Source: Pseudanabaena mucicola str. Chao 1806
GTDB taxonomy: Bacteria > Cyanobacteriota > Cyanobacteriia > Pseudanabaenales > Pseudanabaenaceae
Reading direction: 5' to 3'
NCBI RefSeq assembly: GCF_030323025.1
Contig: NZ_CP097329.1
Span: 1,209,001-1,273,000, forward strand
Length of the DNA stretch: 64,000 nt
In this document: positions 1 through 64,000 of the stretch, piece after piece
Layout of the letters: the number at the start of each line of letters is the position of its first letter
Position numbering within the stretch: the stretch's first letter is position 1
Translations under genes and position numbers: made by a program
Notes under the pieces: model-generated
Told to the model about the DNA's origin: nothing
Databases searched by the model: none
What the model saw: only the letters and a program-made list of their open reading frames with translations

Positions 1-128
1 TTTAGAGAATCTTGAGGGTAAGGATTTGAGATTAATTCGGTAATTTTGGTTGCAACTTGTTTGGCGTGCTTTTCTGAAAGCTTTTTTAAGCGTTTAGCAG
101 CTTGTCGAGACAGGTTAACTTTAAGCAT
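1..128 (-). CDS. RelE/ParE-type toxin, N-terminal fragment (runs off window)
   Basis: Only the first 42 codons lie in the window. The peptide starts MLKVNLSRQAAKRLKKLSEK and is rich in Lys/Arg, as is usual for the first helices of the RelE/ParE fold, which acts as an mRNA interferase or gyrase poison. The start codon ATG overlaps the antitoxin stop codon by 8 nt (ATGCTTAA), the tight coupling expected of a type II toxin-antitoxin pair. The family call rests mainly on this context and on the short N-terminal pattern. The toxic subtype cannot be decided without the C-terminus. Confidence 0.6.
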   Translation of the reverse strand, partial: MLKVNLSRQAAKRLKKLSEKHAKQVATKITELISNPYPQDSL

Positions 129-369
129 TTAGAATCTCTGACAATAAAGCCTCGCTTTCTGTAATGCCGATGAAACCTTCTTGTTTGGCTTGATCTGCTT
201 TTAGAGCCAAAAATTGATTTTCTAAATCCAAAAATCTTTCAAATTCTTCAACCGACATCATAATGGCGACAATACGCCCTTTTTTGGCTATTTGCACTGG
301 TTCTCTACGAGCTAAGTCTAATAGTTCGCCAAAGCGGTTTTTAGCTTCTGATGCACCTAATGTTTTCAT
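121..369 (-). CDS. Phd/YefM-family antitoxin
   Basis: An 82-residue protein starting MKTLGASEAKNRFGELLD, the typical Phd/YefM DNA-binding N-terminus, followed by a segment like 'PVQIAKKGRIVAIMMSVEEF' that is the family's conserved core. The acidic C-terminal part would wrap the partner toxin. I chose the ATG at 369; an upstream GTG at 387 is in frame but lacks family similarity. The next gene, which overlaps its stop codon, is a RelE/ParE-like toxin. Antitoxins of this type usually repress their own operon. Family confidence is high; the toxin-neutralising role is inferred from family and context. Confidence 0.85.
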   Translation of the reverse strand: MKTLGASEAKNRFGELLDLARREPVQIAKKGRIVAIMMSVEEFERFLDLENQFLALKADQAKQEGFIGITESEALLSEILNA

Positions 370-430
370 GGTAATAGTTCCTAGCACTGCTGTTAGCTAT
401 TATAATCATTTTGGCTATTTTAGCTATTAT

Positions 431-575
431 CGCCCCTCTAGAAAATCAACCAAACAGCGATCGCCTATCCATCCCATAGCCAGCGATCGCCCCTCAAAAA
501 ATCAATCAAACAGCGATCGCTTCTCAAAAAAATCAACTAAACAGCGATCGCCTCAATCACAATCTATCAAACAAG
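431..575. repeat. HIP1-centred repeat block 1
   Basis: Four GCGATCGC octamers lie in a run with alternating spacers of the type 'CTATCCATCCCATA' and 'CCCCTCAAAAAATCAA'. HIP1 is the highly iterated palindrome of cyanobacteria, but here it sits in longer conserved flanks (AAACAGCGATCGCC). The block separates the antitoxin gene from the Uma2 gene. Open frames across it only encode the repeat (QRSPIHP-like peptides) and are not genes. Confidence 0.85.
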
Positions 576-585
576 AAAAAATAAA

Positions 586-1062
586 TTATCGTTTAATTTG
601 CTTCGGAAAATCAGGGACTAGCAATGATTGCTCTAGTTCCCCTTGCTCATTATAAAATCTTATTCTACCTTGTTCATTACACAACCACACTTCAAGAGCT
701 TGAGCTTCAAAATACAACTTCTTCTTAAATTCCATTTCACCCAAAGTGTTGCCGATAGATTTAACTTCTATACAAATTTCTGGGGCAATAGAGGCTGACA
801 CTTCATCTTGGATTTTGTCAAATCTTGCTTCCGAACACCAGACAACATCAGCAACCTTAACTCCATCTGTTGTGTCGATCGCACATTCTGGCATTACTTC
901 TCCATTGTTTAATAAAGATTCCAATAGACGTTGGATTCTCCCTTGATGAAAAGAATGTTTGATTTTGACTGGACTCATGACGATTTGCCCCCACTTATTT
1001 AGCTCAATTTTGAAGGGTAAATCTTGTAGCTGTCTATTCTCACAAACTTCTTCCCATTTCAT
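586..1062 (-). CDS. Uma2 family putative endonuclease (DUF820)
   Basis: A 158-residue protein with the Uma2/DUF820 signature: 'KVADVVWCSEARF' (the Asp of a PD-(D/E)XK fold), 'APEICIEVKSIGNT' (the ExK part) and 'KLYFEAQALEVWL'. Uma2 proteins are very numerous in cyanobacteria. They have a restriction-endonuclease-like fold, but their biological role is unknown. The gene is monocistronic and bounded on both sides by HIP1 repeat blocks. Its length is slightly short of the common 185-200 residues, mainly at the N-terminus. The nuclease residues appear intact. Confidence 0.85.
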   Translation of the reverse strand: MKWEEVCENRQLQDLPFKIELNKWGQIVMSPVKIKHSFHQGRIQRLLESLLNNGEVMPECAIDTTDGVKVADVVWCSEARFDKIQDEVSASIAPEICIEVKSIGNTLGEMEFKKKLYFEAQALEVWLCNEQGRIRFYNEQGELEQSLLVPDFPKQIKR

Positions 1063-1140
1063 AATTAATTACCTAGAGCAATTAATATAATCATAACTTA
1101 TTTGTCAATATTTTAGACGACATGGCGATAGCCCCAACCT

Positions 1141-1362
1141 CAAACTCATAACCAGCGATCGCCTATCCATCCCTACAAACAACGAACGCCCCTCTAAAAA
1201 ATCAGCCAAACAGCGATCGCCTATCCACCCCATAAACAGCGATCGCCACTTTACAAAAATCAAACACCGATCGCCTATCAAAAAAATCAATCAACCAGTG
1301 ATCGCCTATCCATTCCCACAACCAGCGATCGCCCCTCTAAAAATTAAAGTAAGGCGATCGCC
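1141..1362. repeat. HIP1-centred repeat block 2
   Basis: Five perfect GCGATCGC sites and two near-copies (CCGATCGCC, GTGATCGCC) occur in about 220 bp with the same two alternating spacers as block 1. It separates the Uma2 gene from the YgiT/DUF4258 pair. I see no other content in the gap. Confidence 0.85.
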
Positions 1363-1368
1363 TTATTA

Positions 1369-1611
1369 TTAAGCTGATTTTAGGTGAGTGACTGGAATTT
1401 GCTCAATTCTCTCAGGAGAGCTTTTGCCAGTTGCAACGGCATGGACAGCATGAAGAATATCGGCTGAATAGTAGCGATTACGGCAATTATCACAAACACC
1501 AATGGTTACATTTTCGAGGATGACAAATCCATCTCTATGTTTGAAAACCTGCTGTTTAATGGTTCGAGGTTGAACTGTTCCTTCACAATACTCGCATTGA
1601 TATCCATACAT
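1369..1611 (-). CDS. YgiT-type zinc-finger protein
   Basis: An 80-residue protein with two CxxC knuckles: 'YQCEYCEGTVQ' near residues 4-10 and 'VCDNCRNRYY' near residue 40. This is the zinc-binding pattern of YgiT/MqsA-type antitoxin N-termini. 'GFVILENVTIGVCDNC' is a common form in stand-alone cyanobacterial homologues. I chose the ATG at 1611, just 4 nt after the upstream DUF4258 stop codon; an in-frame start at 1641 would overlap that gene. Together with DUF4258 it forms a recurrent two-gene toxin-antitoxin-like module. There is no MqsA-like C-terminal HTH, so DNA binding is not evident. Confidence 0.8.
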   Translation of the reverse strand: MYGYQCEYCEGTVQPRTIKQQVFKHRDGFVILENVTIGVCDNCRNRYYSADILHAVHAVATGKSSPERIEQIPVTHLKSA

Positions 1612-1615
1612 AAGA

Positions 1616-1951
1616 TTAGACCTCAAGTTCAGTAATTTCATAAACTGTGATGATTAGATAGCGTCCGTTGCTAAGAAAACGTCCAACCACGCCAACTGGC
1701 GTTTGTTGATCTAGTGCAGTTCCAGCTACGACATATTTTGTGCCTCTCGGATCATCTTTTTCTACTCGAATAATACGACCACTCAAAACTGCTTCCTCAA
1801 TGTCTAAAATAGTTAGCAGATCTTCTGCCATTTCTTCCATTGCATGGGCGGTCATATCATACTGACGGAGACGAATCTTTTCTCTGATGCAGTAAATGTC
1901 GTTTGGTGGCACTTGTTTAGTTGCGATCGCTACTCTAGTTAATAATAGCAA
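1616..1951 (-). CDS. DUF4258 domain protein, likely toxin partner of YgiT-like gene
   Basis: The core 'REKIRLRQYDMTAHAMEEM' and 'GTKYVVAGTALDQQTPVGVV' followed by 'YLIITVYEI' match DUF4258, a RelE-superfamily-like domain usually encoded beside YgiT-type zinc fingers. The start is uncertain. The longest frame begins with TTG at 1951 inside a HIP1 octamer, and a GTG near 1913 is possible, with no ATG before the conserved core. The HIP1 array may have replaced the original 5' end. The gene is transcribed first, with the YgiT-like gene 4 nt downstream. A toxin role is inferred from the family pairing only. Confidence 0.75.
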   Translation of the reverse strand: MLLLTRVAIATKQVPPNDIYCIREKIRLRQYDMTAHAMEEMAEDLLTILDIEEAVLSGRIIRVEKDDPRGTKYVVAGTALDQQTPVGVVGRFLSNGRYLIITVYEITELEV

Positions 1952-1974
1952 TTTATTCGCAATCCTTGTTTCAT

Positions 1975-2275
1975 CGCCCCTCCACCCTCAACAAACAGCG
2001 ATCGCCTATTCACCAAAAATTAAAGCAAGGTGATCGCCTATTCATTTACCATAAACAGCGATCGCCTATCCATTCCCACAAACAGCGATCGCCTCTCAAA
2101 AATCAACCAAACAGCGATCGCCTATCCATTTCCATAACCAGCGATCGCCCCTCAAAAAAATCAACCAACCAGCGATCGCCTACTCATCCTCACAAACAGC
2201 GATCGCCTATCTAATCTCCAACAACCAGCGATCGCCCCTCTAAAAAATCAACCAAACAGCGATCGCCCCGTTATT
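1975..2275. repeat. HIP1-centred repeat block 3
   Basis: The largest block. About nine perfect GCGATCGC sites lie at roughly 25-35 bp spacing over 300 bp, again alternating the two spacer types. It separates the minus-strand DUF4258/YgiT module from the plus-strand RelE pair. The long forward frame here encodes only the repeat. Confidence 0.85.
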
Positions 2276-2318
2276 TCGTCTATGATAAAAATGTAGATTG
2301 AGATTTAATAAATAATTT

Positions 2319-2516
2319 ATGTTAAATTTACAGCTAGAAGAGCTAAAACCTTTACTCAAGGAAGTCTTGCACGAGTTGCTAATGCAAGAACGTAGCTGGA
2401 TTTTAGATTTATTTTATGAGGCTATGGAAGATGTGGCGATGGCAAAAGCGATCGCTGAGGGGAAAGATAGTGAGAATGTGGGAAGAGATGAAATATTTGA
2501 ATTGTTTGAGCGCTAA
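2319..2516 (+). CDS. Small antitoxin-like protein paired with RelE toxin
   Basis: A 65-residue acidic helical protein (MLNLQLEELKPLLKEVLHEL at the start) ending in a Glu/Asp-rich tail. It lies 2 nt upstream of a RelE-type gene, which is the normal antitoxin position. Similar short proteins precede RelE/ParE toxins in many cyanobacteria. I recognise no DNA-binding motif. A HIP1 octamer sits inside the coding region and encodes 'KAIAEG'. The role is inferred from context. Confidence 0.7.
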   Translation: MLNLQLEELKPLLKEVLHELLMQERSWILDLFYEAMEDVAMAKAIAEGKDSENVGRDEIFELFER

Positions 2517-2518
2517 GT

Positions 2519-2785
2519 ATGCAGGTTGAGTTTCGTAAGACTTTTAAGCAAGATTTAAAAAACCTCAAAGATAGTAAAGTTCTGAAACGTATTCAAAAAG
2601 TCGTTGAAGAAGTTGAATTAGCGAATGGCTTGTCAGATATACGCAATATCAAATTGCTTCAGGGACATGAAGATTTTTACCGAATCCGCGTGGGTGATTA
2701 TCGTATTGGATTATTTGTAGAGAGGGAAACTATAGCTTTTGTTCGAGTTTTACATCGTAAGGAAGTTTATCGTTATTTTCCTTAA
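2519..2785 (+). CDS. relE: RelE/ParE-family toxin
   Basis: An 88-residue protein with the full RelE fold signature: 'VEFRKTFKQDLKNLKD' at the N-terminus, then 'NIKLLQGHEDFYRIRVGDYRIGLFVE' split over the central strands, and the C-terminal 'VLHRKEVYRYFP'. The YRIRVGDYRI core and the basic His-Arg-Lys tail are characteristic of RelE mRNA interferases. It starts 2 nt after the stop codon of the putative antitoxin. It appears intact and full length. Target specificity cannot be read from the sequence. Confidence 0.9.
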   Translation: MQVEFRKTFKQDLKNLKDSKVLKRIQKVVEEVELANGLSDIRNIKLLQGHEDFYRIRVGDYRIGLFVERETIAFVRVLHRKEVYRYFP

Positions 2786-2817
2786 AGCTAAGTCTCTGTG
2801 ATGACCTTCAAACTTTT

Positions 2818-3062
2818 CGCCCCTCAAAAAACAAATAAAAAATCAATCAAACAGCGATCGCCTATCCAACCACTACAAACCGCGATCGCCACTCAAAAAA
2901 ATCAATCAAACAGCGATCGCCTATCCATCACATAAACAGCGATCACCCCTCAAAAAAATCAACCAACCAGCGATCGCCTACTCATCCTCACAAACAGCGA
3001 TCGCCTATCCATCCCATAAATCGCGATCGCCACCCCTAAAAAATCAATCAACCAGCGATCGC
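2818..3062. repeat. HIP1-centred repeat block 4
   Basis: Seven perfect GCGATCGC sites and one decayed copy (GCGATCACC) with the alternating spacers. The last octamer touches the stop codon of the XisI gene at 3062. It separates the convergent relE and xisI genes and leaves no room for ordinary terminators. Confidence 0.85.
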
Positions 3063-3403
3063 TATGCCACTGCAAACTCAGTTAACTTCCGAGTCTCAGG
3101 ATCATGAAAAGCCAAAACAATATCAGACTTAGGAATATCTTCCCTTAACAACTCATTAGCAATTCCCTCCTCAGTCCAATCATCCTCAATATAAATTTTT
3201 TGATTTTTAATACGGATATGCACCTGAATATTTCTATATTTTCTCTTGTCTTGCCAACCCATTAAAAACCAAAAATATTGATCGTGAACCTCATCAAAAA
3301 CTAGACAACTCTCTCTCTCTCTAATATTAGAGTTAGTAGCCCAGCTATGATATTCAGTCAAAATCTTTTTGATAACATCACGATACTTGTCTAATCTATC
3401 CAT
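3062..3403 (-). CDS. xisI: XisI family protein (fdxN-element excision controlling factor homologue)
   Basis: A 113-residue protein matching XisI: N-terminal 'DKYRDVIKKILTEYHSW', central 'YFWFLMGWQDKRKYRNIQVH', 'KIYIEDDWTEEGIANELL' and the C-terminal 'DIVLAFHDPETRKLTEFAVA'. XisI was named as a factor needed with XisH and XisF for excision of the Anabaena fdxN element. Most cyanobacterial copies sit in xisH-xisI pairs of unknown function. Here no canonical xisH is adjacent. The nearest same-strand upstream gene (4537 to 3632) is a PD-(D/E)XK protein. The start ATG at 3403 is preceded by a purine-rich AGGAGGAAATC stretch, a good ribosome binding site. Confidence 0.9.
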   Translation of the reverse strand: MDRLDKYRDVIKKILTEYHSWATNSNIRERESCLVFDEVHDQYFWFLMGWQDKRKYRNIQVHIRIKNQKIYIEDDWTEEGIANELLREDIPKSDIVLAFHDPETRKLTEFAVA

Positions 3404-3467
3404 TGTAAGATTTCCTCCTGCATTGTATTCACAACCAACAACTCACAATTTTGTCGCCCTGTCATTC

Positions 3468-3590
3468 AGCCGCGATCGTCTATTCATAGCATAAACAACG
3501 ATCGCCCCTCTAAAAAATAAATCAACCAGCGATCGCCTATCCATTCCCATAACCAGCGATCGCCACTCAAAAAATTAACCAACCAGCAAT
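3468..3590. repeat. HIP1-centred repeat block 5
   Basis: Two perfect and two degenerate HIP1 sites with the same spacers, between xisI and the PD-(D/E)XK gene. It decays towards 3,590 (CCAGCAATTAAG). This is the last block of the island. Confidence 0.8.
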
Positions 3591-3631
3591 TAAGTTGATG
3601 TTTTATGAAAAAGATAAAGATTAGCTGATTT

Positions 3632-4537
3632 CTATTGATCATGAATAATTTTCAATTCCTCAATAGAAGATATAGCGTGGATCTTAGTATTTATAAATTT
3701 ACCGCATATCTCTAAAAGTCGTGACTTAGCATCTTCACAACTAAACCCATCATCAAAGAGAAAGATGATGAGTTTATGATCAGGATAATGGATTTTATAC
3801 TTAAGAATTTGACCTACAGCATTATCCCAATCTCTCGCAGCCTTGACTTCTATCAAAAGATTTTTAGTTAGTAGATCTATTCTATCTCCGTTAGGAGTAG
3901 CAACTTCTCTCATGCCGCCAAAAATAGTTTGAAGATAGTCAGTGATTTGTCTTTCAACTTCTTCTTTACTGCCTACATATTTGAAGACAGTTTGATTACT
4001 AATATCTTTTTTAATGATATTCTTGGTCTTTTCAGTATTCTTGGAGTTAGAATTTGAGTCTTTTATAGGATTCACATGATCGAAATCAGTGAAATAATTT
4101 TTATTTGAATCGCCATTTTCTGTGATTGATATATCACGTTCTATCACATAGTGAATGGATGAGATCTGATAGATATAATCTTTTGGGAAAGAATCAACTT
4201 CCGTATCTAACCAACCTTTAACAGTACATATGATTTCTAGGCTGTGAGTGTCTTTATATTTTTGGGGGATATTAGAAATCCAACTTTCTAAATTAATTAT
4301 GTATTGCTTTCCAGTAGGTAAACCTAACTTAGGTTCTTTCTCATTCAAAATAGCCCGATCATTTATAATATTTATTTCCCCTGCCAGATTAATAAAGACT
4401 CTTTTTTTCGGCTTAGCCAACTTGCGAGATGATCGATTAGATGATTTAACCTTATGTTTGACTCTGGGAAAAGGACTAGATCGAGAATAATGACTTTTTC
4501 TGGAATAGCTACCACCTGTGAGACGTATTCTAACCAT
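3632..4537 (-). CDS. PD-(D/E)XK nuclease-like protein, otherwise unrecognised
   Basis: A 301-residue protein with a very basic N-terminus (Arg/Ser/Lys-rich over about the first 45 residues) and a middle I do not recognise. The C-terminal domain (about 195-295) reads 'EVERQITDYLQTIFGG', 'TPNGDRIDLLTKNLLIEVKA' and 'GQILKYKIHYPDHKLIIFLF'. The Asp in RIDLL, the E-x-K in IEVKA and the downstream Gln are the standard PD-(D/E)XK nuclease core. The start at 4537 has an AAAGG ribosome site. The nuclease fold is well supported; target and role are unknown. XisH belongs to the same fold class, so it could stand in for XisH beside the downstream xisI, but that is speculation. Confidence 0.65.
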   Translation of the reverse strand: MVRIRLTGGSYSRKSHYSRSSPFPRVKHKVKSSNRSSRKLAKPKKRVFINLAGEINIINDRAILNEKEPKLGLPTGKQYIINLESWISNIPQKYKDTHSLEIICTVKGWLDTEVDSFPKDYIYQISSIHYVIERDISITENGDSNKNYFTDFDHVNPIKDSNSNSKNTEKTKNIIKKDISNQTVFKYVGSKEEVERQITDYLQTIFGGMREVATPNGDRIDLLTKNLLIEVKAARDWDNAVGQILKYKIHYPDHKLIIFLFDDGFSCEDAKSRLLEICGKFINTKIHAISSIEELKIIHDQ

Positions 4538-4601
4538 ATAATTACCTTTGATAAATATCTAAAGTAAGTTATCAAATCAAAACTATAGCTGCTGTTTTTT
4601 G

Positions 4602-4709
4602 TTAGGAAATAATACTCCTTACAAACATCTCGTTGTCTTGACCCCAACTTGAAACTTTTCTAAGTCTTTTTTCTGTTTGTTGCTGAGCAGATAGACGAAA
4701 GACAGTCAT
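4602..4709 (-). CDS. Possible 35-residue small protein
   Basis: A short frame starting MTVFRLSAQQQTEKRLRKVS, preceded by AAGGA at a sensible distance (8-9 nt) from the ATG. It lies 64 nt upstream of, and on the same strand as, the PD-(D/E)XK gene, so the two could be co-transcribed. No family is recognised. It could be a leader or a remnant. The only support is the ribosome site and the uninterrupted frame. Confidence 0.3.
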   Translation of the reverse strand: MTVFRLSAQQQTEKRLRKVSSWGQDNEMFVRSIIS

Positions 4710-4798
4710 ATTATTTATCCTTAATCAGAAAAATCAAAAATAATGTTAGGGCAAATCATTTTACAGACTCACCCTAATATTATACGCAAAGCAACTAA

Positions 4799-7399
4799 CT
4801 ACTTCGCGCCCACAGGTATACCCAAAATGTCCTCAATACGTGGCATATCCTCTAATGCAATCACCCGACCTTGATCTTCAAAATTGGCGATCTGATCGAA
4901 GTTGAGATAGCGATAGAGATCACTGGCAAACGGATCAATCTTTTTAGTGACGATCGCCTTGTACTCATCAACCGTAGGAATCCGTCCTAGTAAGGCGCAG
5001 ACCGCCGCTAGTTCGGCGGAACCGAGATAGACTTGAGCATCCTTGCCCATGCGGTTATTGAAGTTGCGGGTGGAAGTAGAGAAGACCGTTGCTCCATCGG
5101 CAACACGGGCTTGATTTCCCATGCAGAGAGAACAACCAGGGACTTCCGTTCTGGCTCCAGCCACACCGAAAGTACTATAAATTCCTTCTTCTTTGAGTTG
5201 GAACTCATCCATGCGGGTGGGTGGTGCGACCCAGAGACGGGCCTTGACGGCGGCTTCCTTTTCGAGAACCTTGGCGGCGGCGCGGTAATGTCCGATGTTG
5301 GTCATGCAGGAACCGATAAACACCTCATCCACGCGATCGCCTGCCACTTCTGAGAGCAGCTTCACATTGTCAGGATCGTTAGGTGCAGCCACAATTGGCT
5401 CCTTGATTTCATTGAGATCAATCTCGATGATTTCTGCATATTCGGCATCAGGATCGGCTTCCATTAATACAGGATTGGCGAGCCATTCTTCCATTTTGGC
5501 GATACGGCGCAAGAGGGTCTTAGCATCGCTATAGCCGCGAGCGATCATGTTCTTCATCAGCGCCACATTTGATCGCAAGTATTCGGCAACGGTTTCTGTG
5601 CTGAGTTTGATCGTGCTACCAGAACAGGAACGTTCGGCAGTGGCATCGGTAAGTTCAAAGGCTTGTTCCACTTTCAAATCGGGCAAACCTTCGATTTCCA
5701 TAATCCGACCTGCGAAGACATTCTTTTTGTTCTTCTTCTCAACGGTGAGCAAGCCGCGTTGAATGGCAACGTAGGGAATCGCATTGACGATATCGCGCAA
5801 AGTTACCCCCGGTTGCAATTCGCCTTTGAAGCGAACTAGTACCGATTCAGGCATATCCAGAGGCATGATACCAAGGGCAGCAGCAAAGGCAACCAGTCCT
5901 GAACCTGCGGGGAAGGAAATGCCCAAGGGGAAACGGGTATGGGAATCGCCACCAGTACCAACGGTATCGGGCAGGAGCATTCTATTTAACCAAGAATGGA
6001 TAATGCCATCGTTGGGGCGGAGAGCTACACCGCCACGATTGGAGAAGAAGTCAGGAAGTTCTTTATGGGTTTTGATGTCGGTGGGTTTGGGATAGGCGGC
6101 GGTATGGCAGAAGCTCTGCATTACCAAGTCAGCGCTAAATCCTAAGCAAGCAAGTTCTTGCAACTCATCGCGAGTCATAGGACCTGTGGTATCTTGAGAG
6201 CCAACGGTGGTCATCAAGGGTTCGCAGGAAGTGTAGGGACGCACACCAGCCACACCGCAAGCTTTGCCCACCATCTTTTGCGCGAGGGTGTAGCCTTTGC
6301 CTGTGTCGGTGGGAGTGGCAGGAAGGATGAACACATTGCTGGCAGGGAGTCCCAAGGCTTGACGGGTTCTGGCGGTTAAACTGCGACCAATCAAGAGAGG
6401 AATTCTGCCGCCTGCGCGAACTTCGTCGGCGATCGTGTCGGGGGTGAGGCTGAAGGTGGAGAGGGTTTCCCCTGCGGCGTTGGTGATTTTACCTTCGCGA
6501 GTGTGAATTGTAATCACATCGCCAGTTTCCAATTTGGTGACATCACACTGAATTGGTAAGGCTCCTGCGTCTTCAGCAGTGTTAAAGAAGATCGGCGCGA
6601 TCGTACTTCCTAAAATCACACCGCCCGATCGCTTGTTGGGAATGAAGGGAATGTCGTTGCCAATGTGCCACAGCACTGAGTTAATTGCGGATTTACGAGA
6701 AGAACCTGTTCCCACGACATCACCGACAAAGGCGACGGGATGACCCTTTTGCTTGAGTTCGGCAATGGTTTGCAGACCATCGGGAATGCGTGACTCCAGC
6801 ATACAGAGAGCATGGAGAGGAATGTCGGGACGGGAGAAGGCTTGAGAAGCGGGTGAGAAGTCATCGGTATTGATTTCACCTGTGACTTTAAATACGGTCA
6901 CAGTCACAGTTTCTGGCAAAGCAGGGCGACTGGTAAACCATTCGGCAGCAGCCCATGAATCGATGACGGCTTTAGCTCTGGCGTTAGTTTGCGATAATTC
7001 TAAAACTTGGTTAAAGGCATCAAATACGAGCAGGGTCTTTTTGAGGGCCGTTGCCGCCAAGTCCCCTAAATCATCATTGCTTAACAAATCAATCAAGGTC
7101 TGCACGTTATAGCCACCGACCATCGTGCCGAGCAGTTCCACCGCATAGGCAGGGGATACTAGAGGGGATGTGCTTTCACCCTTAGCGATCGCCGTTAGCC
7201 ATCCTGCTTTTACATAGGCAGCTTGATCGACTCCAGGGGGAACGCGATCGCGTAGTAACGCTAGTAAAAATTCCTCTTCGCCTGCGGGGGGATTTTGCAA
7301 TAGCTCACAGAGGGCTGAGGCTTGCTGAGCATTGAGGGGGAGAGGGGGAATTCCTTGGGCTGCGCGATCGGCAACATGGTCACGGTAGTCTGATAACAT
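4799..7399 (-). CDS. acnB: Aconitate hydratase B (2-methylisocitrate dehydratase)
   Basis: An 866-residue protein, the expected size of AcnB. It interconverts citrate and isocitrate in the (incomplete or bypassed) cyanobacterial TCA cycle and feeds 2-oxoglutarate for nitrogen assimilation. AcnB has its swivel domain before the core, and the sequence shows the HEAT-like N-terminus (1-150), then '[19 protein letters not shown]' of the swivel domain, then the [4Fe-4S] core. The iron-sulfur cysteines are visible as 'IGSCMTN' and, 57 residues later, '[13 protein letters not shown]'. 'CSGSTIKLS' and '[13 protein letters not shown]' are further active-site motifs. It is monocistronic with no frame problems. 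Confidence 0.97.
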
Positions 7400-7557
7400 A
7401 CGGTGTTATTTTTAATTCTTGAGTTGAGGTGGAATAGGCTGTGAGATTATGTCTCCAATGGGGGAACATTCTTACAACCTAATCTAGGATTGTTACATTA
7501 TCGATCCTATTAAACTTTGGTACGTAAATTATGTTGGCTAGGATGCGATTTACTCAT

Positions 7558-8196
7558 TTAAGGATGAACCTGTCCTAAAATTGCACCGAGGCGATCATAG
7601 TCATCTTTGAGTAAAATGCTGAGTTTACGTCCTGCTTGGACTAGCCAATTGCGATCGCATTTACGCACCTGATAGACATTGCGTAGGACTGCGGCAATTA
7701 GCTCATCGACAGGAGCATTAGTCATTTGGACTAAAGTTCTCAAAAAATTTAACTCTTCCGTGAAGTTCTCAATTTCATCTTCTTCGCAAGCATAAACAGC
7801 TTGATGGATTTGAGGCGGTTGTGAGGGAAGATGCTGATAGATATTACCAACGGCTCTAAAACCGAGCAGTACGACTTTGATTTCCGAACGGAGCATCGCG
7901 AAAATTTGGGGTTGCTGTTCGCGTAACTCTTGGAGGCTCAGACCTAAAGCCACTGCTCGATGCACAGAATCAATCGGTGCAGTGGTTGCATGATAAACCA
8001 CACCATAGGCAACGATATCGCTGGTTTCGTCCTGTTGTTGCGATTTCACCCAACTACCAAAGGCGGGCATCACAGGAAAATCCAAATTATCTGGCTCAAG
8101 GCACTGCGCGAGAAATTCTGTGGTGGAAGTTGCCACAACCTCAGCAAGATGTTTAGGATGGCGATCGCGACTAGATTGCGGCAAAGGTAAAAGCAT
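7558..8196 (-). CDS. Conserved cyanobacterial protein, HAS-barrel-like
   Basis: A 212-residue soluble protein starting MLLPLPQSSRDRHPKHLAEV. The first 100 residues ('FGSWVKSQQQ', 'IVAYGVVYHATTAPIDSVHR', 'ALGLSLQELREQQPQIF') match a conserved cyanobacterial family that I recall as annotated HAS-barrel, a small beta-barrel also found in HerA-type ATPases. The C-terminal half is helical. I chose the ATG at 8196, which has GAGGG six bases upstream; a TTG at 8208 is the alternative. It lies 19 nt after the YbjN-like gene and is probably co-transcribed. No function is known. Confidence 0.6.
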   Translation of the reverse strand: MLLPLPQSSRDRHPKHLAEVVATSTTEFLAQCLEPDNLDFPVMPAFGSWVKSQQQDETSDIVAYGVVYHATTAPIDSVHRAVALGLSLQELREQQPQIFAMLRSEIKVVLLGFRAVGNIYQHLPSQPPQIHQAVYACEEDEIENFTEELNFLRTLVQMTNAPVDELIAAVLRNVYQVRKCDRNWLVQAGRKLSILLKDDYDRLGAILGQVHP

Positions 8197-8215
8197 GAAG
8201 TCCCTCAAATATCAG

Positions 8216-8665
8216 TTAAATATCAAATAGAGAATCGGCAGCCCTTCGACCACCCCAACGCTTCACAATCAGATCATCATAGTGAACAGCACTTTCTAAG
8301 ACTTCGGTCAGCGCCAGCTTAAACTCATTTTGTTGACAAGATGTACCGAGCAAAGTCACATGAAACCTAACATCCCCATCCTCTGGCATACTAAATCCCC
8401 CAAAACGAAACACATCATTCTGCTTGAGCAAATAGAGCATCAGATCATCACTCACTTCCACTGCCGTTGCGGCATATGCCCAAATATAAATAATTGACTC
8501 TGTTTTATAAAAAGGTCGAATTTCTACCAGTACGGTTGCGGAGCCGAAATGCAAGCTAAAAATGGGATTATGAGCGATGGGATAGGATATGCGATCGCAA
8601 AGTTCAGGTAGCCAATCAGCTACTTTTTGATAACAGGATTTTTGTGCTTCTGTCTGAAAATTCAC
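8216..8665 (-). CDS. YbjN/T3SS-chaperone-like protein, paralogue 1
   Basis: A 149-residue protein with alternating strands and helices of the YbjN type: 'LHFGSATVLVEIRP', 'YIWAYAATAVEVSDDLMLYLLKQN', 'FGGFSMPEDGDVRFHVTLLG' and 'VLESAVHYDDLIVKRWGG'. YbjN-type domains resemble type III secretion chaperones and probably bind peptides. The neighbour at 8851-9294 is a clear paralogue with the same motif order, so this is a tandem duplication. No catalytic residues are apparent. Confidence 0.7.
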   Translation of the reverse strand: MNFQTEAQKSCYQKVADWLPELCDRISYPIAHNPIFSLHFGSATVLVEIRPFYKTESIIYIWAYAATAVEVSDDLMLYLLKQNDVFRFGGFSMPEDGDVRFHVTLLGTSCQQNEFKLALTEVLESAVHYDDLIVKRWGGRRAADSLFDI

Positions 8666-8813
8666 GCTTCAAATTTACCATTGATCAAAACCACTAAAAG
8701 TTTAACCCAATCTTAGAAGTTTTCAAGACTTGAGAGATACACTCCCTTTGTGAGCATACCTCTCTTAATAATTATTTATAGCCATGAAAGTTTTGCTTAA
8801 GACATAAACCCCA

Positions 8814-8852
8814 AATAAATGAAGGCGACGCGAAGCGTCGCCTTCATTTATT
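8814..8852. terminator. Perfect 18-bp palindrome with GAA triloop
   Basis: Arms 8814-8831 and 8835-8852 pair without mismatch around the loop GAA (GCGAAGC core, known as an unusually stable DNA hairpin). The right arm reaches into the stop codon (8851-8853) of the minus-strand YbjN-like gene, so for that gene it acts as an immediately abutting terminator or 3'-end stem. Confidence 0.75.
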
Positions 8853-9294
8853 AAAGGCTGCGATCTAGAGAGCGTTCACCACCCCAAGTTGCGACGATCG
8901 CATCATCATACTGATCCGCAGTTTCTAGGACTGAAGATACTAAGGTTTGTAACTCTTGGCGATCGCATGTTGAGCCAACTAAAGTTGTATGAAAGCGAAT
9001 ATCCCCATCATCATCAATACTAAATACCCCAAACTGAAGTTCCGAATTTTTTTTGAGTAAAAATCGCATTAAATCCTGTGTGATTTCTGCGCCAGTCACT
9101 ACATACGACCAAGTGGAAATAATTGCTTCCGAATTGCCCCAAGGTAATACCTCAACTGTAGCAGTTGCGGAACCCAGTGGCAAAACGAATACAGGCATAT
9201 CGTATGGAGGTGAATAAACATTTTCGTACAAATCCTTTAACCATAATTGAATCTTTTCATAGCAAGCTTTTTGTACGGGTGTCTCAAATTTCAT
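8851..9294 (-). CDS. YbjN/T3SS-chaperone-like protein, paralogue 2
   Basis: A 147-residue paralogue of the gene at 8216-8665. Matching motifs are 'LPLGSATATVEVLPW', 'TWSYVVTGAEITQDLMRFLL', 'FGVFSIDDDGDIRFHTTLVG' and 'VLETADQYDDAIVATWGGER'. Divergence between the copies is high, so the duplication is old. The two are separated by 185 bp containing a strong palindrome, so they are probably separate transcripts. The likely role is peptide or protein binding, by family only. Confidence 0.7.
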   Translation of the reverse strand: MKFETPVQKACYEKIQLWLKDLYENVYSPPYDMPVFVLPLGSATATVEVLPWGNSEAIISTWSYVVTGAEITQDLMRFLLKKNSELQFGVFSIDDDGDIRFHTTLVGSTCDRQELQTLVSSVLETADQYDDAIVATWGGERSLDRSL

Positions 9295-9549
9295 CTTATT
9301 TCCACCATTCTTCTACTGTTCAGTCCAGATTCCATTTATCCTATATATTTATGGTTTTGCCTTGTCTATGCCAATCTAAAACCCATAACAAAGCTGTCGC
9401 TATGATTTCCTATGCTAGTAATTTGTTACGCATAAATTTATATTTTTATTTTTACTTAAAGATTGTGTTATAGAAAATGAATCTATGCGGTATTCTGTGT
9501 AACGCGATCGCCTATTTAAGAACAAATTACTGCGTAGATTACGACAGTC

Positions 9550-10878
9550 TTATCGAGGATTATTTGGTTCAAACCTTGAGCCGTCAAAAAAGGCTTCTAT
9601 CCCCCTTGAAGTAGATATGGGAATATTTGTATCAGGAACACCGATCGCTTTCGCCGCATTTTTCCATAAATCCTCACGATTCACGGCATCAATAGTTTCT
9701 TTGATTTCAAAATTTTCAGGTAGTAATTGCCATCTTCTATATTCATTTAAGAACCAGATATCATGACTCTTATAGGGATAAGAAATAGAGATACCATCAT
9801 TTGACCAATACTTAATGGCAAGGGGATTAGGAGAGTTTTTTGAAATGTTGTTTTTCAGAATTCCTTTAGTCTGCTGTGGGCTATTTTTAAAAAGTTGAGA
9901 AAACATTTTCAGGGGTTCTGTAATCAGATTAGCTCCACTACTAAAGCTTAAAGCTATTAGCGTATTCAATTCTCTTGCATTCGTAGGATTATCACACCAG
10001 ATTTGTGCTTCCATGATTCCTTGTAGTAAGGCTTGTGTGGCAATGGGATATTTATCCACCCAATCGGCTCGCATTGCTAAGCATTCCCCTGGATGATTGC
10101 GCCAAATCTCCCCAGTAGCGATCGCAGGATAAATCAGATTTGCTTGTAATAACTTCAACATATTCCAGCTATCGAGACATAGCAAATCGACCCTATTCCT
10201 TTCAATCTGATTGCTCATCTCGGCAAAGGGAATAGCAAGCACATCAATATTTAGTTGCGGAACAATATTCATCGATGCGAGCCAATACCGTAACCAGAGA
10301 TCATAGTTACTACCAATTTCGGAGATCGCGCAATTCATCGGACTGCCGAATAACTTCGCTACCTCCTGCCAAGGTGAAAAGGGAGCGCGTTGTACTTGAA
10401 TACCAAAGGGTTGGAGGCGTTTAGAAACAACGATATATCCGCCATGCGTATGTAAGCGCATCAGCATATACATAGCAGTTTTTCGCTTGTTAGGGTTGAT
10501 GCCCTCATTCATCATCTCAGGTAAAGGACTATAGAAATGTCCACCATCAATACCATTGCTGTTTGTGCCTAGTTCCGTACCGATTTCTGTGCGATCTCTA
10601 ATTTCTGCCCATGACTGAAAGGGAACCAACTCCACATCAGTCATGCCATATTTCGCAAATAGCTTTTTATGTTTTGCGACTAGTAAAGGGGCTACTTCAA
10701 ATGAAGGAATAAGTCCTAGACGTACCGATGAAATTTCAGGATGATCAGAAATATTTGCACTCGGCGTTGGTTGTAAGAAATCATTTGCTAAAGGTTTAGG
10801 CGTACAGTTATTCAGCAAAACTGTACTTGCTGCGATTCCAAAATTGGCAATAAATTTACGTCTAGAAAATGAATTCAT
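9550..10878 (-). CDS. Orphan NrtA/CmpA-like substrate-binding lipoprotein
   Basis: A 442-residue protein with a twin-arginine signal (SRRKFIANFG, residues 5-14) and lipobox 'LLNNC' (Cys25), so it is probably exported folded and lipid-anchored. The mature part has the NrtA/CmpA/SsuA-type periplasmic fold: 'VRLGLIPSFEVAPLLVAKH' at the N-terminus, 'GGHFYSPLPEMMNEG', 'LRYWLASMNI', 'DLLCLDSWN' and 'AMRADWVDKYPIATQALLQG'. Nitrate and bicarbonate receptors share this pattern, but the ligand cannot be read. No permease or ATPase is adjacent. The ATG at 10878 was chosen because the signal peptide begins there. A palindromic element (10889-10969) sits directly upstream and may disrupt expression. Confidence 0.85.
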   Translation of the reverse strand: MNSFSRRKFIANFGIAASTVLLNNCTPKPLANDFLQPTPSANISDHPEISSVRLGLIPSFEVAPLLVAKHKKLFAKYGMTDVELVPFQSWAEIRDRTEIGTELGTNSNGIDGGHFYSPLPEMMNEGINPNKRKTAMYMLMRLHTHGGYIVVSKRLQPFGIQVQRAPFSPWQEVAKLFGSPMNCAISEIGSNYDLWLRYWLASMNIVPQLNIDVLAIPFAEMSNQIERNRVDLLCLDSWNMLKLLQANLIYPAIATGEIWRNHPGECLAMRADWVDKYPIATQALLQGIMEAQIWCDNPTNARELNTLIALSFSSGANLITEPLKMFSQLFKNSPQQTKGILKNNISKNSPNPLAIKYWSNDGISISYPYKSHDIWFLNEYRRWQLLPENFEIKETIDAVNREDLWKNAAKAIGVPDTNIPISTSRGIEAFFDGSRFEPNNPR

Positions 10879-10888
10879 TGGACTAAAT

Positions 10889-10969
10889 CCATGTAATTGT
10901 GTTGCGGGCGCTAAGCGCCCGCAACACAATTACTAAAAAAATTACTTTGCAGCACTACCCTTTTTGAAA
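10889..10969. repeat. MITE-like element, family A copy 1
   Basis: About 80 bp with a GC-rich central hairpin (GCGGGCGC, loop TAA, GCGCCCGC) and the tail 'TTACTTTGCAGCACTACC'. It is nearly identical to 21577-21657, and part of it recurs at 41540 and 43176. It lies between wecB and the substrate-binding protein gene, ending 11 bp before the latter's start codon. Confidence 0.8.
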
Positions 10970-10984
10970 ATATTTAGAGATTGT

Positions 10985-12094
10985 TTAAGCTAAAAACTGA
11001 TGAACTATATCTAGGATACGCTGACTTGATTTACCATCGCCAAAGGGATTAACAATACTTGCCATCTGTTCATAGGCGGTGCGATCATCTAATAATTTAG
11101 AAACTGATGCCACAATATCTTGCGTGTTAGTACCTACCAGTTTACTTGTCCCTGCGGAAACTGCCTCTGGGCGCTCAGTCGTACTTCGCAAGACCAAAAC
11201 AGGTTTACCGAGGCTAGGAGCTTCCTCTTGTAATCCGCCTGAATCGCTCATGATCAAATAGCAGCGTTGCATGGCTCCGACCAATTGATCATAGTCCAAT
11301 GGTTCGACTAAGAAAATGCGTGGATGATTGCCTAATTTGGCAATTAAAGGCTCTCTTACAACAGGATTCATATGCATAGGCAACACTAAAGCCACATCAG
11401 GAAATTCTGCCAAAATCTGCAACCATGCTTGAATGATTTGCTCTAATGGCAGTCCCCAATTTTCGCGACGATGCACAGTGGCGAGAATCACCCGATGCTT
11501 TGCCCAGTCTAACCCTTTGATTTCACACTTTGGCGATCGCTCAGAAACGTACAGTAATGCATCAATCACTGTATTACCTGTACGATGAATTCCTTCTTTT
11601 ACTCCAGACTTTTGGAGATTCGCCACGGCAGCAGGAGTGGGCGCAAAATGTAGTTGAGCGATTTGAGAAACTAGGCGACGATTGGCTTCTTCTGGAAAGG
11701 GATTAAACAGATTATCGGTGCGGAGTCCAGCTTCCACATGACCAATCGGAATTTGTTGATAAAAAGCTGCTAATGCCGAAGCAAAAGCCGTGGTTGTATC
11801 TCCTTGGACTAAGACAATATTCGGTTGAATCTCTCTATATAACTTTTCTAAGCCAACTAAGCTATTGCAGGTAATCTCTGTGAGGGTTTGCTTCGGACGC
11901 ATAATACCCAAATCATAATCTGCTTTGAGGTCAAACAATTGCATTACCTGCTCTACCATTTCCCGATGTTGCCCAGTTAACACAACTGAAGTCTGGAATT
12001 GCGGATTATTTCTAAATAAATGGATCACAGGGGCAAGCTTAATTGCTTCTGGACGAGTGCCTAAAGTGACGCAGACATGAAATTGAGGTTGCAA
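10985..12094 (-). CDS. wecB: UDP-N-acetylglucosamine 2-epimerase (non-hydrolysing)
   Basis: A 369-residue enzyme converting UDP-GlcNAc to UDP-ManNAc for cell-surface polysaccharide synthesis. The family signature is complete: 'VTLGTRPEAIKLAPVIH' at the N-terminus, 'VQGDTTTAFASALAAFY', 'GHVEAGLRTDNLFNPFPEE' with catalytic Asp/Glu residues, 'VHRRENWG' with the catalytic His, and 'SDSGGLQEEAPSLGKPVLVL'. Length is normal. It lies 24 nt downstream of the conserved membrane protein gene on the same strand, with which it may be co-transcribed. Confidence 0.96.
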   Translation of the reverse strand: MQPQFHVCVTLGTRPEAIKLAPVIHLFRNNPQFQTSVVLTGQHREMVEQVMQLFDLKADYDLGIMRPKQTLTEITCNSLVGLEKLYREIQPNIVLVQGDTTTAFASALAAFYQQIPIGHVEAGLRTDNLFNPFPEEANRRLVSQIAQLHFAPTPAAVANLQKSGVKEGIHRTGNTVIDALLYVSERSPKCEIKGLDWAKHRVILATVHRRENWGLPLEQIIQAWLQILAEFPDVALVLPMHMNPVVREPLIAKLGNHPRIFLVEPLDYDQLVGAMQRCYLIMSDSGGLQEEAPSLGKPVLVLRSTTERPEAVSAGTSKLVGTNTQDIVASVSKLLDDRTAYEQMASIVNPFGDGKSSQRILDIVHQFLA

Positions 12095-12118
12095 AATAAT
12101 CTCCTTTGAAAATCGCTA

Positions 12119-12988
12119 TCATACAATAGTGTGAGTTTCAATGGATATGGCTTTGGGGGCTTTCCCACCACCAAAAACACTATGAATTCCTCGCAAAGTC
12201 AGGATTATAATTCCACAAATCACAAGGTATTGAATAAGTTGAATTACGAAACTAGGTGTTGTGAATATAGTCGTTAAGGTACGAGGGTCGAAAGCAAATC
12301 TGGGAGTCTGAAAGTCGCTAACTCCTGCATCTGGCGTTATTATGTCAGGTATCCCAGGGACATCAGCTAAAAAGAATGGTTCTAACTCTGGTAAGGAATG
12401 CTTATATTCTGCTTCAGAACTGAAATTTTGTACCTGATGACTATTTGGTAAAGATACAGGTTGGCTCTCTCCACTAAATATTGCATCAAGTTCCGTCTCA
12501 GAGTTGGACGATAGACTGGTACTAGAGTGATGGTGCTGTTCATCATCACGCATAGACTTAGGGGGGAAGATCGGTAAGGGAGGTATTGTAAGTCTTTCTT
12601 GGGATGAATCCATGCCGCCATTTTGAGTAGCATCGGTCATATGATTAATATTAGTATCATTATTCAATAAAGAAATTTCTTCTGTCCATACAGGTTTATC
12701 AAATCCTGTTTGCTGCCAAGAAATTGTGATTCTAGAGATGGCTTGGACTTCAAGGGTACTAAACAATTTTTCTAGCATTCTCATCAATACTTGGCGGTTG
12801 GGAACTTGCAATTCATCATCAAGCGATCGCAGATCCGATTTGTCCGATTTGATTAAAACTTCCAAGTGATCGCCTTCTCGCTCGACATTGGCGAGCATTC
12901 CCTGTGACTTCAACAATCGATTCATTAAGTCGGTGATTGCAGTAACATTACCTTGCTTAGCTTGTTCGATCATCGGATTTTGTGCCAT
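12119..12988 (-). CDS. Conserved cyanobacterial membrane-anchored protein of unknown function
   Basis: A 289-residue protein. The N-terminal 110 residues ('MAQNPMIEQAKQGNVTAITD', then alternating helix and strand) form a small domain I recognise as common in cyanobacterial hypotheticals. A low-complexity Ser/Pro/Glu-rich linker follows (about 115-240). One membrane helix lies near the C-terminus ('IQLIQYLVICGIIILTL', about 250-270). It lacks a signal peptide, so the bulk is probably cytoplasmic. It is upstream of wecB with a 24-nt gap. No function is known. Confidence 0.7.
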   Translation of the reverse strand: MAQNPMIEQAKQGNVTAITDLMNRLLKSQGMLANVEREGDHLEVLIKSDKSDLRSLDDELQVPNRQVLMRMLEKLFSTLEVQAISRITISWQQTGFDKPVWTEEISLLNNDTNINHMTDATQNGGMDSSQERLTIPPLPIFPPKSMRDDEQHHHSSTSLSSNSETELDAIFSGESQPVSLPNSHQVQNFSSEAEYKHSLPELEPFFLADVPGIPDIITPDAGVSDFQTPRFAFDPRTLTTIFTTPSFVIQLIQYLVICGIIILTLRGIHSVFGGGKAPKAISIETHTIV

Positions 12989-13605
12989 GAGAGCAACCTC
13001 AGATGCTTATCCAATAAAATTGCTTGTTATTACGCCAAATGTATCAGATCTTAGTAACTTTATGGCATAAAACTATTTTCGGTATCGATATTTGAATGAA
13101 TAAGGTGATCGCCCCTAACGCGATCAAACCACTGGTGGGCAAGAAATTAAAAGTACTGCTATCGTCACTTAAGTCACATCTCCAATGGTAAATACTCCTG
13201 ACTCCTCGTCTATCTCATCATCCAAAAAGATATAGCCAAGCAAAGCGCTACTCTCAAAATATTTTTGAGTTTTAAGTAAGCGCAAAGCGCTATAAGACTA
13301 TGAGAAACAGGAGGATACTTCCTGAAGAATTATATGAATACAAAATTTTTATATGTGCTATTCAAGTCAATTATTTTCGCAAATACAAATTTAGGCTAGA
13401 AAAATTATAAATTTAATTCTAACAGAAATCTGCCACCAAGATGTAATCTCAAACTTCAAAGCGCTGTGGTGTAAATATAGCTTTTACCACAGCGCTTTTG
13501 GCTTAATTGTTACAGTATATGTGATATTTTGATTTAAAAGCGTCGCAAAGCGGCGCTTTTAAAATTTGGCTAGGTTTTAAGTCAGATCAAAGCACTTGAC
13601 TAGAA
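12989..13605. other. 617-bp gap: gene remnant, repeat copy and two hairpins
   Basis: The gap holds a short coding-like remnant on the minus strand ending at 13169, a partial family C repeat (about 13256-13302), and two hairpins downstream of por: 13458-13498 (13-bp arms) and 13533-13563 (14-bp arms, one mismatch, loop AAA). The last is closest to the por stop codon and is its likely terminator. Confidence 0.6.
13169..13294 (-). pseudogene. Possible C-terminal gene remnant
   Basis: A frame with no start codon reads '...FESSALLGYIFLDDEIDEES' then 'GVFTIGDVT' and a stop at 13169-13171. The composition and phase look protein-coding, and the frame runs upstream into the family C repeat and then a stop. 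This suggests a gene tail left behind after repeat insertion or deletion. No family was identified. Confidence 0.3.
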
Positions 13606-15005
<1,400 letters not shown>

Positions 15006-16796
15006 ATGCGCCTATCTCAAATGCTCTGGGTCACTCTGCGTGAAGATCCCGCCGAAGCAGAACTCACAAGTCACAAACTCTTGCTTCGTGCTGGCTACAT
15101 CAGGCGCGTAGGTTCAGGATTATATGTTTACTTGCCACTCATGTGGCGTGTTTTGCAAAAGATCTCGGCGATTGTTCGTGAAGAGATGAACGACACAGGA
15201 GCGCAGGAATGTCTATTGACGCAAATGCAACCTGCGGAACTTTGGCAGGAGTCGGGACGTTGGGACACTTATACCAAAGCTGAAGGGATCATGTTTGCCC
15301 TCACTGATCGTGCTAACCGTGAAGTTGGTTTAGGACCTACCCACGAAGAAATTATTACAGCGATCGCTAGAGATACGATCCGTTCCTACCGCCAATTGCC
15401 ACAGCATTTATATCAAATCCAAACCAAGTTCCGAGATGAGATTCGTCCTCGTTTTGGATTAATGCGTGGACGCGAGTTCATCATGAAGGATGGCTACTCC
15501 TTCCATGAAAATGAAGAGAGTCTCAAGGAAACATACTACGAAATGGATCGCGCCTATCGCAAGATGTTTGATCGCTGTGGTTTGAAATTCAGGGCAGTAG
15601 AAGCAGACTCAGGTGCGATCGGTGGTTCGGGTTCGCAGGAGTTCATGGTACTAGCAGAAGCAGGAGAAGATGACATTCTTTTCACCGAAGATAGCAGCTA
15701 TGCCGCTAATGTTGAGAAAGCGGTATCCATTCCACCTGATGCAATTCCTTCACATTTTGATAAATGTGAAAAGATACATACGCCCAAAGCTGGCACGATT
15801 GAGACGGTCTGCAAGATGCTGAAATGTGATCCCACCCAAGTCGTGAAACAGGTGCTTTATCAAGTTATCTATGATAAGGGTACGACTGTATTAGTATTAG
15901 TTAGCATTCGTGGTGATCGTGATGTTAATGAAGTGAAGTTGCAGAATGAATTGACTAAACTCGCTGATCGTTACAATGGCAAAACAATTATCAATCTCCA
16001 AGTTGCTGATGCGGAGTCGCAACAAAAATGGGCGCATTCCAAACTTCCTGTCGGCTTTATTGCTCCAGATTTAGCTGATAGCTATATCGATAAGATCAAA
16101 GACTTTGCACCGAAATTCTTGCGTTTAGTTGATCGCACTGCGGCAGATTTGCAGAACTTTGTCACAGGTGCAAACGAATCGGATTATCATTTTGTCGGCG
16201 CAAATTGGGGTAAGGATTTTACATTACCACCTATTGTGAATATTGATAAAGCCAAGGCAGGCGATCGCGCAGTTCACGATCCTTCGCAGATTTTGCAAAC
16301 TGCTAGAGGTATCGAAGTCGGTCACATTTTTCAATTGGGAACCAAATATTCTAAGGCGATGAAAGCAACTTTCACTAATGAACTGGGCGAAGAATTGCCC
16401 CTAGTGATGGGTTGCTATGGCTTAGGCGTTTCACGTCTTGCCCAAGCGGCGGTTGAGCAATCTCATGACAAAGATGGTATTATCTGGAATAAAGCGATCG
16501 CTCCCTACCATGTCATTGTCACCGTGCCAAATGTGGGTGATGCGAAGCAAATGGATGTCGGCGAAAGGCTCTATACTGCCCTAGATGCCGCAGGAGTGGA
16601 AGTATTATTTGATGATCGCGATGAGAGGGCTGGTGTCAAATTCAAGGATGCCGATCTTGTTGGTATTCCCTATCGTGTAGTCACAGGTAAGGCGATCGCT
16701 GATGGCAAGGTGGAAATAGTCAATCGAGCCACCAAGGTAGCAACTTTGGTAGAAATTGATTCAGTGGTGGAATACTTACAAAATGAACTCAAGTAA
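15006..16796 (+). CDS. proS: Prolyl-tRNA synthetase
   Basis: A 596-residue class IIa aminoacyl-tRNA synthetase. The bacterial arrangement is complete. The catalytic core includes '[16 protein letters not shown]', '[17 protein letters not shown]', '[14 protein letters not shown]' and '[20 protein letters not shown]' (motif 2). An INS editing domain against Ala-tRNAPro spans about 225-390. Motif 3 region '[18 protein letters not shown]' and the anticodon-binding C-terminus follow ('[19 protein letters not shown]'). The length is normal for cyanobacteria, and the ATG at 15006 gives the expected N-terminus. Confidence 0.97.
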
Positions 16797-16936
16797 ACTT
16801 GAATTTCCATTTAAAGTGTCATTAAGAGACGCTTTTACACTTCCCTAATATGAAGATTCGCTTCTAAATTGATCATGGTCATATTAATGCATGTAAGAAA
16901 ACGCCTTAATTTGCCGCATCCCCTAACTTTATACTG

Positions 16937-17080
16937 ATGTTACGTGGAAGTTTCTAAGACCCTCACCCCTAGCCCCTCTCCCATTAAGGGAGAGGGGAAC
17001 AAGAAATTAGTCTAGCTCCCCCTCTCCCTTGATGGGAGAGGGGGCAGGGGGGTGAGGGTGATATTTGTTCCACGTAACAT
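16937..17080. mobile_element. 144-bp MITE-like element with perfect 13-bp terminal inverted repeats
   Basis: The ends ATGTTACGTGGAA (16937-16949) and its exact complement (17068-17080) enclose a C/G-rich palindromic core of the type 'CCCTCTCCC...GGGAGAGGG', common in cyanobacterial intergenic repeats. It has no coding capacity. It sits between proS and the secreted-protein gene. No clear longer target duplication is visible. Confidence 0.8.
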
Positions 17081-17137
17081 TAGTTTATTGGTTAACTTGA
17101 AATTATAAGATTTGCTGAAATTTATATCTCAATATCT

Positions 17138-18037
17138 ATGCTGCAATATTTCTCTCCTCAAGGATTAGTAAAATCAACTCTTTATGGATGTCTGATTCTC
17201 TCTAGTTCGCTAATTCCTGTACAAGCTAATGTTGCTAATCCACAAATTTTAGCTACGCCACAAGCGGAATCGATCGCCCAACAGGTACTAAAAAGGTCGA
17301 TTGCCAAAGAGGAACTTGATAACACAGCGAAAGTTGTTAAAGTCGAGAGCATCGGTAAGGGCGATAGCTGGATGTACCCTGCTCCCCCCAACTGGGAAAT
17401 TACCCTTCTCCACCCACATCAAAGTTGGGTGCTTCAAGGTGAAACAGTCGAAGATATACAATTGATTGCACGGAATAATCCTGCGATTGAAAGTAGCTTG
17501 CCGACTCAGGTGCGTAACGAAATCAAGCGGATCGCAAGCAAACACTTGCAAATTCCACCCTCTGTTGTACTGATTAATAATGTTGAGGCTCAAAACTTCC
17601 CTGATAGCTGTTTAGGGTTAGGGAATTTGGCAGAATTATGCGCTCAACAAATTATTCGGGGCTATCGGGTAACAGTTACAGGAAAGTCCCAAGCAAAGCA
17701 AATATATCGCATTAGTAATGATGCCTTGAACCTTCGCACTGAGGCGATCGCAGGACTACCTAACCGCACCGATGAGCTACCAACAGCGATCGCCCGCCTA
17801 GTATTTAAGACAGCTCAATCAGATTTGCAAAAACCCATTGCTAACCTCTTCATTACCCAAGTTGAACCAAGACTCAATTGTTTCCGCATTCCCACGGCTC
17901 CACCAAATACACCCTGTTTACCAGCGAAGAAACTGGAAGGTTGGAATGTCACAGTGACAAATTTTCATAAATCACTGACTTATAAAATTGATCTCAATGG
18001 CAAAATTCTGACCAAATTACCATCCCTAACTCGTTAA
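17138..18037 (+). CDS. Secreted protein with duplicated Cys-containing domain, unknown function
   Basis: A 299-residue protein with a Sec signal peptide ('STLYGCLILSSSLIPVQA', cleavage probably near residue 31). The mature part contains two copies of one motif: 'DSCLGLGNLAELCAQQIIRG' followed by 'YRVTVTGKSQAKQIYRIS' (about 150-195), and 'LNCFRIPTAPPNTPCL' followed by 'WNVTVTNFHKSLTYKIDLNG' (about 247-293). Each copy has two Cys that could form a disulfide in the periplasm. The motif is familiar from cyanobacterial hypothetical proteins, but I know no function. It is probably monocistronic. Confidence 0.75.
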   Translation: MLQYFSPQGLVKSTLYGCLILSSSLIPVQANVANPQILATPQAESIAQQVLKRSIAKEELDNTAKVVKVESIGKGDSWMYPAPPNWEITLLHPHQSWVLQGETVEDIQLIARNNPAIESSLPTQVRNEIKRIASKHLQIPPSVVLINNVEAQNFPDSCLGLGNLAELCAQQIIRGYRVTVTGKSQAKQIYRISNDALNLRTEAIAGLPNRTDELPTAIARLVFKTAQSDLQKPIANLFITQVEPRLNCFRIPTAPPNTPCLPAKKLEGWNVTVTNFHKSLTYKIDLNGKILTKLPSLTR

Positions 18038-18141
18038 AGCGCTTTTCGCTTACTTAAAACCCAGAAATATTTTTGAAAGCAGCACTTCGCGTTGCTTTCA
18101 AAAATATTTCTGTACTACTCAAAGCATCAACAGGCTGTAAT
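18036..18141. repeat. MITE-like element, family C copy
   Basis: About 105 bp with a central palindrome 'CAGAAATATTTTTGAAAG' and its complement around 18063-18113, an outer arm 'AAGCGCTTTTCGCTTACTTA', and the far end 'GGCTGTAAT'. Related copies lie at 40216-40311 and 58926-59033, and partial ones at 13256, 27165, 36453, 48960 and 63690. It starts at the stop codon of the secreted-protein gene. Confidence 0.75.
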
Positions 18142-18247
18142 ACTTGTTAAGTTGCCGCTATCAATTTGTTTCAGTTGTTTATGCAGTACTACCAGAAATC
18201 TTTTTGAGGAAAAAAACATAGAGTTGTAAGTCGAAATTAGGCACATA

Positions 18248-18286
18248 AAAATAAGAGGGGGATGCTTTGCATCCCCCTCTTATTTT
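18248..18286 (-). terminator. Perfect 18-bp palindrome, TTT loop, at glyS stop codon
   Basis: Arms 18248-18265 and 18269-18286. The right arm ends inside the glyS stop codon (18285-18287). On the minus strand the stem is followed by T-rich sequence, consistent with an intrinsic terminator for glyS. Confidence 0.8.
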
Positions 18287-20411
18287 ATTTAAGTATGACG
18301 CTAAAGTTGGCTAACTGACGGCTGTAGTTACGGATAATACCAAGGAGATTGAGGCGATTTTGTCGCACTTGAGGATCTTCTGCCATAACCAATACATCAT
18401 CAAAGAATTTAGCAAGGACAGGCGTGATCGCTTTAATCCCTTCCATTAACTGCTCATCACTGGGTTGACAGGGCAAAGCGGCGATCGCCTGATATAACAA
18501 ATGTTCCGCAGCATCAGTCAATTTAGTTGGATTAACAACTGACTTAACATCAATAGTGATGCTATCTAGATCTCCCTGTACCGCAAGGCGAGAAGCTCTC
18601 ACAATTGGTTCATAGATTGCACCGAGAGTCTCGTCTTCACGAGATTGTTGCAAAAAGTGGGCACGTTCTTTGATGCGATTGAGATTGCTCAAACCTTGCA
18701 GGGTATAGGCGAGATCATTATTCCCAGTAACCGCATCAACAAGATCGTAATCAATGCCCTGCTCAGACAAAATCGTATCGCAGCGTTGCTTAAACCATTT
18801 ATAGAGATTTTCCAAAACAGTTTCTGCGGGTTTCGCCAGCAAGCCCTTGTCGGCATAAATGGCGATCGCTGATTGCAGCAGTTTTGGTAAATTCAGTGCA
18901 AATTCGTTGTCCCATGCAATTTGGACAAGCCCAGTTGCCGCCCGACGCAGGGCAAAGGGATCGGATGAACCCGTAGGAATAATGCCCAGCCCAAAAATGC
19001 CAACGAGGCTATCGATACGATCAGCGATCGCTACAATCTTGCCTGTTAGTGAAGTAGGTAAAGCATCCCCCGCACCTTTAGGTTGATAATGCTCACGAAT
19101 GCCTGTCGCCACTGCAAAAGGTTCCTTGCTAGAGAGGGCATAGTAATAACCCATTTGACCTTGCAATTCAGGAAATTCCTTGACCATCTGCGTCACCAGA
19201 TCGGCTTTAGCAAGCTGGGCAGTGCGATCAATTAATACATGATCAGCTTCAGTGATTTCTATATTTGCAATCGAGTCAACCACTAATTTCGCGATCGCTC
19301 TAATTCTTTCCACCTTTTCGGCAACCGATCCAAGCTGAGCTTGGAAAGTGACCTTTTCTAAAAGGGGTAAAAAGGTTTCTAAATGTACAGCGCGATCGCT
19401 ATCGTAGAAAAATTTGCCATCGGAAAGGCGCGCCCGAATTACTCGACCATTGCCTGCGGCAATCAACCGTGACTTATCAGGATTACCATTGGAAATTGTA
19501 ATAAAGCGGGGCAATAGTTGATCGGGATTTGAGGCGGAATGTACGGGGAAATAGCGCTGGTGGCTAACCATTTCCGTTTTAATTACTGGCTGAGGTAACT
19601 CCAAGAATTCACGCTCAAACTCACCGATAACTGCGGTCGGAAATTCTACTAAATAGGTAACTTCTTCAAGCAAATCCTCAGGAATTTCCGCATTGCCATT
19701 AAACAGCTCTACTATGCTATTGATTTGGTTGAGGATATGATGCTGACGTTCTTTACCATCAACCAAAACAAAGGCTTCACGCAAAGTCGCCACATAGTCC
19801 TCAGCAGTGTCAATCACTACTGAGTGCGGATGCAGTACCCGATGCCCTTGACTCAGACGATCGCTCTGTACATTTTCTAAAGCAATCGGTAAAATTTGGG
19901 AATTGAATAGGGAAACTAACCAACGTATCGGGCGGGGAAACTTGAGATCACCATTACCCCAACGCATCAAGCGCTTACCTTCAAGTCCAGTAATCCATGA
20001 TGGTGCTAGTTCCTGCAAAATATCCGCAGTCTGACGGCCCACAATTTGCTGATTAGCGAAAACAAATGAGCCCTTATCAGTCTCTTTGATAAAGATGTCT
20101 TTGAGATCAATCCCCTTTGACTTAGTAAAACCTAATAAAGCCCTAGTTGGCTCTCCCTGTGAATCACCATTTACAAAAGCAGAACCTACCGTAGGTCCTT
20201 TTAGCTCAACACTGCGATCGCTTTGTTGCACAGGTAAACCCTCAATTAGTACGGCAAGACGACGGGGCGTACCATAGACACTGATCTTGCTCGTAGTTAG
20301 TTGGTGTTCATCTAAAATTTTAGGGATGCGCTCTTGCCATTGGCTCAAAGCATCTACGATAAAACTGGCGGGTAATTCTTCAGTACCAACTTCTAACAGA
20401 AAACTTGCCAT
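18285..20411 (-). CDS. glyS: Glycyl-tRNA synthetase beta subunit
   Basis: A 708-residue beta subunit of the bacterial alpha2beta2 glycyl-tRNA synthetase, which binds tRNA and the anticodon. The family N-terminus is 'MASFLLEVGTEELPASFIV', so I placed the start at 20411; an upstream in-frame extension to 20486 lacks similarity. Other motifs are 'YGTPRRLAVLIEGLP', 'GKRLMRWGNGDLKFPRPIRW' and 'LADRIDSLVGIFGLG'-like 'AIADRIDSLVGIFGLG', with the C-terminal DALR-like region 'FDDVLVMAEDPQVRQNRL'. The alpha subunit gene (glyQ) is not in the window, which is normal in cyanobacteria where the genes are unlinked. Confidence 0.96.
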   Translation of the reverse strand: MASFLLEVGTEELPASFIVDALSQWQERIPKILDEHQLTTSKISVYGTPRRLAVLIEGLPVQQSDRSVELKGPTVGSAFVNGDSQGEPTRALLGFTKSKGIDLKDIFIKETDKGSFVFANQQIVGRQTADILQELAPSWITGLEGKRLMRWGNGDLKFPRPIRWLVSLFNSQILPIALENVQSDRLSQGHRVLHPHSVVIDTAEDYVATLREAFVLVDGKERQHHILNQINSIVELFNGNAEIPEDLLEEVTYLVEFPTAVIGEFEREFLELPQPVIKTEMVSHQRYFPVHSASNPDQLLPRFITISNGNPDKSRLIAAGNGRVIRARLSDGKFFYDSDRAVHLETFLPLLEKVTFQAQLGSVAEKVERIRAIAKLVVDSIANIEITEADHVLIDRTAQLAKADLVTQMVKEFPELQGQMGYYYALSSKEPFAVATGIREHYQPKGAGDALPTSLTGKIVAIADRIDSLVGIFGLGIIPTGSSDPFALRRAATGLVQIAWDNEFALNLPKLLQSAIAIYADKGLLAKPAETVLENLYKWFKQRCDTILSEQGIDYDLVDAVTGNNDLAYTLQGLSNLNRIKERAHFLQQSREDETLGAIYEPIVRASRLAVQGDLDSITIDVKSVVNPTKLTDAAEHLLYQAIAALPCQPSDEQLMEGIKAITPVLAKFFDDVLVMAEDPQVRQNRLNLLGIIRNYSRQLANFSVILK

Positions 20412-20547
20412 AACCACGAGTTGAGGGACAATCTTCAGTTTAACGCCTTGACGTACAATAAAGAAAGGGTAAGTCACTTGCAGCAACTACTCTGCATCTG
20501 ACTAAATGAATTGGCAGCACCTTAAAAATACTTAGAAGATATAGCTA

Positions 20548-20602
20548 TAAAAGCCAAAAGAGGGTTGTGGGGCAAAGCCCCACAACCCTCTTTTGGCTTT
20601 TA
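20548..20602. repeat. Perfect 26-bp palindrome, AAA loop, between divergent genes
   Basis: Arms 20548-20573 and 20577-20602 pair perfectly around the loop AAA. It looks like the other gene-end palindromes, but here it sits between the start of glyS (minus) and the start of ado (plus). It therefore cannot terminate either flanking gene in the usual way. It may insulate the two promoters. Confidence 0.75.
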
Positions 20603-20682
20603 ATTTTATTGCACAGTGCCACTTAGCATAAAATAGCTAGAGATTAACTTTTATTGAGCAGGGATACTGAAAGAGGCAAAAC

Positions 20683-21390
20683 ATGGGGCAAACACTCGAA
20701 GCTGTAGCGATTACTGATCAAATTAATTATCAGACTGAACAATATCGCGATGCCTACAGCCGAATCAATGCGATCGTCATTGAGGGCGAAGCTGAAGCAT
20801 ACAGCAACTATCTCCAACTAGCGGAGCTACTGCCCGAATCTAAAACTGATCTGATTAAACTTGCCAAGATGGAGGAACGTCACAAGAAGGGTTTTACTGC
20901 CTGTGGTAAAAACCTCAACGTTACCCCAGATATGGAATTTGCTGAGAAGTTCTTTGCTGAATTGCATGGCAATTTCCAAAAAGCATTTGCAGCTAGGGAT
21001 ATTGTTACTTGCCTGTTGATCCAATCACTTGTTATTGAGTGTTTTGCGATCGCTGCCTATAACATCTATATTCCCGTCGCCGATCCTTTCGCTCGCAAAA
21101 TTACTGAGGGCGTAGTCAAAGATGAATATCTGCATCTTAACTTTGGTGAGGAATGGTTGCAAGAGCATTTTGAACAATCCAAAGCAAATTTAGAGCAAGC
21201 TAATCGTCAAAATTTGCCGATCGTTTGGAAAATGCTCAACCAAGTTGAAACTGATGCCAAAGTCCTCGGCATGGAAAAAGAAGCTTTAGTTGAAGACTTC
21301 ATGATCCAATATGGAGAAAGTCTTGGCAAAATTGGCTTCAACACTCGTGACATTATGAAGATGTCGGCAATGGGTTTGTTGGCTGCTTAG
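20683..21390 (+). CDS. ado: Aldehyde-deformylating oxygenase (alkane synthase)
   Basis: A 235-residue ferritin-like di-iron enzyme that turns C16-C18 fatty aldehydes into C15-C17 alkanes plus formate. The iron ligands are in place: Glu36 in 'EGEAEAY', Glu64 and His67 in 'EERH', Glu119 in '[12 protein letters not shown]', and Glu148 and His151 in 'KDEYLHL'. Spacing matches the characterised Prochlorococcus enzyme. It is followed by aar 341 bp downstream in the same direction, the canonical cyanobacterial alkane locus. The intervening repeats suggest separate transcripts or a long leader for aar. Confidence 0.97.
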
Positions 21391-21731
21391 TTATTTAGCT
21401 ATTAGCAATTAGCTATTAGCCTTGAGCTTTTGGCTGTTGGTTATTAGTTTTTGGCTAACAGCTAAAATATTCTAGAACGGCTAAATCAGCCTTTAAAGAA
21501 ATTATCAATTTCTAAAAAACACTTTAAATCTCAATCCAAAAAGCTAACCGCTAATCGCTAACAGATATTTATAATTGGTAGTCATGCAATGTAATTGTGT
21601 TGCGGGCGCGAAGCGCCCGCAACACAATTACTAAAAAAATTACTTTGCAGCACTACCTTATAATTTATATAAATATCTAATAGCTAACAGCCAATAGCCA
21701 ATCGCTAATCAAAAACTGGTAACCGCAATCG
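21391..21731. other. 341-bp ado-aar intergenic region made of short repeats
   Basis: The left part holds degenerate short repeats of 'TTAGCTATTAGC' and the right part holds the complementary type 'GCTAACAGCCAATAGCC'. The whole gap is thus loosely inverted around a family A element at 21577-21657. Such GCTAATAGC-type iterations are common in cyanobacterial intergenic DNA. No gene is seen. Confidence 0.65.
21577..21657. mobile_element. MITE-like element, family A copy 2
   Basis: Starts GGTAGTCATGCAA and ends TTGCAGCACTACC (imperfect terminal inverted repeats). The central hairpin is GCGGGCGC, loop GAA, GCGCCCGC. It is 81 bp with no coding capacity, and almost identical over about 70 bp to 10889-10969. 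Confidence 0.8.
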
Positions 21732-22751
21732 ATGTTTGGTCTCATTGGGCATTTAACAAGTCTTGAACACGCTCAGTCTGTAGCAAGGGAATTAGGCTAT
21801 CCCGAATATGCCGATCAAGGTTTGGAATTTTGGTGTAGCGCCCCACCCCAAATCGTCGATCGCATCAAAGTTACGAGTGCTACAGGTCAGCAGATCGAAG
21901 GGCTGTATGTAGAGTCATGCTTTTTGCCTGAAATGTTGGCAGGAAGCAAAATTAAAACCGCTATTCGCAAAATCCTTAATGCGATGGCGCATGCACAAAA
22001 GCATGATATCGATATCACGGCTTTAGGGGGATTTTCCTCGATTATTTTCGAGAATTTTAACTTAAGCCAGATGTCGAGCGTGCGAAATATTCAGCTCGAA
22101 TTCAATCGCTTCACCACAGGCAATACCCATACGGCTTACATTATTTGCCGCCAAATCGAAGAAGCTAGTCGTAAATTTGGCGTTGACTTAGCCAAGGCTA
22201 CGGTTACAGTTTGTGGAGCTACGGGGGATATTGGTAGTGCTGTATGTCGTTGGCTTGATGCGCGTACTAATATTAAAGAGCTTTTGCTAGTTGCCCGCAA
22301 TCAAGAACGGTTGCAAGAACTTCAAGCTCAACTTGGTCGCAGTAAAGTTTTGAGTATCGAAGAAGCTTTGCCTCAGTCAGATATTATCGTGTGGGTAGCC
22401 AGTATGGCAAAGGGCATGGCAATCGACTCCACTACCCTCAAACGCCCCTGCATCCTCATCGATGGAGGCTATCCCAAAAATATGTCTAGCCTTGTTCAAG
22501 AAGAAGGAATTTATGTGATCGATGGGGGCATTGTCGAGCATAGCCTCGATATTGACTGGAAGATTATGAAAATCGTAAGTATGACTGAGCCTACTCGTCA
22601 GCTTTTTGCTTGTTTTGCTGAAGCGATGCTGTTAGAGTTTGAGGGATGGCACACCAATTTTTCATGGGGACGCAATTTAATATCCATTGAGAACATGGAA
22701 AAAATTGGTGCAGTTTCAATTAAGCACGGATTTAGACCACTAATTAATTAA
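21732..22751 (+). CDS. aar: Long-chain acyl-[acyl carrier protein] reductase
   Basis: A 339-residue NADPH-dependent reductase producing fatty aldehyde from acyl-ACP, the substrate for ADO. Motifs are '[20 protein letters not shown]' at the N-terminus, '[14 protein letters not shown]', the Rossmann segment '[18 protein letters not shown]' (about 157-174) and '[14 protein letters not shown]'. In this family the acyl-thioester Cys lies near the '[10 protein letters not shown]'-type segment or downstream; I do not assign it. It is intact and of normal length, and together with ado it makes the alkane pathway complete. Confidence 0.97.
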
Positions 22752-22797
22752 AAAGAAATGAATGGTGGCACAAAGCACCACCATTCATTTCTTTTTG
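22750..22797 (+). terminator. Hairpin terminator after aar
   Basis: An inverted repeat 'AAAAAGAAATGAATGGTGG' and its complement flank the loop CACAAAGCA, with T-runs on both sides. It begins at the aar stop codon (22749-22751). Confidence 0.75.
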
Positions 22798-22899
22798 TAG
22801 ATGGCAAATTATCACAACTCTTTAAAAAATGTTACAACTACATTATGTAGTTTTGTATACTGGTAGTTTGATTGGGATATAAAAAAGGTATTTAACAGA

Positions 22900-24594
22900 G
22901 TGAGTCAGCATCCCCTAGAACAGCTAAATCGCTACGATGCTAAAGCCAATGCCGAATATTACGGTAGTCGCCCATGGCTAGCGATTAGTCGCATTTTAAA
23001 AATTATTTATTTTGCTTTCAGTTTTGGCTTAGCTTTTGGCTGGGATGTCTTGACGGGTAACACTGTAAGTCAACCCAAACTTGCCGAACAGTTACGACGT
23101 ATTATCACGGCACTTGGTCCTACCTATATCAAAGTTGGACAGGCTTTATCGACACGCCCTGACTTGGTACGTGTGGATTTCTTAGAGGAGTTAACAAAAC
23201 TTCAAGATCAATTGCCGCCATTTTCCAATGATCAAGCCTTCGCGATTATTGAATCTGAATTAGGCAAGCCCGTTCATACTATCTATCGCACTATTTCCGA
23301 AGATCCGATCGCAGCAGCAAGTTTAGGTCAAGTTTACAAGGCAACTCTCTATTCAGGAGAGGAGGTCGCCGTCAAGGTACAACGCCCTGAACTCATCCCT
23401 ACATTAACCCTAGATCTATTTATTCTCCGTTGGTTTGCCAGTTGGCTCGGTCCAATTCTGCCACTCAACCTTGGTAATAGCTTAGAGGCGATCGTCGATG
23501 AATTTGGCTTAAAACTATTTGAAGAAATCGACTATGCCCACGAAGCCACTAATGCCGAAAGATTTGCAGGCTACTTCCAAAATGATCCCCTTGTCAAGGT
23601 TCCCTACATCTATCGTCAGTACAGCACTCATAAGGTTCTGACTTTAGAATGGATTAATGGCATTAAACTCAATGAAATTGAACAAATAAAGGCAGCAGGA
23701 CTAGATACTGATGCCCTTGTAAGGATTGGGGTAATGTCTGGTTTGCGTCAACTTCTAGAGTTTGGCTTTTTCCATGCTGATCCTCACCCTGGCAATCTCT
23801 TTGCTACCTATGATGGCAAGATGGCATACATTGACTTTGGGATGATGGATCAATTGGATCTACAAACCAAAGAGCAATTAGTTGATTCAGTTGTGCATTT
23901 GCTCAATAAAGACTATGACGAACTAGGGCAGGACTATGTGCGGCTCGGCTTTCTGCAACCAGATATCGAAATGAAGCCAATCGTCAATGCGCTTGAATCA
24001 GTCCTTGGCGATATCATGTCCGAGAAAGTGAAGGATTTCAATTTTAAAGTTGTGACTGATCGCTTCTCGAAGGTCATGTACGACTATCCATTCTGCTTGC
24101 CTGCTAAATTTGCACTGATCATTCGCTCGGTAATTACCCAAGAAGGCGTTGCCCTTAGCCTCAATCCTGAATTTCGGATTGTGCAGGTAGCCTATCCCTA
24201 TGTAGCGCGGCGATTGTTGACTGATGAGTCCGAAAGTCTGCGGTCAAGATTATTGGAAGTTCTCTTTAAGGATGATAAGTTCCAATGGTCTCGGCTAGAG
24301 AATTTATTAGCGATCGCTAAATCTGATGGTCAATTTGACATCATTCCCACAGCAAGTATGGGTCTGAAATTCCTTGCCTCCAAAGATGGTGAATATATTC
24401 GTCGTCGGATTTTGTTAGCTCTGACAGAAGACAATCGATTACATACTGAAGAGTTAATGCGAATCTGGAATATGCTCAGAGTTGATATCGAGCCCGCAAA
24501 ACTATGGGATATGGCTCTAAAAACTGTAACTGGAGTAATGCCCAAAGCTATCGCGGCTGCACTCCCCTTCGCCGCCTTCCAAAATATTAACTAG
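22900..24594 (+). CDS. ABC1/UbiB-family atypical protein kinase
   Basis: A 564-residue member of the ABC1 (AarF/UbiB/ADCK) family. These proteins support quinone or prenyl-lipid metabolism and may act as ATPases rather than protein kinases. Visible motifs are the KxGQ segment 'GPTYIKVGQALSTRPDL' (about 71-87), 'PIAAASLGQVYKATL' with the Ala-rich loop replacing the kinase Gly-loop, 'VAVKVQRPEL' (Lys), 'GFFHADPHPGNLF' (catalytic Asp) and 'YIDFGMMDQL' (the DFG equivalent). A C-terminal helical extension follows. The start is GTG at 22900 ('AACAGAGTGAGTCAG'). Confidence 0.9.
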   Translation: MSQHPLEQLNRYDAKANAEYYGSRPWLAISRILKIIYFAFSFGLAFGWDVLTGNTVSQPKLAEQLRRIITALGPTYIKVGQALSTRPDLVRVDFLEELTKLQDQLPPFSNDQAFAIIESELGKPVHTIYRTISEDPIAAASLGQVYKATLYSGEEVAVKVQRPELIPTLTLDLFILRWFASWLGPILPLNLGNSLEAIVDEFGLKLFEEIDYAHEATNAERFAGYFQNDPLVKVPYIYRQYSTHKVLTLEWINGIKLNEIEQIKAAGLDTDALVRIGVMSGLRQLLEFGFFHADPHPGNLFATYDGKMAYIDFGMMDQLDLQTKEQLVDSVVHLLNKDYDELGQDYVRLGFLQPDIEMKPIVNALESVLGDIMSEKVKDFNFKVVTDRFSKVMYDYPFCLPAKFALIIRSVITQEGVALSLNPEFRIVQVAYPYVARRLLTDESESLRSRLLEVLFKDDKFQWSRLENLLAIAKSDGQFDIIPTASMGLKFLASKDGEYIRRRILLALTEDNRLHTEELMRIWNMLRVDIEPAKLWDMALKTVTGVMPKAIAAALPFAAFQNIN

Positions 24595-24605
24595 TCGCCG
24601 AACTT

Positions 24606-24656
24606 TTTCAAGAATTAAAGGTGTGGATCTTTGATCCACACCTTTAATTCTTGAAA
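24606..24656. terminator. Perfect 24-bp palindrome, TTT loop, running into the queC 3' end
   Basis: Arms 24606-24629 and 24633-24656. The right arm contains the last four codons and the TAA (24644-24646) of the degraded queC. The left arm begins 12 nt after the ABC1 gene stop, so it can serve as a bidirectional terminator between the convergent genes. Confidence 0.8.
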
Positions 24657-25321
24657 GCCTCCAAAATGGCGCGATTACGAATGCGACAGGAATCACAAAC
24701 ACCACAAGGCGTTTCCCCACCTTGGTAGCATGACCATGTAAGCTCAATTGGTACACCTAAGCGCTTAGCTCATCGGACAATATCTACTTTAGAATCCATC
24801 ACTAAGGGGGCAACTAATTGTGGTGCATGACCCTATAGTCCGACCTTAGATGAAAGTGCTGCTAATTTCTGGAAAGCTCCTAAATAATCTGGACGACAAT
24901 CGGGATAGCCCGAATAGTCCACCGCATTAATTCCTAAATAGATTGCCTCGGCTCCCTTTGCCTCGGCTAGAGACAGAGCGATCGCAATAAATACGGTATT
25001 TCGTCCTGGAACATAGGTAATCGGGATTTCCTCAGTTTGGATTCCTGCCGTTGGCACTGCAAGATTTGCATCAGTTAGAGCCGAGCCTCCCCACTGCGCC
25101 AAATTTACATCAACCACAAAATGATCCTGAATCTGTAGAGCCGCCGCAACTTGTCGAGCCGCTAATAACTCCCGTTCATGGCGTTGTCCATACCGAAAGG
25201 ACAGGGCGATCGCTTCGTATCCATCGGCGATCGCCTGAGCCGCCGCCGTTGCCGAATCTAACCCACCCGATAGCAGAATTACCGCTTTTTTAGAACTTGG
25301 AGAACTGGTGCTTGCAGTCAT
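24644..25321 (-). pseudogene. queC: 7-cyano-7-deazaguanine synthase, interrupted by two stop codons
   Basis: Reading through gives a 225-codon QueC with normal length and ends. The N-terminal PP-loop is '[19 protein letters not shown]', the middle has '[19 protein letters not shown]', and the C-terminal zinc site is '[16 protein letters not shown]'. Two in-frame stops break it: TAG at 24833-24835 (where family members have Gln before 'GHAPQLVAPLV') and TGA at 24770-24772 (between 'DSKVDIVR' and '[10 protein letters not shown]'). Both lie upstream of all four zinc-ligand cysteines, so the 162-residue product should be inactive in preQ0 synthesis. It directly abuts queE (stop 25322-25324). Sequencing error is an alternative, but two separate errors seem unlikely. 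Confidence 0.85.
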
Positions 25322-25936
25322 CTATCTCACTCCTAATAATTTATGCGTTTGCAAACTTATGCGCCAATCAGCATGATTTAAAACATATTGCATAACTAAC
25401 TCATTGCTGCTTTCTGTCTCCCAATCAGCTTGTAAGTATTTGACCACATTTACAGGAACTCTTGCCGCATTCTGTTCAGCCCACGAGAGATCCGATGCGT
25501 CTTTAATGATGACCTTAAGCTCACTGACTTGGTGATAAATGCTGTTGTGAGGGAATTTGAACTTCTTAGGTGAAAAAGTCACCCAGTCAAAGTGACCACT
25601 AAACGGATGGGAACCAGATGTTTCAAGATGAACCCGCAAATCTTGCTCCTTTAGCTGTCGAGTCAACTCGGTTAAATCACGCATTAATGGTTCACCCCCA
25701 GTAATAACCACGATCGCTGGATGAGCATTGACTGCCTCTATGACCAAATCGGAGATCTCGATTTGATGATGTCTTTTGATATTCCAAGAGATTTTGGTAT
25801 CACACCAGGGACAGCCGACATCACAACCAGCTAAGCGGATAAAAAAAGCATTTACACCCATCCATGTACCTTCCCCCTGAACCGAATGGAAAGTCTCAAC
25901 TACGGGTAAATGAGTTAAATGGTGGATTTGAGTCAT
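25322..25936 (-). CDS. queE: 7-carboxy-7-deazaguanine synthase
   Basis: A 204-residue radical SAM enzyme that contracts 6-carboxytetrahydropterin to 7-carboxy-7-deazaguanine, the step before QueC in queuosine/preQ0 synthesis. The cluster motif is 'CDVGCPWC' (Cys38, 42, 45; CX3CX2C). 'ETFHSVQGEGTWMG' precedes it, and 'VVITGGEPLMRD' is the SAM-binding GGE motif. The start ATG overlaps the ribD stop (ATGA), and its stop codon directly precedes queC. It appears intact although the next enzyme in the pathway is broken here. Confidence 0.96.
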   Translation of the reverse strand: MTQIHHLTHLPVVETFHSVQGEGTWMGVNAFFIRLAGCDVGCPWCDTKISWNIKRHHQIEISDLVIEAVNAHPAIVVITGGEPLMRDLTELTRQLKEQDLRVHLETSGSHPFSGHFDWVTFSPKKFKFPHNSIYHQVSELKVIIKDASDLSWAEQNAARVPVNVVKYLQADWETESSNELVMQYVLNHADWRISLQTHKLLGVR

Positions 25937-27057
25937 AGCCTATATAGATTCCCAATAATCAAAAAATCTGTACCGATTTGCCGTAATTGGGGTTGGTTGA
26001 GTTGAATAGCCTCAGTCATCAGGTTGAATCCCAAATCGTCAATGGGACTAGGAGCCATAAAACCACCAATCAATTTAGGAGCGATAAAAGCATAGATCTT
26101 TTGTACCATCTGCGCTTTAATTGCCACCGATCCCAGCTTGCCTCCACATTCCCATAAAACTTGATTAAATCCGCGACTCGCTAGTTCTTGCATCACAATT
26201 TGTGGAGATAGATCTTCTAGTTCGAGAATTTCCACATGGCGATCACTGAGTTTTTGCTTCAGTTGAGTATTTTGATGTGGCAAAGTCATCACAAGCGTTT
26301 TCTCAGCATCTGTGACATTCCATAAATTGGCTTCTTCAGGAAGATTAAAGCTCTTAGTAACGACTACACGCAAAGGACAATGCTTGCTCAATCCATGCGT
26401 CGTTAAGTGTGGATTATCCAGTCTCACCGTATTTCCACCTGTAATAATCGCATCACAACCCAAACGCAGATCGCGGACGAACTGTCGTGATTCTTGCCCC
26501 GTAATCCAATAGCTATGCCCAGAAATTGTGGCAATCTTCCCATCGAGGGTCATAGCATATTTAAAAATCCCCAAAGGCAAATTCGTTTTTACCCGATAAA
26601 AAAAAGCCTCATTTAGTTCTAGACATTGCTGCTCCAGAATGCCAGTAGTGACTTGAATGCCTGCGGCTCTAAGGCGATCGCATCCCGCACCTGCAACCCT
26701 CGGATCGACATCGATCGCACCAACCACCACCTTACCAATTCCTGCTTGAATAATTGCTTCAGAACAGGGAGGTGTCCGTCCGTAGTGATTGCAAGGCTCA
26801 AGATTGACATACAACGTGGCATCGCTTAAATCTGCACCTGTTTGCTGGGCAGCTCGAATCGCAAATACTTCAGCATGGGGTTCTCCTGCTTTAGGATGAA
26901 AACCTTCGCCTAAGACCTGCCCATTTTTGATAATCACACTCCCCACCAGAGGGTTAGGCGCAGTCTGTCCGCGACCTTGTTTTGCCAAATCAATACATCT
27001 TTGCATCCAGCAATCATGAACAGATGTAATATCTTTTCTATCTACATTTTCTATCAT
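25933..27057 (-). CDS. ribD: Bifunctional riboflavin deaminase/reductase
   Basis: A 374-residue two-domain enzyme of riboflavin synthesis. The N-terminal deaminase (about 15-160) has the zinc motif 'HAEVFAIRAA' (His61, Glu63) and 'PCNHYGRTPPC' (Cys89, Cys98). The C-terminal reductase (about 160-370) has 'YAMTLDGKIATISGHSYWIT' and 'IITGGNTVRLDNPHL'. It is the first gene of a ribD-queE-queC string with a 4-nt overlap to queE. Both riboflavin and preQ0 syntheses branch from GTP, which may explain the grouping. Confidence 0.96.
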   Translation of the reverse strand: MIENVDRKDITSVHDCWMQRCIDLAKQGRGQTAPNPLVGSVIIKNGQVLGEGFHPKAGEPHAEVFAIRAAQQTGADLSDATLYVNLEPCNHYGRTPPCSEAIIQAGIGKVVVGAIDVDPRVAGAGCDRLRAAGIQVTTGILEQQCLELNEAFFYRVKTNLPLGIFKYAMTLDGKIATISGHSYWITGQESRQFVRDLRLGCDAIITGGNTVRLDNPHLTTHGLSKHCPLRVVVTKSFNLPEEANLWNVTDAEKTLVMTLPHQNTQLKQKLSDRHVEILELEDLSPQIVMQELASRGFNQVLWECGGKLGSVAIKAQMVQKIYAFIAPKLIGGFMAPSPIDDLGFNLMTEAIQLNQPQLRQIGTDFLIIGNLYRL

Positions 27058-27263
27058 TAACTATAAATACAGTACTTTGTATGTGATAACACCTAAAATA
27101 AATTTTTGTAAGTAATAAAAAACCTCATTTTTAAAATTTATCTGTATTGCATCGCTTTGCCCTAACTTAAAATCCAGAAGATTTTTGGAAGGAATTATGA
27201 AGTGACGCTATAAAAATTCTTCTGTAATAATTAAATAATTAAAGTCTCAAAGAGTTGTAATTA

Positions 27264-28379
27264 TTAATTTGCTGAAGGCAAAACAACTGTAAACTTTGTC
27301 CCAATGTTGACCTCACTTTCTACTGCAATCTTGCCGCTATGGGCATCTACAGCTTGCTTAGCTATATATAAACCCATACCTAAACCATTAACTCTACCAA
27401 CATTTTCAGCTCTTAAAAATGGCAAGAATAAACTGTTTAAATATTCTTCAGGTATACCAATACCATAATCAGTGATACTTAAAATCAACTTCTGCGATTC
27501 ACAGGTTAAATCCACATCAACAGTGCCACCTTCATAGGAATATTTAATTGCATTAGAGACTAAATTCATTACTATATGCCATAGCAATCTCTTATCAACT
27601 TTAAGTTTATGAAATTTGCCATGGCTTTGAAATTTAAGACGACATTTGCGGTTTTGATCTTCTGTCACAAAACTTTCAACTAATTGCTGGCAATAAGCCT
27701 TAACATTCACATTTTCAGGATGAAATGGAAATTTGCCCGACTCTGAACAAGAGATCAATTTGATTTCTTCCAGCAACCAGTTAATGTCTTTAATCGCTGA
27801 TTGAATAGCTGACAGGTTCTTTGCTCTACTTTCCTTAGTTAATTGTTCTTCAAAGTTCTGTAATTTCCAAATTAATAACCTAATTACTGACATCGGTGTC
27901 GAAAATTCATGGGATGCCATTGCCAGTAAACGATTTTTTAAGGAATGTAGTTCCTTTTCTTTATCTAAAGCTTCTTGGAGAAGTTTATCCTCGTGATGTT
28001 TTTTGAGGGCAAGCATAATTGCCATGTTTACTTCAGCATATCGAAGAGGCTTAGTGAGATATCCGTAAGGTGAAGTCGAAATTACTTGATCGAAAATTTC
28101 GGGATCGCTAAAGGCTGTGAGATAGATGACAGGGATCGATGCAATCTTATTGATTGCATTAACCGCAGTAACACCACTTTCAGCGCCTCTTAATTTAATA
28201 TCCATCAAAATAATGTCTGGGACTTGGCGACGGATGGCGGCGATCGCATCATTACTACTGTCAACTATTTCTAAAACTCTATAACCTAAGTCAGATAAAA
28301 CATCCGAAAGTGCATTTGCGGTAACAAGTTCATCTTCCACAATTAAGACATTTGCAGTTGTATTAGTCTGTACGGTCAT
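27264..28379 (-). CDS. Response regulator-histidine kinase hybrid
   Basis: A 371-residue cytoplasmic signalling protein. The receiver domain comes first ('NVLIVEDELVTANAL', phospho-acceptor Asp60 in 'IILMDIKLRG', Lys110 in 'YLTKPLR'), then HisKA with His157 in 'LAMASHEFSTPMSVI', then HATPase with 'HIVMNLVSNAIKYSYEGG' (N-box), 'ITDYGIGIPEEYL' (G1) and 'GLGMGLYIAKQAVDAHSG' (G2). I chose the ATG at 28379, because the upstream extension starts with TTG and lacks domain similarity. There is no membrane segment or PAS domain, so the input is probably phosphotransfer to its own receiver. A partner is not evident. Confidence 0.9.
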   Translation of the reverse strand: MTVQTNTTANVLIVEDELVTANALSDVLSDLGYRVLEIVDSSNDAIAAIRRQVPDIILMDIKLRGAESGVTAVNAINKIASIPVIYLTAFSDPEIFDQVISTSPYGYLTKPLRYAEVNMAIMLALKKHHEDKLLQEALDKEKELHSLKNRLLAMASHEFSTPMSVIRLLIWKLQNFEEQLTKESRAKNLSAIQSAIKDINWLLEEIKLISCSESGKFPFHPENVNVKAYCQQLVESFVTEDQNRKCRLKFQSHGKFHKLKVDKRLLWHIVMNLVSNAIKYSYEGGTVDVDLTCESQKLILSITDYGIGIPEEYLNSLFLPFLRAENVGRVNGLGMGLYIAKQAVDAHSGKIAVESEVNIGTKFTVVLPSAN

Positions 28380-28701
28380 GATATTCACTGTATCTAGCTC
28401 GTAATTGGGGTAAGCTGCGTCTAACAATGTTTATATTTTAATTATAGGATCGCCAGATAAAATTTATATTAAATATATCAAGAATTAGGACGCCAAAGTA
28501 TAGCCTATCCTACACTTTAAATTAATACTAAATGGGAGATATTTTCTTAAAAGTATTATTAAACAGTATATTTAAGGACAATGTTTTTTTTACTGAAGAT
28601 GAAGGTGCTGTAGTTGACTTAACACGATACAATAGTAAATCCTTGCTTCTAGTATCTAAGTTAATAGAAGCCGATTTACTTGCCCGTAAGGAAATAACTA
28701 A

Positions 28702-29070
28702 ATGACTGTCAAGCGTTTGTACGAAACTATGTATATCCTGCGTCCTGATCTTCCCGATCAGGATGCTGATGCCGCGATTGCCAAATACCAAGACTTCTTA
28801 GTTCAACAAGAAGCAGAAGACATTACCATTCAACATCGTGGTAGACGTAGATTAGCCTACGACATTAAGGGACATCGTGAGGGTATTTATATTCAAGTTA
28901 ATTACTCTGCAACTCCTAAAACTATAGAAACTCTAGAAAGAACATTTCGCCTTGGTGATGATGTAATCCGTTATCTCACGATTAAGCTCGAGCCAGAAAC
29001 TGCTGAAGATAGCATTGATGCGATTCCTGATGCGGAAACTCCTGTAGAAGAAGTAGCTGCGGTTGAATAA
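28702..29070 (+). CDS. rpsF: 30S ribosomal protein S6
   Basis: A 122-residue protein with the S6 signature '[19 protein letters not shown]', '[20 protein letters not shown]' and '[18 protein letters not shown]', ending in the usual acidic tail. It binds 16S rRNA with S18. It stands alone rather than in an rpsF-rpsR operon. A 26-bp palindrome follows 3 nt after the stop codon. Confidence 0.97.
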
Positions 29071-29073
29071 GAT

Positions 29074-29128
29074 ATTCACACAAAAAAAAGAGGCTGTGCT
29101 TTGCACAGCCTCTTTTTTTTGTGTGAAT
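29074..29128. terminator. Perfect 26-bp palindrome, TTT loop, shared by convergent rpsF and hli
   Basis: Arms 29074-29099 and 29103-29128 contain an A8/T8 run each, making a classic bidirectional intrinsic terminator. The right arm ends on the first base of the hli stop codon on the minus strand. Confidence 0.9.
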
Positions 29129-29280
29129 TAAATAATGCCAAAAAAGTGTAATACACCTTGACCACTAATTAATTCGATCGCTAGTGCAGATACAAAACCA
29201 ATCATGGCTAAACGTCCATTCCAATTTTCAGCCCCAGTATTAAATCCAAAACTCCATGCATTACGGTTTTCATCAGACAT
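29128..29280 (-). CDS. hli: High-light-inducible protein (single-helix CAB-like)
   Basis: A 50-residue protein starting [20 protein letters not shown] and continuing '[20 protein letters not shown]', the chlorophyll-binding helix with the ExxNGRxAM(I/L)GF motif of the LHC superfamily. These proteins sit in the thylakoid membrane, bind chlorophyll and carotenoid, and protect photosystem assembly intermediates under high light. The ATG at 29280 gives the normal short N-terminus. It is convergent with rpsF, sharing a terminator hairpin. Confidence 0.95.
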
Positions 29281-29569
29281 GATTAATTCACCTAATAAAT
29301 TTATTGCTTTATGTTACGAAGTGTAACAGGTGTTAAGGGTCGTTGCAATCTTTCTTTATATTTTCTATCTTTCGGAATAAAAAACTGATTTTTATAGGTC
29401 AGCTTCGCCAATCTCTATAAATTGGGATTTTACATTGAGCCTTTACAATGAAAACTGCAATACCGATCAAATCAGTAACTTTGATAATGACTTTGGTGTG
29501 ATCGTGAATGGATTGGGTAAAATCCTAAGGACATTAAAATCAATGATCCACGCAAGGACAGAGTTAATT

Positions 29570-31105
29570 ATGCGAAAAATATGGATTAGGCTTCTAGCGG
29601 GTTGTTTAGCCGTGCTAATCAATTTAACAACAACTGGCACAGTGTGGGCATCTACTCCTAAGAAGACAGGAGATCCAAAATTTCAGGGCATTCCCCTACA
29701 ATGCTATGTATCTCTAGCAGATGCAGGGACATCCCCTGAAGCTAAGGTCGCAGCCTATACTGAAATCGCAGGTCAATATCTAGAATTCCAAAGTCCTGAT
29801 CGGGCAAAAAAAGTTTTAGAAAAGAGTATTGCTACTGCTCAGGATATTGTTAATCCCTCTCTAAAAGCTTTTGCCCTATTAGATACCGCAGGTCGATTAA
29901 CTAAAGCTTCGGATCTAAAACTAGCCGCAGACACACTCGATAACACTCTAAAGATCGCTAAAGATTTGCCTGATCCTGTAGATAGAGTTTTTGCATATAT
30001 TAAAATTGCCCAAGCCTATGGTGAAGCTGGGAAGAAGGAAAAAGCTCAAAATTTACTGGATACCACGATTAAAGCAACACCTGAAGTCATTGATCCCTAC
30101 GCCCGATCACGAGCTTTTGCAGCGATCTCTAATGTATATACTGAGCTAGGAGATGACTTTAAATCCGAGTCTGCAATCTCTGAAGCTACTCAGTTACTAT
30201 TGATGATTGAAAATCGGAATATCAAAAATAGAGCACAGGTGGAGATCGCAGGTAGCTATGCTCAAGCGGGCAATCATGCTCAGGCTATTGCCTCTTTATC
30301 TAAGGTTTTCCAAGAGTTTGATGCCATCCGTGATACTGCGATCGCTGCCGCCAAAGATGCAGCAAAAAATGCCAAATCCGCGAAGAAGTCATTGCCCAAA
30401 ACAGCGACTAAGGATGTCAAAAAGGAGGATTCTTCAGAAGAAAATGCTGCTCCTCCTGATCCACAAGTTGTCGAACAAACAGAGACCGCTAATGCCGAAA
30501 TTTTGAAAACACGATCTTTATTTCTCGTAGCTAGCCAATATTTAGTGGGTAAGCAGTATGACAAGGCTTTAGAAGTCATTGCCAATCTTGACGCAAAATC
30601 AATGGAGAAAAATATTGGTATTGCTAATGTGGCGATTGCCTATGCCAAAGACAAGAAGACCGATGAAGCGATCAAATTACTAGCTCAAAGCCTTGAAGGA
30701 TTGGATGCATTTCCCCCTTCCATTGATGGCTTTAATTTACTAATTGAGGTCGGTCGTCAATACCAATCACTCAATAAGACTGAGGAAGCAAAACAAGTTT
30801 GGGGCAAGGCATCAAGCTTAGCCAAAAAATTGACTCAACCCGCACAACGTCTCCTTGCTCTCAACATTATGGCAAGTAACTATGGCGAATTTGGCTTAAT
30901 TGACCAAGTAGAGCCCATTTTGCAAGATAGCTTTGCTCTCACTAAAACTGCCCCCGATCCGAATATTCGCTCACGAGCTTTCTCGGATATTAGTAGTGCC
31001 TATTGGGCGATCGGTCAGCGCGATAAAGCTAAAGAAATTGCCAAAGAAATCGAAAATCCCAAAGAACAGGAACAACTAGGTAAGTTGTTTACTTGCGCTA
31101 GTTAA
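29570..31105 (+). CDS. Secreted TPR-repeat protein
   Basis: A 511-residue protein with a signal peptide ('IWIRLLAGCLAVLINLTTTG', cleavage near 'VWAS') followed by helical repeats of the TPR type throughout: 'AKVAAYTEIAGQYLEFQSPD', 'RVFAYIKIAQAYGEAGKKEK', 'RSRAFAAISNVYTELGDDFK', 'RAQVEIAGSYAQAGNHAQAI' and 'RSRAFSDISSAYWAIGQRDK'. A Lys/Ala/Glu-rich linker lies near 270-310. TPRs mediate protein-protein contacts; the partner is unknown. I chose the ATG at 29570 because the signal peptide starts there. A terminator palindrome follows. Confidence 0.85.
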   Translation: MRKIWIRLLAGCLAVLINLTTTGTVWASTPKKTGDPKFQGIPLQCYVSLADAGTSPEAKVAAYTEIAGQYLEFQSPDRAKKVLEKSIATAQDIVNPSLKAFALLDTAGRLTKASDLKLAADTLDNTLKIAKDLPDPVDRVFAYIKIAQAYGEAGKKEKAQNLLDTTIKATPEVIDPYARSRAFAAISNVYTELGDDFKSESAISEATQLLLMIENRNIKNRAQVEIAGSYAQAGNHAQAIASLSKVFQEFDAIRDTAIAAAKDAAKNAKSAKKSLPKTATKDVKKEDSSEENAAPPDPQVVEQTETANAEILKTRSLFLVASQYLVGKQYDKALEVIANLDAKSMEKNIGIANVAIAYAKDKKTDEAIKLLAQSLEGLDAFPPSIDGFNLLIEVGRQYQSLNKTEEAKQVWGKASSLAKKLTQPAQRLLALNIMASNYGEFGLIDQVEPILQDSFALTKTAPDPNIRSRAFSDISSAYWAIGQRDKAKEIAKEIENPKEQEQLGKLFTCAS

Positions 31106-31114
31106 AGCCAACTC

Positions 31115-31167
31115 TTTATGTAAAGACAAAAAGCCTCGCATTGCGAGGCTTTTTGTCTTTACATAAA
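31115..31167. terminator. Perfect 25-bp palindrome, ATT loop, between convergent genes
   Basis: Arms 31115-31139 and 31143-31167 pair perfectly. It lies between the ends of the TPR gene (31105) and the yceD-like gene (31181) and so suits both as terminator. Confidence 0.85.
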
Positions 31168-31180
31168 AATGACTTTGTTC

Positions 31181-31681
31181 TTATTCAGATAGCTGTAATG
31201 AACTAAGAGCCGCCCAGCGCTTGTCTATAGAATTTTCTATATTACTAGGATGGGAATCACTTAAGTCCAAAGCAGGCGCATCAGGCGCAATTTTCGGATA
31301 GGGAATCGCTAAAGTTAATTGTTCATAAAGCCATTCCTCAGGATCGAAACAGCCATTAGGAGACAAAGACTCGACTAAATCCCCAGCGTCCACCTCTCTC
31401 TCCGTAGGATACTCACTTTCGAGTAATGGTTCTGCTAACCAAATCGTTTCGGAAGTATCGATCGCCAAGCGATAGTTAAACTGCACCAAGGTGCGATCGC
31501 AGGTCAAAGTAATAATTGTCGAAGCCTTCGCGCTGACTTCTAAAAATGAACCAACATGATGCACAGAGATAAATCCTTGAACAGGGGTAAGTGTTTCCAA
31601 CCCTTTGATAAATTCCTTAAACTCAAAAGACTCAGTTGCTTCAACGGCTCTGGCAATTTGGGGGATATATAGCTTTTCCAT
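31181..31681 (-). CDS. YceD/DUF177 family protein
   Basis: A 166-residue protein with the DUF177 core 'GFISVHHVGSFLEVSAKAST' and 'IITLTCDRTLVQFNYRLAID', then 'DLVESLSPNGCFDPEEWLYE' and 'LTLAIPYPKIAPDAP'. In many bacteria DUF177 precedes rpmF and is linked to 23S rRNA or ribosome biogenesis. In cyanobacteria it ends the rpmH-rnpA-yidC-jag string, as here. The usual second Cys of the family (CxxC) appears as CDR with Thr, so a metal knuckle is not obvious. It lies 5 nt after jag. Confidence 0.85.
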   Translation of the reverse strand: MEKLYIPQIARAVEATESFEFKEFIKGLETLTPVQGFISVHHVGSFLEVSAKASTIITLTCDRTLVQFNYRLAIDTSETIWLAEPLLESEYPTEREVDAGDLVESLSPNGCFDPEEWLYEQLTLAIPYPKIAPDAPALDLSDSHPSNIENSIDKRWAALSSLQLSE

Positions 31682-31686
31682 TAACT

Positions 31687-32208
31687 CTAAACCAATTTAA
31701 CAATTAAGTGACGATTTGGCTCTTTACCCTGACTATAGGTTTCGATATCAGGAAAACTTTCTAAAAGCTGATGAATGTATCGGCGATCAGCAGATGAAAG
31801 ATGTTTCAGAGCCAGTTCAGCTCGGGTCTCACGCACTTTTTGCACAGCATTTTCTGCTAATTCATGCAAACTGGCTAAATGCTTAGAGCGATAACCATTT
31901 AATTCAACAGTATAGAAATTATGGTTTTGACGAAGGTTTTCTGATTGGTTTGTATCGGATGGGATATGGTTATTGAGGATAGTATTTGCTAAATATTGCA
32001 GAGAATCAATTACCACACCATCTTGACCTACTAATCCTTGAATTTGCTGCTCTTGCAAACCCTCAGTACTTATTTCTAGCCAATAATTTTGAGAATTACT
32101 AGCAACGTTTGGAGATCCTTCCATAAGACTAGTATTTACTGAAGTTGTATACCCCATTAAGCCTAAAAGATCCTGCAGCCAATTTGCACTTGTGAAAGAA
32201 TCTTCCAT
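31687..32208 (-). CDS. jag: Jag/KhpB-type RNA-binding protein (KH + R3H)
   Basis: A 173-residue protein. The KH-like part (about 40-110) contains 'QIQGLVGQDGVVIDSLQYLA', the family's GxxG-type loop. The R3H domain (about 115-173) contains 'ENAVQKVRETRAELALKHLS', 'SADRRYIHQLLES' and 'GKEPNRHLIVKL'. Jag/KhpB binds RNA and influences cell division and envelope in other bacteria. The ATG at 32208 was chosen; an ATG two codons upstream is possible. It lies downstream of yidC, but a repeat-filled 320-bp gap separates them. Confidence 0.9.
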   Translation of the reverse strand: MEDSFTSANWLQDLLGLMGYTTSVNTSLMEGSPNVASNSQNYWLEISTEGLQEQQIQGLVGQDGVVIDSLQYLANTILNNHIPSDTNQSENLRQNHNFYTVELNGYRSKHLASLHELAENAVQKVRETRAELALKHLSSADRRYIHQLLESFPDIETYSQGKEPNRHLIVKLV

Positions 32209-32256
32209 AAACAATAGTTACCTAATCAATGTTTTACCAGATATTTATAGCGCTTT

Positions 32257-32349
32257 TAGGACTTACGCATTGGGTAGATGTGGTGCGGGCTTCGCCCGCA
32301 CCACATCTACCTCAAGCCTAATAAATTCGTTCGGTTTGCGTAATTCCTA
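32257..32349. mobile_element. MITE-like element, family B copy 1 (93 bp)
   Basis: Terminal inverted repeats TAGGACTTACGCA and TGCGTAATTCCTA (one mismatch). The central hairpin is GTGCGGGC, loop TTC, GCCCGCAC. Exactly the same length as the copy at 62994-63086. It sits between jag and yidC inside an otherwise conserved operon. Confidence 0.85.
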
Positions 32350-32463
32350 GCTTTTTAAGAAATCGAGGTATAGAATTATTTCTTTGCCTTTGACCAAGAA
32401 ATAATTATCAGTCTACTGTAGTAATGGTTTGTTTCCCTATATTCGGCGAAAACAATTGCTTTA

Positions 32464-32504
32464 AAAGCACTATAAGCGACACAAAGTGCCGCTTATAGTG
32501 CTTT
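32464..32504 (-). terminator. 19-bp palindrome, AAA loop, after yidC
   Basis: Arms 32464-32482 and 32486-32504 pair with one mismatch. It lies 30 bp beyond the yidC stop codon on the minus strand and probably ends or attenuates the upstream operon before jag. Confidence 0.7.
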
Positions 32505-32534
32505 AACCTTATTTAGTGAAGATTTTGGTCTAAT

Positions 32535-33839
32535 TTAGCTCTTTTTCTTTTTCTTAGAAGAGTTGGAATTAGGCTCAAAGGGTAAAGCTGATTTAGTCGG
32601 AGTCTTACCATCTTTGTCTTTGTCGTCAACTACAGTTGCTTTTTTAGCTTTAGCATCAAAGGGGATCTTGCTAGATTCTGACTTGCTAGGTGTAATTGAT
32701 TTTGGTTCAGTCTTTGCCTTGCTAGCAGGAGCAGCATTTGCCGAAACAGTAACTAGCTTTTGGAGATTTTCTGGTAATGGTTCTTTAGCGACGATAAATG
32801 CTTGTAATGTCTGAAAAATATTGGCAATCAACATATAGAGCATTACTCCCGATGGCAAAGGGAAGAACAAAAACATACCAGAGAAAATAATTGGTGTGAG
32901 TTTATTCATCGTGTCTTGCTGAGCAGTCTCTGGAGATGGACTGTCATTTTTGGGAGTAGATCCACTGGAAATTGCTTGGTTAGCATAAAGGCTAATCCCA
33001 AAGCCTAATACCATGATGACGATATCCCAGTTAATGCTGCCATCTGCATTGGTTACACCAGTTTTACCAAGAGCCTTGATAAAGAGAAAACCTTTGTTAG
33101 ATGCTAATCCGGGAACAGTTGCTTGAACCGTGACTTCACCAGATTGCTTCGCAACTACAGTTCCATCATCTAAAACCTCAACTAGGTCTTGCCCTTTGGT
33201 CACTTTCCACTTAGGAGTTAGTTCTACGTCTGGGTATTCAGCAGCTAAAGCTTTAAAATCTTGTCCTTGAGCAGTTTGTAAAATAATTTTTGATTGCTCA
33301 CCGATCGCTAAATTTGTACCATTTACCGCAGTTGCAAGAACTGGATAATGCACGCGATCGGCAAAGTAAACATTTTGACTAGGCGAAGTGAAAGCCTGAT
33401 GAATTATTTGCTCTTGATTTTCCGCAGGAGAGATCTGAAAGTTTAAAGAATAGTTAATGTCTGCAAAGGGCGATCCTCTAAGAGTGGCAAACAAAGCAAA
33501 GAGAATTGGCAATTGCACCAGTGCAGGTAGGCATCCCGAGAGAGGATTACCAAATTCTTTGAAGTTTGCCGAGTTTACTTTGGCTAGCTCCTCTTGCTGT
33601 TTGGCAGGATCGCTTTTGTAACGCTCTTGCACTTCTTTGATTCTTTGTTGCATCACGGGGTTAGCGATTTTCATGCGACGCATACTGCGAAGCTGATTAG
33701 CGCTAACGGGAAACAACGCAAAACGTACAACCAACGTCAATGCAATAATTGCCAATCCATAGCTCGGCACGATGCCGTAAAAAAAATCTAGGAAAGGCAA
33801 CATTATGTTGTTGGAAAGAAAACCTACACCGAAATCCAT
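32535..33839 (-). CDS. yidC: Membrane protein insertase YidC/Oxa1
   Basis: A 434-residue insertase for thylakoid and plasma membrane proteins. Motifs are 'YGLAIIALTLVVRFALFPVS' (first core helix), 'MRRMKIANPVMQQRIKEVQE' (cytoplasmic coiled loop), 'GNPLSGCLPALVQLPILFAL', a cyanobacterial periplasmic insert (about 140-260), 'IFSGMFLFFPLPSGVMLYML' and a Lys-rich C-terminal tail ending SKKKKKS that can contact the ribosome. It sits in the standard rpmH-rnpA-PH-yidC order. Confidence 0.96.
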   Translation of the reverse strand: MDFGVGFLSNNIMLPFLDFFYGIVPSYGLAIIALTLVVRFALFPVSANQLRSMRRMKIANPVMQQRIKEVQERYKSDPAKQQEELAKVNSANFKEFGNPLSGCLPALVQLPILFALFATLRGSPFADINYSLNFQISPAENQEQIIHQAFTSPSQNVYFADRVHYPVLATAVNGTNLAIGEQSKIILQTAQGQDFKALAAEYPDVELTPKWKVTKGQDLVEVLDDGTVVAKQSGEVTVQATVPGLASNKGFLFIKALGKTGVTNADGSINWDIVIMVLGFGISLYANQAISSGSTPKNDSPSPETAQQDTMNKLTPIIFSGMFLFFPLPSGVMLYMLIANIFQTLQAFIVAKEPLPENLQKLVTVSANAAPASKAKTEPKSITPSKSESSKIPFDAKAKKATVVDDKDKDGKTPTKSALPFEPNSNSSKKKKKS

Positions 33840-33939
33840 TTTCTACTTTACTGTTGAGTTTGCATCTAAATGATTATTGATCACTTATTAAAATTAGGAT
33901 CGCCCAAGAGCTGAGCTTCTAGGGCGATCCTGAAATATT

Positions 33940-34338
33940 TTAGGCTTTGCTACCGATCGCACCGCTTCTGTCTTGGGCTTTCAGACTTAGCTTTGATTCG
34001 ATATATTCGTATGTTTCACGAAATTTTGGTAAAGACTTTAATTCAAGGCGGGAGCCATCTTTTAGGGTCAGTACCATGTCACCCCAACTGCCTAAACCAC
34101 GAGGAACCGTGACAATTTTGACAATTTCTGCATACACAACATCCGTGCGAGTTTGACCTCTCCATCCGCCTGTGACAGTAATGCGTCGATTGGTGATGCG
34201 ATAACGTACCCATAAAGCCCTTGCGATCGCCGCAATGCCAAAAGGAATTGTGATCACAAAAATACTCATCAGCAAGCTAATAATTAGATCGCCGATGTGA
34301 GGTGCGCCTTCGTAATAAACTTCCTCATTAACTGCCAT
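33940..34338 (-). CDS. Bacterial PH-domain membrane protein
   Basis: A 132-residue protein with a membrane segment near the N-terminus ('DLIISLLMSIFVITIPFGIA'), followed by a PH-like domain ('YRITNRRITVTGGWRGQTRT', 'IVKIVTVPRGLGSWGDMVLT', 'LKSLPKFRETYEYIES'). This small gene is regularly found between rnpA and yidC in cyanobacteria. Its start overlaps the rnpA stop by 11 nt, so translation is probably coupled. A membrane-associated role linked to YidC is inferred from context. Confidence 0.85.
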   Translation of the reverse strand: MAVNEEVYYEGAPHIGDLIISLLMSIFVITIPFGIAAIARALWVRYRITNRRITVTGGWRGQTRTDVVYAEIVKIVTVPRGLGSWGDMVLTLKDGSRLELKSLPKFRETYEYIESKLSLKAQDRSGAIGSKA

Positions 34339-34678
34339 GCAAAACCTTCGCCTTTGCTAATAAATTCCAGAGATCATCCCAAAGTTGTTGGTAGGTTGGT
34401 TTGCTTTGAGAAGCAATAACTGTTACAACAATTTGTAATCCACTCTTTAATTGTGACAGAAGTTGTCGAAAAATTGCACGAAGTTGTCGCTTAAATCGAT
34501 TACGGCTTACCGCCAACTTGTTGACTTTTTTGCTAACAACAATGCCTATCTTCGTGAATTCAGCTTTACTATCCACAAGAATTCTCATATTTAGGTAAGT
34601 GCCTCTGTAGCGATCGCCATTGGCATATACCTTTGCGAATTCCTCTCGCCGTCGCAGACGGTTTTGATTGGGGAGCAC
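34328..34678 (-). CDS. rnpA: Ribonuclease P protein component
   Basis: A 116-residue basic protein that assists RNase P RNA in maturing tRNA 5' ends. Motifs are 'NRLRRREEFAKVYANGDRYR' at the N-terminus and the family signature 'VSKKVNKLAVSRNRFKRQLR'. It lies 58 nt downstream of rpmH, as in nearly all bacteria. Confidence 0.96.
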   Translation of the reverse strand: MLPNQNRLRRREEFAKVYANGDRYRGTYLNMRILVDSKAEFTKIGIVVSKKVNKLAVSRNRFKRQLRAIFRQLLSQLKSGLQIVVTVIASQSKPTYQQLWDDLWNLLAKAKVLHGS

Positions 34679-34736
34679 TAGAAAATTAACAAGTACAGGT
34701 TAAGTACGAATAGGTTTGCGAATTAAATCCGAATAG

Positions 34737-34877
34737 TTATACGGTTGTCAAGCGAACTCTGCCTCTGCTGCGGCGAGCTTTGATAACGCGGCGACCTGTG
34801 GGGGATTCCATTCTGGCGCGAAATCCAGAGGTGCGTTTCTTTTTGCGGACACTACCGCGTAGGGTACGTTTTGTCAT
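34737..34877 (-). CDS. rpmH: 50S ribosomal protein L34
   Basis: A 46-residue very basic protein: '[20 protein letters not shown]' followed by '[20 protein letters not shown]'. The [16 protein letters not shown](I/L)xxRRxKGR pattern is unmistakable for L34. First gene of the rnpA-PH-yidC-jag-yceD string; the region 34878-34960 should hold the operon promoter. Confidence 0.97.
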
Positions 34878-34961
34878 AACCGTTACTTACTTATGGATTT
34901 TCAAAGAATGTCAATTTTTTCACAGGCTTTTAATTATAACACTTTTACATAGCGTATGTAT

Positions 34962-35002
34962 AAATTAAGAGAAGAGTTGCGTTGCAACTCTTCTCTTAAT
35001 TT
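34962..35002. terminator. Perfect 19-bp palindrome, GTT loop, at OFA transporter stop codon
   Basis: Arms 34962-34980 and 34984-35002. The right arm includes two bases of the minus-strand stop codon (35001-35003). It separates the transporter gene from the rpmH promoter region. Confidence 0.8.
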
Positions 35003-36359
35003 ATTGTTCAGGTGTAGGTGGGACATAGTAATATTTGCGATCGACTGCTTTTACTGATAGATCCGCTAGCAGTCCCAGACATAAAAAAACTGCCATGATA
35101 TACATGGTCATCATATAGGATTCAGCCTTGGGTACGCCGATTTTGATTTGGTAGTCGTGGATATAGTTAATCATTACAGGTCCCAACACACCAGCAACTG
35201 ACCATGCAGTAAGCAATCTGCCGTGAATGGCTCCTACATGCATGGTACCAAATAGATCGCGTAAATAGGCAGGAATCGTGGCAAAGCCACCGCCATAGGT
35301 ACTTAGGACAATGCAGAAACAGACATCGAATAAAAAAATATTATGAAGATGTCCGATCACAGGAATAAGTGGATAGAGCAAAATCCCTAATCCGAAAAAT
35401 ACGATATAGGTACGCTTTCGTCCTAGGTAGTCAGATACCGATGACCAAAAGAATCGCCCCAGCATATTAAATAGACTCAGAAGCGAGACAAACATTGCAC
35501 CCTCCTTCGGCGTAACTTGAAAGATTTCCTGAATCATTGGTGATGCTTGACTTAAGATACCAATGCCTGCGGTAACATTGGTGCATAAAACGATCCAGAG
35601 CAACCAAAACTGGGGTGTATGGATCGCATCATAAGCAGATACATTTGCTTTAGTGACTAATGGCTGTGCAATTAAGTTAGGTTGATAATTTGCGGGTAGC
35701 CAATCAGGGTGAGGCACGCGCACAAATGCTACCCCAATCATCATTAAACAGAAATAACTAATTCCCATTGTTAAGAAAGTCGGCATGACCCCAACAGAAG
35801 TCGATGATTTAAAAAATTCCATCAATTGCACTGCAAAGGGGGAACCAATAATCGCTCCACCTCCAAACCCCATAATGGCTATCCCTGTTGCCATCCCCGG
35901 ACGATCAGGAAACCATTTAATCAATGTAGATACGGGCGAAATATAGCCAATCCCCAAGCCGATGCCACCTAAGACTCCATAGCCTAGGTATAGCAATATA
36001 ATTTGGTGGAGCGCAACCCCGATCGCTGATATAAAAAATCCGCCACTAAAGCAAAGAGCCGCAACAAACATGGCTTTGCGAGGACCTTCGCGTTCTACCC
36101 ATCGACCAAAGGTTGCAGCGGAAAGTCCCAGAAATGCGATCGCGCAGGAAAAAATCCAGCCTAATGTGGTTAATCTCCAATCATCTGGGGCACTTTGGGT
36201 GATACCAATGAGTTTGGTGAGGGGTAGGTTGAAAACACTAAAGGCGTATACTTGTCCGATCGAAAGGTGAATAGCTAAGGCGGCGATCGCAATAAACCAA
36301 CGGTTAAACTGAGGCGGTGCGATGGTGCGATCGCGATCAAAAAATTTCGGTAGTCTCAT
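35001..36359 (-). CDS. OFA-family MFS transporter (oxalate/formate antiporter-like)
   Basis: A 452-residue, 12-helix major facilitator. The first helix reads 'WFIAIAALAIHLSIGQVYAF', typical of the oxalate/formate antiporter (OFA) family. Further motifs are 'GWIFSCAIAFLGLSAATFG', 'GIGLGIGYISPVSTLIKWFP' and 'NMLGRFFWSSVSDYLGRKRT' (the MFS loop motif). The substrate is a small carboxylate by family, but specificity cannot be assigned. Monocistronic, ending in a palindrome. Confidence 0.85.
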   Translation of the reverse strand: MRLPKFFDRDRTIAPPQFNRWFIAIAALAIHLSIGQVYAFSVFNLPLTKLIGITQSAPDDWRLTTLGWIFSCAIAFLGLSAATFGRWVEREGPRKAMFVAALCFSGGFFISAIGVALHQIILLYLGYGVLGGIGLGIGYISPVSTLIKWFPDRPGMATGIAIMGFGGGAIIGSPFAVQLMEFFKSSTSVGVMPTFLTMGISYFCLMMIGVAFVRVPHPDWLPANYQPNLIAQPLVTKANVSAYDAIHTPQFWLLWIVLCTNVTAGIGILSQASPMIQEIFQVTPKEGAMFVSLLSLFNMLGRFFWSSVSDYLGRKRTYIVFFGLGILLYPLIPVIGHLHNIFLFDVCFCIVLSTYGGGFATIPAYLRDLFGTMHVGAIHGRLLTAWSVAGVLGPVMINYIHDYQIKIGVPKAESYMMTMYIMAVFLCLGLLADLSVKAVDRKYYYVPPTPEQ

Positions 36360-36785
36360 TAGAGATATTCCTATTGAACTACGGCTTATAAGTATAAGTC
36401 TTGTCTAAGCCAAAGCAAATCGTGAAACAGAATGATAAATATTGGATAAACAAAGCTTTGGGCTTACTTAATGACTAGAAATAGTGCCGGGCTACTCAAA
36501 GTCTATAGGCTGTATTTGAGCTTTTTTATCACGAGACAGATGGTAAAGCTTTACTGATTTCTCTACTTTCCTTATTTTCCTATTAAACAACGGATCCTTT
36601 TCTGAAATCTCTAAAATTTCATCTAGTTTTGAGTTTATGTTAATCCTTAATGGTTTGTGAAAGCGCACCATTCGGGGTGCACTTCCACAAATCCAAAAAC
36701 ATACAAAAAGTTAGGGCTGCTTTATTTGAGTACTTTTCAACAAAAAAAGAGGATACGCTTAGCGCATCCTCTTTTGAGGTCAGAA
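36360..36785. other. 426-bp gap: family C derivative and hairpins
   Basis: Contains a shortened family C repeat (about 36453-36520, 'GCTTTGGGCTTACTTAA' to 'TAGGCTGTA'), an imperfect hairpin at 36655-36690, and the HU terminator at 36745-36775. No coding frame is convincing. Confidence 0.5.
36745..36775 (-). terminator. Hairpin terminator after HU gene
   Basis: Arms 36745-36758 and 36762-36775 (14 bp, one mismatch) with loop TTA. It lies 10 nt beyond the HU stop codon on the minus strand. Confidence 0.75.
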
Positions 36786-37085
36786 TTAGTCAGAAGGAGG
36801 ACTGACTTGTTCTTTGAATGACTTACCAGCGGAGAAAGCAGGAACTTTAGTAGCTGGGATTTCCATCTTTTCGCCAGTCTTAGGGTTGCGTCCTTCACGG
36901 GCTTTACGATCGCGAGCTTCAAAAGAACCGAAGCCCACCAAAGTTACTTTGTCTCCGCTAGCTACAGTATCGATGATTACTTCAAGGGTTGCAGAGAGAA
37001 CTTCGTCAGCAGTCTTTTTGTTGACTGATACGCCTTTCTCAGCAGCTTTCTTAGCAATAGCATCAACTAGTTCACCTTTGTTCAT
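36786..37085 (-). CDS. hup: DNA-binding protein HU
   Basis: A 99-residue histone-like protein: 'MNKGELVDAIAKKAAEKGVS' at the N-terminus, 'GDKVTLVGFGSFEARDRKAR' and 'GRNPKTGEKMEIPATKVPAF' with the intercalating Pro of the beta arm. It compacts and bends DNA. The start at 37085 is preceded by AAGGGGAAACCT on the minus strand, a strong ribosome site; the in-frame upstream extension to 37133 is not conserved. Confidence 0.96.
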   Translation of the reverse strand: MNKGELVDAIAKKAAEKGVSVNKKTADEVLSATLEVIIDTVASGDKVTLVGFGSFEARDRKAREGRNPKTGEKMEIPATKVPAFSAGKSFKEQVSPPSD

Positions 37086-37880
37086 AGGTTTCCCCTTAAT
37101 ATAGATAATTTGTGAGTATGAGTTTAATTTCAAAGAAATATTTGTGCGATTGCTTTTGATGAAAGCCGCACTGACTATGACTTCTGTTTGATCATTTTAA
37201 TAGCAACTTGCCACTTGTGTATATACACAACGGTTAATTTATAGGGATTTGAGCAGTTTTTTCTAATTACTTATTGCCGCAATTCTTGATTGAATCCATC
37301 AAATCTTCTCCCAGACAGCTTTTCGAGGATCAGTCAACATCATAAATCAGTGTAACCTAGACAGGGCAAGCACTTCACAAAAGTTTAGATTTTGATGATA
37401 AATAGCTGAATTCTGCTAACTTGCCCCAGCAGCAATTTCCATTATCAGTAAGGTAATGCTAGTTAGGGATAATTTAAAACGAGCTATGGCTTGTGTGCTT
37501 TGAGAGAGGGTCTGCTACACAGCCCCTCTCTCAAAGCCAGAAATTAAAAGACTTGCTAAGCAGGTCTTTTGATTTCTGGCTTATAAAATTTGCAAGCTTA
37601 ACTCGAACTGGCGTTTGGCTCTTGCTGATAAAAAATGTCCCACCAAAGTTATCTACCTTCGACTTCGCTCTGCTAAGGTTGGCTGAGCTGAGTCGAAGCC
37701 ACAGATACTTTAGCTAATAACAAGTCACTTATGTAGAAATATCTTTGCTAACTTATCGGGAGAAATTAGGATAATTACTGCGTCTGCTACTCCTAAAACT
37801 CTACATTAAGATGGATTCTCATCACTTTGTTGGTTGTAATTCAAAATTCTAGGTTTTGATCAAGATACTATTGTTAAAAA
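37086..37880. other. 795-bp gap with hairpins and a family D repeat
   Basis: The left part is the HU promoter region. Two adjacent hairpins follow: 37500-37534 (12-bp arms GAGAGAGGG type) and 37534-37582 (23-bp arms, two mismatches, loop TAA). A family D palindrome lies at 37654-37702 ('CCTTCGACTTCGCTC' type). A hairpin with 'AGATACTA' arms lies near 37862-37893. I found no convincing gene; the 74-residue frame across the hairpins looks spurious. Confidence 0.5.
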
Positions 37881-37925
37881 TTGTTAGTATCTTCGCAATC
37901 AAACTTTGCATTCCACTTACCAAAT

Positions 37926-39002
37926 ATGCATTCATCCACGCCAACTAGTCCCAAAGAGATAACTCGTCAGTCTCCCCTCATAATTGCACCATTTTTCCTT
38001 TGGGGAACTGCTATGGTCGTGATGAAGGCTTTATTACCACAAACTAGTCCCATGTTTATGGCGGCAGTTAGGTTAATTCCCGCAGGTTTTTTACTAATTC
38101 TTGGAGGTGTTTATTTTGGCAGAAGTCAACCTAAAGGTTGGCAAGCATGGTTATGGATTAGTTTGTTTGCATTGGTTGATGGCACGATGTTTCAGGGGTT
38201 CCTAGCGCAGGGATTAGTGAGAACTAATGCAGGGCTTGGATCATTGCTTATTGATTCACAACCCTTAGCAGTTGCCGTACTCGCAGCAGTGTTATACAAG
38301 GAAAAAATTGGTATCGGAGCAGCCTTTGGTTTATTTGTAGGGGTAACTGGCATTTGCTTAATTGGCTTACCATCGGAACTCATGACTGCGTTGTTAAGCG
38401 GAGATTTCACTACTGTTTTAGAGGCAGGTGTATTTACCCTTGGAGAATGGTTTATGCTGGGGGCATCATTGTCAATGGCAATCGGCACAATTTTAATTAA
38501 ACCTGTAGTGCGCTATGCCGATCCAGTGATGGCAACAGGTTGGCATATGGTGATTGGTGGCTTACCTCTATTAATGATTTCTAACCAAATTGAGCAGCAT
38601 CAATGTCAGGATATCTCTGCTTGGGGATGGCTAGGAATGGCATATATGGCGATTATGGGTAGTGCGATCGCCTATGGGTTGTTTTTCTTTTTTGCCTCAT
38701 CAGGAAGTTTGACCACCTTGAGCGCACTGACTTTTTCTACACCAGTATTTGCACTGATGTTTAGTAGTCTCTTTCTTGGTGAAAACTTGACTTTAGTGCA
38801 ATGGATTGGTGTGATTTTGACGCTAACGAGTATTTATCTTGTCAGTTTGCGTAGCTCTGAATCAGATAGCATTGAAGCCGATTGTGAACTTGGAGCAATG
38901 ACAAAAGCAAAAATTTTGAATGCAACTGAGCAAGTGGCAGTGAGTTCGGCTTTACCATTGTTGCAGCAATCCAACAATGAATCTCTAAATCAGAATCTCT
39001 AG
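37926..39002 (+). CDS. EamA/DMT-family transporter
   Basis: A 358-residue protein with ten predicted membrane segments in two EamA halves. The first half begins 'PLIIAPFFLWGTAMVVMKAL' and includes 'ALVDGTMFQGFLAQGLVRTN' and 'IDSQPLAVAVLAAVLYKEKI'. The second begins 'GEWFMLGASLSMAIGTILIK' and ends 'FALMFSSLFLGENLTLVQWI'. These are drug/metabolite exporters of varied substrate. A soluble C-terminal tail of about 50 residues is extra. I chose the ATG at 37926; an upstream TTG at 37881 is possible. Confidence 0.88.
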   Translation: MHSSTPTSPKEITRQSPLIIAPFFLWGTAMVVMKALLPQTSPMFMAAVRLIPAGFLLILGGVYFGRSQPKGWQAWLWISLFALVDGTMFQGFLAQGLVRTNAGLGSLLIDSQPLAVAVLAAVLYKEKIGIGAAFGLFVGVTGICLIGLPSELMTALLSGDFTTVLEAGVFTLGEWFMLGASLSMAIGTILIKPVVRYADPVMATGWHMVIGGLPLLMISNQIEQHQCQDISAWGWLGMAYMAIMGSAIAYGLFFFFASSGSLTTLSALTFSTPVFALMFSSLFLGENLTLVQWIGVILTLTSIYLVSLRSSESDSIEADCELGAMTKAKILNATEQVAVSSALPLLQQSNNESLNQNL

Positions 39003-39075
39003 ATCAAGGAATGAATAAATTAAGTTCTGCCTTTAGCACTACCATCTAAAAAAGACAATAAGCTTAATTAAATTC

Positions 39076-40149
39076 ATGCCCACTTTATATACTGCAATCA
39101 CCAATCATGGCTTTGGTCACGCGACGCGCACCGCTGCTGTCCTTGCTGATCTGCAACAGCGATCGCCTGATATTAAGTTAATCATTGCGACAACAGCTCC
39201 GCTTTGGTTATTGGAGGAATATATAGCAGGGGATTTTGTGTATCATCCACAGGTGTTTGATGTGGGTGTAATCCAGATCGATAGCTTAGTTACTGATCAA
39301 GAGGCGACCTTCGCGGCGTGGCAAAAAATTTATGAGCAGCAGCCTGACTTAATCGCCGAAGAAGTGAGATTTTTGCAAGAGAACAAGGTTGATTTAATTT
39401 TTGGGGATATCCCTCCCATGCTTACAGAAATTGCTAAAGCAGCGCAGATTCCTTGTTGGATGGCAGGCAACTTTGGCTGGGACTTTATTTATCGTGATTG
39501 GGGTGGGAAGTATGCCGAACTTGCTGATCGCCTATCGGAAACCTATAGCTATTGCGATCGCCTATTTCGATTACCCTTTGCGGAACCTATGACTAGTTTT
39601 CCCAATATTCAAAATGTGGGACTAACTGGCGCAAAACCGAACCACTCACCTGAATATCTACGTGAGAAATTTGATTTGGACGGAGATCGCCCGACAGCGC
39701 TATTGACCTTTGGTGGGTTGAGTTTACAATCAATTCCGTATCAAAACTTATTCAAGTTTCCCGATTGGCAATTTATCACCTTTGATCGTTGTGCCCCAGA
39801 TTTACCAAATTTGACTAAAGCCAATTGCGATCGCCTGCGTCCTGTGGATCTAATGGTGATATGCGATCGTGTCGTCACGAAGCCAGGTTATGGCACATTA
39901 GCAGAAGCTCTGCGTGTGGGCGTGCCCGTTGTTTGTTTAACCCGTGAAGGATTTTTAGAAGCTGAAACACTCATTGCTGGAGTAAAAAGCTACTCAGAAC
40001 ATCTAATTATTTCGCCCCAAGAGTTTTATGAAGGTGATTGGTCATTTCTTAATGCGACCTTTCTTTCTCCAGATTCCACAAAGGTAAAAAAGTTGGATAT
40101 GCATGGTGAAGAAACGATTAATCAATCGATTTTGGACTATTTTGCATAA
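39076..40149 (+). CDS. GT28/MurG-like glycosyltransferase
   Basis: A 357-residue protein with a GT-B fold pattern. The N-terminus 'AITNHGFGHATRTAAVLADL' resembles the Gly/His loop of MurG and GT28 enzymes, and the C-terminal donor site reads 'VVTKPGYGTLAEALRVGVPV' ('KPGxGTxxEA'). 'LLTFGGLSLQSIPYQNLFKF' marks the domain junction. Acceptor and donor are unknown. It lies 73 bp after the EamA gene in the same direction and may be co-transcribed. Confidence 0.75.
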   Translation: MPTLYTAITNHGFGHATRTAAVLADLQQRSPDIKLIIATTAPLWLLEEYIAGDFVYHPQVFDVGVIQIDSLVTDQEATFAAWQKIYEQQPDLIAEEVRFLQENKVDLIFGDIPPMLTEIAKAAQIPCWMAGNFGWDFIYRDWGGKYAELADRLSETYSYCDRLFRLPFAEPMTSFPNIQNVGLTGAKPNHSPEYLREKFDLDGDRPTALLTFGGLSLQSIPYQNLFKFPDWQFITFDRCAPDLPNLTKANCDRLRPVDLMVICDRVVTKPGYGTLAEALRVGVPVVCLTREGFLEAETLIAGVKSYSEHLIISPQEFYEGDWSFLNATFLSPDSTKVKKLDMHGEETINQSILDYFA

Positions 40150-40215
40150 ACTAAGAAATCCCAAGTTGTAACTCTCTAACGAATTAAAGTTACTGAGGTA
40201 CTCACATCTAGGATT

Positions 40216-40311
40216 GCTGTAGCTTTTTAGTACAGAAATATTTTTGAAAGTGAAGTTTTGCAACACTTTCAAAAATATTTCTGGGTTTTAAGAAAGCGCA
40301 AAGCGCTGTAA
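40216..40311. repeat. MITE-like element, family C copy (inverted relative to 18036)
   Basis: Palindromic 'CAGAAATATTTTTGAAAGTG' with its complement, then 'GGGTTTTAAGAAAGCGCAAA' and the end 'GCGCTGTAA'. It shares about 90 bp with the copy at 18036-18141 in opposite orientation. Confidence 0.75.
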
Positions 40312-40389
40312 AACTTGCCTGTTTTGATACACTTGGGATCGATTATCAGCGTAAAATCGAAATCTCTGTCGCTGTGGAATCGACAAACT

Positions 40390-41244
40390 ATGGAAATCGC
40401 TCAATGCTACCAACTCTTCGGCTTAACATCTAATGCAACCTTAGAGGATGTCAACAAAGCTTATAAAGCTCTGGCTATGCAATGGCATCCTGATCGCATA
40501 CCCAGAGAGAATGTGCAGCTACAACTGCAAGCACAGGAAAAACTTAAAGAAATTAACTATGCAAGGGATAGCTTGCGAAAAGCTGCGGAGCAGAAAGTGT
40601 CAGTTCCCCATAGACATTCGCATCAGAATAAACAAACTTATCAACATCAAACGAAATATCACAGTAAGTACCAGAGCGCTTCTCAAGGCTATTCTCAACA
40701 AAAAACATCAGAACGCACTTCGGAACGTTATCACTCCTATCAATCGCGATCGCAAGCTCATTCCTATCAAACTTATCAGTCTTACCAATCACGTCAGCAA
40801 ACTAGCAAACACACTCATCCACAACCTGAGCCACCTCAAAATCATCCTTCATCTGAGCACCAACCGCGTCCGAAAATGACGGATCTGGCTGGGGCAGATT
40901 TCCATGGAGCAAATTTACGTGAAAAATATCTTGAAGGTAGGAACCTTAGCTATGCAAATCTTAATAATGCTGACTTAACTGATGCATTTCTCCACCGTGT
41001 CAACCTGCAAGGGGCTAATCTGCAAGGGGCTAATCTATTTAGAGCCAATCTATTTCAAGCAAATCTCCAAAATGCAGATCTGCGCGGAGCTAACTTAATT
41101 GGTGCAGATCTAAGTGGCGCAGACTTGACTGGCGCAAACCTGACTGGAGCAAAAGTGGGTTTTGGTGAGAAAATAATGGTTAAACTTACCAACGTTATAC
41201 TCAGAGGTACAACCATGCCTAATGGTGCCGTCAACAAATCCTAG
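40390..41244 (+). CDS. J-domain protein fused to pentapeptide repeats
   Basis: A 284-residue chimera. A J domain occupies residues 1-65 ('CYQLFGLTSNATLEDVNKAY', HPD at 33-35 in 'QWHPDR'), so it should stimulate an Hsp70. A low-complexity Gln/His/Ser/Tyr linker spans about 75-160. About 16 pentapeptide repeats A(D/N)LxX follow (about 162-265, e.g. 'GANLQGANLFRANLFQANLQ'), forming a right-handed beta-helix. The start ATG at 40390 was chosen because the J domain begins there. The pentapeptide part may present a client or localise the chaperone; the role is unknown. Confidence 0.88.
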   Translation: MEIAQCYQLFGLTSNATLEDVNKAYKALAMQWHPDRIPRENVQLQLQAQEKLKEINYARDSLRKAAEQKVSVPHRHSHQNKQTYQHQTKYHSKYQSASQGYSQQKTSERTSERYHSYQSRSQAHSYQTYQSYQSRQQTSKHTHPQPEPPQNHPSSEHQPRPKMTDLAGADFHGANLREKYLEGRNLSYANLNNADLTDAFLHRVNLQGANLQGANLFRANLFQANLQNADLRGANLIGADLSGADLTGANLTGAKVGFGEKIMVKLTNVILRGTTMPNGAVNKS

Positions 41245-41539
41245 GATATATCTTTGAAAGTAATATCTGTTCTCTAGGAAATTTGGTGATAATAAAAATA
41301 GCGGGCATTGCTAGGTTTGAGTTAGCAATCCACGCTATAGAGGAATTATCCGAGACATGACAAGAAATTATCAACAATAAATCGACTATACATCCGCAAA
41401 ATTGCTTGACTTGCTATAAAAAACATTAATTTGTAGTGATCCCTAGAGCATGTGCAAACGATTGAGATGATCTTGTAAAAAATTTATTTACACAAATAGC
41501 TCACTATTTTGTGTGTGTATAAGGTAATTAAAAATTTAA

Positions 41540-41629
41540 GGTAGTCATGAAATGTAATTGTGTTACGGGCAAAGCCCGCAACACATCTACCCAATGCGTA
41601 ATAAATTCCTTCGGTTTGCGTAAGTCCTA
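41540..41629. mobile_element. Chimeric MITE: family A left half joined to family B right half
   Basis: The left end 'GGTAGTCATGAAATGTAATT' is family A (compare 21577). The right end 'TTCGGTTTGCGTAAGTCCTA' is family B (compare 32330-32349). They meet at the shared GC hairpin (TGTGTTACGGGC, loop AAA, GCCCGCA). Confidence 0.75.
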
Positions 41630-41777
41630 AAGAATTTAATGTGGTGGGTTTTGTGTAGGTAATGGATTCATTTAGTAGCGATAAGTTACAGCCAGTTGAG
41701 AAAAGGTGTAGCACTCAGTAAACCTTGCAAATAAGCTGTGCGCCATATTTTATGTTTATCCCATAATGAGATGTAAG

Positions 41778-41832
41778 TGGCTTCGACTTCGCTCAGCCAT
41801 CGTTTATAGATGGCTAAGCGAAGTCGAAGCCA
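41778..41832. repeat. Family D palindrome
   Basis: 24-bp arms 41778-41801 and 41809-41832, of the type 'TGGCTTCGACTTCGCTCAGC', with one mismatch and a 7-nt loop. A degenerate copy is at 37654-37702. Confidence 0.75.
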
Positions 41833-42304
41833 AAAATCTACAACTAATTTAGGATTGCTTTATATATTTCAAGCATTAAATTGCAATCCTAAATCAGTTG
41901 TAGATTTTTTGATCTATAGAAGCGCACACCTTAGGTGTGCGCTTCTATAGACTATTTAGAACTACTATAAATAGCAATAATTATTAAGCAGTTAAATACG
42001 ATAACGGAAGGGATGTTTAACAAGTTTTAACTGAAGTATTGCAGCAATTAGAATAATTCTACTTTTATATCTTTCTAAGGGATGATTTATGATCCCCGTA
42101 AATATCGTAGGTTAAAACGAAGGTAATTACTCTCAGACATTTTAATGACTTTAGATCAAACTTTTTTTAGAAAAAGAGAGCTTTGTTTATTCCTAATATT
42201 TATTCCCAAATGTCGATTTAGGAATCTGAAAATAAGTTTTTACTTGATTGTCTAAAGTCTACCTTTGCTTAACTAACAATTTTGATAAATAATATTTACA
42301 ATCT

Positions 42305-43141
42305 ATGTCAAGTCTATCTAAATTATGGGCGATATCATTGATTTCACTGGCTCCTAGTATCATATCTCCAATATTTGCGACAGATATAACCGACAATAAA
42401 ATTAACTATGATCTCAATCAAATTCCACCAGAGAAATCATTGACAAATAACCATTCCAGCAATAGAACATCAAATGTTACTAAGCCTAAATACCTCATCG
42501 AATTTCAGGCAAAGACCGTTAGTGAATGGATAATTATGGTCAATCGGCAGCCTACATTTGAGGTTAAAGACTTGCCTAGTGCAGCAATATCTACAGCTAA
42601 ACTTGCGGTTATTCTCAACACACTTGACTTTGATCCCAGTCAACTTCAGCCACTGGTAGTTAATGGTGAATACCTTGGTAAATATAAGAATACAATCCTA
42701 TTTAGAATCCCTAAATCCGAGGTGGTAAATCCATCGTTGAGTCTAACCCAGTGGATTAATAATCTTAGAGTTGCAGTTGGGGCAGAACCAATGACACTTG
42801 TTGAAGCCCAAAAGCAAATGTATCAATTAACAGTTACTAACGAAAAAATTGATGGTATTGCTTCTTGGTATGGTCCTTATTTTCAAGGTAGACAGACTGC
42901 CTCAGGCGAACAGTTTGAACAACAGGATTTTACTGCTGCTCATCCCAACTTGCCGTTTGACACATATCTCAAAGTTACGAATCGCCAAAATGATAGATCA
43001 GTGGTTGTGAGAATCAATGATCGCGGTCCCTACATTGGCGATCGCAGTCTTGATTTATCCCATGCCGCAGCGATCGCATTGAATAGTGATGAAGCTGGTG
43101 TTGTCCCGATTACAGCCACAGTACTTGCACCACTTAGATAG
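42305..43141 (+). CDS. rlpA: RlpA-family septal ring lytic transglycosylase
   Basis: A 278-residue exported protein. The signal peptide is 'LWAISLISLAPSIISPIFAT'. The C-terminal double-psi beta-barrel (about 185-278) reads 'GIASWYGPYFQGRQTASGEQ', 'AAHPNLPFDTYLKVTN' and 'VVVRINDRGPYIGDRSLDLS', with the catalytic Asp in NDRGP. RlpA cleaves naked glycan strands at division sites. The N-terminal 150 residues are a cyanobacterial extension without a recognised domain. Its last codons and stop form one arm of a 28-bp palindrome. Confidence 0.92.
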   Translation: MSSLSKLWAISLISLAPSIISPIFATDITDNKINYDLNQIPPEKSLTNNHSSNRTSNVTKPKYLIEFQAKTVSEWIIMVNRQPTFEVKDLPSAAISTAKLAVILNTLDFDPSQLQPLVVNGEYLGKYKNTILFRIPKSEVVNPSLSLTQWINNLRVAVGAEPMTLVEAQKQMYQLTVTNEKIDGIASWYGPYFQGRQTASGEQFEQQDFTAAHPNLPFDTYLKVTNRQNDRSVVVRINDRGPYIGDRSLDLSHAAAIALNSDEAGVVPITATVLAPLR

Positions 43142-43183
43142 AAAATTGGCACTTTGTGCCAATTTTCTATCTAAGTGGTGCAA
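43125..43183. terminator. Perfect 28-bp palindrome spanning the rlpA stop codon
   Basis: Arms 43125-43152 and 43156-43183, loop TTT. The left arm contains the last five rlpA codons and the TAG at 43139-43141. The right arm continues into a partial family A repeat (43176-43207). Confidence 0.85.
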
Positions 43184-43225
43184 AGTAATTTTTTTAGTAA
43201 TTGTGTTGAATAAATACAACTTTTT

Positions 43226-44116
43226 CTATCTAAGGTTGTCAGTGCGAGTACCAATATCGAGAAACTGAATTAGCTTGACAGGATCAGCATTGAACATAAA
43301 AGCTCTAGCCTCAGGAGTGACTTTATAACCTTCTTTCTCAGCTGCTTTTTGGGCTGCATGGGGTAGAGGACTCGATAGCTCAAACATTAGACGAGCATAG
43401 GGATCGCTCAGCACTTCCACAGTACTAGGAAAAGAAACTGGCTGTGTAAACTCAGCAGAAAGATGAATGTTGTATAGCAAAACAGCACCATCGGAAGTAC
43501 GCAATTTTTTGAGAAGCATTGCTTCTTCAGTAGGATTACCATCAGTCGATTCTCCATCGGTAATATTAATAATCGTTGGTGGATAGCTATTTGGATGTTT
43601 ATCAATCCATTCCTCCAAGAGCAAACGCGCCAACGCTAATACACTGCACATAGCCGTACCACCACTGGCTACTGGCTTAAACCAAATTGGAAAGTCGTTA
43701 TAAACTTCGACCAAACCACCCATCCCATCGGGTAATTTTTGGGCGCGTTTCTCCAATTCGGCTGGATTTTCATAGATTTTGCTAATAGGTGCGATCACCT
43801 GATCGCCAGCAATGCCATTGAGTGCTGAGGCAACTTCACTGCTGTAACCAATGACACCCACGTCAAAATAATTGTAAATCTCATTACCTTTCACACAGCG
43901 TTGACCTAAAGAGTCAAGCAAACGATTTACTGCATCGGCTACTGCCTGAGCTTTTTGGATCGGTTCACTAGTTTTGTGCAAGCTTTCATTTGCTCCTTTG
44001 GCTGTTCCCTTACTTGCACTTTCACTAGAAAATGCATCCGCCATCGATCCTGATTGATCGATCAGAAACAGAAAACAACTAGGTTGGCGACGACTGATCT
44101 CTGCTGAGTAAGGCAT
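43226..44116 (-). CDS. VWA-domain protein
   Basis: A 296-residue soluble protein with a von Willebrand A domain. The MIDAS is 'FLIDQSGSMADAF' (Asp20, Ser22, Ser24), and the Thr and Asp positions lie in 'ASGGTAMCSVLALARLLLEE' and 'IINITDGESTDGNPTEEAML'. VWA proteins bind metal and partner proteins, often in phospho-signalling gene sets together with PP2C or FHA proteins. It is convergent with rlpA and divergent from the GAF/cyclase genes that start the signalling cluster. Confidence 0.88.
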   Translation of the reverse strand: MPYSAEISRRQPSCFLFLIDQSGSMADAFSSESASKGTAKGANESLHKTSEPIQKAQAVADAVNRLLDSLGQRCVKGNEIYNYFDVGVIGYSSEVASALNGIAGDQVIAPISKIYENPAELEKRAQKLPDGMGGLVEVYNDFPIWFKPVASGGTAMCSVLALARLLLEEWIDKHPNSYPPTIINITDGESTDGNPTEEAMLLKKLRTSDGAVLLYNIHLSAEFTQPVSFPSTVEVLSDPYARLMFELSSPLPHAAQKAAEKEGYKVTPEARAFMFNADPVKLIQFLDIGTRTDNLR

Positions 44117-44495
44117 ATTAAACTTACCCGTTTCCTTAATTTATTTATGTCTCAAGAGCTGATCTCAGTCTAGCAAAGGTAAGCTCAATAAACCTTTTCC
44201 TAATCAAAATTCAGCTATTTATCTTAAGCAATCTATTCACGGCAATCCTCCTTTAAATATTGATTAACCGAACTGAGAAATTGTCTGAAAATGTTGCAAA
44301 TAAGATCTTTAAAACAATCTCTTTGTTTGATTTAGAGTGCACAGCAATGTATTGCTGTTCAGTGAAACAAAATTGCTACATTGCGTTTCTAAGCATTATG
44401 ACGATTGATGCTATTTTATTATTTACTATGATATTAGAATAAGTAGCACCAAGCGGCACTAGTTTTAAATGTAATAACTATACAATTCTTAACCT
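44117..44495. other. 379-bp divergent region between VWA and GAF genes
   Basis: AT-rich promoter region for both genes. A 60-residue frame starting with TTG lacks a ribosome site and similarity. I see nothing else. Confidence 0.4.
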
Positions 44496-45359
44496 ATGTC
44501 ATCCATCAATCTCAGCAAGATTCTTCTAAAAGGAGAAGTATTGTCCCTATTGAGAGGATTAATTACAACACTTGCTTTCCCAATCTCAATTCAAGATCAA
44601 AAAGGGGAAGTCCTAGTTGCAGATCTTGGCTTTGAGTTAGAGAAAGCAACAAAATTTGAAGTTAATCATGATCTTAACTCAAACAATGTCAGTAAAATCC
44701 CAGTTTTATTAGATGAAGAAGTACTAGGTTGGGTGATTGGGGCTGAAAAGACTAAACAGGTCGCTGATTTCTTAAACTATATAGTTAAGCGCGAGTTTGA
44801 AAGGAAAACTCTAGCAGCAGATACTCTAGATAACTACCGAGAGATGAGTCTGCTCTATACGATCGCGAGTAAAATGGCAAACTGCCTTGATGTTAAGGAA
44901 ATTGGGTCTCTTGTAATAGAAGAAGCGAGTCGGCTGATCAAATGTACGAGTGCATCGGTAATGCTCCATAATCAACATGATAATTCGTTTGAGATTATTG
45001 CTGCTAAAGGTACTGCTGAACGAATAGGAAGTTTAAAATTAGCTGCTAATCAGGGAATTGCAGGATATGTTTTTAGTACTGGTAACCCTGAATTAGTCAA
45101 TGATGCTACTAAAGACCCACGCTATATTGTGAATGAGATTGAATCCTATGCGTTAATCTGTGCACCAATTTTTACTAAAGATCGCATTTTAGGTGTCGTC
45201 AATATCAGTAACTCTGAGCCGATTAGTTATACATCTAAAGATCTTAAATTATTTACAGCGCTAGTTACTCAAGCTTCTGGAGCTATTGAGAATGCATTAC
45301 TACATGCAAGCAAACTACAAGAAGAAAGAGTCAAAAACAATTTAGAAAGATACTTATAG
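44496..45359 (+). CDS. GAF-domain half of a split adenylate cyclase
   Basis: A 287-residue protein, the N-terminal part of a GAF-adenylate cyclase gene interrupted by a 101-bp element. An N-terminal sensor-like region (1-110) is followed by a GAF domain (about 125-275: 'YTIASKMANCLDVKEIGSLV', 'AANQGIAGYVFSTGNPELVN', 'YALICAPIFTKDRILGVVNI'). It ends 'VKNNLERYL' followed by TAG, where the stop codon belongs to the inserted element. In intact relatives the sequence continues 'SPQVAQAVI' straight into the cyclase domain, which here resumes after the insertion. Confidence 0.9.
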   Translation: MSSINLSKILLKGEVLSLLRGLITTLAFPISIQDQKGEVLVADLGFELEKATKFEVNHDLNSNNVSKIPVLLDEEVLGWVIGAEKTKQVADFLNYIVKREFERKTLAADTLDNYREMSLLYTIASKMANCLDVKEIGSLVIEEASRLIKCTSASVMLHNQHDNSFEIIAAKGTAERIGSLKLAANQGIAGYVFSTGNPELVNDATKDPRYIVNEIESYALICAPIFTKDRILGVVNISNSEPISYTSKDLKLFTALVTQASGAIENALLHASKLQEERVKNNLERYL

Positions 45360-45457
45360 CGGTTTTCAAATGAGTGTGTACTCATTTGAAAACAAAAAAT
45401 AAGTCCCATTAAGAGTTTTGAGTTTTCATTTTGCCTACGGCAAAATGAAAACCGCTA
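45357..45457. mobile_element. 101-bp MITE inserted in the cyclase gene with TA duplication
   Basis: The ends are TAGCGGTTTTC and GAAAACCGCTA (perfect 11-bp inverted repeats), flanked by TA at 45355-45356 and at 45458-45459. Removing the element and one TA restores the codons TAC TTA TCA CCT CAG (YLSPQ), the normal cyclase junction. Internally there are two hairpins (ACTCATTTGA type at 45363-45392, and 'CATTTTGCC', loop TAC, 'GGCAAAATG'). A TA target suggests mobilisation by an IS630/Tc1-mariner-type transposase. Confidence 0.93.
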
Positions 45458-46062
45458 TATCACCTCAGGTTGCTCAAGCCGTGATCAATGATGCAGGGCA
45501 GGTAACTCTCTCTACTAATAAAAGAAGAATTGCTATGTTATTTTCCGATATTCGTAATTTCACTACAAAATGTGAGGAATTGGAACCAGAGCAATTAGTT
45601 GCATATTTGAATGATTATTTCACTCAAATGGTGGATGTGATTTTTACGAATCAGGGGACAGTCAATAAGTTTGTAGGTGATATGATCGTTGCAATGTTTG
45701 GTGCGCCTTCAGTGATCTCGGATCGGGAATATTGGGCGATCACAGCTGCAATTAACATGCAAAAGCGTATCAAAGAGTTGCCAATTGATTGGATTCGGGA
45801 AAACTTTATCACAGGAATTGGGATTAGCTCTGGAGATGTGATTGTGGGTAATATTGGTTCACCTCAGCATATGGACTATACAGCGATCGGTGATGAAATG
45901 AATATTGCTTCACGTTTGCAAGGATTAGCCCAAGGCGGACAAATTTTAGTAACACGTGGTGTTTATGATGCAACAAAGGCTAGTTTTCAATTTCGCGAGT
46001 TTGGAACTTTACCCATCAAAGGTAAAAAGAATCTAGTAGAAATTTTTGAAGTTATTTACTAA
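45445..46062 (+). CDS. Class III adenylate cyclase catalytic domain (downstream half of split gene)
   Basis: A 205-residue frame beginning at an ATG that lies inside the inserted element ('MKTAISPQVAQAVINDAG'). The cyclase core is complete: metal Asp35 in 'AMLFSDIRNFTT', Lys75 and metal Asp79 in 'VNKFVGDMIVAMFG', 'DYTAIGDEMNIASRLQG' with adenine-selecting Asp144 and transition-state Asn153 and Arg157. Lys and Asp at the selectivity positions indicate ATP rather than GTP. There is no clear ribosome site before the ATG, so expression is uncertain. If made, it would be a GAF-less cyclase. Confidence 0.85.
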   Translation: MKTAISPQVAQAVINDAGQVTLSTNKRRIAMLFSDIRNFTTKCEELEPEQLVAYLNDYFTQMVDVIFTNQGTVNKFVGDMIVAMFGAPSVISDREYWAITAAINMQKRIKELPIDWIRENFITGIGISSGDVIVGNIGSPQHMDYTAIGDEMNIASRLQGLAQGGQILVTRGVYDATKASFQFREFGTLPIKGKKNLVEIFEVIY

Positions 46063-46078
46063 GTAGCTATTCATAAAT

Positions 46079-46141
46079 AACCCAAAACCAGAGGCTTGGG
46101 TTGCTTGCTTAGCAAGCAACCCAAGCCTCTGGTTTTGGGTT
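46079..46141 (+). terminator. Perfect 30-bp palindrome, TTA loop, after cyclase
   Basis: Arms 46079-46108 and 46112-46141 without mismatch, 17 nt after the cyclase stop codon. The longest perfect stem in the window. Confidence 0.8.
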
Positions 46142-46305
46142 TAAATTATGCCAATCTAATTATGCCAATCTACTTAGTAAATAACTACAGATCCAGAGAA
46201 GTTTGCAAATTTTACAATCCCGAAATAAAAAGCATTTTCATTTTATTTTTGAGTGCACAACGCTGTAAGTGATACATTAGTTTTGAAACACTTCAAAGTC
46301 TTAAA

Positions 46306-46689
46306 ATGTCTAAGAAGCTATTGATTGTTGATGATGAGCCTCACATTCGTTTGCTATTAGAGCAAACCTTAGAAGAGTTGGAGGACTATGACGTAGAGCT
46401 ATTAACTGCAACCAATGGTGTAAATGCACTAGAGGTAATTCAGAGGGAAAAACCAAACCTAGTATTCTTAGATGTCATGATGCCTAAGATGAATGGGTAT
46501 GAAGTATGCCAAACTGTCAAAAGTGATGCCAGCTTAAGCGATGTTTACATTATTATGTTGACTGCTAAGGGGCAAGAATTTGATCGCGATCGGGGCAAGG
46601 ATGTTGGGGCAGATATTTATATGACTAAACCCTTTGACCCCGATGAAATTTTAGAAAAGTCCCGTGAAATTCTAGGAATAGAAGCTTAA
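46306..46689 (+). CDS. CheY-like single-domain response regulator
   Basis: A 127-residue receiver with all key residues: acidic pocket 'LLIVDDEPHIRL' (Asp9, Asp10), phospho-acceptor Asp56 in 'LVFLDVMMPKMNGYE', Thr86 in 'IIMLTAKG', and Lys108 in 'YMTKPFDPDE'. There is no output domain. Its stop codon is immediately followed by the ATG of the VWA gene, so the two are translationally coupled, suggesting a shared signalling task downstream of a kinase encoded elsewhere. Confidence 0.94.
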   Translation: MSKKLLIVDDEPHIRLLLEQTLEELEDYDVELLTATNGVNALEVIQREKPNLVFLDVMMPKMNGYEVCQTVKSDASLSDVYIIMLTAKGQEFDRDRGKDVGADIYMTKPFDPDEILEKSREILGIEA

Positions 46690-47970
46690 ATGAGCGTAAA
46701 CCTGACCTGTAAATTAAATGATCACCATCTCGATAGACATCAAGGCAGTAGTCAGCGCCAATTAGCGATCGCTGTATCCGCCAGCTCTGCTAGTAATAGC
46801 TGCAATGCTCCTTTAAACCTGTGCCTTGTATTAGATCATAGTGGTTCCATGGGAGGACAGCCCCTAGAGATGGTCAAACGGGCTGCCCAAGATCTAGTGG
46901 ATCAAATGTATCCACAGGATCGCGTTAGCGTAATTGGTTTTGACCATAAGGCTAAGGTGGTAGTCGAAAATCAGCTTGTCGAGCGAATCACTTCCATCAA
47001 AGAGAAGATCCAATCCCTCAAAGCGTCAGGAGGGACTTGCATTGATGAAGGGATCAAAATGGGTTTACAGGAAACCAGTAAGGGCAAAGATGGCACTGTT
47101 AGTCAGCTATTTGTCCTAACAGATGGCGAGAATGAGCATGGTGATAATGAGCGTTGTTTCCAATTTTCACGATTGGCTACAGAATACAACATGACTCTGC
47201 ATAGCCTCGGCTTTGGCGATAGCTGGAATCAAGATGTATTAGAACGGATTGCTGATGCTGGAGGTGGAGCAATGGCATATATTCCATCACCTGAAGCGGC
47301 TGGTGCAGAGTTTCAGAAATTATTAAAGCGAGTGCAAGCGATCAGCCTTACCAATGCCTATTTGATTTTACAACTTGCCCCCCATGTCAGGCTTGCCGAA
47401 TTAAAGCCGATCGCTCAAGTTGCCCCAGATACCATCGAGCTATCTTACCAAACTGAAGGTGATGCCATTATTGTTAGGCTGGGAGATTTGATGACAGATG
47501 TAGAGCGTGTAGTGCTAGTTAATCTCTATATCAGCCCTGCTAGCTATATTGCGAGTTGTCAAGATAGCCCAGAAATTCCGATTTTGTCTGCTCAAGTCCG
47601 TTATGATATACCCTCACAAGGACAAATTAATACTTTGTCACCATCCGTGGCGATCTCCGCCGAGCTAGTTCAAGAATTGCATCCACAGGTCGATCCACAA
47701 GTGCAAAATTATGTATTGGCTCTAGCCAAATATCGACAGACTCAACTCGCGGAACAAAAACTGCAAGAAGGTGATCGTTCTGGTGCTGCAACAATGTTGC
47801 AGTCTGCAGCAAAAACTGCATTGCAAATGGGTGATCAAAATGCTTCGACCATCTTGCAGAATAACGCTACCCGTCTCCAATCAGGGACATTGCTCAGTGA
47901 AGCTGATCGCAAAAAGACCCGTATTGCTTCCAAAACTGTACTGCAAACGCCTAATGAACCGAATGCTTAG
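46690..47970 (+). CDS. VWA-domain protein (MIDAS intact)
   Basis: A 426-residue protein. The VWA domain (about 40-225) has the MIDAS 'LCLVLDHSGSMGGQPL' (Asp49, Ser51, Ser53), with 'LKASGGTCIDEGIKMGLQ' and 'LFVLTDGENEHGDN'. A beta-sandwich-like region ('YLILQLAPHVRLAELKPIAQ' onward) and a helical C-terminus follow ('EGDRSGAATMLQSAAKTALQ'). The arrangement resembles cyanobacterial VWA proteins encoded with FHA and PP2C genes. Start abuts the response-regulator stop with zero spacing. Confidence 0.9.
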   Translation: MSVNLTCKLNDHHLDRHQGSSQRQLAIAVSASSASNSCNAPLNLCLVLDHSGSMGGQPLEMVKRAAQDLVDQMYPQDRVSVIGFDHKAKVVVENQLVERITSIKEKIQSLKASGGTCIDEGIKMGLQETSKGKDGTVSQLFVLTDGENEHGDNERCFQFSRLATEYNMTLHSLGFGDSWNQDVLERIADAGGGAMAYIPSPEAAGAEFQKLLKRVQAISLTNAYLILQLAPHVRLAELKPIAQVAPDTIELSYQTEGDAIIVRLGDLMTDVERVVLVNLYISPASYIASCQDSPEIPILSAQVRYDIPSQGQINTLSPSVAISAELVQELHPQVDPQVQNYVLALAKYRQTQLAEQKLQEGDRSGAATMLQSAAKTALQMGDQNASTILQNNATRLQSGTLLSEADRKKTRIASKTVLQTPNEPNA

Positions 47971-48062
47971 AAGTTAGTTGCTACAGGAATTTTTATCTCA
48001 TTCCTGCTATTAATCTTATTTCAAGTTTTCTATATTAAGTTGCATTTATTTAAGTCGTTCTT

Positions 48063-48869
48063 ATGATCACCTGTCCTAATTGTGCTCATTCCAACCCTGA
48101 TGGAGCAGTAAACTGCGAAGCCTGCTTTACGCCATTACCTATTGTCAAAAGCGTGCAATGTCCTAGCTGCAATGCAACAGTATTATCAGATGCAAAGTTC
48201 TGTGGTCATTGTGGATTTAATCTGAGTACATCTAAAGTTGGGAGTCATCCGCTAGAAGTTAATTTAGGTAGTGACCCACATGATCCCTCACCAACCGTTA
48301 ATCTATCAACCGAAGTTATCCCCGTTATCCCCATCTCCAACGATATGTCTAATTCTCTACCCGACGAGACAACTGAAAGCAATGCTGCAGCAAACTTAGC
48401 TGCGAATAGCCCAGAGTTACAAATTGTTCCCAATATGTATGAGGAAGGACTAGTTGTAGCTGTTGAGCCAAGTACAACACCTGTAAGTATACCTGCCAAT
48501 ATTCCTGCTTCTTTAAGTGCCAAAACACAGTTACAGCAATTTGCGGCTTCGTTACTTCATGTTCAGACTGACCTAACTATCGAAATACCTCCCCATTTAC
48601 CTGTGATACATATCGGTAAGCCAAATACGTTAATTCCACCAGATATTGATGTTTCTGGCTTTCCTGATTCCGACATCGTTTCGCGGATTCATGCAGATAT
48701 TCGCGCTGAGGGTGGATCTTTTTATTTTGAAGATACAGGGAGCTCTAATGGGAGTTATATCAATAATTTGCCCCTAGCTGTTGGCAATCGTCATAAACTG
48801 AGAGCTGGCGATCGCATTTCTCTAGGCAAGGGTGATAAAGTCAGCTTCATTTTCCAACTTAATTCATAA
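48063..48869 (+). CDS. Double zinc-ribbon FHA-domain protein
   Basis: A 268-residue protein. Two CxxC-x10-CxxC zinc ribbons lie at the N-terminus (Cys4, 7, 18, 21 and Cys33, 36, 47, 50). A Ser/Thr/Pro-rich linker spans about 55-180. The C-terminal FHA domain has 'DIVSRIHADIRAEGG' and 'YFEDTGSSNGSYINNLPL', the phosphothreonine-binding Ser-Arg-x-His and SSNGxxxN motifs. It should bind a phosphorylated partner. It lies 92 nt after the VWA gene and probably belongs to the same transcript. No Ser/Thr kinase gene is in the window. Confidence 0.93.
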   Translation: MITCPNCAHSNPDGAVNCEACFTPLPIVKSVQCPSCNATVLSDAKFCGHCGFNLSTSKVGSHPLEVNLGSDPHDPSPTVNLSTEVIPVIPISNDMSNSLPDETTESNAAANLAANSPELQIVPNMYEEGLVVAVEPSTTPVSIPANIPASLSAKTQLQQFAASLLHVQTDLTIEIPPHLPVIHIGKPNTLIPPDIDVSGFPDSDIVSRIHADIRAEGGSFYFEDTGSSNGSYINNLPLAVGNRHKLRAGDRISLGKGDKVSFIFQLNS

Positions 48870-48890
48870 GTTTCAATTTTGGCAATTCTT

Positions 48891-48929
48891 ATAAAAAGAG
48901 AGACTCACAAAGTGAGTCTCTCTTTTTAT
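48891..48929 (+). terminator. Perfect 18-bp palindrome, AAA loop, after FHA gene
   Basis: Arms 48891-48908 and 48912-48929, with a T5 run near the end of the right arm. It lies 21 nt after the stop codon. Confidence 0.85.
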
Positions 48930-49185
48930 GAACTAATCTACAAGAAACAGCATATTGAGGCTTTGAGGGCTACAGAAATATTTATGATTTTTTAATTAAG
49001 TGTAAAGCGCTGTAATTCATATATAATTTATATAAAAGAATTAAAAGCTAGCTATATCTATGTATAAGCTTTCGCAAAAAATAGATGATATTTTCTAAAC
49101 GTGTCAATTTGTTAAATATATAACATATATAGAAAAGCAATTCTATGGACTGCTATTATATCTTCAGTTCCATAGGAATCTTCTT

Positions 49186-50733
49186 ATGATTACTGCAACT
49201 TCAGAGTTTGATCCTGAATCGCTTAATCTTGATAGTCCACAAATTTTATTATTTACTCTTCAATCCCTTCGATCACAAGTTATTAGTGAAGCAAAGATTA
49301 CTTTTAATCAATGGCAGTCACATATTCAGCGATCAGAATTTCTCATCAGTGCTTTGAATCTAGCCCAATATTTAGCCTTAAGGCGGCATGATCTGCGATC
49401 GCTCCAAGCAGCATTAATGCCTTGGGGATTATCTTCATTAGGAAGAATTGAAGCTAGAGTTATGCCAAATCTGGATGCTGTAATTGCTACTCTAGAATTA
49501 ATTTGCAGTTCCAAAACTATTCATCAACAAATTCGTCCCCCAATTGAATCTTTTTTTGAAGGTAATCGATTGCTCCAAAAGTATACAGAAGACCTATTTG
49601 GGAAGGCAACTCCTCGCCGCCGAGTCAGAATCATGGTGACATTACCTACTGAAGCGGCTACGAATTATGAATTGGTGAAAAAAATTATTCAGAGAGGTGC
49701 AAATTGTGTGCGGATCAATTGTGCCCATGACACACCAGAACTTTGGCTAAGGATGATCAATCATGTGCGTCAAGCAGAACAAGAATTAGAATTGTGCTGT
49801 AAAGTCATGATGGATTTGAGCGGTCCTAAAATCCGCACTGGTAAAGTTTTTACCCCACCTCATCAGAAACGGGTATTTAGAGGCGATCATATTTTACTGT
49901 CACGATGTGAACCTGAAAATGCTAACTATTCAGTAATTCCAGTAGAATATTTTCAGACTTGCTGCACAGTCCCTGAAATCCTCGATCTACTTACAATAGG
50001 AACTACTGTATATATTGATGATGGCAAGATTCGGACGAGAGTGATTGATACTCAGCATCCATTGCCTGATGGACGTTTGGGGATTTTGCTACAAGTTACC
50101 CATGCTAGTCCTAAGGGAGTCAAACTTCTTCCTGAGAAAGGATTGAACTTCCCAAATACAATTCTTCCACTTAATCCACTAACTGAGAAAGATTTAATTG
50201 ACTTAGATTTTGTTGCTATTCATGCAGATATCATTGGTTATTCCTTTGTCCAAAGATCTGAGGATATTAAACTACTTCAACAGGAACTTCAAAAAAGATT
50301 AGATGGAAGAGTTTCAAGTCCTGCGATTGTTGCCAAAATTGAGACAGCGATCGCAGTCTCTAATTTGCCAGAACTGATTATTCATGCAGCAGGAAAGAAT
50401 TCCTTTGGAGTGATGATTGCAAGAGGAGATTTGGCGGTAGAAATTGGCTATCAACGTTTAGCCGAAATACAGGAAGAGATTCTCTGGCTTTGTGAAGCGG
50501 CTCATGTTCCTGTAATCTGGGCAACGCAAGTATTAGAAAGCCTCGTTAAGGATGGTGCGCCTTCTCGTGGTGAAATGACGGATGCTGCCATGGCAGAAAG
50601 GGCTGAGTGCGTTATGCTAAACAAAGGAACCTTTATCGCTGAAGCAATCACAATTTTAGATGATGTACTAACTCGGATGGAAACGCACCAATCCAAAAAA
50701 ACGCCCCAGTTGCGAGCATTACATTCATGGTAA
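49186..50733 (+). CDS. Atypical pyruvate kinase-family protein
   Basis: A 515-residue protein. A helical N-terminal extension (1-145) with no recognised domain precedes a pyruvate kinase barrel with its B domain (about 146-500): 'RRVRIMVTLPTEAATNYELV', 'DLSGPKIRTGKV' (210-221), 'IVAKIETAIAVSNL' (catalytic Lys384 and metal Glu386), 'MIARGDLAVEIG' (metal Asp415) and 'WATQVLES'. The strand-1 motif reads 'RINCAHD' (176-182), with Ala where standard enzymes have the potassium-binding Ser in RLNFSH. The C-terminal allosteric domain is absent. It may be an enzyme with altered cation dependence and no allostery, or have another role. Confidence 0.85.
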   Translation: MITATSEFDPESLNLDSPQILLFTLQSLRSQVISEAKITFNQWQSHIQRSEFLISALNLAQYLALRRHDLRSLQAALMPWGLSSLGRIEARVMPNLDAVIATLELICSSKTIHQQIRPPIESFFEGNRLLQKYTEDLFGKATPRRRVRIMVTLPTEAATNYELVKKIIQRGANCVRINCAHDTPELWLRMINHVRQAEQELELCCKVMMDLSGPKIRTGKVFTPPHQKRVFRGDHILLSRCEPENANYSVIPVEYFQTCCTVPEILDLLTIGTTVYIDDGKIRTRVIDTQHPLPDGRLGILLQVTHASPKGVKLLPEKGLNFPNTILPLNPLTEKDLIDLDFVAIHADIIGYSFVQRSEDIKLLQQELQKRLDGRVSSPAIVAKIETAIAVSNLPELIIHAAGKNSFGVMIARGDLAVEIGYQRLAEIQEEILWLCEAAHVPVIWATQVLESLVKDGAPSRGEMTDAAMAERAECVMLNKGTFIAEAITILDDVLTRMETHQSKKTPQLRALHSW

Positions 50734-50791
50734 ACCGAGGCATTGTTGTATAGATTTGCACTATTCCCATTATTATTGGAGATATTTAGTT

Positions 50792-50998
50792 ATGGATACG
50801 CAATTAATCAAGCTTGAAATTGATATGCATAATCACTATACAGTTTCAACGCTCTATCAAGCTATTCAGGATGAACTAAACAGACATGGAAAACCTTTAA
50901 ATTGGATTGTGTCTGGAGTTGACAAAGATAGCCAAAAAGTTTACGTTAAAGCAATTTTTGTGACTGCGGAATTGAATTGGCGTGAATGCCTAAACTAA
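50792..50998 (+). CDS. Small hypothetical protein
   Basis: A 68-residue protein beginning 'MDTQLIKLEIDMHNHYTVST', with a predicted beta-alpha-beta pattern ('LYQAIQDELNRHGKPLNWIV', 'KVYVKAIFVTAEL'). The ATG at 50792 has GGAG about 12 nt upstream, and an upstream in-frame start lacks one. It lies between the pyruvate kinase-like gene and the CHAD gene, in the same direction. I do not recognise the family. Confidence 0.55.
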   Translation: MDTQLIKLEIDMHNHYTVSTLYQAIQDELNRHGKPLNWIVSGVDKDSQKVYVKAIFVTAELNWRECLN

Positions 50999-51115
50999 TT
51001 TTGGGACTCCTAAAGAGATGATGATGCCATATTTAAATTACTTAGCCTCATCTATTTATAAATTGTTCTTTCGCAATCTCTAATTTTTTGAATCAGTTAG
51101 GAAAGGTCAAATTGT

Positions 51116-52087
51116 ATGAAAGATAGTCATTTTGATCGATCGCTATTAGTTAGTGATTATGCGTACCATATTATCCAGCAGAGCTTGCAAAGATTTGTTG
51201 ATCAAGAGGAAGCCGTTTTCCAAGATCAAGATCCTGAAGCTTTGCATCAGATGCGAGTAGGAATGCGTCGCTTTAGAACCGCTATTCAAGTATTTGGCAA
51301 GTCGATCACCCTACCTCACAGAGTAAATAATTCCTCAATTGGCAAAATCGCTAGGATTTTAGGAGAAACAAGAGATCTAGATGTCCTAAAGCAAGATCTG
51401 ATCACGCGCTATCATCCTCTATTGCAGCAATCAGAGCAAGATAAGTTTGAGAAAGTACTTCATCATTTACATCAGAAACGAGGTCAGAGCTTTCTGAAAT
51501 TAAAGAAAATATTGAAAAGCGATCGCTACCAAACCCTCAAACAATCTATGCAAGATTGGCTAGCCCAGCCCAACTATACAAAAGTCGGTGATTTACTAGT
51601 CTTTGAAATTTTGCCAGATTTACTATTACCATTGATTTGTCAGCTTTTTATCCACTCAGGATGGTTGGTTGGGACAACAATACAAACTGGAACAGTCTCT
51701 TTAATTCCGATTGAGAATTCTGACGAATTGCATCAACAATTAAGGAAGTTCAGTCATTTTTTGCACGATCTACGTAAGCAAATTAAAGGAGTACGTTATC
51801 AGACAGAATTTTTTGCTGATTTCTATGCTGACTCATATCGTGAAAGAGTGCAAGAGTTTAAGCAGATCCAAGAAATTTTGGGAACCCTCCAAGATCATGT
51901 AGTTCTCCGTAATTTTCTAGAAACTACATTAAAGGAAAGTTTAGATAAGGCACTTCCCAGCATTGAGCATTCAATTCAAGAAGATGCAAATGTATTTTGG
52001 CAAAGTTGGCAGCCTCTACAGGCACATTACCTATCTTCTGAATTCCGAAAATCATTGCGATCATTACTTATAGAACCTCTTACTTGA
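51116..52087 (+). CDS. CHAD-domain protein
   Basis: A 323-residue helical protein with the CHAD signature: 'DPEALHQMRVGMRRFRTAIQ' near residue 40 and 'HDLRKQIKGVRYQTEFFADF' near 223. Conserved His, Arg and Lys residues line a positively charged pore. CHAD domains bind inorganic polyphosphate and often localise to polyP granules. There is no CYTH (triphosphatase) domain in this protein. The ATG at 51116 follows AGGAAAGG. Confidence 0.92.
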   Translation: MKDSHFDRSLLVSDYAYHIIQQSLQRFVDQEEAVFQDQDPEALHQMRVGMRRFRTAIQVFGKSITLPHRVNNSSIGKIARILGETRDLDVLKQDLITRYHPLLQQSEQDKFEKVLHHLHQKRGQSFLKLKKILKSDRYQTLKQSMQDWLAQPNYTKVGDLLVFEILPDLLLPLICQLFIHSGWLVGTTIQTGTVSLIPIENSDELHQQLRKFSHFLHDLRKQIKGVRYQTEFFADFYADSYRERVQEFKQIQEILGTLQDHVVLRNFLETTLKESLDKALPSIEHSIQEDANVFWQSWQPLQAHYLSSEFRKSLRSLLIEPLT

Positions 52088-52135
52088 TAGAGTGTATGCT
52101 CAAGTCTAAGAATTAAGATTCAGGAACATTTATAG

Positions 52136-52402
52136 GTAAAGATAGAGAAAAGCAAAAAGAAAAAGAGAAAAATAATAAAAGATATTTTTCGTGCTTCTAG
52201 TCTATATTTACTTGGTACTTCTAACTCTCATGTTGAGAAAAATCTAGCCAAGAGTAGAAAAGGAGAAAAGCTTTCACCAATACTTTTAGCGTGTGATTCT
52301 AACTTGGGCAAAGTAGTAATCGCTGACGGATATTATAGAGTCTGCGCTGTCTATAGACAGAATGAAGATATATCAATACCATGCAAAATTATCGATGATT
52401 AA
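52136..52402 (+). pseudogene. 5'-truncated ParB-like small protein remnant
   Basis: An uninterrupted 88-codon frame after a TAG at 52133-52135, with no standard start codon before its conserved part. It reads 'IIKDIFRASSLYLLG', 'VEKNLAKSRKGEKLSPILLA' and 'KVVIADGYYRVCAVYRQNED', ending at 52402. The LSPxLL...IADGYxRVCAxY pattern recalls a small family with a ParB/Srx-like fold found in bacteria. Either the 5' end has been lost or a frameshift hides it. It lies 49 nt after the CHAD gene. Confidence 0.55.
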
Positions 52403-52427
52403 CAAACGCTTTCCAAAAGAGAGCTTA

Positions 52428-53720
52428 TTAATTCTGTATCTGCAAGACTATACGGATTTTCCCTATTGTGGAACTTGGTGATCGCCATTTGCGAATTATA
52501 TTTTCTAATTCTGCGATCGCACTATCCTCTTTTAATGTTGAGTTTTGATTATCTGTGGCTATATTGCTAATGCGATCACCTGTAATCTCAAGATCGAGCG
52601 TAATTCTGCTAGTAGAGGTGATGGCAATGCGTTGAGACTGTAAATAAAAGGCTAGATTTGTCGTGATATTGCTAGGAACTTCCGATTTAATTTGTAAAAC
52701 ACTGATGTTAGCAGTATTAGTGGTCGTATTATTAGTAGAACGGGATGCAACCTCAGGAACTGAAAATTTCGTAGGTGGTGAAGGAGCAAGTTTCGCATCT
52801 TCAGAACTAACTGGTGCTTGCAAAACATCCTTATTTGGTACTTCTAATCTTCGCTGCGGTATAGCATTAGCTGCGGTTGTCCCATCATTAGTTACTGAAG
52901 AACCTGTAGTAGATCCTTGTCGGTAACGATCAACATTGCTGTTCGGGTTATTCATTGGCTCAGTAGCGATCGCTACTTTATCAGTTCTCTCAAGAGGCTT
53001 TGACTCAGGCTTGTTTAGCTGTTCGGTTTGTGGAACATTTGGATTAACAGGTATGATCTCAGAATTTGGAATTGTAGGATTAGTTGACTTTGATGAAGCC
53101 GCAACTTTGGCATTATTTTCTGATTGAGCTAATTTATTGTCTGATTTTGGGGCTGAACTAATAGCAGATGGGGGGGCGGCTTGCTCAGGAGGCGCGGCAT
53201 TAGGAGTAGAGGCTATTTGATAATTAGGTTGTTCACCAGAAGGTGGATAAATCAAACGGATTGCACCAATACTGACTCCAATGATCGCGATTATCCCTGC
53301 CATAATCTTCAGCCAATTGAGATTGATGCGGTGCACCTCTAGTAACACATTCGGCAAAATCACAAACTCATTAGCACATAATTCGATACTTTCATACAGA
53401 TCAAACAATTGTAAGGTGGTTAGCCTTAGTTTTGATAATTTCGGAACTACAATCACGTGATCAAGAGTTTCAATATCATCCTGAGCGAGCCAGCGATCGC
53501 AATAGCTAGTTACTGCCTCGATCAGATTGGCAATTTGTTGTTGATTGCCCGTAATTACTCTGCGATTATGCGCTAGTTGCAAGCGAAAGCGTAAATTCTG
53601 TGCCACAATTTGTGCTTGCCAGTCAGATAAAGGCGATCGCTCTGTCCAGACTTCTAGTAAGCAGGTTGGAAGTTCATAGCGACGACTGAAGATATTTGAT
53701 TCTGATGAGGAGTAGCTCAT
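52428..53720 (-). CDS. DUF4335 domain protein
   Basis: A 430-residue cyanobacterial protein. The N-terminal DUF4335 (about 1-125) reads 'FSRRYELPTCLLEVWTERSP', 'DWQAQIVAQNLRFRLQLAHN'. A membrane helix follows ('LKIMAGIIAIIGVSIGAIRL', about 135-155), then a long Asn/Ser/Pro-rich linker (about 165-330) and a small C-terminal domain. It lies 4 nt after the DUF3038 gene, its usual partner in cyanobacteria. No function is known. Confidence 0.85.
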   Translation of the reverse strand: MSYSSSESNIFSRRYELPTCLLEVWTERSPLSDWQAQIVAQNLRFRLQLAHNRRVITGNQQQIANLIEAVTSYCDRWLAQDDIETLDHVIVVPKLSKLRLTTLQLFDLYESIELCANEFVILPNVLLEVHRINLNWLKIMAGIIAIIGVSIGAIRLIYPPSGEQPNYQIASTPNAAPPEQAAPPSAISSAPKSDNKLAQSENNAKVAASSKSTNPTIPNSEIIPVNPNVPQTEQLNKPESKPLERTDKVAIATEPMNNPNSNVDRYRQGSTTGSSVTNDGTTAANAIPQRRLEVPNKDVLQAPVSSEDAKLAPSPPTKFSVPEVASRSTNNTTTNTANISVLQIKSEVPSNITTNLAFYLQSQRIAITSTSRITLDLEITGDRISNIATDNQNSTLKEDSAIAELENIIRKWRSPSSTIGKIRIVLQIQN

Positions 53721-53724
53721 AATA

Positions 53725-54282
53725 CTAACTATTCTGACTTCTCTCAAATAGGGCAACCCAAAGGCGGCGCGACCCGATTTGGGAACTGTAAAAAAGTAGA
53801 TCTATTAATAATTTTAACGCTAATCTTTGAATTGCGTCAGGTTTTGCTTGATCCTCCTCCGCCATCCGTTCTTGATACAATGTATTAAAGCGATCAAGAT
53901 AGTCACCAAGGATCGGTTCGCGATAGGGAGGGCGTTTGAGAGCAGTGCATTTTTCTAACTGGGCTACAGCATTGCGAATAGCAAATTGTTGTTGAGCTGC
54001 TAGGGTACAACTAATTAGAGTCATTGCTCTCGCTTCATCCACATCTAGTTTTTTCCGTCCTTTACCCTTACGAAGGGGGCTAGCCTGTCGCAACCGCCAA
54101 AGGGTAATGCGATCGCTTAAAATTTCCTCTAAACCAAGCTTTTCGGCAACCGCCAATATCTCATCGGAACCCAGTCCCGTTAAAGACTCCAAGGCAAGTA
54201 GTACTAAATCCAAATGCGCCTTAATTGCCTGTAACTGTGGCAAATCAGGGTTATCAAAGGAGTCGGTGGAATGGGAAGTCAT
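53725..54282 (-). CDS. DUF3038 domain protein
   Basis: A 185-residue soluble helical protein with 'LQAIKAHLDLVLLALESLTG', 'EARAMTLISCTLAAQQQFAI' and 'LALKLLIDLLFYSSQIGSRR', the DUF3038 pattern restricted to cyanobacteria. Its ATG overlaps the Ycf46 stop (ATGA), and DUF4335 follows after 4 nt, so the three genes form one tight operon. No function is known. Confidence 0.85.
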   Translation of the reverse strand: MTSHSTDSFDNPDLPQLQAIKAHLDLVLLALESLTGLGSDEILAVAEKLGLEEILSDRITLWRLRQASPLRKGKGRKKLDVDEARAMTLISCTLAAQQQFAIRNAVAQLEKCTALKRPPYREPILGDYLDRFNTLYQERMAEEDQAKPDAIQRLALKLLIDLLFYSSQIGSRRLWVALFERSQNS

Positions 54283-55979
54283 GAGTCTGAGCTAGATTTT
54301 ATTTGCGGCAGAGGTGGAGGTGGTAGAGGACGACTCTTAACGGTTGTAAGATCACTGGTTTTAACTATTGACAAGTCAATTGAATTCTCGATTGCAGGTT
54401 TAGTTGCTTGCTTAATCACACTCATATCGATTGAGCTATTGGAATTATTATTCCCCTGATTAACTATTTTGCCTCGTGAATTATTCTCGCCTTGCGAAGC
54501 ACTTCTCGCTCTCCCTTGATTTGCCCATGCCTGCATAAAGCTAATTTGTTCTCTTGCAGTACTCGCTAAGGGATAGGTTTCTTTAATTGCGCCAATAATG
54601 TCTTCAGTCGTGACATCCCTCTGCTCATGAAAAGAACGATACATGCCTTCTACGATCGCCTGTTCGATTTCCGCTCCACTAAACTCCTTAGAGATGGAAG
54701 CCATTCTATCAATATCAAAATTACGCAATTCCATAGGTCGGAATCGTTTCAAATGTAATTGGAAAATTTCCTTACGTTCCTCAGGGGTTGGTAAATTGAT
54801 AAAGAACAATTCATCGAATCTCCCTTTTCGTAAGAGTTCAGGCGGTAGGGCATGAATATTATTTGCCGTGGCAACCACAAAGACTGGACTCGATTTTTCC
54901 TGCATCCAAGTTAACAAAGTCCCCAGTACACGCTGACTAGTTCCCGAATCCCCTATACTATTGGCAATTCCCCCAAAAGCCTTATCAATCTCATCAATCC
55001 AGAGAATACAAGGGGCAAGGGCTTCAGCTAACTGGATCGTTTGACGGGTACGGCTTTCAGACTGTCCAACTAGGCTACCAAACAAACGCCCCACATCTAG
55101 TCGTAACAATGGTAAACGCCAAAGATTGGCGATCACCTTTGCACAAAGACTTTTCCCTGTTCCTTGAATTCCTAATAACAGAACTCCCCTTGGATTCGGT
55201 AAACCATAGGCTCTCGCTTCATCGGAAAAGGCTAGCTGACGTTGCATCAACCACAGCTTGAAATTATCTAAACCACCGATACTATCTAAGGTTTCATTGG
55301 GTGTGAAAAATTCTAAAAATTCTGTTTGACGAATTCGCTTTTGTTTTTCGATCAAAACGCGATCAATATCGGATTCATTCAAATAATGCTTCTGGACGAT
55401 GGATTTGGATAGGGTGTGGCAAATGCGATCTCGGGTCATCCCCATGCAAGCTTTCACCAGTTGATCGAGGCTATTCCCTCCCAAGCGCAACTGTTCCGCA
55501 GGAATCATCTGTTCGATGATATTTCGGATTTCTTTATTTTCAGGTAAAGGGAAATAGAGCACTGCCATCTGCTCTTCTAGTTCAGAGGGCATTTCCAGAA
55601 GTGGACTGAGTAAAATCAAAGTCTTACGAGTATTGCGAAAGCTGCGATACAGATTCCGCAACTGACGCACAAAAATTTCATCAAGGCGTTGTGAAGCTAA
55701 GCGACGATGTAGATCGCGAAAAACATAAATGCTAGCTGTTTGGCGATCGCTATTTTCAGCAACCTGCAAAGCTTGTAGTAAATTATTTTTACCCTCCTGA
55801 TTATGCTCAAAGCCCCGCACCAAATCGTAATAGAGCATTTGTCTTGGTGGACTGCATTCTTGAGCAACTTGGGCGATCGACCTCTCCGCACGTTCTTCTT
55901 CCCATGTCACGACATAAATTATCGGACATTTAGCACGGATGAGTAAGCTCAGTTCTTCTTGAAAATTAAGAGATTTCAT
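54279..55979 (-). CDS. ycf46: Ycf46-type AAA ATPase
   Basis: A 566-residue protein. The N-terminal domain (1-220) starts 'MKSLNFQEELSLLIRAKCPI' as in chloroplast Ycf46. The AAA module has Walker A 'GIQGTGKS' (270-277), Walker B 'LWIDEID' (326-332), sensor 'VVATANNIHALPPELLRKGR' and the arginine-finger region. In Synechocystis a Ycf46 homologue affects growth under low inorganic carbon; its exact client is unknown. A Ser/Asn/Pro-rich C-terminal tail (about 500-566) is longer than usual. The start at 55979 matches family N-termini. First gene of the Ycf46-DUF3038-DUF4335 operon. Confidence 0.9.
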   Translation of the reverse strand: MKSLNFQEELSLLIRAKCPIIYVVTWEEERAERSIAQVAQECSPPRQMLYYDLVRGFEHNQEGKNNLLQALQVAENSDRQTASIYVFRDLHRRLASQRLDEIFVRQLRNLYRSFRNTRKTLILLSPLLEMPSELEEQMAVLYFPLPENKEIRNIIEQMIPAEQLRLGGNSLDQLVKACMGMTRDRICHTLSKSIVQKHYLNESDIDRVLIEKQKRIRQTEFLEFFTPNETLDSIGGLDNFKLWLMQRQLAFSDEARAYGLPNPRGVLLLGIQGTGKSLCAKVIANLWRLPLLRLDVGRLFGSLVGQSESRTRQTIQLAEALAPCILWIDEIDKAFGGIANSIGDSGTSQRVLGTLLTWMQEKSSPVFVVATANNIHALPPELLRKGRFDELFFINLPTPEERKEIFQLHLKRFRPMELRNFDIDRMASISKEFSGAEIEQAIVEGMYRSFHEQRDVTTEDIIGAIKETYPLASTAREQISFMQAWANQGRARSASQGENNSRGKIVNQGNNNSNSSIDMSVIKQATKPAIENSIDLSIVKTSDLTTVKSRPLPPPPLPQIKSSSDS

Positions 55980-56225
55980 TATGGTGGAATGTCTGGGATT
56001 AATCAAAATACGCAAAGCATACAGTGCTTTGCGCTTCAGTAAAACTCGATAAATTTTGAGGTAGTGTTGACTTATGACACTTTCTCAAAATTTATTGCAG
56101 TTTGATCGATTATCAAGCTGCTGTAAGAGCATATGCGGCTTATTTAGATGATTGATCGCGTTGCTATAACACATCCTAATAAATAATTAGGTAATTAGGC
56201 TCATCTATTTATTTGAAGCGCTAAT

Positions 56226-56975
56226 TTAGAAAAAATCGTCATTATTGGCTGGTTGGCGATAGGGGGTTGGCAAGGACTTAAGATAACTGAGAAATTGCAA
56301 TAACTCATCATTAGTTAATTGCTGCCGTGATTTTTTATCAAAAGTACGGACTAAATAATCCCTCCCCTGTGGTTTTGTCCAATTCAGTCGATCCATCTCC
56401 ACATCAATTTTAGAAATTGCATCGGATAGATCAATTGGCTCTGGTGCGATTATAGGGTCTGACGATTTGCTAGGGACAAGCTCAGAAGGACGAGTTACAA
56501 TTTCTTCGTGGGAGCGATGGGTTTGTTCACTAGGCACATATGGCAAATTATCATCAGTTGCATAGTCATTCACTCCATATTCATTGACATATTCTAATGC
56601 TGTCTCTGACTGAATTGTGTGCGTCGTTGTGTGATGTCCCGTTCCTAAACTGCCTAGGTTATTCAAATTGGCAGAGGGCAGAGAATTTACCGACGCAGGT
56701 TCGCGCGAAATCTGTGTCAAAATTGGCGATCGCCCTGCATAATTGCTATAGTTACTATCAAACCCGTTATCGAAGGCAATACCTGCGATCGTCAAAGCAC
56801 GCTTCACAGCGCGATCTTCTGCTAATTCCAGATCTCCATCGACAGCCGTAGCCGTCCCCATGATCGCATCACCCTGAGACACAATCGCCCTAAAAGCATG
56901 GAGACCATCTATTTTAGGGAGCATCTCAGTCTGGATGCGCCCCTGTGGATATTGAGAGCGAAACTGAGCGAACAT
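56226..56975 (-). CDS. Conserved cyanobacterial hypothetical protein
   Basis: A 249-residue protein. The N-terminal domain ('FRSQYPQGRIQTEMLPKIDG', 'AIMGTATAVDGDLELAEDRA', 'VKRALTIAGI') has a strand-strand-helix pattern in which an acidic helix closes the sheet, recalling annealing or dsRNA-type folds. A disordered linker follows. The C-terminal 45 residues ('LNWTKPQGRDYLVRTFDKKS', 'LTNDELLQFLSYLKSLP') form a small helical motif found at the end of many cyanobacterial proteins. I do not know the function. The ATG at 56975 was chosen. Confidence 0.65.
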   Translation of the reverse strand: MFAQFRSQYPQGRIQTEMLPKIDGLHAFRAIVSQGDAIMGTATAVDGDLELAEDRAVKRALTIAGIAFDNGFDSNYSNYAGRSPILTQISREPASVNSLPSANLNNLGSLGTGHHTTTHTIQSETALEYVNEYGVNDYATDDNLPYVPSEQTHRSHEEIVTRPSELVPSKSSDPIIAPEPIDLSDAISKIDVEMDRLNWTKPQGRDYLVRTFDKKSRQQLTNDELLQFLSYLKSLPTPYRQPANNDDFF

Positions 56976-57185
56976 AAGTAAGTACAAAATCAAATTTTTT
57001 GAAAATTTTGAGCAACAATGCTTTGGGTTAAAAAGAAACTACGCAAAGCGCTTTTCATCGTCTCATTCTTATGGCAAAAAATATGGCAAAAAATTAGGTT
57101 TCTGCGATTTGATAAATAACCTAATTTTTATGATTAGGCAAATATAACCCATAAGAAATTAGTCCTTTATCTTACCGCACCTCCC

Positions 57186-58841
57186 TTAGCTAGTACCGAG
57201 AAAATAAGCAAAAGGTGGTGTGTATCCAGGGATATTATTCTCATCTACCTCATCGATCTGATCGGGATCAAGATATTCACGGGCATAGCGCAGGTAGACC
57301 TTTTCGCTAACAAAGAGATCAAATAGATCGGGATCAATGTGGTTATCCAGTTTCATCTTACCGAGGATATGGAGACACTCAGATAAAGTTTTACCTTTCT
57401 TATAAGGGCGATCTTTGGCGCTCAGGGCTTCAAATATATCAGCAATTCCCATCATTCTTGCTGGCAGAGACATTTGCTCACGGGTTAAGCCTTTGGGATA
57501 GCCCTTGCCATCCATGCGCTCATGGTGACCACCTGCATATTCAGGCACACGGCGGAGATTACGGGGGTAGGGCAACTGCTCCAACATTTCAATCGTAACC
57601 ACAATGTGGTCATTAATCACTTTGCGTTCTTCTGCGGTGAGAGTTCCTCTTGAAATATTCAGGTTATAAACTTCATTGTCACTGAGGAAATTAGTATCTA
57701 TACCTTGGGGATCAATCCAGCGATATTTAGCAATTTGTTGAAGACGTTCCTTATACTCATCGTGCATAAACTCTCCTCCAATATTGCAGACTTGTAAGAA
57801 ATCCTGATCACTAGAATATTGAGCTAGCTTTTGTTGCAAAGCTGCTTCGAGATCGGGAATGATGCTGAGATTGCCCGATTCGATCGCCGCAATTTTTTGG
57901 TTAAGAAAATTGATTTCCGCATCCCGTTTGAGTACTTCAAAGCGTGTATTGACTAAATAAATGCGATCAAAAATAGTTTCTAACTTAGTTGCTTTATCAA
58001 TCACATGAACAGGGGTTGTCACCTTTCCGCAATCGTGGAGCAATCCTGCAATTCTGAGCTCATAGCGTTCATCCTCATCTAGAGAAAACTCTTTAAAAAT
58101 TCCATAGTCCGCTTTGCAAGCGGCATCGGCGATCATCATCGTCAATGTCGGGACTCGGCGGCAATGCTTGCCATTGTAAGGAGATTTTTTATCGATCGCC
58201 TCAGATATGAGATTAATAAAGGATTCAAATAGCTCGCGAAATTGACCAATCAGCTTGTTATTTGCCAGAGCGATTGCAGCTTGGGATGCTAAGGATTCTC
58301 CAATGCGTTGAGAGGTTTGCGAGAATTCAATGATTTTGTTTGTCTCTGGATCTTTCGCGTTAATTAACTGCAATACCCCAATCAGTTCATTTTCATGATT
58401 GAGCATGGGCAATGTGAGAAATGACTGAGATCGATAGCCTGTTCTGGTATCAAAAGCTCTAGTCCCTGCAAAATCAAATCCCTCAGCGACATAGGCATCA
58501 GGTATATTAATCGTTTTTTTGTCAAGTGCAGCGCGGGCTGCCACCATGGTCTCGTTGGGTTTACCATCATCATCATAGAGAGGCAAAGCAGGAAAGGGAA
58601 TCGGCTCATTTACGGGAATAGTGCCAAGAGAGTCATTCATCATTATTTCAAATTGCAGATATCTCTTATCCTCGGTTGCCAGATAAAGTGTTCCTGCATC
58701 AGCATTTAAAATTGTTTTTGCCCCACTCAAAATCATCTTCAAAAGCTTAGGTGTATTCTTTTCCGCTGATAGCGCAATTCCAATTTCATTTAGCTTTTCG
58801 ATTAATGTAAATGATTCTGATTTGGTATCGCAAATTTCCAT
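57186..58841 (-). CDS. GAF-HD-GYP protein, probable c-di-GMP phosphodiesterase
   Basis: A 551-residue cytoplasmic protein. A GAF domain (about 25-195) precedes an HD-GYP domain with the HD pair at 269-270 ('LLHDCGKVTTPVHVIDKA') and the GYP motif 'HHERMDGKGYP' (439-449). Between them an insert of roughly 100 residues (about 290-395) is longer than in typical HD-GYP enzymes. Most such proteins hydrolyse c-di-GMP. 'RTGYRSQSFLTLPMLNHENE' in the GAF domain is the small-ligand pocket region. Monocistronic. Confidence 0.92.
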   Translation of the reverse strand: MEICDTKSESFTLIEKLNEIGIALSAEKNTPKLLKMILSGAKTILNADAGTLYLATEDKRYLQFEIMMNDSLGTIPVNEPIPFPALPLYDDDGKPNETMVAARAALDKKTINIPDAYVAEGFDFAGTRAFDTRTGYRSQSFLTLPMLNHENELIGVLQLINAKDPETNKIIEFSQTSQRIGESLASQAAIALANNKLIGQFRELFESFINLISEAIDKKSPYNGKHCRRVPTLTMMIADAACKADYGIFKEFSLDEDERYELRIAGLLHDCGKVTTPVHVIDKATKLETIFDRIYLVNTRFEVLKRDAEINFLNQKIAAIESGNLSIIPDLEAALQQKLAQYSSDQDFLQVCNIGGEFMHDEYKERLQQIAKYRWIDPQGIDTNFLSDNEVYNLNISRGTLTAEERKVINDHIVVTIEMLEQLPYPRNLRRVPEYAGGHHERMDGKGYPKGLTREQMSLPARMMGIADIFEALSAKDRPYKKGKTLSECLHILGKMKLDNHIDPDLFDLFVSEKVYLRYAREYLDPDQIDEVDENNIPGYTPPFAYFLGTS

Positions 58842-58925
58842 GGTTTACGTCCCTATTTGTCAACAGTTTCTTTTTCTAAATTTCTAAAAAGGAATATTTC
58901 CTCAAATATAGTGATTTGAATAGTA

Positions 58926-59033
58926 TTACAGCCTTTTGTGGCTTTGAGTAGTACAGAAGTATTTTTATAAAGTGGCGATTCGCACCACTTTATAAAATAC
59001 TTCTAGGATTTAAGTAAGCGCAAAACGCTGTAA
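58926..59033. mobile_element. MITE-like element, family C, full-length copy (108 bp)
   Basis: Starts TTACAGC and ends GCTGTAA. The internal palindrome is 'CAGAAGTATTTTTATAAAGT' with its complement around CGATTCG. It lies in the upstream region of the HD-GYP gene. Confidence 0.8.
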
Positions 59034-59107
59034 TTATAAAATAAGCTTCTTGTCAAATCACTTTAACCCTTTTTCAATATTTTTCAGATCAATCAATATT
59101 TTGGCTT

Positions 59108-59761
59108 TTATTTTGATATACGCGAGCCTTGCCAACTACCAAAGTTGCTAGTACTGTCGCCAGTCCCATAGCTACCGTAAAATTCTTTGCAGCCTTCACC
59201 AAAAATAATAATCCCTTTTCCTTGTTGTTTGGGTTGCTGTTTGGGAGTTTCCTGCCAATCAAAATTAATGACATTGTTATTTAATTTGCCTGTAAACTCA
59301 CCGTTAATCTTGCCCCGATCAAAATTGGCATATTCATATTTGCCTGAAATCACATCTCCACGTTCCTCTTGCAATGTTAATTTGCCAATAGGGGTTTGCC
59401 AATCGCCACTGATTTTGGATCTACAGGTAAGAGTGCTATCAGGTGTTGCTTCAGGAGCAGTTAGATATTGCATTCCTAGCATTGTAAATATAGTTATTCC
59501 ACCTAATCCCAATATTAAAATCACCAAATTAGGGGAAACTTGCCATTTTGGAGATTTTTGGGGGATTTGGGAAAAGTATTTTAGAATTCCCTGTCTCGTT
59601 AATGTGAATTTCTCAGTCTCTTGACCTACTGTTACAGAGTTACTGAGGACAGGATCAGTGGATGTCTGTGGAGAAACCTCTGTTGCTGGAGAAGATTTTG
59701 GAATATCTTCTGCTGTTAGCAATGGTTGCGATCGCTTGCTTTTAAACCAAAGTTTTTGCAT
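59108..59761 (-). CDS. Membrane-anchored hypothetical protein
   Basis: A 217-residue protein. A Ser/Pro/Thr-rich cytoplasmic N-terminus (1-75) is followed by one membrane helix ('LVILILGLGGITIFTMLGMQ', about 78-98) and a beta-rich exported C-terminal domain ('CRSKISGDWQTPIGKLTLQE', 'SGKYEYANFDRGKINGEFTG', 'VINFDWQETP') resembling small lipocalin-like or antiparallel beta domains. I do not recognise a family. The ATG at 59761 was chosen over an upstream in-frame codon. Confidence 0.6.
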   Translation of the reverse strand: MQKLWFKSKRSQPLLTAEDIPKSSPATEVSPQTSTDPVLSNSVTVGQETEKFTLTRQGILKYFSQIPQKSPKWQVSPNLVILILGLGGITIFTMLGMQYLTAPEATPDSTLTCRSKISGDWQTPIGKLTLQEERGDVISGKYEYANFDRGKINGEFTGKLNNNVINFDWQETPKQQPKQQGKGIIIFGEGCKEFYGSYGTGDSTSNFGSWQGSRISK

Positions 59762-59873
59762 AGTTAGGCAAAATTTTGCTGCCGACAATGAACCTATTGC
59801 TTACTATTGTTGCATGAGGACAAAATTCTCGGCTATGAATTCGCTCAGCGATTGTGCTGATATTGCAACCCTC

Positions 59874-59914
59874 ACATGTTTGGTGGTCTAGCAAATCCAC
59901 ACCACTAAACATGT
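59874..59914. promoter_or_regulatory. Inverted repeat upstream of menG
   Basis: 14-bp arms 59874-59887 and 59901-59914 of the type ACATGTTTGGTGGT, with one mismatch and a 13-nt spacer. It lies 72 bp before the menG start codon. It may be an operator or a terminator of upstream transcription; there is no T-run. Confidence 0.35.
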
Positions 59915-59986
59915 GGTGGTTGAAAAGCGCTATATGATGATTTCTGTAACTATCTATAACTATTTAAAAAATTTTTAGGTAATACC

Positions 59987-60694
59987 ATGTCTCAACCTTC
60001 GGAAACTGATGTCCAACAGATTTTCGATCGTATTGCTCCAGTTTATGATCAATTTAATGATCTCCTCAGTTTAGGTCAGCATCGGATCTGGAAAAAAATG
60101 GCTTTGCTTTGGTGCGAACCAAAACAGGGAGAAACATGGCTGGATCTCTGTTGTGGATCTGGAGATATGACGGCTTTACTTGCCCAAAAGGTAGCTCCAA
60201 CGGGGCAAGTGATTGGTGTAGATTTTTCTAAGGAACTTTTAGCGATCGCATCGGACAAGGCGAGGAAATATTTGCCAAAAATTCAAAAGAGTTTGACATG
60301 GCAAGAGGGGAATGTCTTGAACCTAACTTTTGGTGATAATAGCTTTGATGGGGCAACTCTAGCCTATGGGTTACGCAACGTAAAAAATATTCCTCAGTGT
60401 TTATCAGAGTTACATCGAGTTTTAAAGGATGGTGCAAAGGCGGCAATATTAGACTTTCATCGCCCTAGTGATCGCTTGATGCAAGCTTTTCAAGATTTTT
60501 ATCTAGATCGCATCGTTGTCCCCCTAGCTAATCGCTTTGCGATGACTTCCGAGTATGCCTATATTGCATCAAGTTTAGCCAGATTTCCGATTGGTGCAGA
60601 GCAGGTCAAACTCGCTAAAGCCGCAGGTTTTTCCAGTGCTACCCATTATGTGATCGCCAATGGCATGATGGGAATATTAGTTTTGCAAAAGTAG
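59987..60694 (+). CDS. menG: UbiE/MenG-type quinone methyltransferase
   Basis: A 235-residue SAM methyltransferase with 'VQQIFDRIAPVYDQFNDLLS', 'TWLDLCCGSGDMTALLAQKV' (motif I), 'ATLAYGLRNVKNIPQCLSEL' and 'ILDFHRPSDRLMQAFQDFYL', the UbiE/MenG/COQ5 signatures. In cyanobacteria this enzyme performs the last methylation of phylloquinone (photosystem I cofactor). It lies 6 nt upstream of rodA and is probably co-transcribed. Confidence 0.95.
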   Translation: MSQPSETDVQQIFDRIAPVYDQFNDLLSLGQHRIWKKMALLWCEPKQGETWLDLCCGSGDMTALLAQKVAPTGQVIGVDFSKELLAIASDKARKYLPKIQKSLTWQEGNVLNLTFGDNSFDGATLAYGLRNVKNIPQCLSELHRVLKDGAKAAILDFHRPSDRLMQAFQDFYLDRIVVPLANRFAMTSEYAYIASSLARFPIGAEQVKLAKAAGFSSATHYVIANGMMGILVLQK

Positions 60695-60700
60695 CAGCAT

Positions 60701-61957
60701 ATGATCGTAAAAGGTTTAGAACTGCCAAATTGGGAAAATATAAAAAGGGAATGGCGCGATGCCGATCCGATGTTGTTGTTATTTCCCATTTTATTGACAG
60801 TTTTAGGTGGTATCGCCATCTACAGTTCCGACTATAGCTCTAAGCGCACGGAATGGTGGCAGCATTGGGTAACAGGTGTAGTTGGTTTAACGGCAATGTT
60901 TGCGATCGCGCGTTTTCATTATGATCGCCTATTGCGGTTGCACTGGATTACCTATGCTATTACCAATATTTCTTTGATTTTAGTACTAGTGATCGGTACA
61001 ACTGCTCTCGGTGCAGAGCGCTGGATTACCATCGGAGGATTTAATATCCAGCCATCGGAGTTTGCCAAGGTGGGGATTATTATTTCTCTTGCAGCCGTCA
61101 TGCACGATCGTCCTATCCAGAATCCTATCGATGCCTTTAAGGTCGCTTGGGTGACTTTGCCACCTTGGATTTTGATCTTCTTGCAACCGAATCTAGGGAC
61201 GGCTCTTGTATTTGCGGCAATTACAATTGGGATGTTGTATTGGGCGGGGGCAAGTGGCGGCTGGCTAGCGCTGATATTTTCACCAATTGTTTCGGCAGTA
61301 TTATTTTCACTCTATTTACCTGCATGGATTGTTTGGGTAATTCTCATGGGGGTGACCGCATGGGTTTCTCTACCTTGGTTTCGAGTTGTCAGTACTGTCA
61401 TCGCAGTGGTGGTCAATCTCATCGCAGGTCAAGCGGGACTCCTGCTCTGGAATATTCTCCATGATTATCAAAAAAAACGCTTGTTACTGTTTATCGATCC
61501 CAACCAAGATCCTCTTGGCGCAGGCTATCACGTAATTCAGTCAAGGATTGCAATCGGTGCAGGAAAGCTCTGGGGGCAGGGCTGGCTCAAGGGCACTCAG
61601 ACTCAATTAAATTTCATTCCTGAGCAACATACTGATTTTATTTTTTCGGCAATCGGTGAGGAGTTTGGTTTTATCGGTTGCATTTGCGTCCTGTTGCTGT
61701 TTGTCGGTATTTGTTGGCGGTTATTGGTAATTGCGGTGAATGCTCGGGATAACTTTGGTTCCCTATTAGCGATCGGCGTATTTTCCTTTGTACTGTTTCA
61801 AACCTTTGTAAATATTGGAATGAACATCAATGTTGCGCCTGTAACAGGCATTCCTCTACCTTGGCTCAGTTATGGAAGATCAGCATTGATTGCTAATTTT
61901 CTGGCGATCGGTCTGGTTGAATCTGTGGCAGCACATCGTCGCACGATCAAGTTTTAA
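60701..61957 (+). CDS. rodA: Rod shape-determining protein RodA (SEDS glycosyltransferase)
   Basis: A 418-residue polytopic protein with about ten membrane helices. Motifs are 'FHYDRLLRLHWITYAITNIS', 'GAERWITIGGFNIQPSEFAK' (the SEDS signature), 'FLQPNLGTALVFAAITIGML', 'GKLWGQGWLKGTQTQLNFIP' followed by 'EQHTDFIFSAIGEEFGFIG', and 'TGIPLPWLSYGRSALIANFL'. RodA polymerises glycan strands with a class B PBP during elongation, indicating a rod-shaped or filamentous cell. Confidence 0.95.
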   Translation: MIVKGLELPNWENIKREWRDADPMLLLFPILLTVLGGIAIYSSDYSSKRTEWWQHWVTGVVGLTAMFAIARFHYDRLLRLHWITYAITNISLILVLVIGTTALGAERWITIGGFNIQPSEFAKVGIIISLAAVMHDRPIQNPIDAFKVAWVTLPPWILIFLQPNLGTALVFAAITIGMLYWAGASGGWLALIFSPIVSAVLFSLYLPAWIVWVILMGVTAWVSLPWFRVVSTVIAVVVNLIAGQAGLLLWNILHDYQKKRLLLFIDPNQDPLGAGYHVIQSRIAIGAGKLWGQGWLKGTQTQLNFIPEQHTDFIFSAIGEEFGFIGCICVLLLFVGICWRLLVIAVNARDNFGSLLAIGVFSFVLFQTFVNIGMNINVAPVTGIPLPWLSYGRSALIANFLAIGLVESVAAHRRTIKF

Positions 61958-62000
61958 GACAAGCTTTAAAAGCTTGTCGCCAAATCATTAGGGAAATTCT

Positions 62001-62954
62001 ATGTTGACATTGCCATTACCAAATATGCGATCCCCTAAAGTTTGTATCATTGGATCTGGCAATGTTGGCGGAACTCTCGCCCATCGACTCGTCGAAAATG
62101 ATTTAGCGGATGTGGTGCTGTATGACATTTTGCAAGGTAAACCACAGGGAATTGCTCTAGATCTAATACAGGCAAGAGCGATCGTTAATCATGCTCGCCA
62201 AATCATCGGCACAAATGACTTTAGCGATACAAAAGATGCAGATATCATTGTTCTCACCGCAGGCGTAACGCGTAAAGAGGGCATGACGCGAAATGATTTA
62301 TTGCGGATTAATGCCTCCATTGTTAAAGATGTCATTCCTAGGGCGATCGCTCAATCTCCTGACGCAATTTTGATTGTAGTGACTAATCCCCTCGACATCA
62401 TGACCTATTTAGCATGGCAAGTTAGTGGGTTGCCACCGCATCGAGTGATGGGCATGGCGGGTGTTTTAGATGCAGCCAGATTTCAGACATTTATTGGGAT
62501 GGAGCTTGGCATCTCTGATGCAGATATCCGCGCTATGGTTTTAGGAGCGCACGGGGATACGATGGTTCCATTACCAAGGTTCTCAACTGTGAATGGTGTA
62601 CCAATTACGAAGTTAATGAGTCAGAATGCGATCGCTAGTATTGTCCAAAGAACTCTACATGGTGGAACCGAGGTAGTCAAATTAATGCAAACTAGTGCTT
62701 ATTTTGCCCCATCAGCAGCAGCTTGTGCCATGATCAGGTCAATTCTATACGATCAGCATCGGCTCATGTTTACCTCGGCATATCTTACGGGACAATATGG
62801 ATTAACTGATTTATGTATTGGCGTACCTGTAAAGCTAGGAAAAAGCGGGATTGAACAAATAATTGAACTGCAATTAACATCTGATGAAACTAGCGCATTG
62901 CATAATTCAGTTACATCAATTAGAGAAAGTATTAACCTGCTCCAACAAAAATGA
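62001..62954 (+). CDS. mdh: Malate dehydrogenase (LDH-like type)
   Basis: A 317-residue NAD-dependent enzyme. Motifs are the Rossmann 'VCIIGSGNVGGTLAHRLVEN', the substrate loop 'LTAGVTRKEGMTRNDLL' with Arg where lactate dehydrogenases carry Gln, 'VTNPLDIMTYLAW', the catalytic His in 'VLGAHGDTMVPLPR', and 'RTLHGGTEVVKLMQTSAYFA'. It interconverts malate and oxaloacetate. An in-frame ATG 8 codons downstream is an alternative start. A family B repeat follows. Confidence 0.93.
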   Translation: MLTLPLPNMRSPKVCIIGSGNVGGTLAHRLVENDLADVVLYDILQGKPQGIALDLIQARAIVNHARQIIGTNDFSDTKDADIIVLTAGVTRKEGMTRNDLLRINASIVKDVIPRAIAQSPDAILIVVTNPLDIMTYLAWQVSGLPPHRVMGMAGVLDAARFQTFIGMELGISDADIRAMVLGAHGDTMVPLPRFSTVNGVPITKLMSQNAIASIVQRTLHGGTEVVKLMQTSAYFAPSAAACAMIRSILYDQHRLMFTSAYLTGQYGLTDLCIGVPVKLGKSGIEQIIELQLTSDETSALHNSVTSIRESINLLQQK

Positions 62955-62993
62955 TAATACAGATCTTTATGCTTACTTAAGACCCCTTATAAA

Positions 62994-63086
62994 TAGGACT
63001 TACGCATTGGGTAGATGTAGTGCGGGCGAAGCCCGCACTACATCTACCTCAATCCTAATAAATTCGTTCGGTTTGTGTAAGTCCTA
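62994..63086. mobile_element. MITE-like element, family B copy 2 (93 bp)
   Basis: Inverted ends TAGGACTTACGCA and TGTGTAAGTCCTA (one mismatch), with a central hairpin of GTGCGGGC, loop GAA, GCCCGCAC. Same length as 32257-32349. These ends resemble cyanobacterial IS ends of the 'GGACTTACGCA' type. Confidence 0.85.
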
Positions 63087-63829
63087 ATAAACTTGAAAGT
63101 GTTATGAAGCAACACTTTTAAGTTTATTAGGTAGCACAGCCATATTCACTTAGCGAAGATTTGAAATAAGGTTTCAATCTACAGTTTAAGAAGGCTTGTA
63201 AAATCTATTCGTTGGGAATCATCACCCAAACCTTAAATGAAAATTTAACTACTGTTAGACGGGAGATCAAGCTCTAAGCCTTGAATCATAAAAGTCAGAA
63301 GATGATCCCAACTATCGCAAATAAGATACCGAGTCAAAGCTCGTAAATCGTTAAAAAAGTTTTTGCATGTAGGCAAATGGTCTCACAATAATTTGTACTT
63401 ATCATCGACCAACTCCAACAATGTGTGAAGTAGGAGGAACAAAATGTTGAACGTGATAATGATGGACTTTGATTGAAAAATTCACTGAAAGCGCTTAGGG
63501 CTGCATCTTCCATGCCATGCTCTTGCCTTGCATCCATCTTGAAGTCATTAACAATATCCCTATATCCACGGTTTGGCTAGCTTACTTTCATCATGAGAAT
63601 TGTTGATCAATGGGTAATAAAGTTGTTCGATTTGGGTAATTCCTACTTAAAATGCTTATTTGATATTGACTGATTTGCATTAAATTAAATTGATATCCAG
63701 AGAAATTTTTGAAAGCGCGGATAAGAGGTGCTTTCAAAATAATTGAAACCTAAATTGGCTGTAAATCAAGGAAAAAGCATTTTGTGGCAATCTAAAAACT
63801 TAACGCAAAAAAATTTATTGCTTTAAAAT
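63087..63829. other. 743-bp gap: transposase remnant and repeat fragments
   Basis: Beyond the family B element there is a hairpin (about 63088-63130, 'TAAACTTGAAAGTGTT' arms), the decayed transposase (63245-63537) and a degenerate family C fragment (about 63690-63770). I see no intact gene. Confidence 0.6.
63245..63537 (-). pseudogene. Internally deleted transposase remnant
   Basis: The N-terminal part 'MDARQEHGMEDAALSAFSEF' with 'FNQSPSLS' resembles a cyanobacterial transposase N-terminus ('SMEDAALSAFSVFFTQSPSF' type). In another frame, 'HTLLELVDDKYKLL', an in-frame TGA, then 'FFNDLRALTRYLICDSWDHL' and 'LTFMIQGLELDLPSN' give the matching C-terminus, ending at 63245. The catalytic middle (several hundred codons) is missing, so it is inactive. 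Confidence 0.6.
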
Positions 63830-64000
63830 TTAGATTGTTGTTTGAATCCACTGGGTTGCCTTTTCTGCATCTAGTGGATGTGAAATAAAGTAACCTTGTA
63901 CCTCGATACTGCTACCTCCTGAGGTTTCAAAATAATCTAGCTCTTCAGATGTCTCAACTCCTTCAACGACAATTCCCATACCAAGACTATTGGCGAGCCT
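63830..64000 (-). CDS. EAL-domain protein, C-terminal end (runs off window)
   Basis: The last 56 codons of a c-di-GMP phosphodiesterase-type domain: 'LGMGIVVEGVETSEELDYFE' (the EGVE motif after beta-strand 7) and 'IEVQGYFISHPLDAEKATQW' (QGYxxSxPL). The upstream part with EAL itself is outside the window. With the HD-GYP protein it suggests active c-di-GMP signalling. Confidence 0.88.
   Translation of the reverse strand, partial: RLANSLGMGIVVEGVETSEELDYFETSGGSSIEVQGYFISHPLDAEKATQWIQTTI

What the first reader, a model, noticed from the sequence alone, without database searches (positions are those of the whole stretch)
44496..46062. A 101-bp TA-flanked MITE splits an adenylate cyclase gene and supplies both a stop and an in-frame ATG
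Seen: perfect 11-bp inverted ends at 45357 and 45457 and a TA duplication on both sides. Excision restores the codons for YLSPQ. The upstream GAF half now ends at the element's own TAG (45357-45359). The downstream half has an in-frame ATG inside the element (45445), and all cyclase catalytic residues are kept. Inference: one sensor-regulated enzyme may have become a GAF-only protein plus a free cyclase domain, either inactivated or as a binary system.
Basis: partly seen in the sequence, partly recalled or inferred. Interest (0 to 1): 0.78.

Follow-up and report, generated by a model that had tools for sequence, protein, structure and literature searches.

The report
Mini-transposon splits a cyclase gene
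A common 101-base "parasite" DNA element of a Pseudanabaena-type cyanobacterium has jumped into one of its cyclic-nucleotide cyclase genes and cut the sensor half from the enzyme half, which most likely just switches that gene off.

Summary
Window 45357-45457 is a 101-bp element with 11-bp perfect inverted ends and TA on both sides. It interrupts a GAF-cyclase gene after codon 287, ends the first half at its own TAG, and carries an ATG (45445) in frame with the second half. The element shares its ends with an IS630-family insertion sequence that looks complete in another species. It cuts the conserved linker between sensor and enzyme, at the place of the cyclase transducer element. Most likely consequence: loss of one regulated class III cyclase in a genome that keeps nine others. 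A working free cyclase is not excluded, but the ATG is buried in a hairpin, no promoter-like match lies in the element, and the few substitutions show no clear selection either way. MITE-made pseudogenes are already reported in cyanobacteria, so this is a new case of a known kind.

The parts
44496..45359 (+). Upstream half: N-terminal region, GAF domain (44886-45290) and following helix; ends at the element's TAG
45355..45356 (.). TA target duplication, left
45357..45457 (+). 101-bp IS630-type MITE with two internal hairpins
45357..45367 (+). terminal inverted repeat, left; its first three bases are the stop TAG of the GAF half
45362..45393 (+). internal hairpin 1 (14-nt arms)
45400..45402 (+). 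TAA in the cyclase frame; the 5-mer ATAAG here was seen in 1 of 50 copies, ATCAG in 41 of 50 and in the sister strain (TCA)
45418..46062 (+). Downstream ORF from TTG in the element (214 aa) with the class III cyclase domain (45520-46038)
45422..45452 (+). internal hairpin 2 (14-nt arms), contains the ATG
45445..45447 (+). in-frame ATG inside the element (MKTAISPQ...)
45447..45457 (-). terminal inverted repeat, right
45458..45459 (.). TA target duplication, right

Best explanation
A short non-autonomous relative of an IS630-family transposon inserted at a TA inside the linker of a GAF-regulated class III cyclase gene (shown by uninterrupted genes in relatives and by ends shared with the IS; that an IS630 transposase moved it is inferred). 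Translation of the sensor half stops at the first codon of the element (read from the sequence). The enzyme half stays open but is cut off from its start codon, its sensor and part of its transducer linker, so that the gene is most probably a young pseudogene in this species. This is tolerated because the gene seems dispensable in the genus and nine other cyclase genes remain (inferred).
For: Family: at least 52 full copies, all with TA on both sides; matches at E 0.001 or better in 17 of 17 other same-genus genomes searched (weakest best E 4.6e-5) and in 0 of 11 genomes of other families. Parent type: in G030 an IS630-like element, 1022 bp with its flanking TAs, whose ends share 20 bp (identical) and 24 bp (one mismatch) with the MITE, with seven end pairs of that spacing; the own-genome relative L130 is called IS630 transposase (NF033545, 120 bits, cut-off 100) and shares 79 bp of one side with the MITE. 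Uninterrupted gene: of 26 genus genomes 21 hold it at E 1e-60; 19 have one frame of 488-516 codons, G000 and same-species G031 are split; 5 have no match at that level, among genomes at least 90% complete and at most 5% contaminated 3 of 23. Of 76 loci in named contigs, 72 align through the junction in one piece. Conserved linker: R287, Y288 and Q292 (G036 numbering) invariant in 25 orthologs; the model puts the cut between helix 273-286 and helix 291-300, but pLDDT is under 50 there. PMC5995499 (passages) calls such a linker, with motif FGRY and a short helix, the cyclase transducer element; here the residues are LERY, of which RY fit. ATG buried: fold -40.8 kcal/mol, z -9. Ten cyclase-domain genes in the genome, this one included, plus one marginal hit.
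Against: Both halves are free of stops and frameshifts in both strains that share the insertion, and the catalytic residues (roles recalled) are intact. TTG 45418, another possible start, lies in the unpaired part of the predicted fold. A free-standing cyclase domain beginning near the same point exists in a Microcoleus contig (L086). Ribosome-binding sites were not tested with a tool, and there are no transcript, peptide or activity data.
Confidence: 0.77

Rival explanations
1. The element turned one sensor-regulated enzyme into two working proteins: a GAF-only protein and a free cyclase started inside the element (ATG 45445 or TTG 45418).
For: In-frame ATG and TTG inside the element, the TTG unpaired in the predicted fold; complete catalytic domain and residues; both halves open in two strains; solved chains of about 200 residues match the domain, e.g. 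3r5g and 2w01 (names and lengths only); a free domain in L086.
Against: The ATG is inside a 14-bp stem; no promoter-like match in the element; no sign of purifying selection on the downstream half, 2 N: 2 S, though the count is tiny; the ATG belongs to the whole MITE family (47 of 52 copies).
Confidence: 0.12
2. In the sister strain (G031) a +1 ribosomal frameshift at the TAG makes some full-length fusion with an insert coded by the element.
For: In G031 the cyclase frame is open through the element (open frame 238 codons against 219), because it has TCA where the window has TAA.
Against: The window strain has TAA in that frame, so this cannot work here; an open frame through the element is common in the family (only 3 of 52 copies have stops in all six frames); no slippery site was tested.
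Confidence: 0.03
3. Assembly artefact or chimeric join.
For: Repeats can mislead assembly.
Against: Same insertion at the same TA in another assembly, L036/G031; exact TA duplication; single 4.53-Mb contig.
Confidence: 0.01

Closest known systems
IS630/Tc1-mariner family and its short derivatives (e.g. ISY100 of Synechocystis, PMC2170065, passages read)
   Same: TA target duplicated on insertion; ends shared with an IS630-family element of the genus
   Different: 101 bp, codes for no transposase; only its outer 20-24 bp match the G030 element
MITEs that make pseudogenes in Anabaena sp. 90 (PMC3542288, passages read): 15 of 147 complete or partial MITEs lie in disrupted ORFs
   Same: MITE splits a chromosomal gene of a cyanobacterium
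   Different: Those MITEs were called type II, with no IS of the same ends in that genome; here an IS630 relative is at hand. The two families were not compared by sequence
Correia elements of Neisseria (review PMC10969869, passages read)
   Same: Short MITE in high copy near and in genes; TA duplication is recalled, not read
   Different: The review gives 204 bp and tells of promoters and RNase III cleavage; none of this was shown here
Cyanobacterial GAF-cyclases such as Anabaena CyaB2 (PMC4411481, passages read)
   Same: GAF sensor N-terminal to a cyclase domain
   Different: One GAF match here instead of a tandem pair; ligand unknown; split by the MITE

Membership tests
MITE of the IS630/Tc1-mariner type | Short, many copies, no transposase | tested here: met
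   101 bp, at least 52 full copies
MITE of the IS630/Tc1-mariner type | TA target duplication | tested here: met
   52 of 52 copies with TA on both sides; for this copy, uninterrupted gene in relatives
MITE of the IS630/Tc1-mariner type | Inverted ends shared with an autonomous IS630 element | tested here: met
   L260:475-1496, two transposase frames between ends sharing 20-24 bp; family call NF033545 made on the own-genome relative L130; that the G030 copy is active was not tested
MITE of the IS630/Tc1-mariner type | Mobilised by that transposase | not testable with these tools
   needs a transposition assay; own-genome relative L130 has a stop in its first transposase frame
Class III nucleotide cyclase (adenylate type) | Catalytic domain with two metal Asp, Lys/Thr pair, Asn/Arg (roles recalled) | tested here: met
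   PF00211; D319, D363, K359, T430, N437, R441 invariant in 25 orthologs; the same residues in the window half
Class III nucleotide cyclase (adenylate type) | Makes cAMP | not testable with these tools
   no assay
Functional split (binary) sensor-cyclase | Both halves translated and selected | tested here: inconclusive
   4 N: 3 S against background 43: 51, Fisher p 0.70; no expression data

The most novel reading that the evidence does not exclude
A mini-transposon has cut a signalling enzyme at its transducer hinge and supplied stop and start codons, so that in one step a sensor-regulated cyclase became a stand-alone GAF protein and an unregulated, working cyclase that is kept in the species.
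Probability: 0.08. Interest if true: 0.65.

Novelty: new member of a known kind. Interest (0 to 1): 0.3.

Why it matters
It is a clean case, with occupied and empty sites, of a MITE cutting a modular sensor-enzyme at its hinge, and it documents a high-copy IS630-type MITE family in Pseudanabaena for which two full-text searches of the held library found no paper. If the free domain works it would show how a transposon can remake signalling wiring; if not, it is ordinary gene loss.

Tried and rejected
Looked for the autonomous partner first in the 1436-bp pair of ends at G000 2663678-2665113 (L112): its 422-aa frame looks like an IS256-type transposase (my reading, not run against a library) with MITE sequence at its ends, so I did not take it as the partner. 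The 53 DDE_Tnp_1 hits of the own genome were not examined for ends once the IS630 relative was found. Outward frames from the element's start codons: 12 of 52 copies have one over 30 codons; the window copy gives the cyclase, L005 (134 codons) and L009 (42) run into fragments resembling that IS256-type transposase, the rest were not identified. The structure of the intact ortholog was poor in the cyclase part (mean pLDDT 70), so no fold search was made and the second structure job was not used. Paper searches for a MITE in a cyanobacterial adenylate cyclase gene gave none; a wider listing on Pseudanabaena insertion sequences (23 papers, 8 listed) was not read.

The cluster of five private substitutions next to the element was considered as import from another lineage and not supported: the sister strain is closer to the ortholog in 12 of 12 alignments shown for both strains.

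Full report
Observation. The sequence is as described. The 101-bp element at 45357-45457 has 11-bp perfect inverted ends and TA on both sides. Removing it with one TA gives a 487-aa frame. The first half stops at the element's TAG; ATG 45445 and TTG 45418 inside the element are in frame with the second half. GAF and Guanylate_cyc domains fall on the two sides.

What the element is. The own genome (one contig, 4.53 Mb) gave 40 full-length matches at 94-100% identity, with 40 of 139 first-look candidates scored. Adding paired ends from the end-pattern search (128 sites, the first 100 listed; reversed-pattern control 29) gives 52 full copies, a lower bound. 52 of 52 have TA on both sides; 50 of 52 are exactly 101 bp. 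Four 41-42-bp single-hairpin versions were also seen. Matches at E 0.001 occur in 17 of 17 other genomes of the genus that were searched and in 0 of 11 genomes of other families. The genus is named from the titles of the nearest contigs: L036, 99% identical, is a Pseudanabaena MAG.

The parent type is an IS630-family element. Own-genome locus L130 carries a 205-aa frame called IS630 transposase (NF033545); 79 bp at one end is 98.7% identical to the MITE, and its other end matches the outer 20 bp at 95%. Its first transposase frame has a stop. In G030 an element of 1022 bp (TAs included) with two overlapping transposase frames has ends sharing 20 and 24 bp with the MITE; seven end pairs of that spacing are listed there. 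ISY100, an IS630-family element of Synechocystis, is reported to insert almost only at TA and to duplicate it (PMC2170065, passages). That such a transposase moves the MITE is inferred.

Empty site. Of 26 genus genomes (the window's own included), 21 hold the gene at E 1e-60 or better: 19 have one open frame of 488-516 codons, two are split, the window genome (219) and G031 of the same species (238); 5 have no match at that level, two of these being less complete or more contaminated.

Where it cuts. R287, Y288 and Q292 (G036 numbering; the cut is after 289) are invariant in 25 orthologs. The predicted structure of the G036 ortholog puts the cut between helix 273-286 and helix 291-300, with pLDDT under 50 at 285-290. 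PMC5995499 (passages) describes a coiled-coil linker helix, a conserved FGRY motif and a short helix as the cyclase transducer element. Here the residues are LERY, so RY fit; that this is the same element is inferred. If so, the sensor cannot drive the enzyme even if both parts are made.

Is it special among the copies? Of 52 copies, only the window copy lies in a frame that, with flanks joined, runs at least 60 codons on both sides. 48 of 52 overlap no ORF of 100 aa or more in a set of longest non-overlapping ORFs; the other four are the window copy, L005 (next to a transposase-like fragment), L237 (upstream of an ABC-type gene, label mine) and L226, where the element lies about 20 codons before the end of a frame. 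Mid-gene insertions thus look like rare survivors. Older insertions in decayed genes would be missed by this test.

Function after the split. Against: the ATG lies in a 14-bp stem of a fold of -40.8 kcal/mol (z -9); no promoter-like match lies in the element. For: TTG 45418 is unpaired in that fold; no stop or frameshift has arisen in either half in either strain, and the catalytic residues are kept. Neutral: the two strains differ at 7 sites in the two halves, 4 nonsynonymous and 3 synonymous, against 43 and 51 in 32.3 kb of neighbouring ORFs (background dN/dS 0.25); the difference is not significant (Fisher p 0.70) and the test is weak. Ribosome-binding sites were not tested. Polarised with G036, G002 agreeing, 5 of the 6 assignable changes are on the window's branch, all within codons 279-314 around the element; the local cluster reaches p 0.0003 in a shuffle chosen after the fact, and clusters of similar size exist elsewhere in the same 43 kb.

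Strain difference. The window copy has TAA at 45400-45402 in the cyclase frame, where the sister strain has TCA and 41 of 50 copies read ATCAG; the loop of hairpin 2 is TAC here and GTA in the sister strain. In the sister strain the cyclase frame is therefore open through the whole element; a +1 frameshift could join the two frames there, not here. I rate this very unlikely to matter.

Verdict. A real MITE insertion, shared by two genomes of one species; the most likely effect is loss of one of ten cyclase genes. MITE-made pseudogenes are in print for Anabaena sp. 90 (15 of 147 MITEs; PMC3542288, passages), so the kind is known. Two searches of the held library for Pseudanabaena with MITE terms found no paper.

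Noticed in passing
46079-46141: 63-bp near-perfect palindrome starting 17 bases after the cyclase stop, scored as terminator-like on both strands; one full copy in the genome and two weaker partial matches.
   Followed up: partly
45330-45540: Five private substitutions of the window strain cluster beside the element, which itself differs from the sister strain by a stop-making change and an inverted hairpin loop; error-prone repair at a palindrome is one idea.
   Followed up: partly
45436-45438 and the same place in the family copies: Hairpin 2 has its 3-base loop in two orientations, GTA in 26 and TAC in 21 of 50 copies, as if the hairpin inverts.
   Followed up: no
L112:299-1738: A frame of IS256-transposase look (my reading) lies between MITE end sequences; MITEs also sit at similar fragments in L005 and L009.
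   Followed up: no
L115, L116, L117, L118: 41-42-bp single-hairpin versions of the element with the same ends and flanking TA: smallest mobile forms or deletion products.
   Followed up: no
L086:3004-3609: A Microcoleus contig has the cyclase domain alone, 201 aa, without a GAF half, next to unrelated small frames.
   Followed up: partly
L226:1501-1601: Another copy interrupts a frame about 20 codons before its end (Gly/Asp-rich tail), a second likely coding insertion in the genome.
   Followed up: partly
L071:723-3606: Two tandem GAF-cyclase frames of the same type in Oscillatoriales cyanobacterium USR001.
   Followed up: no
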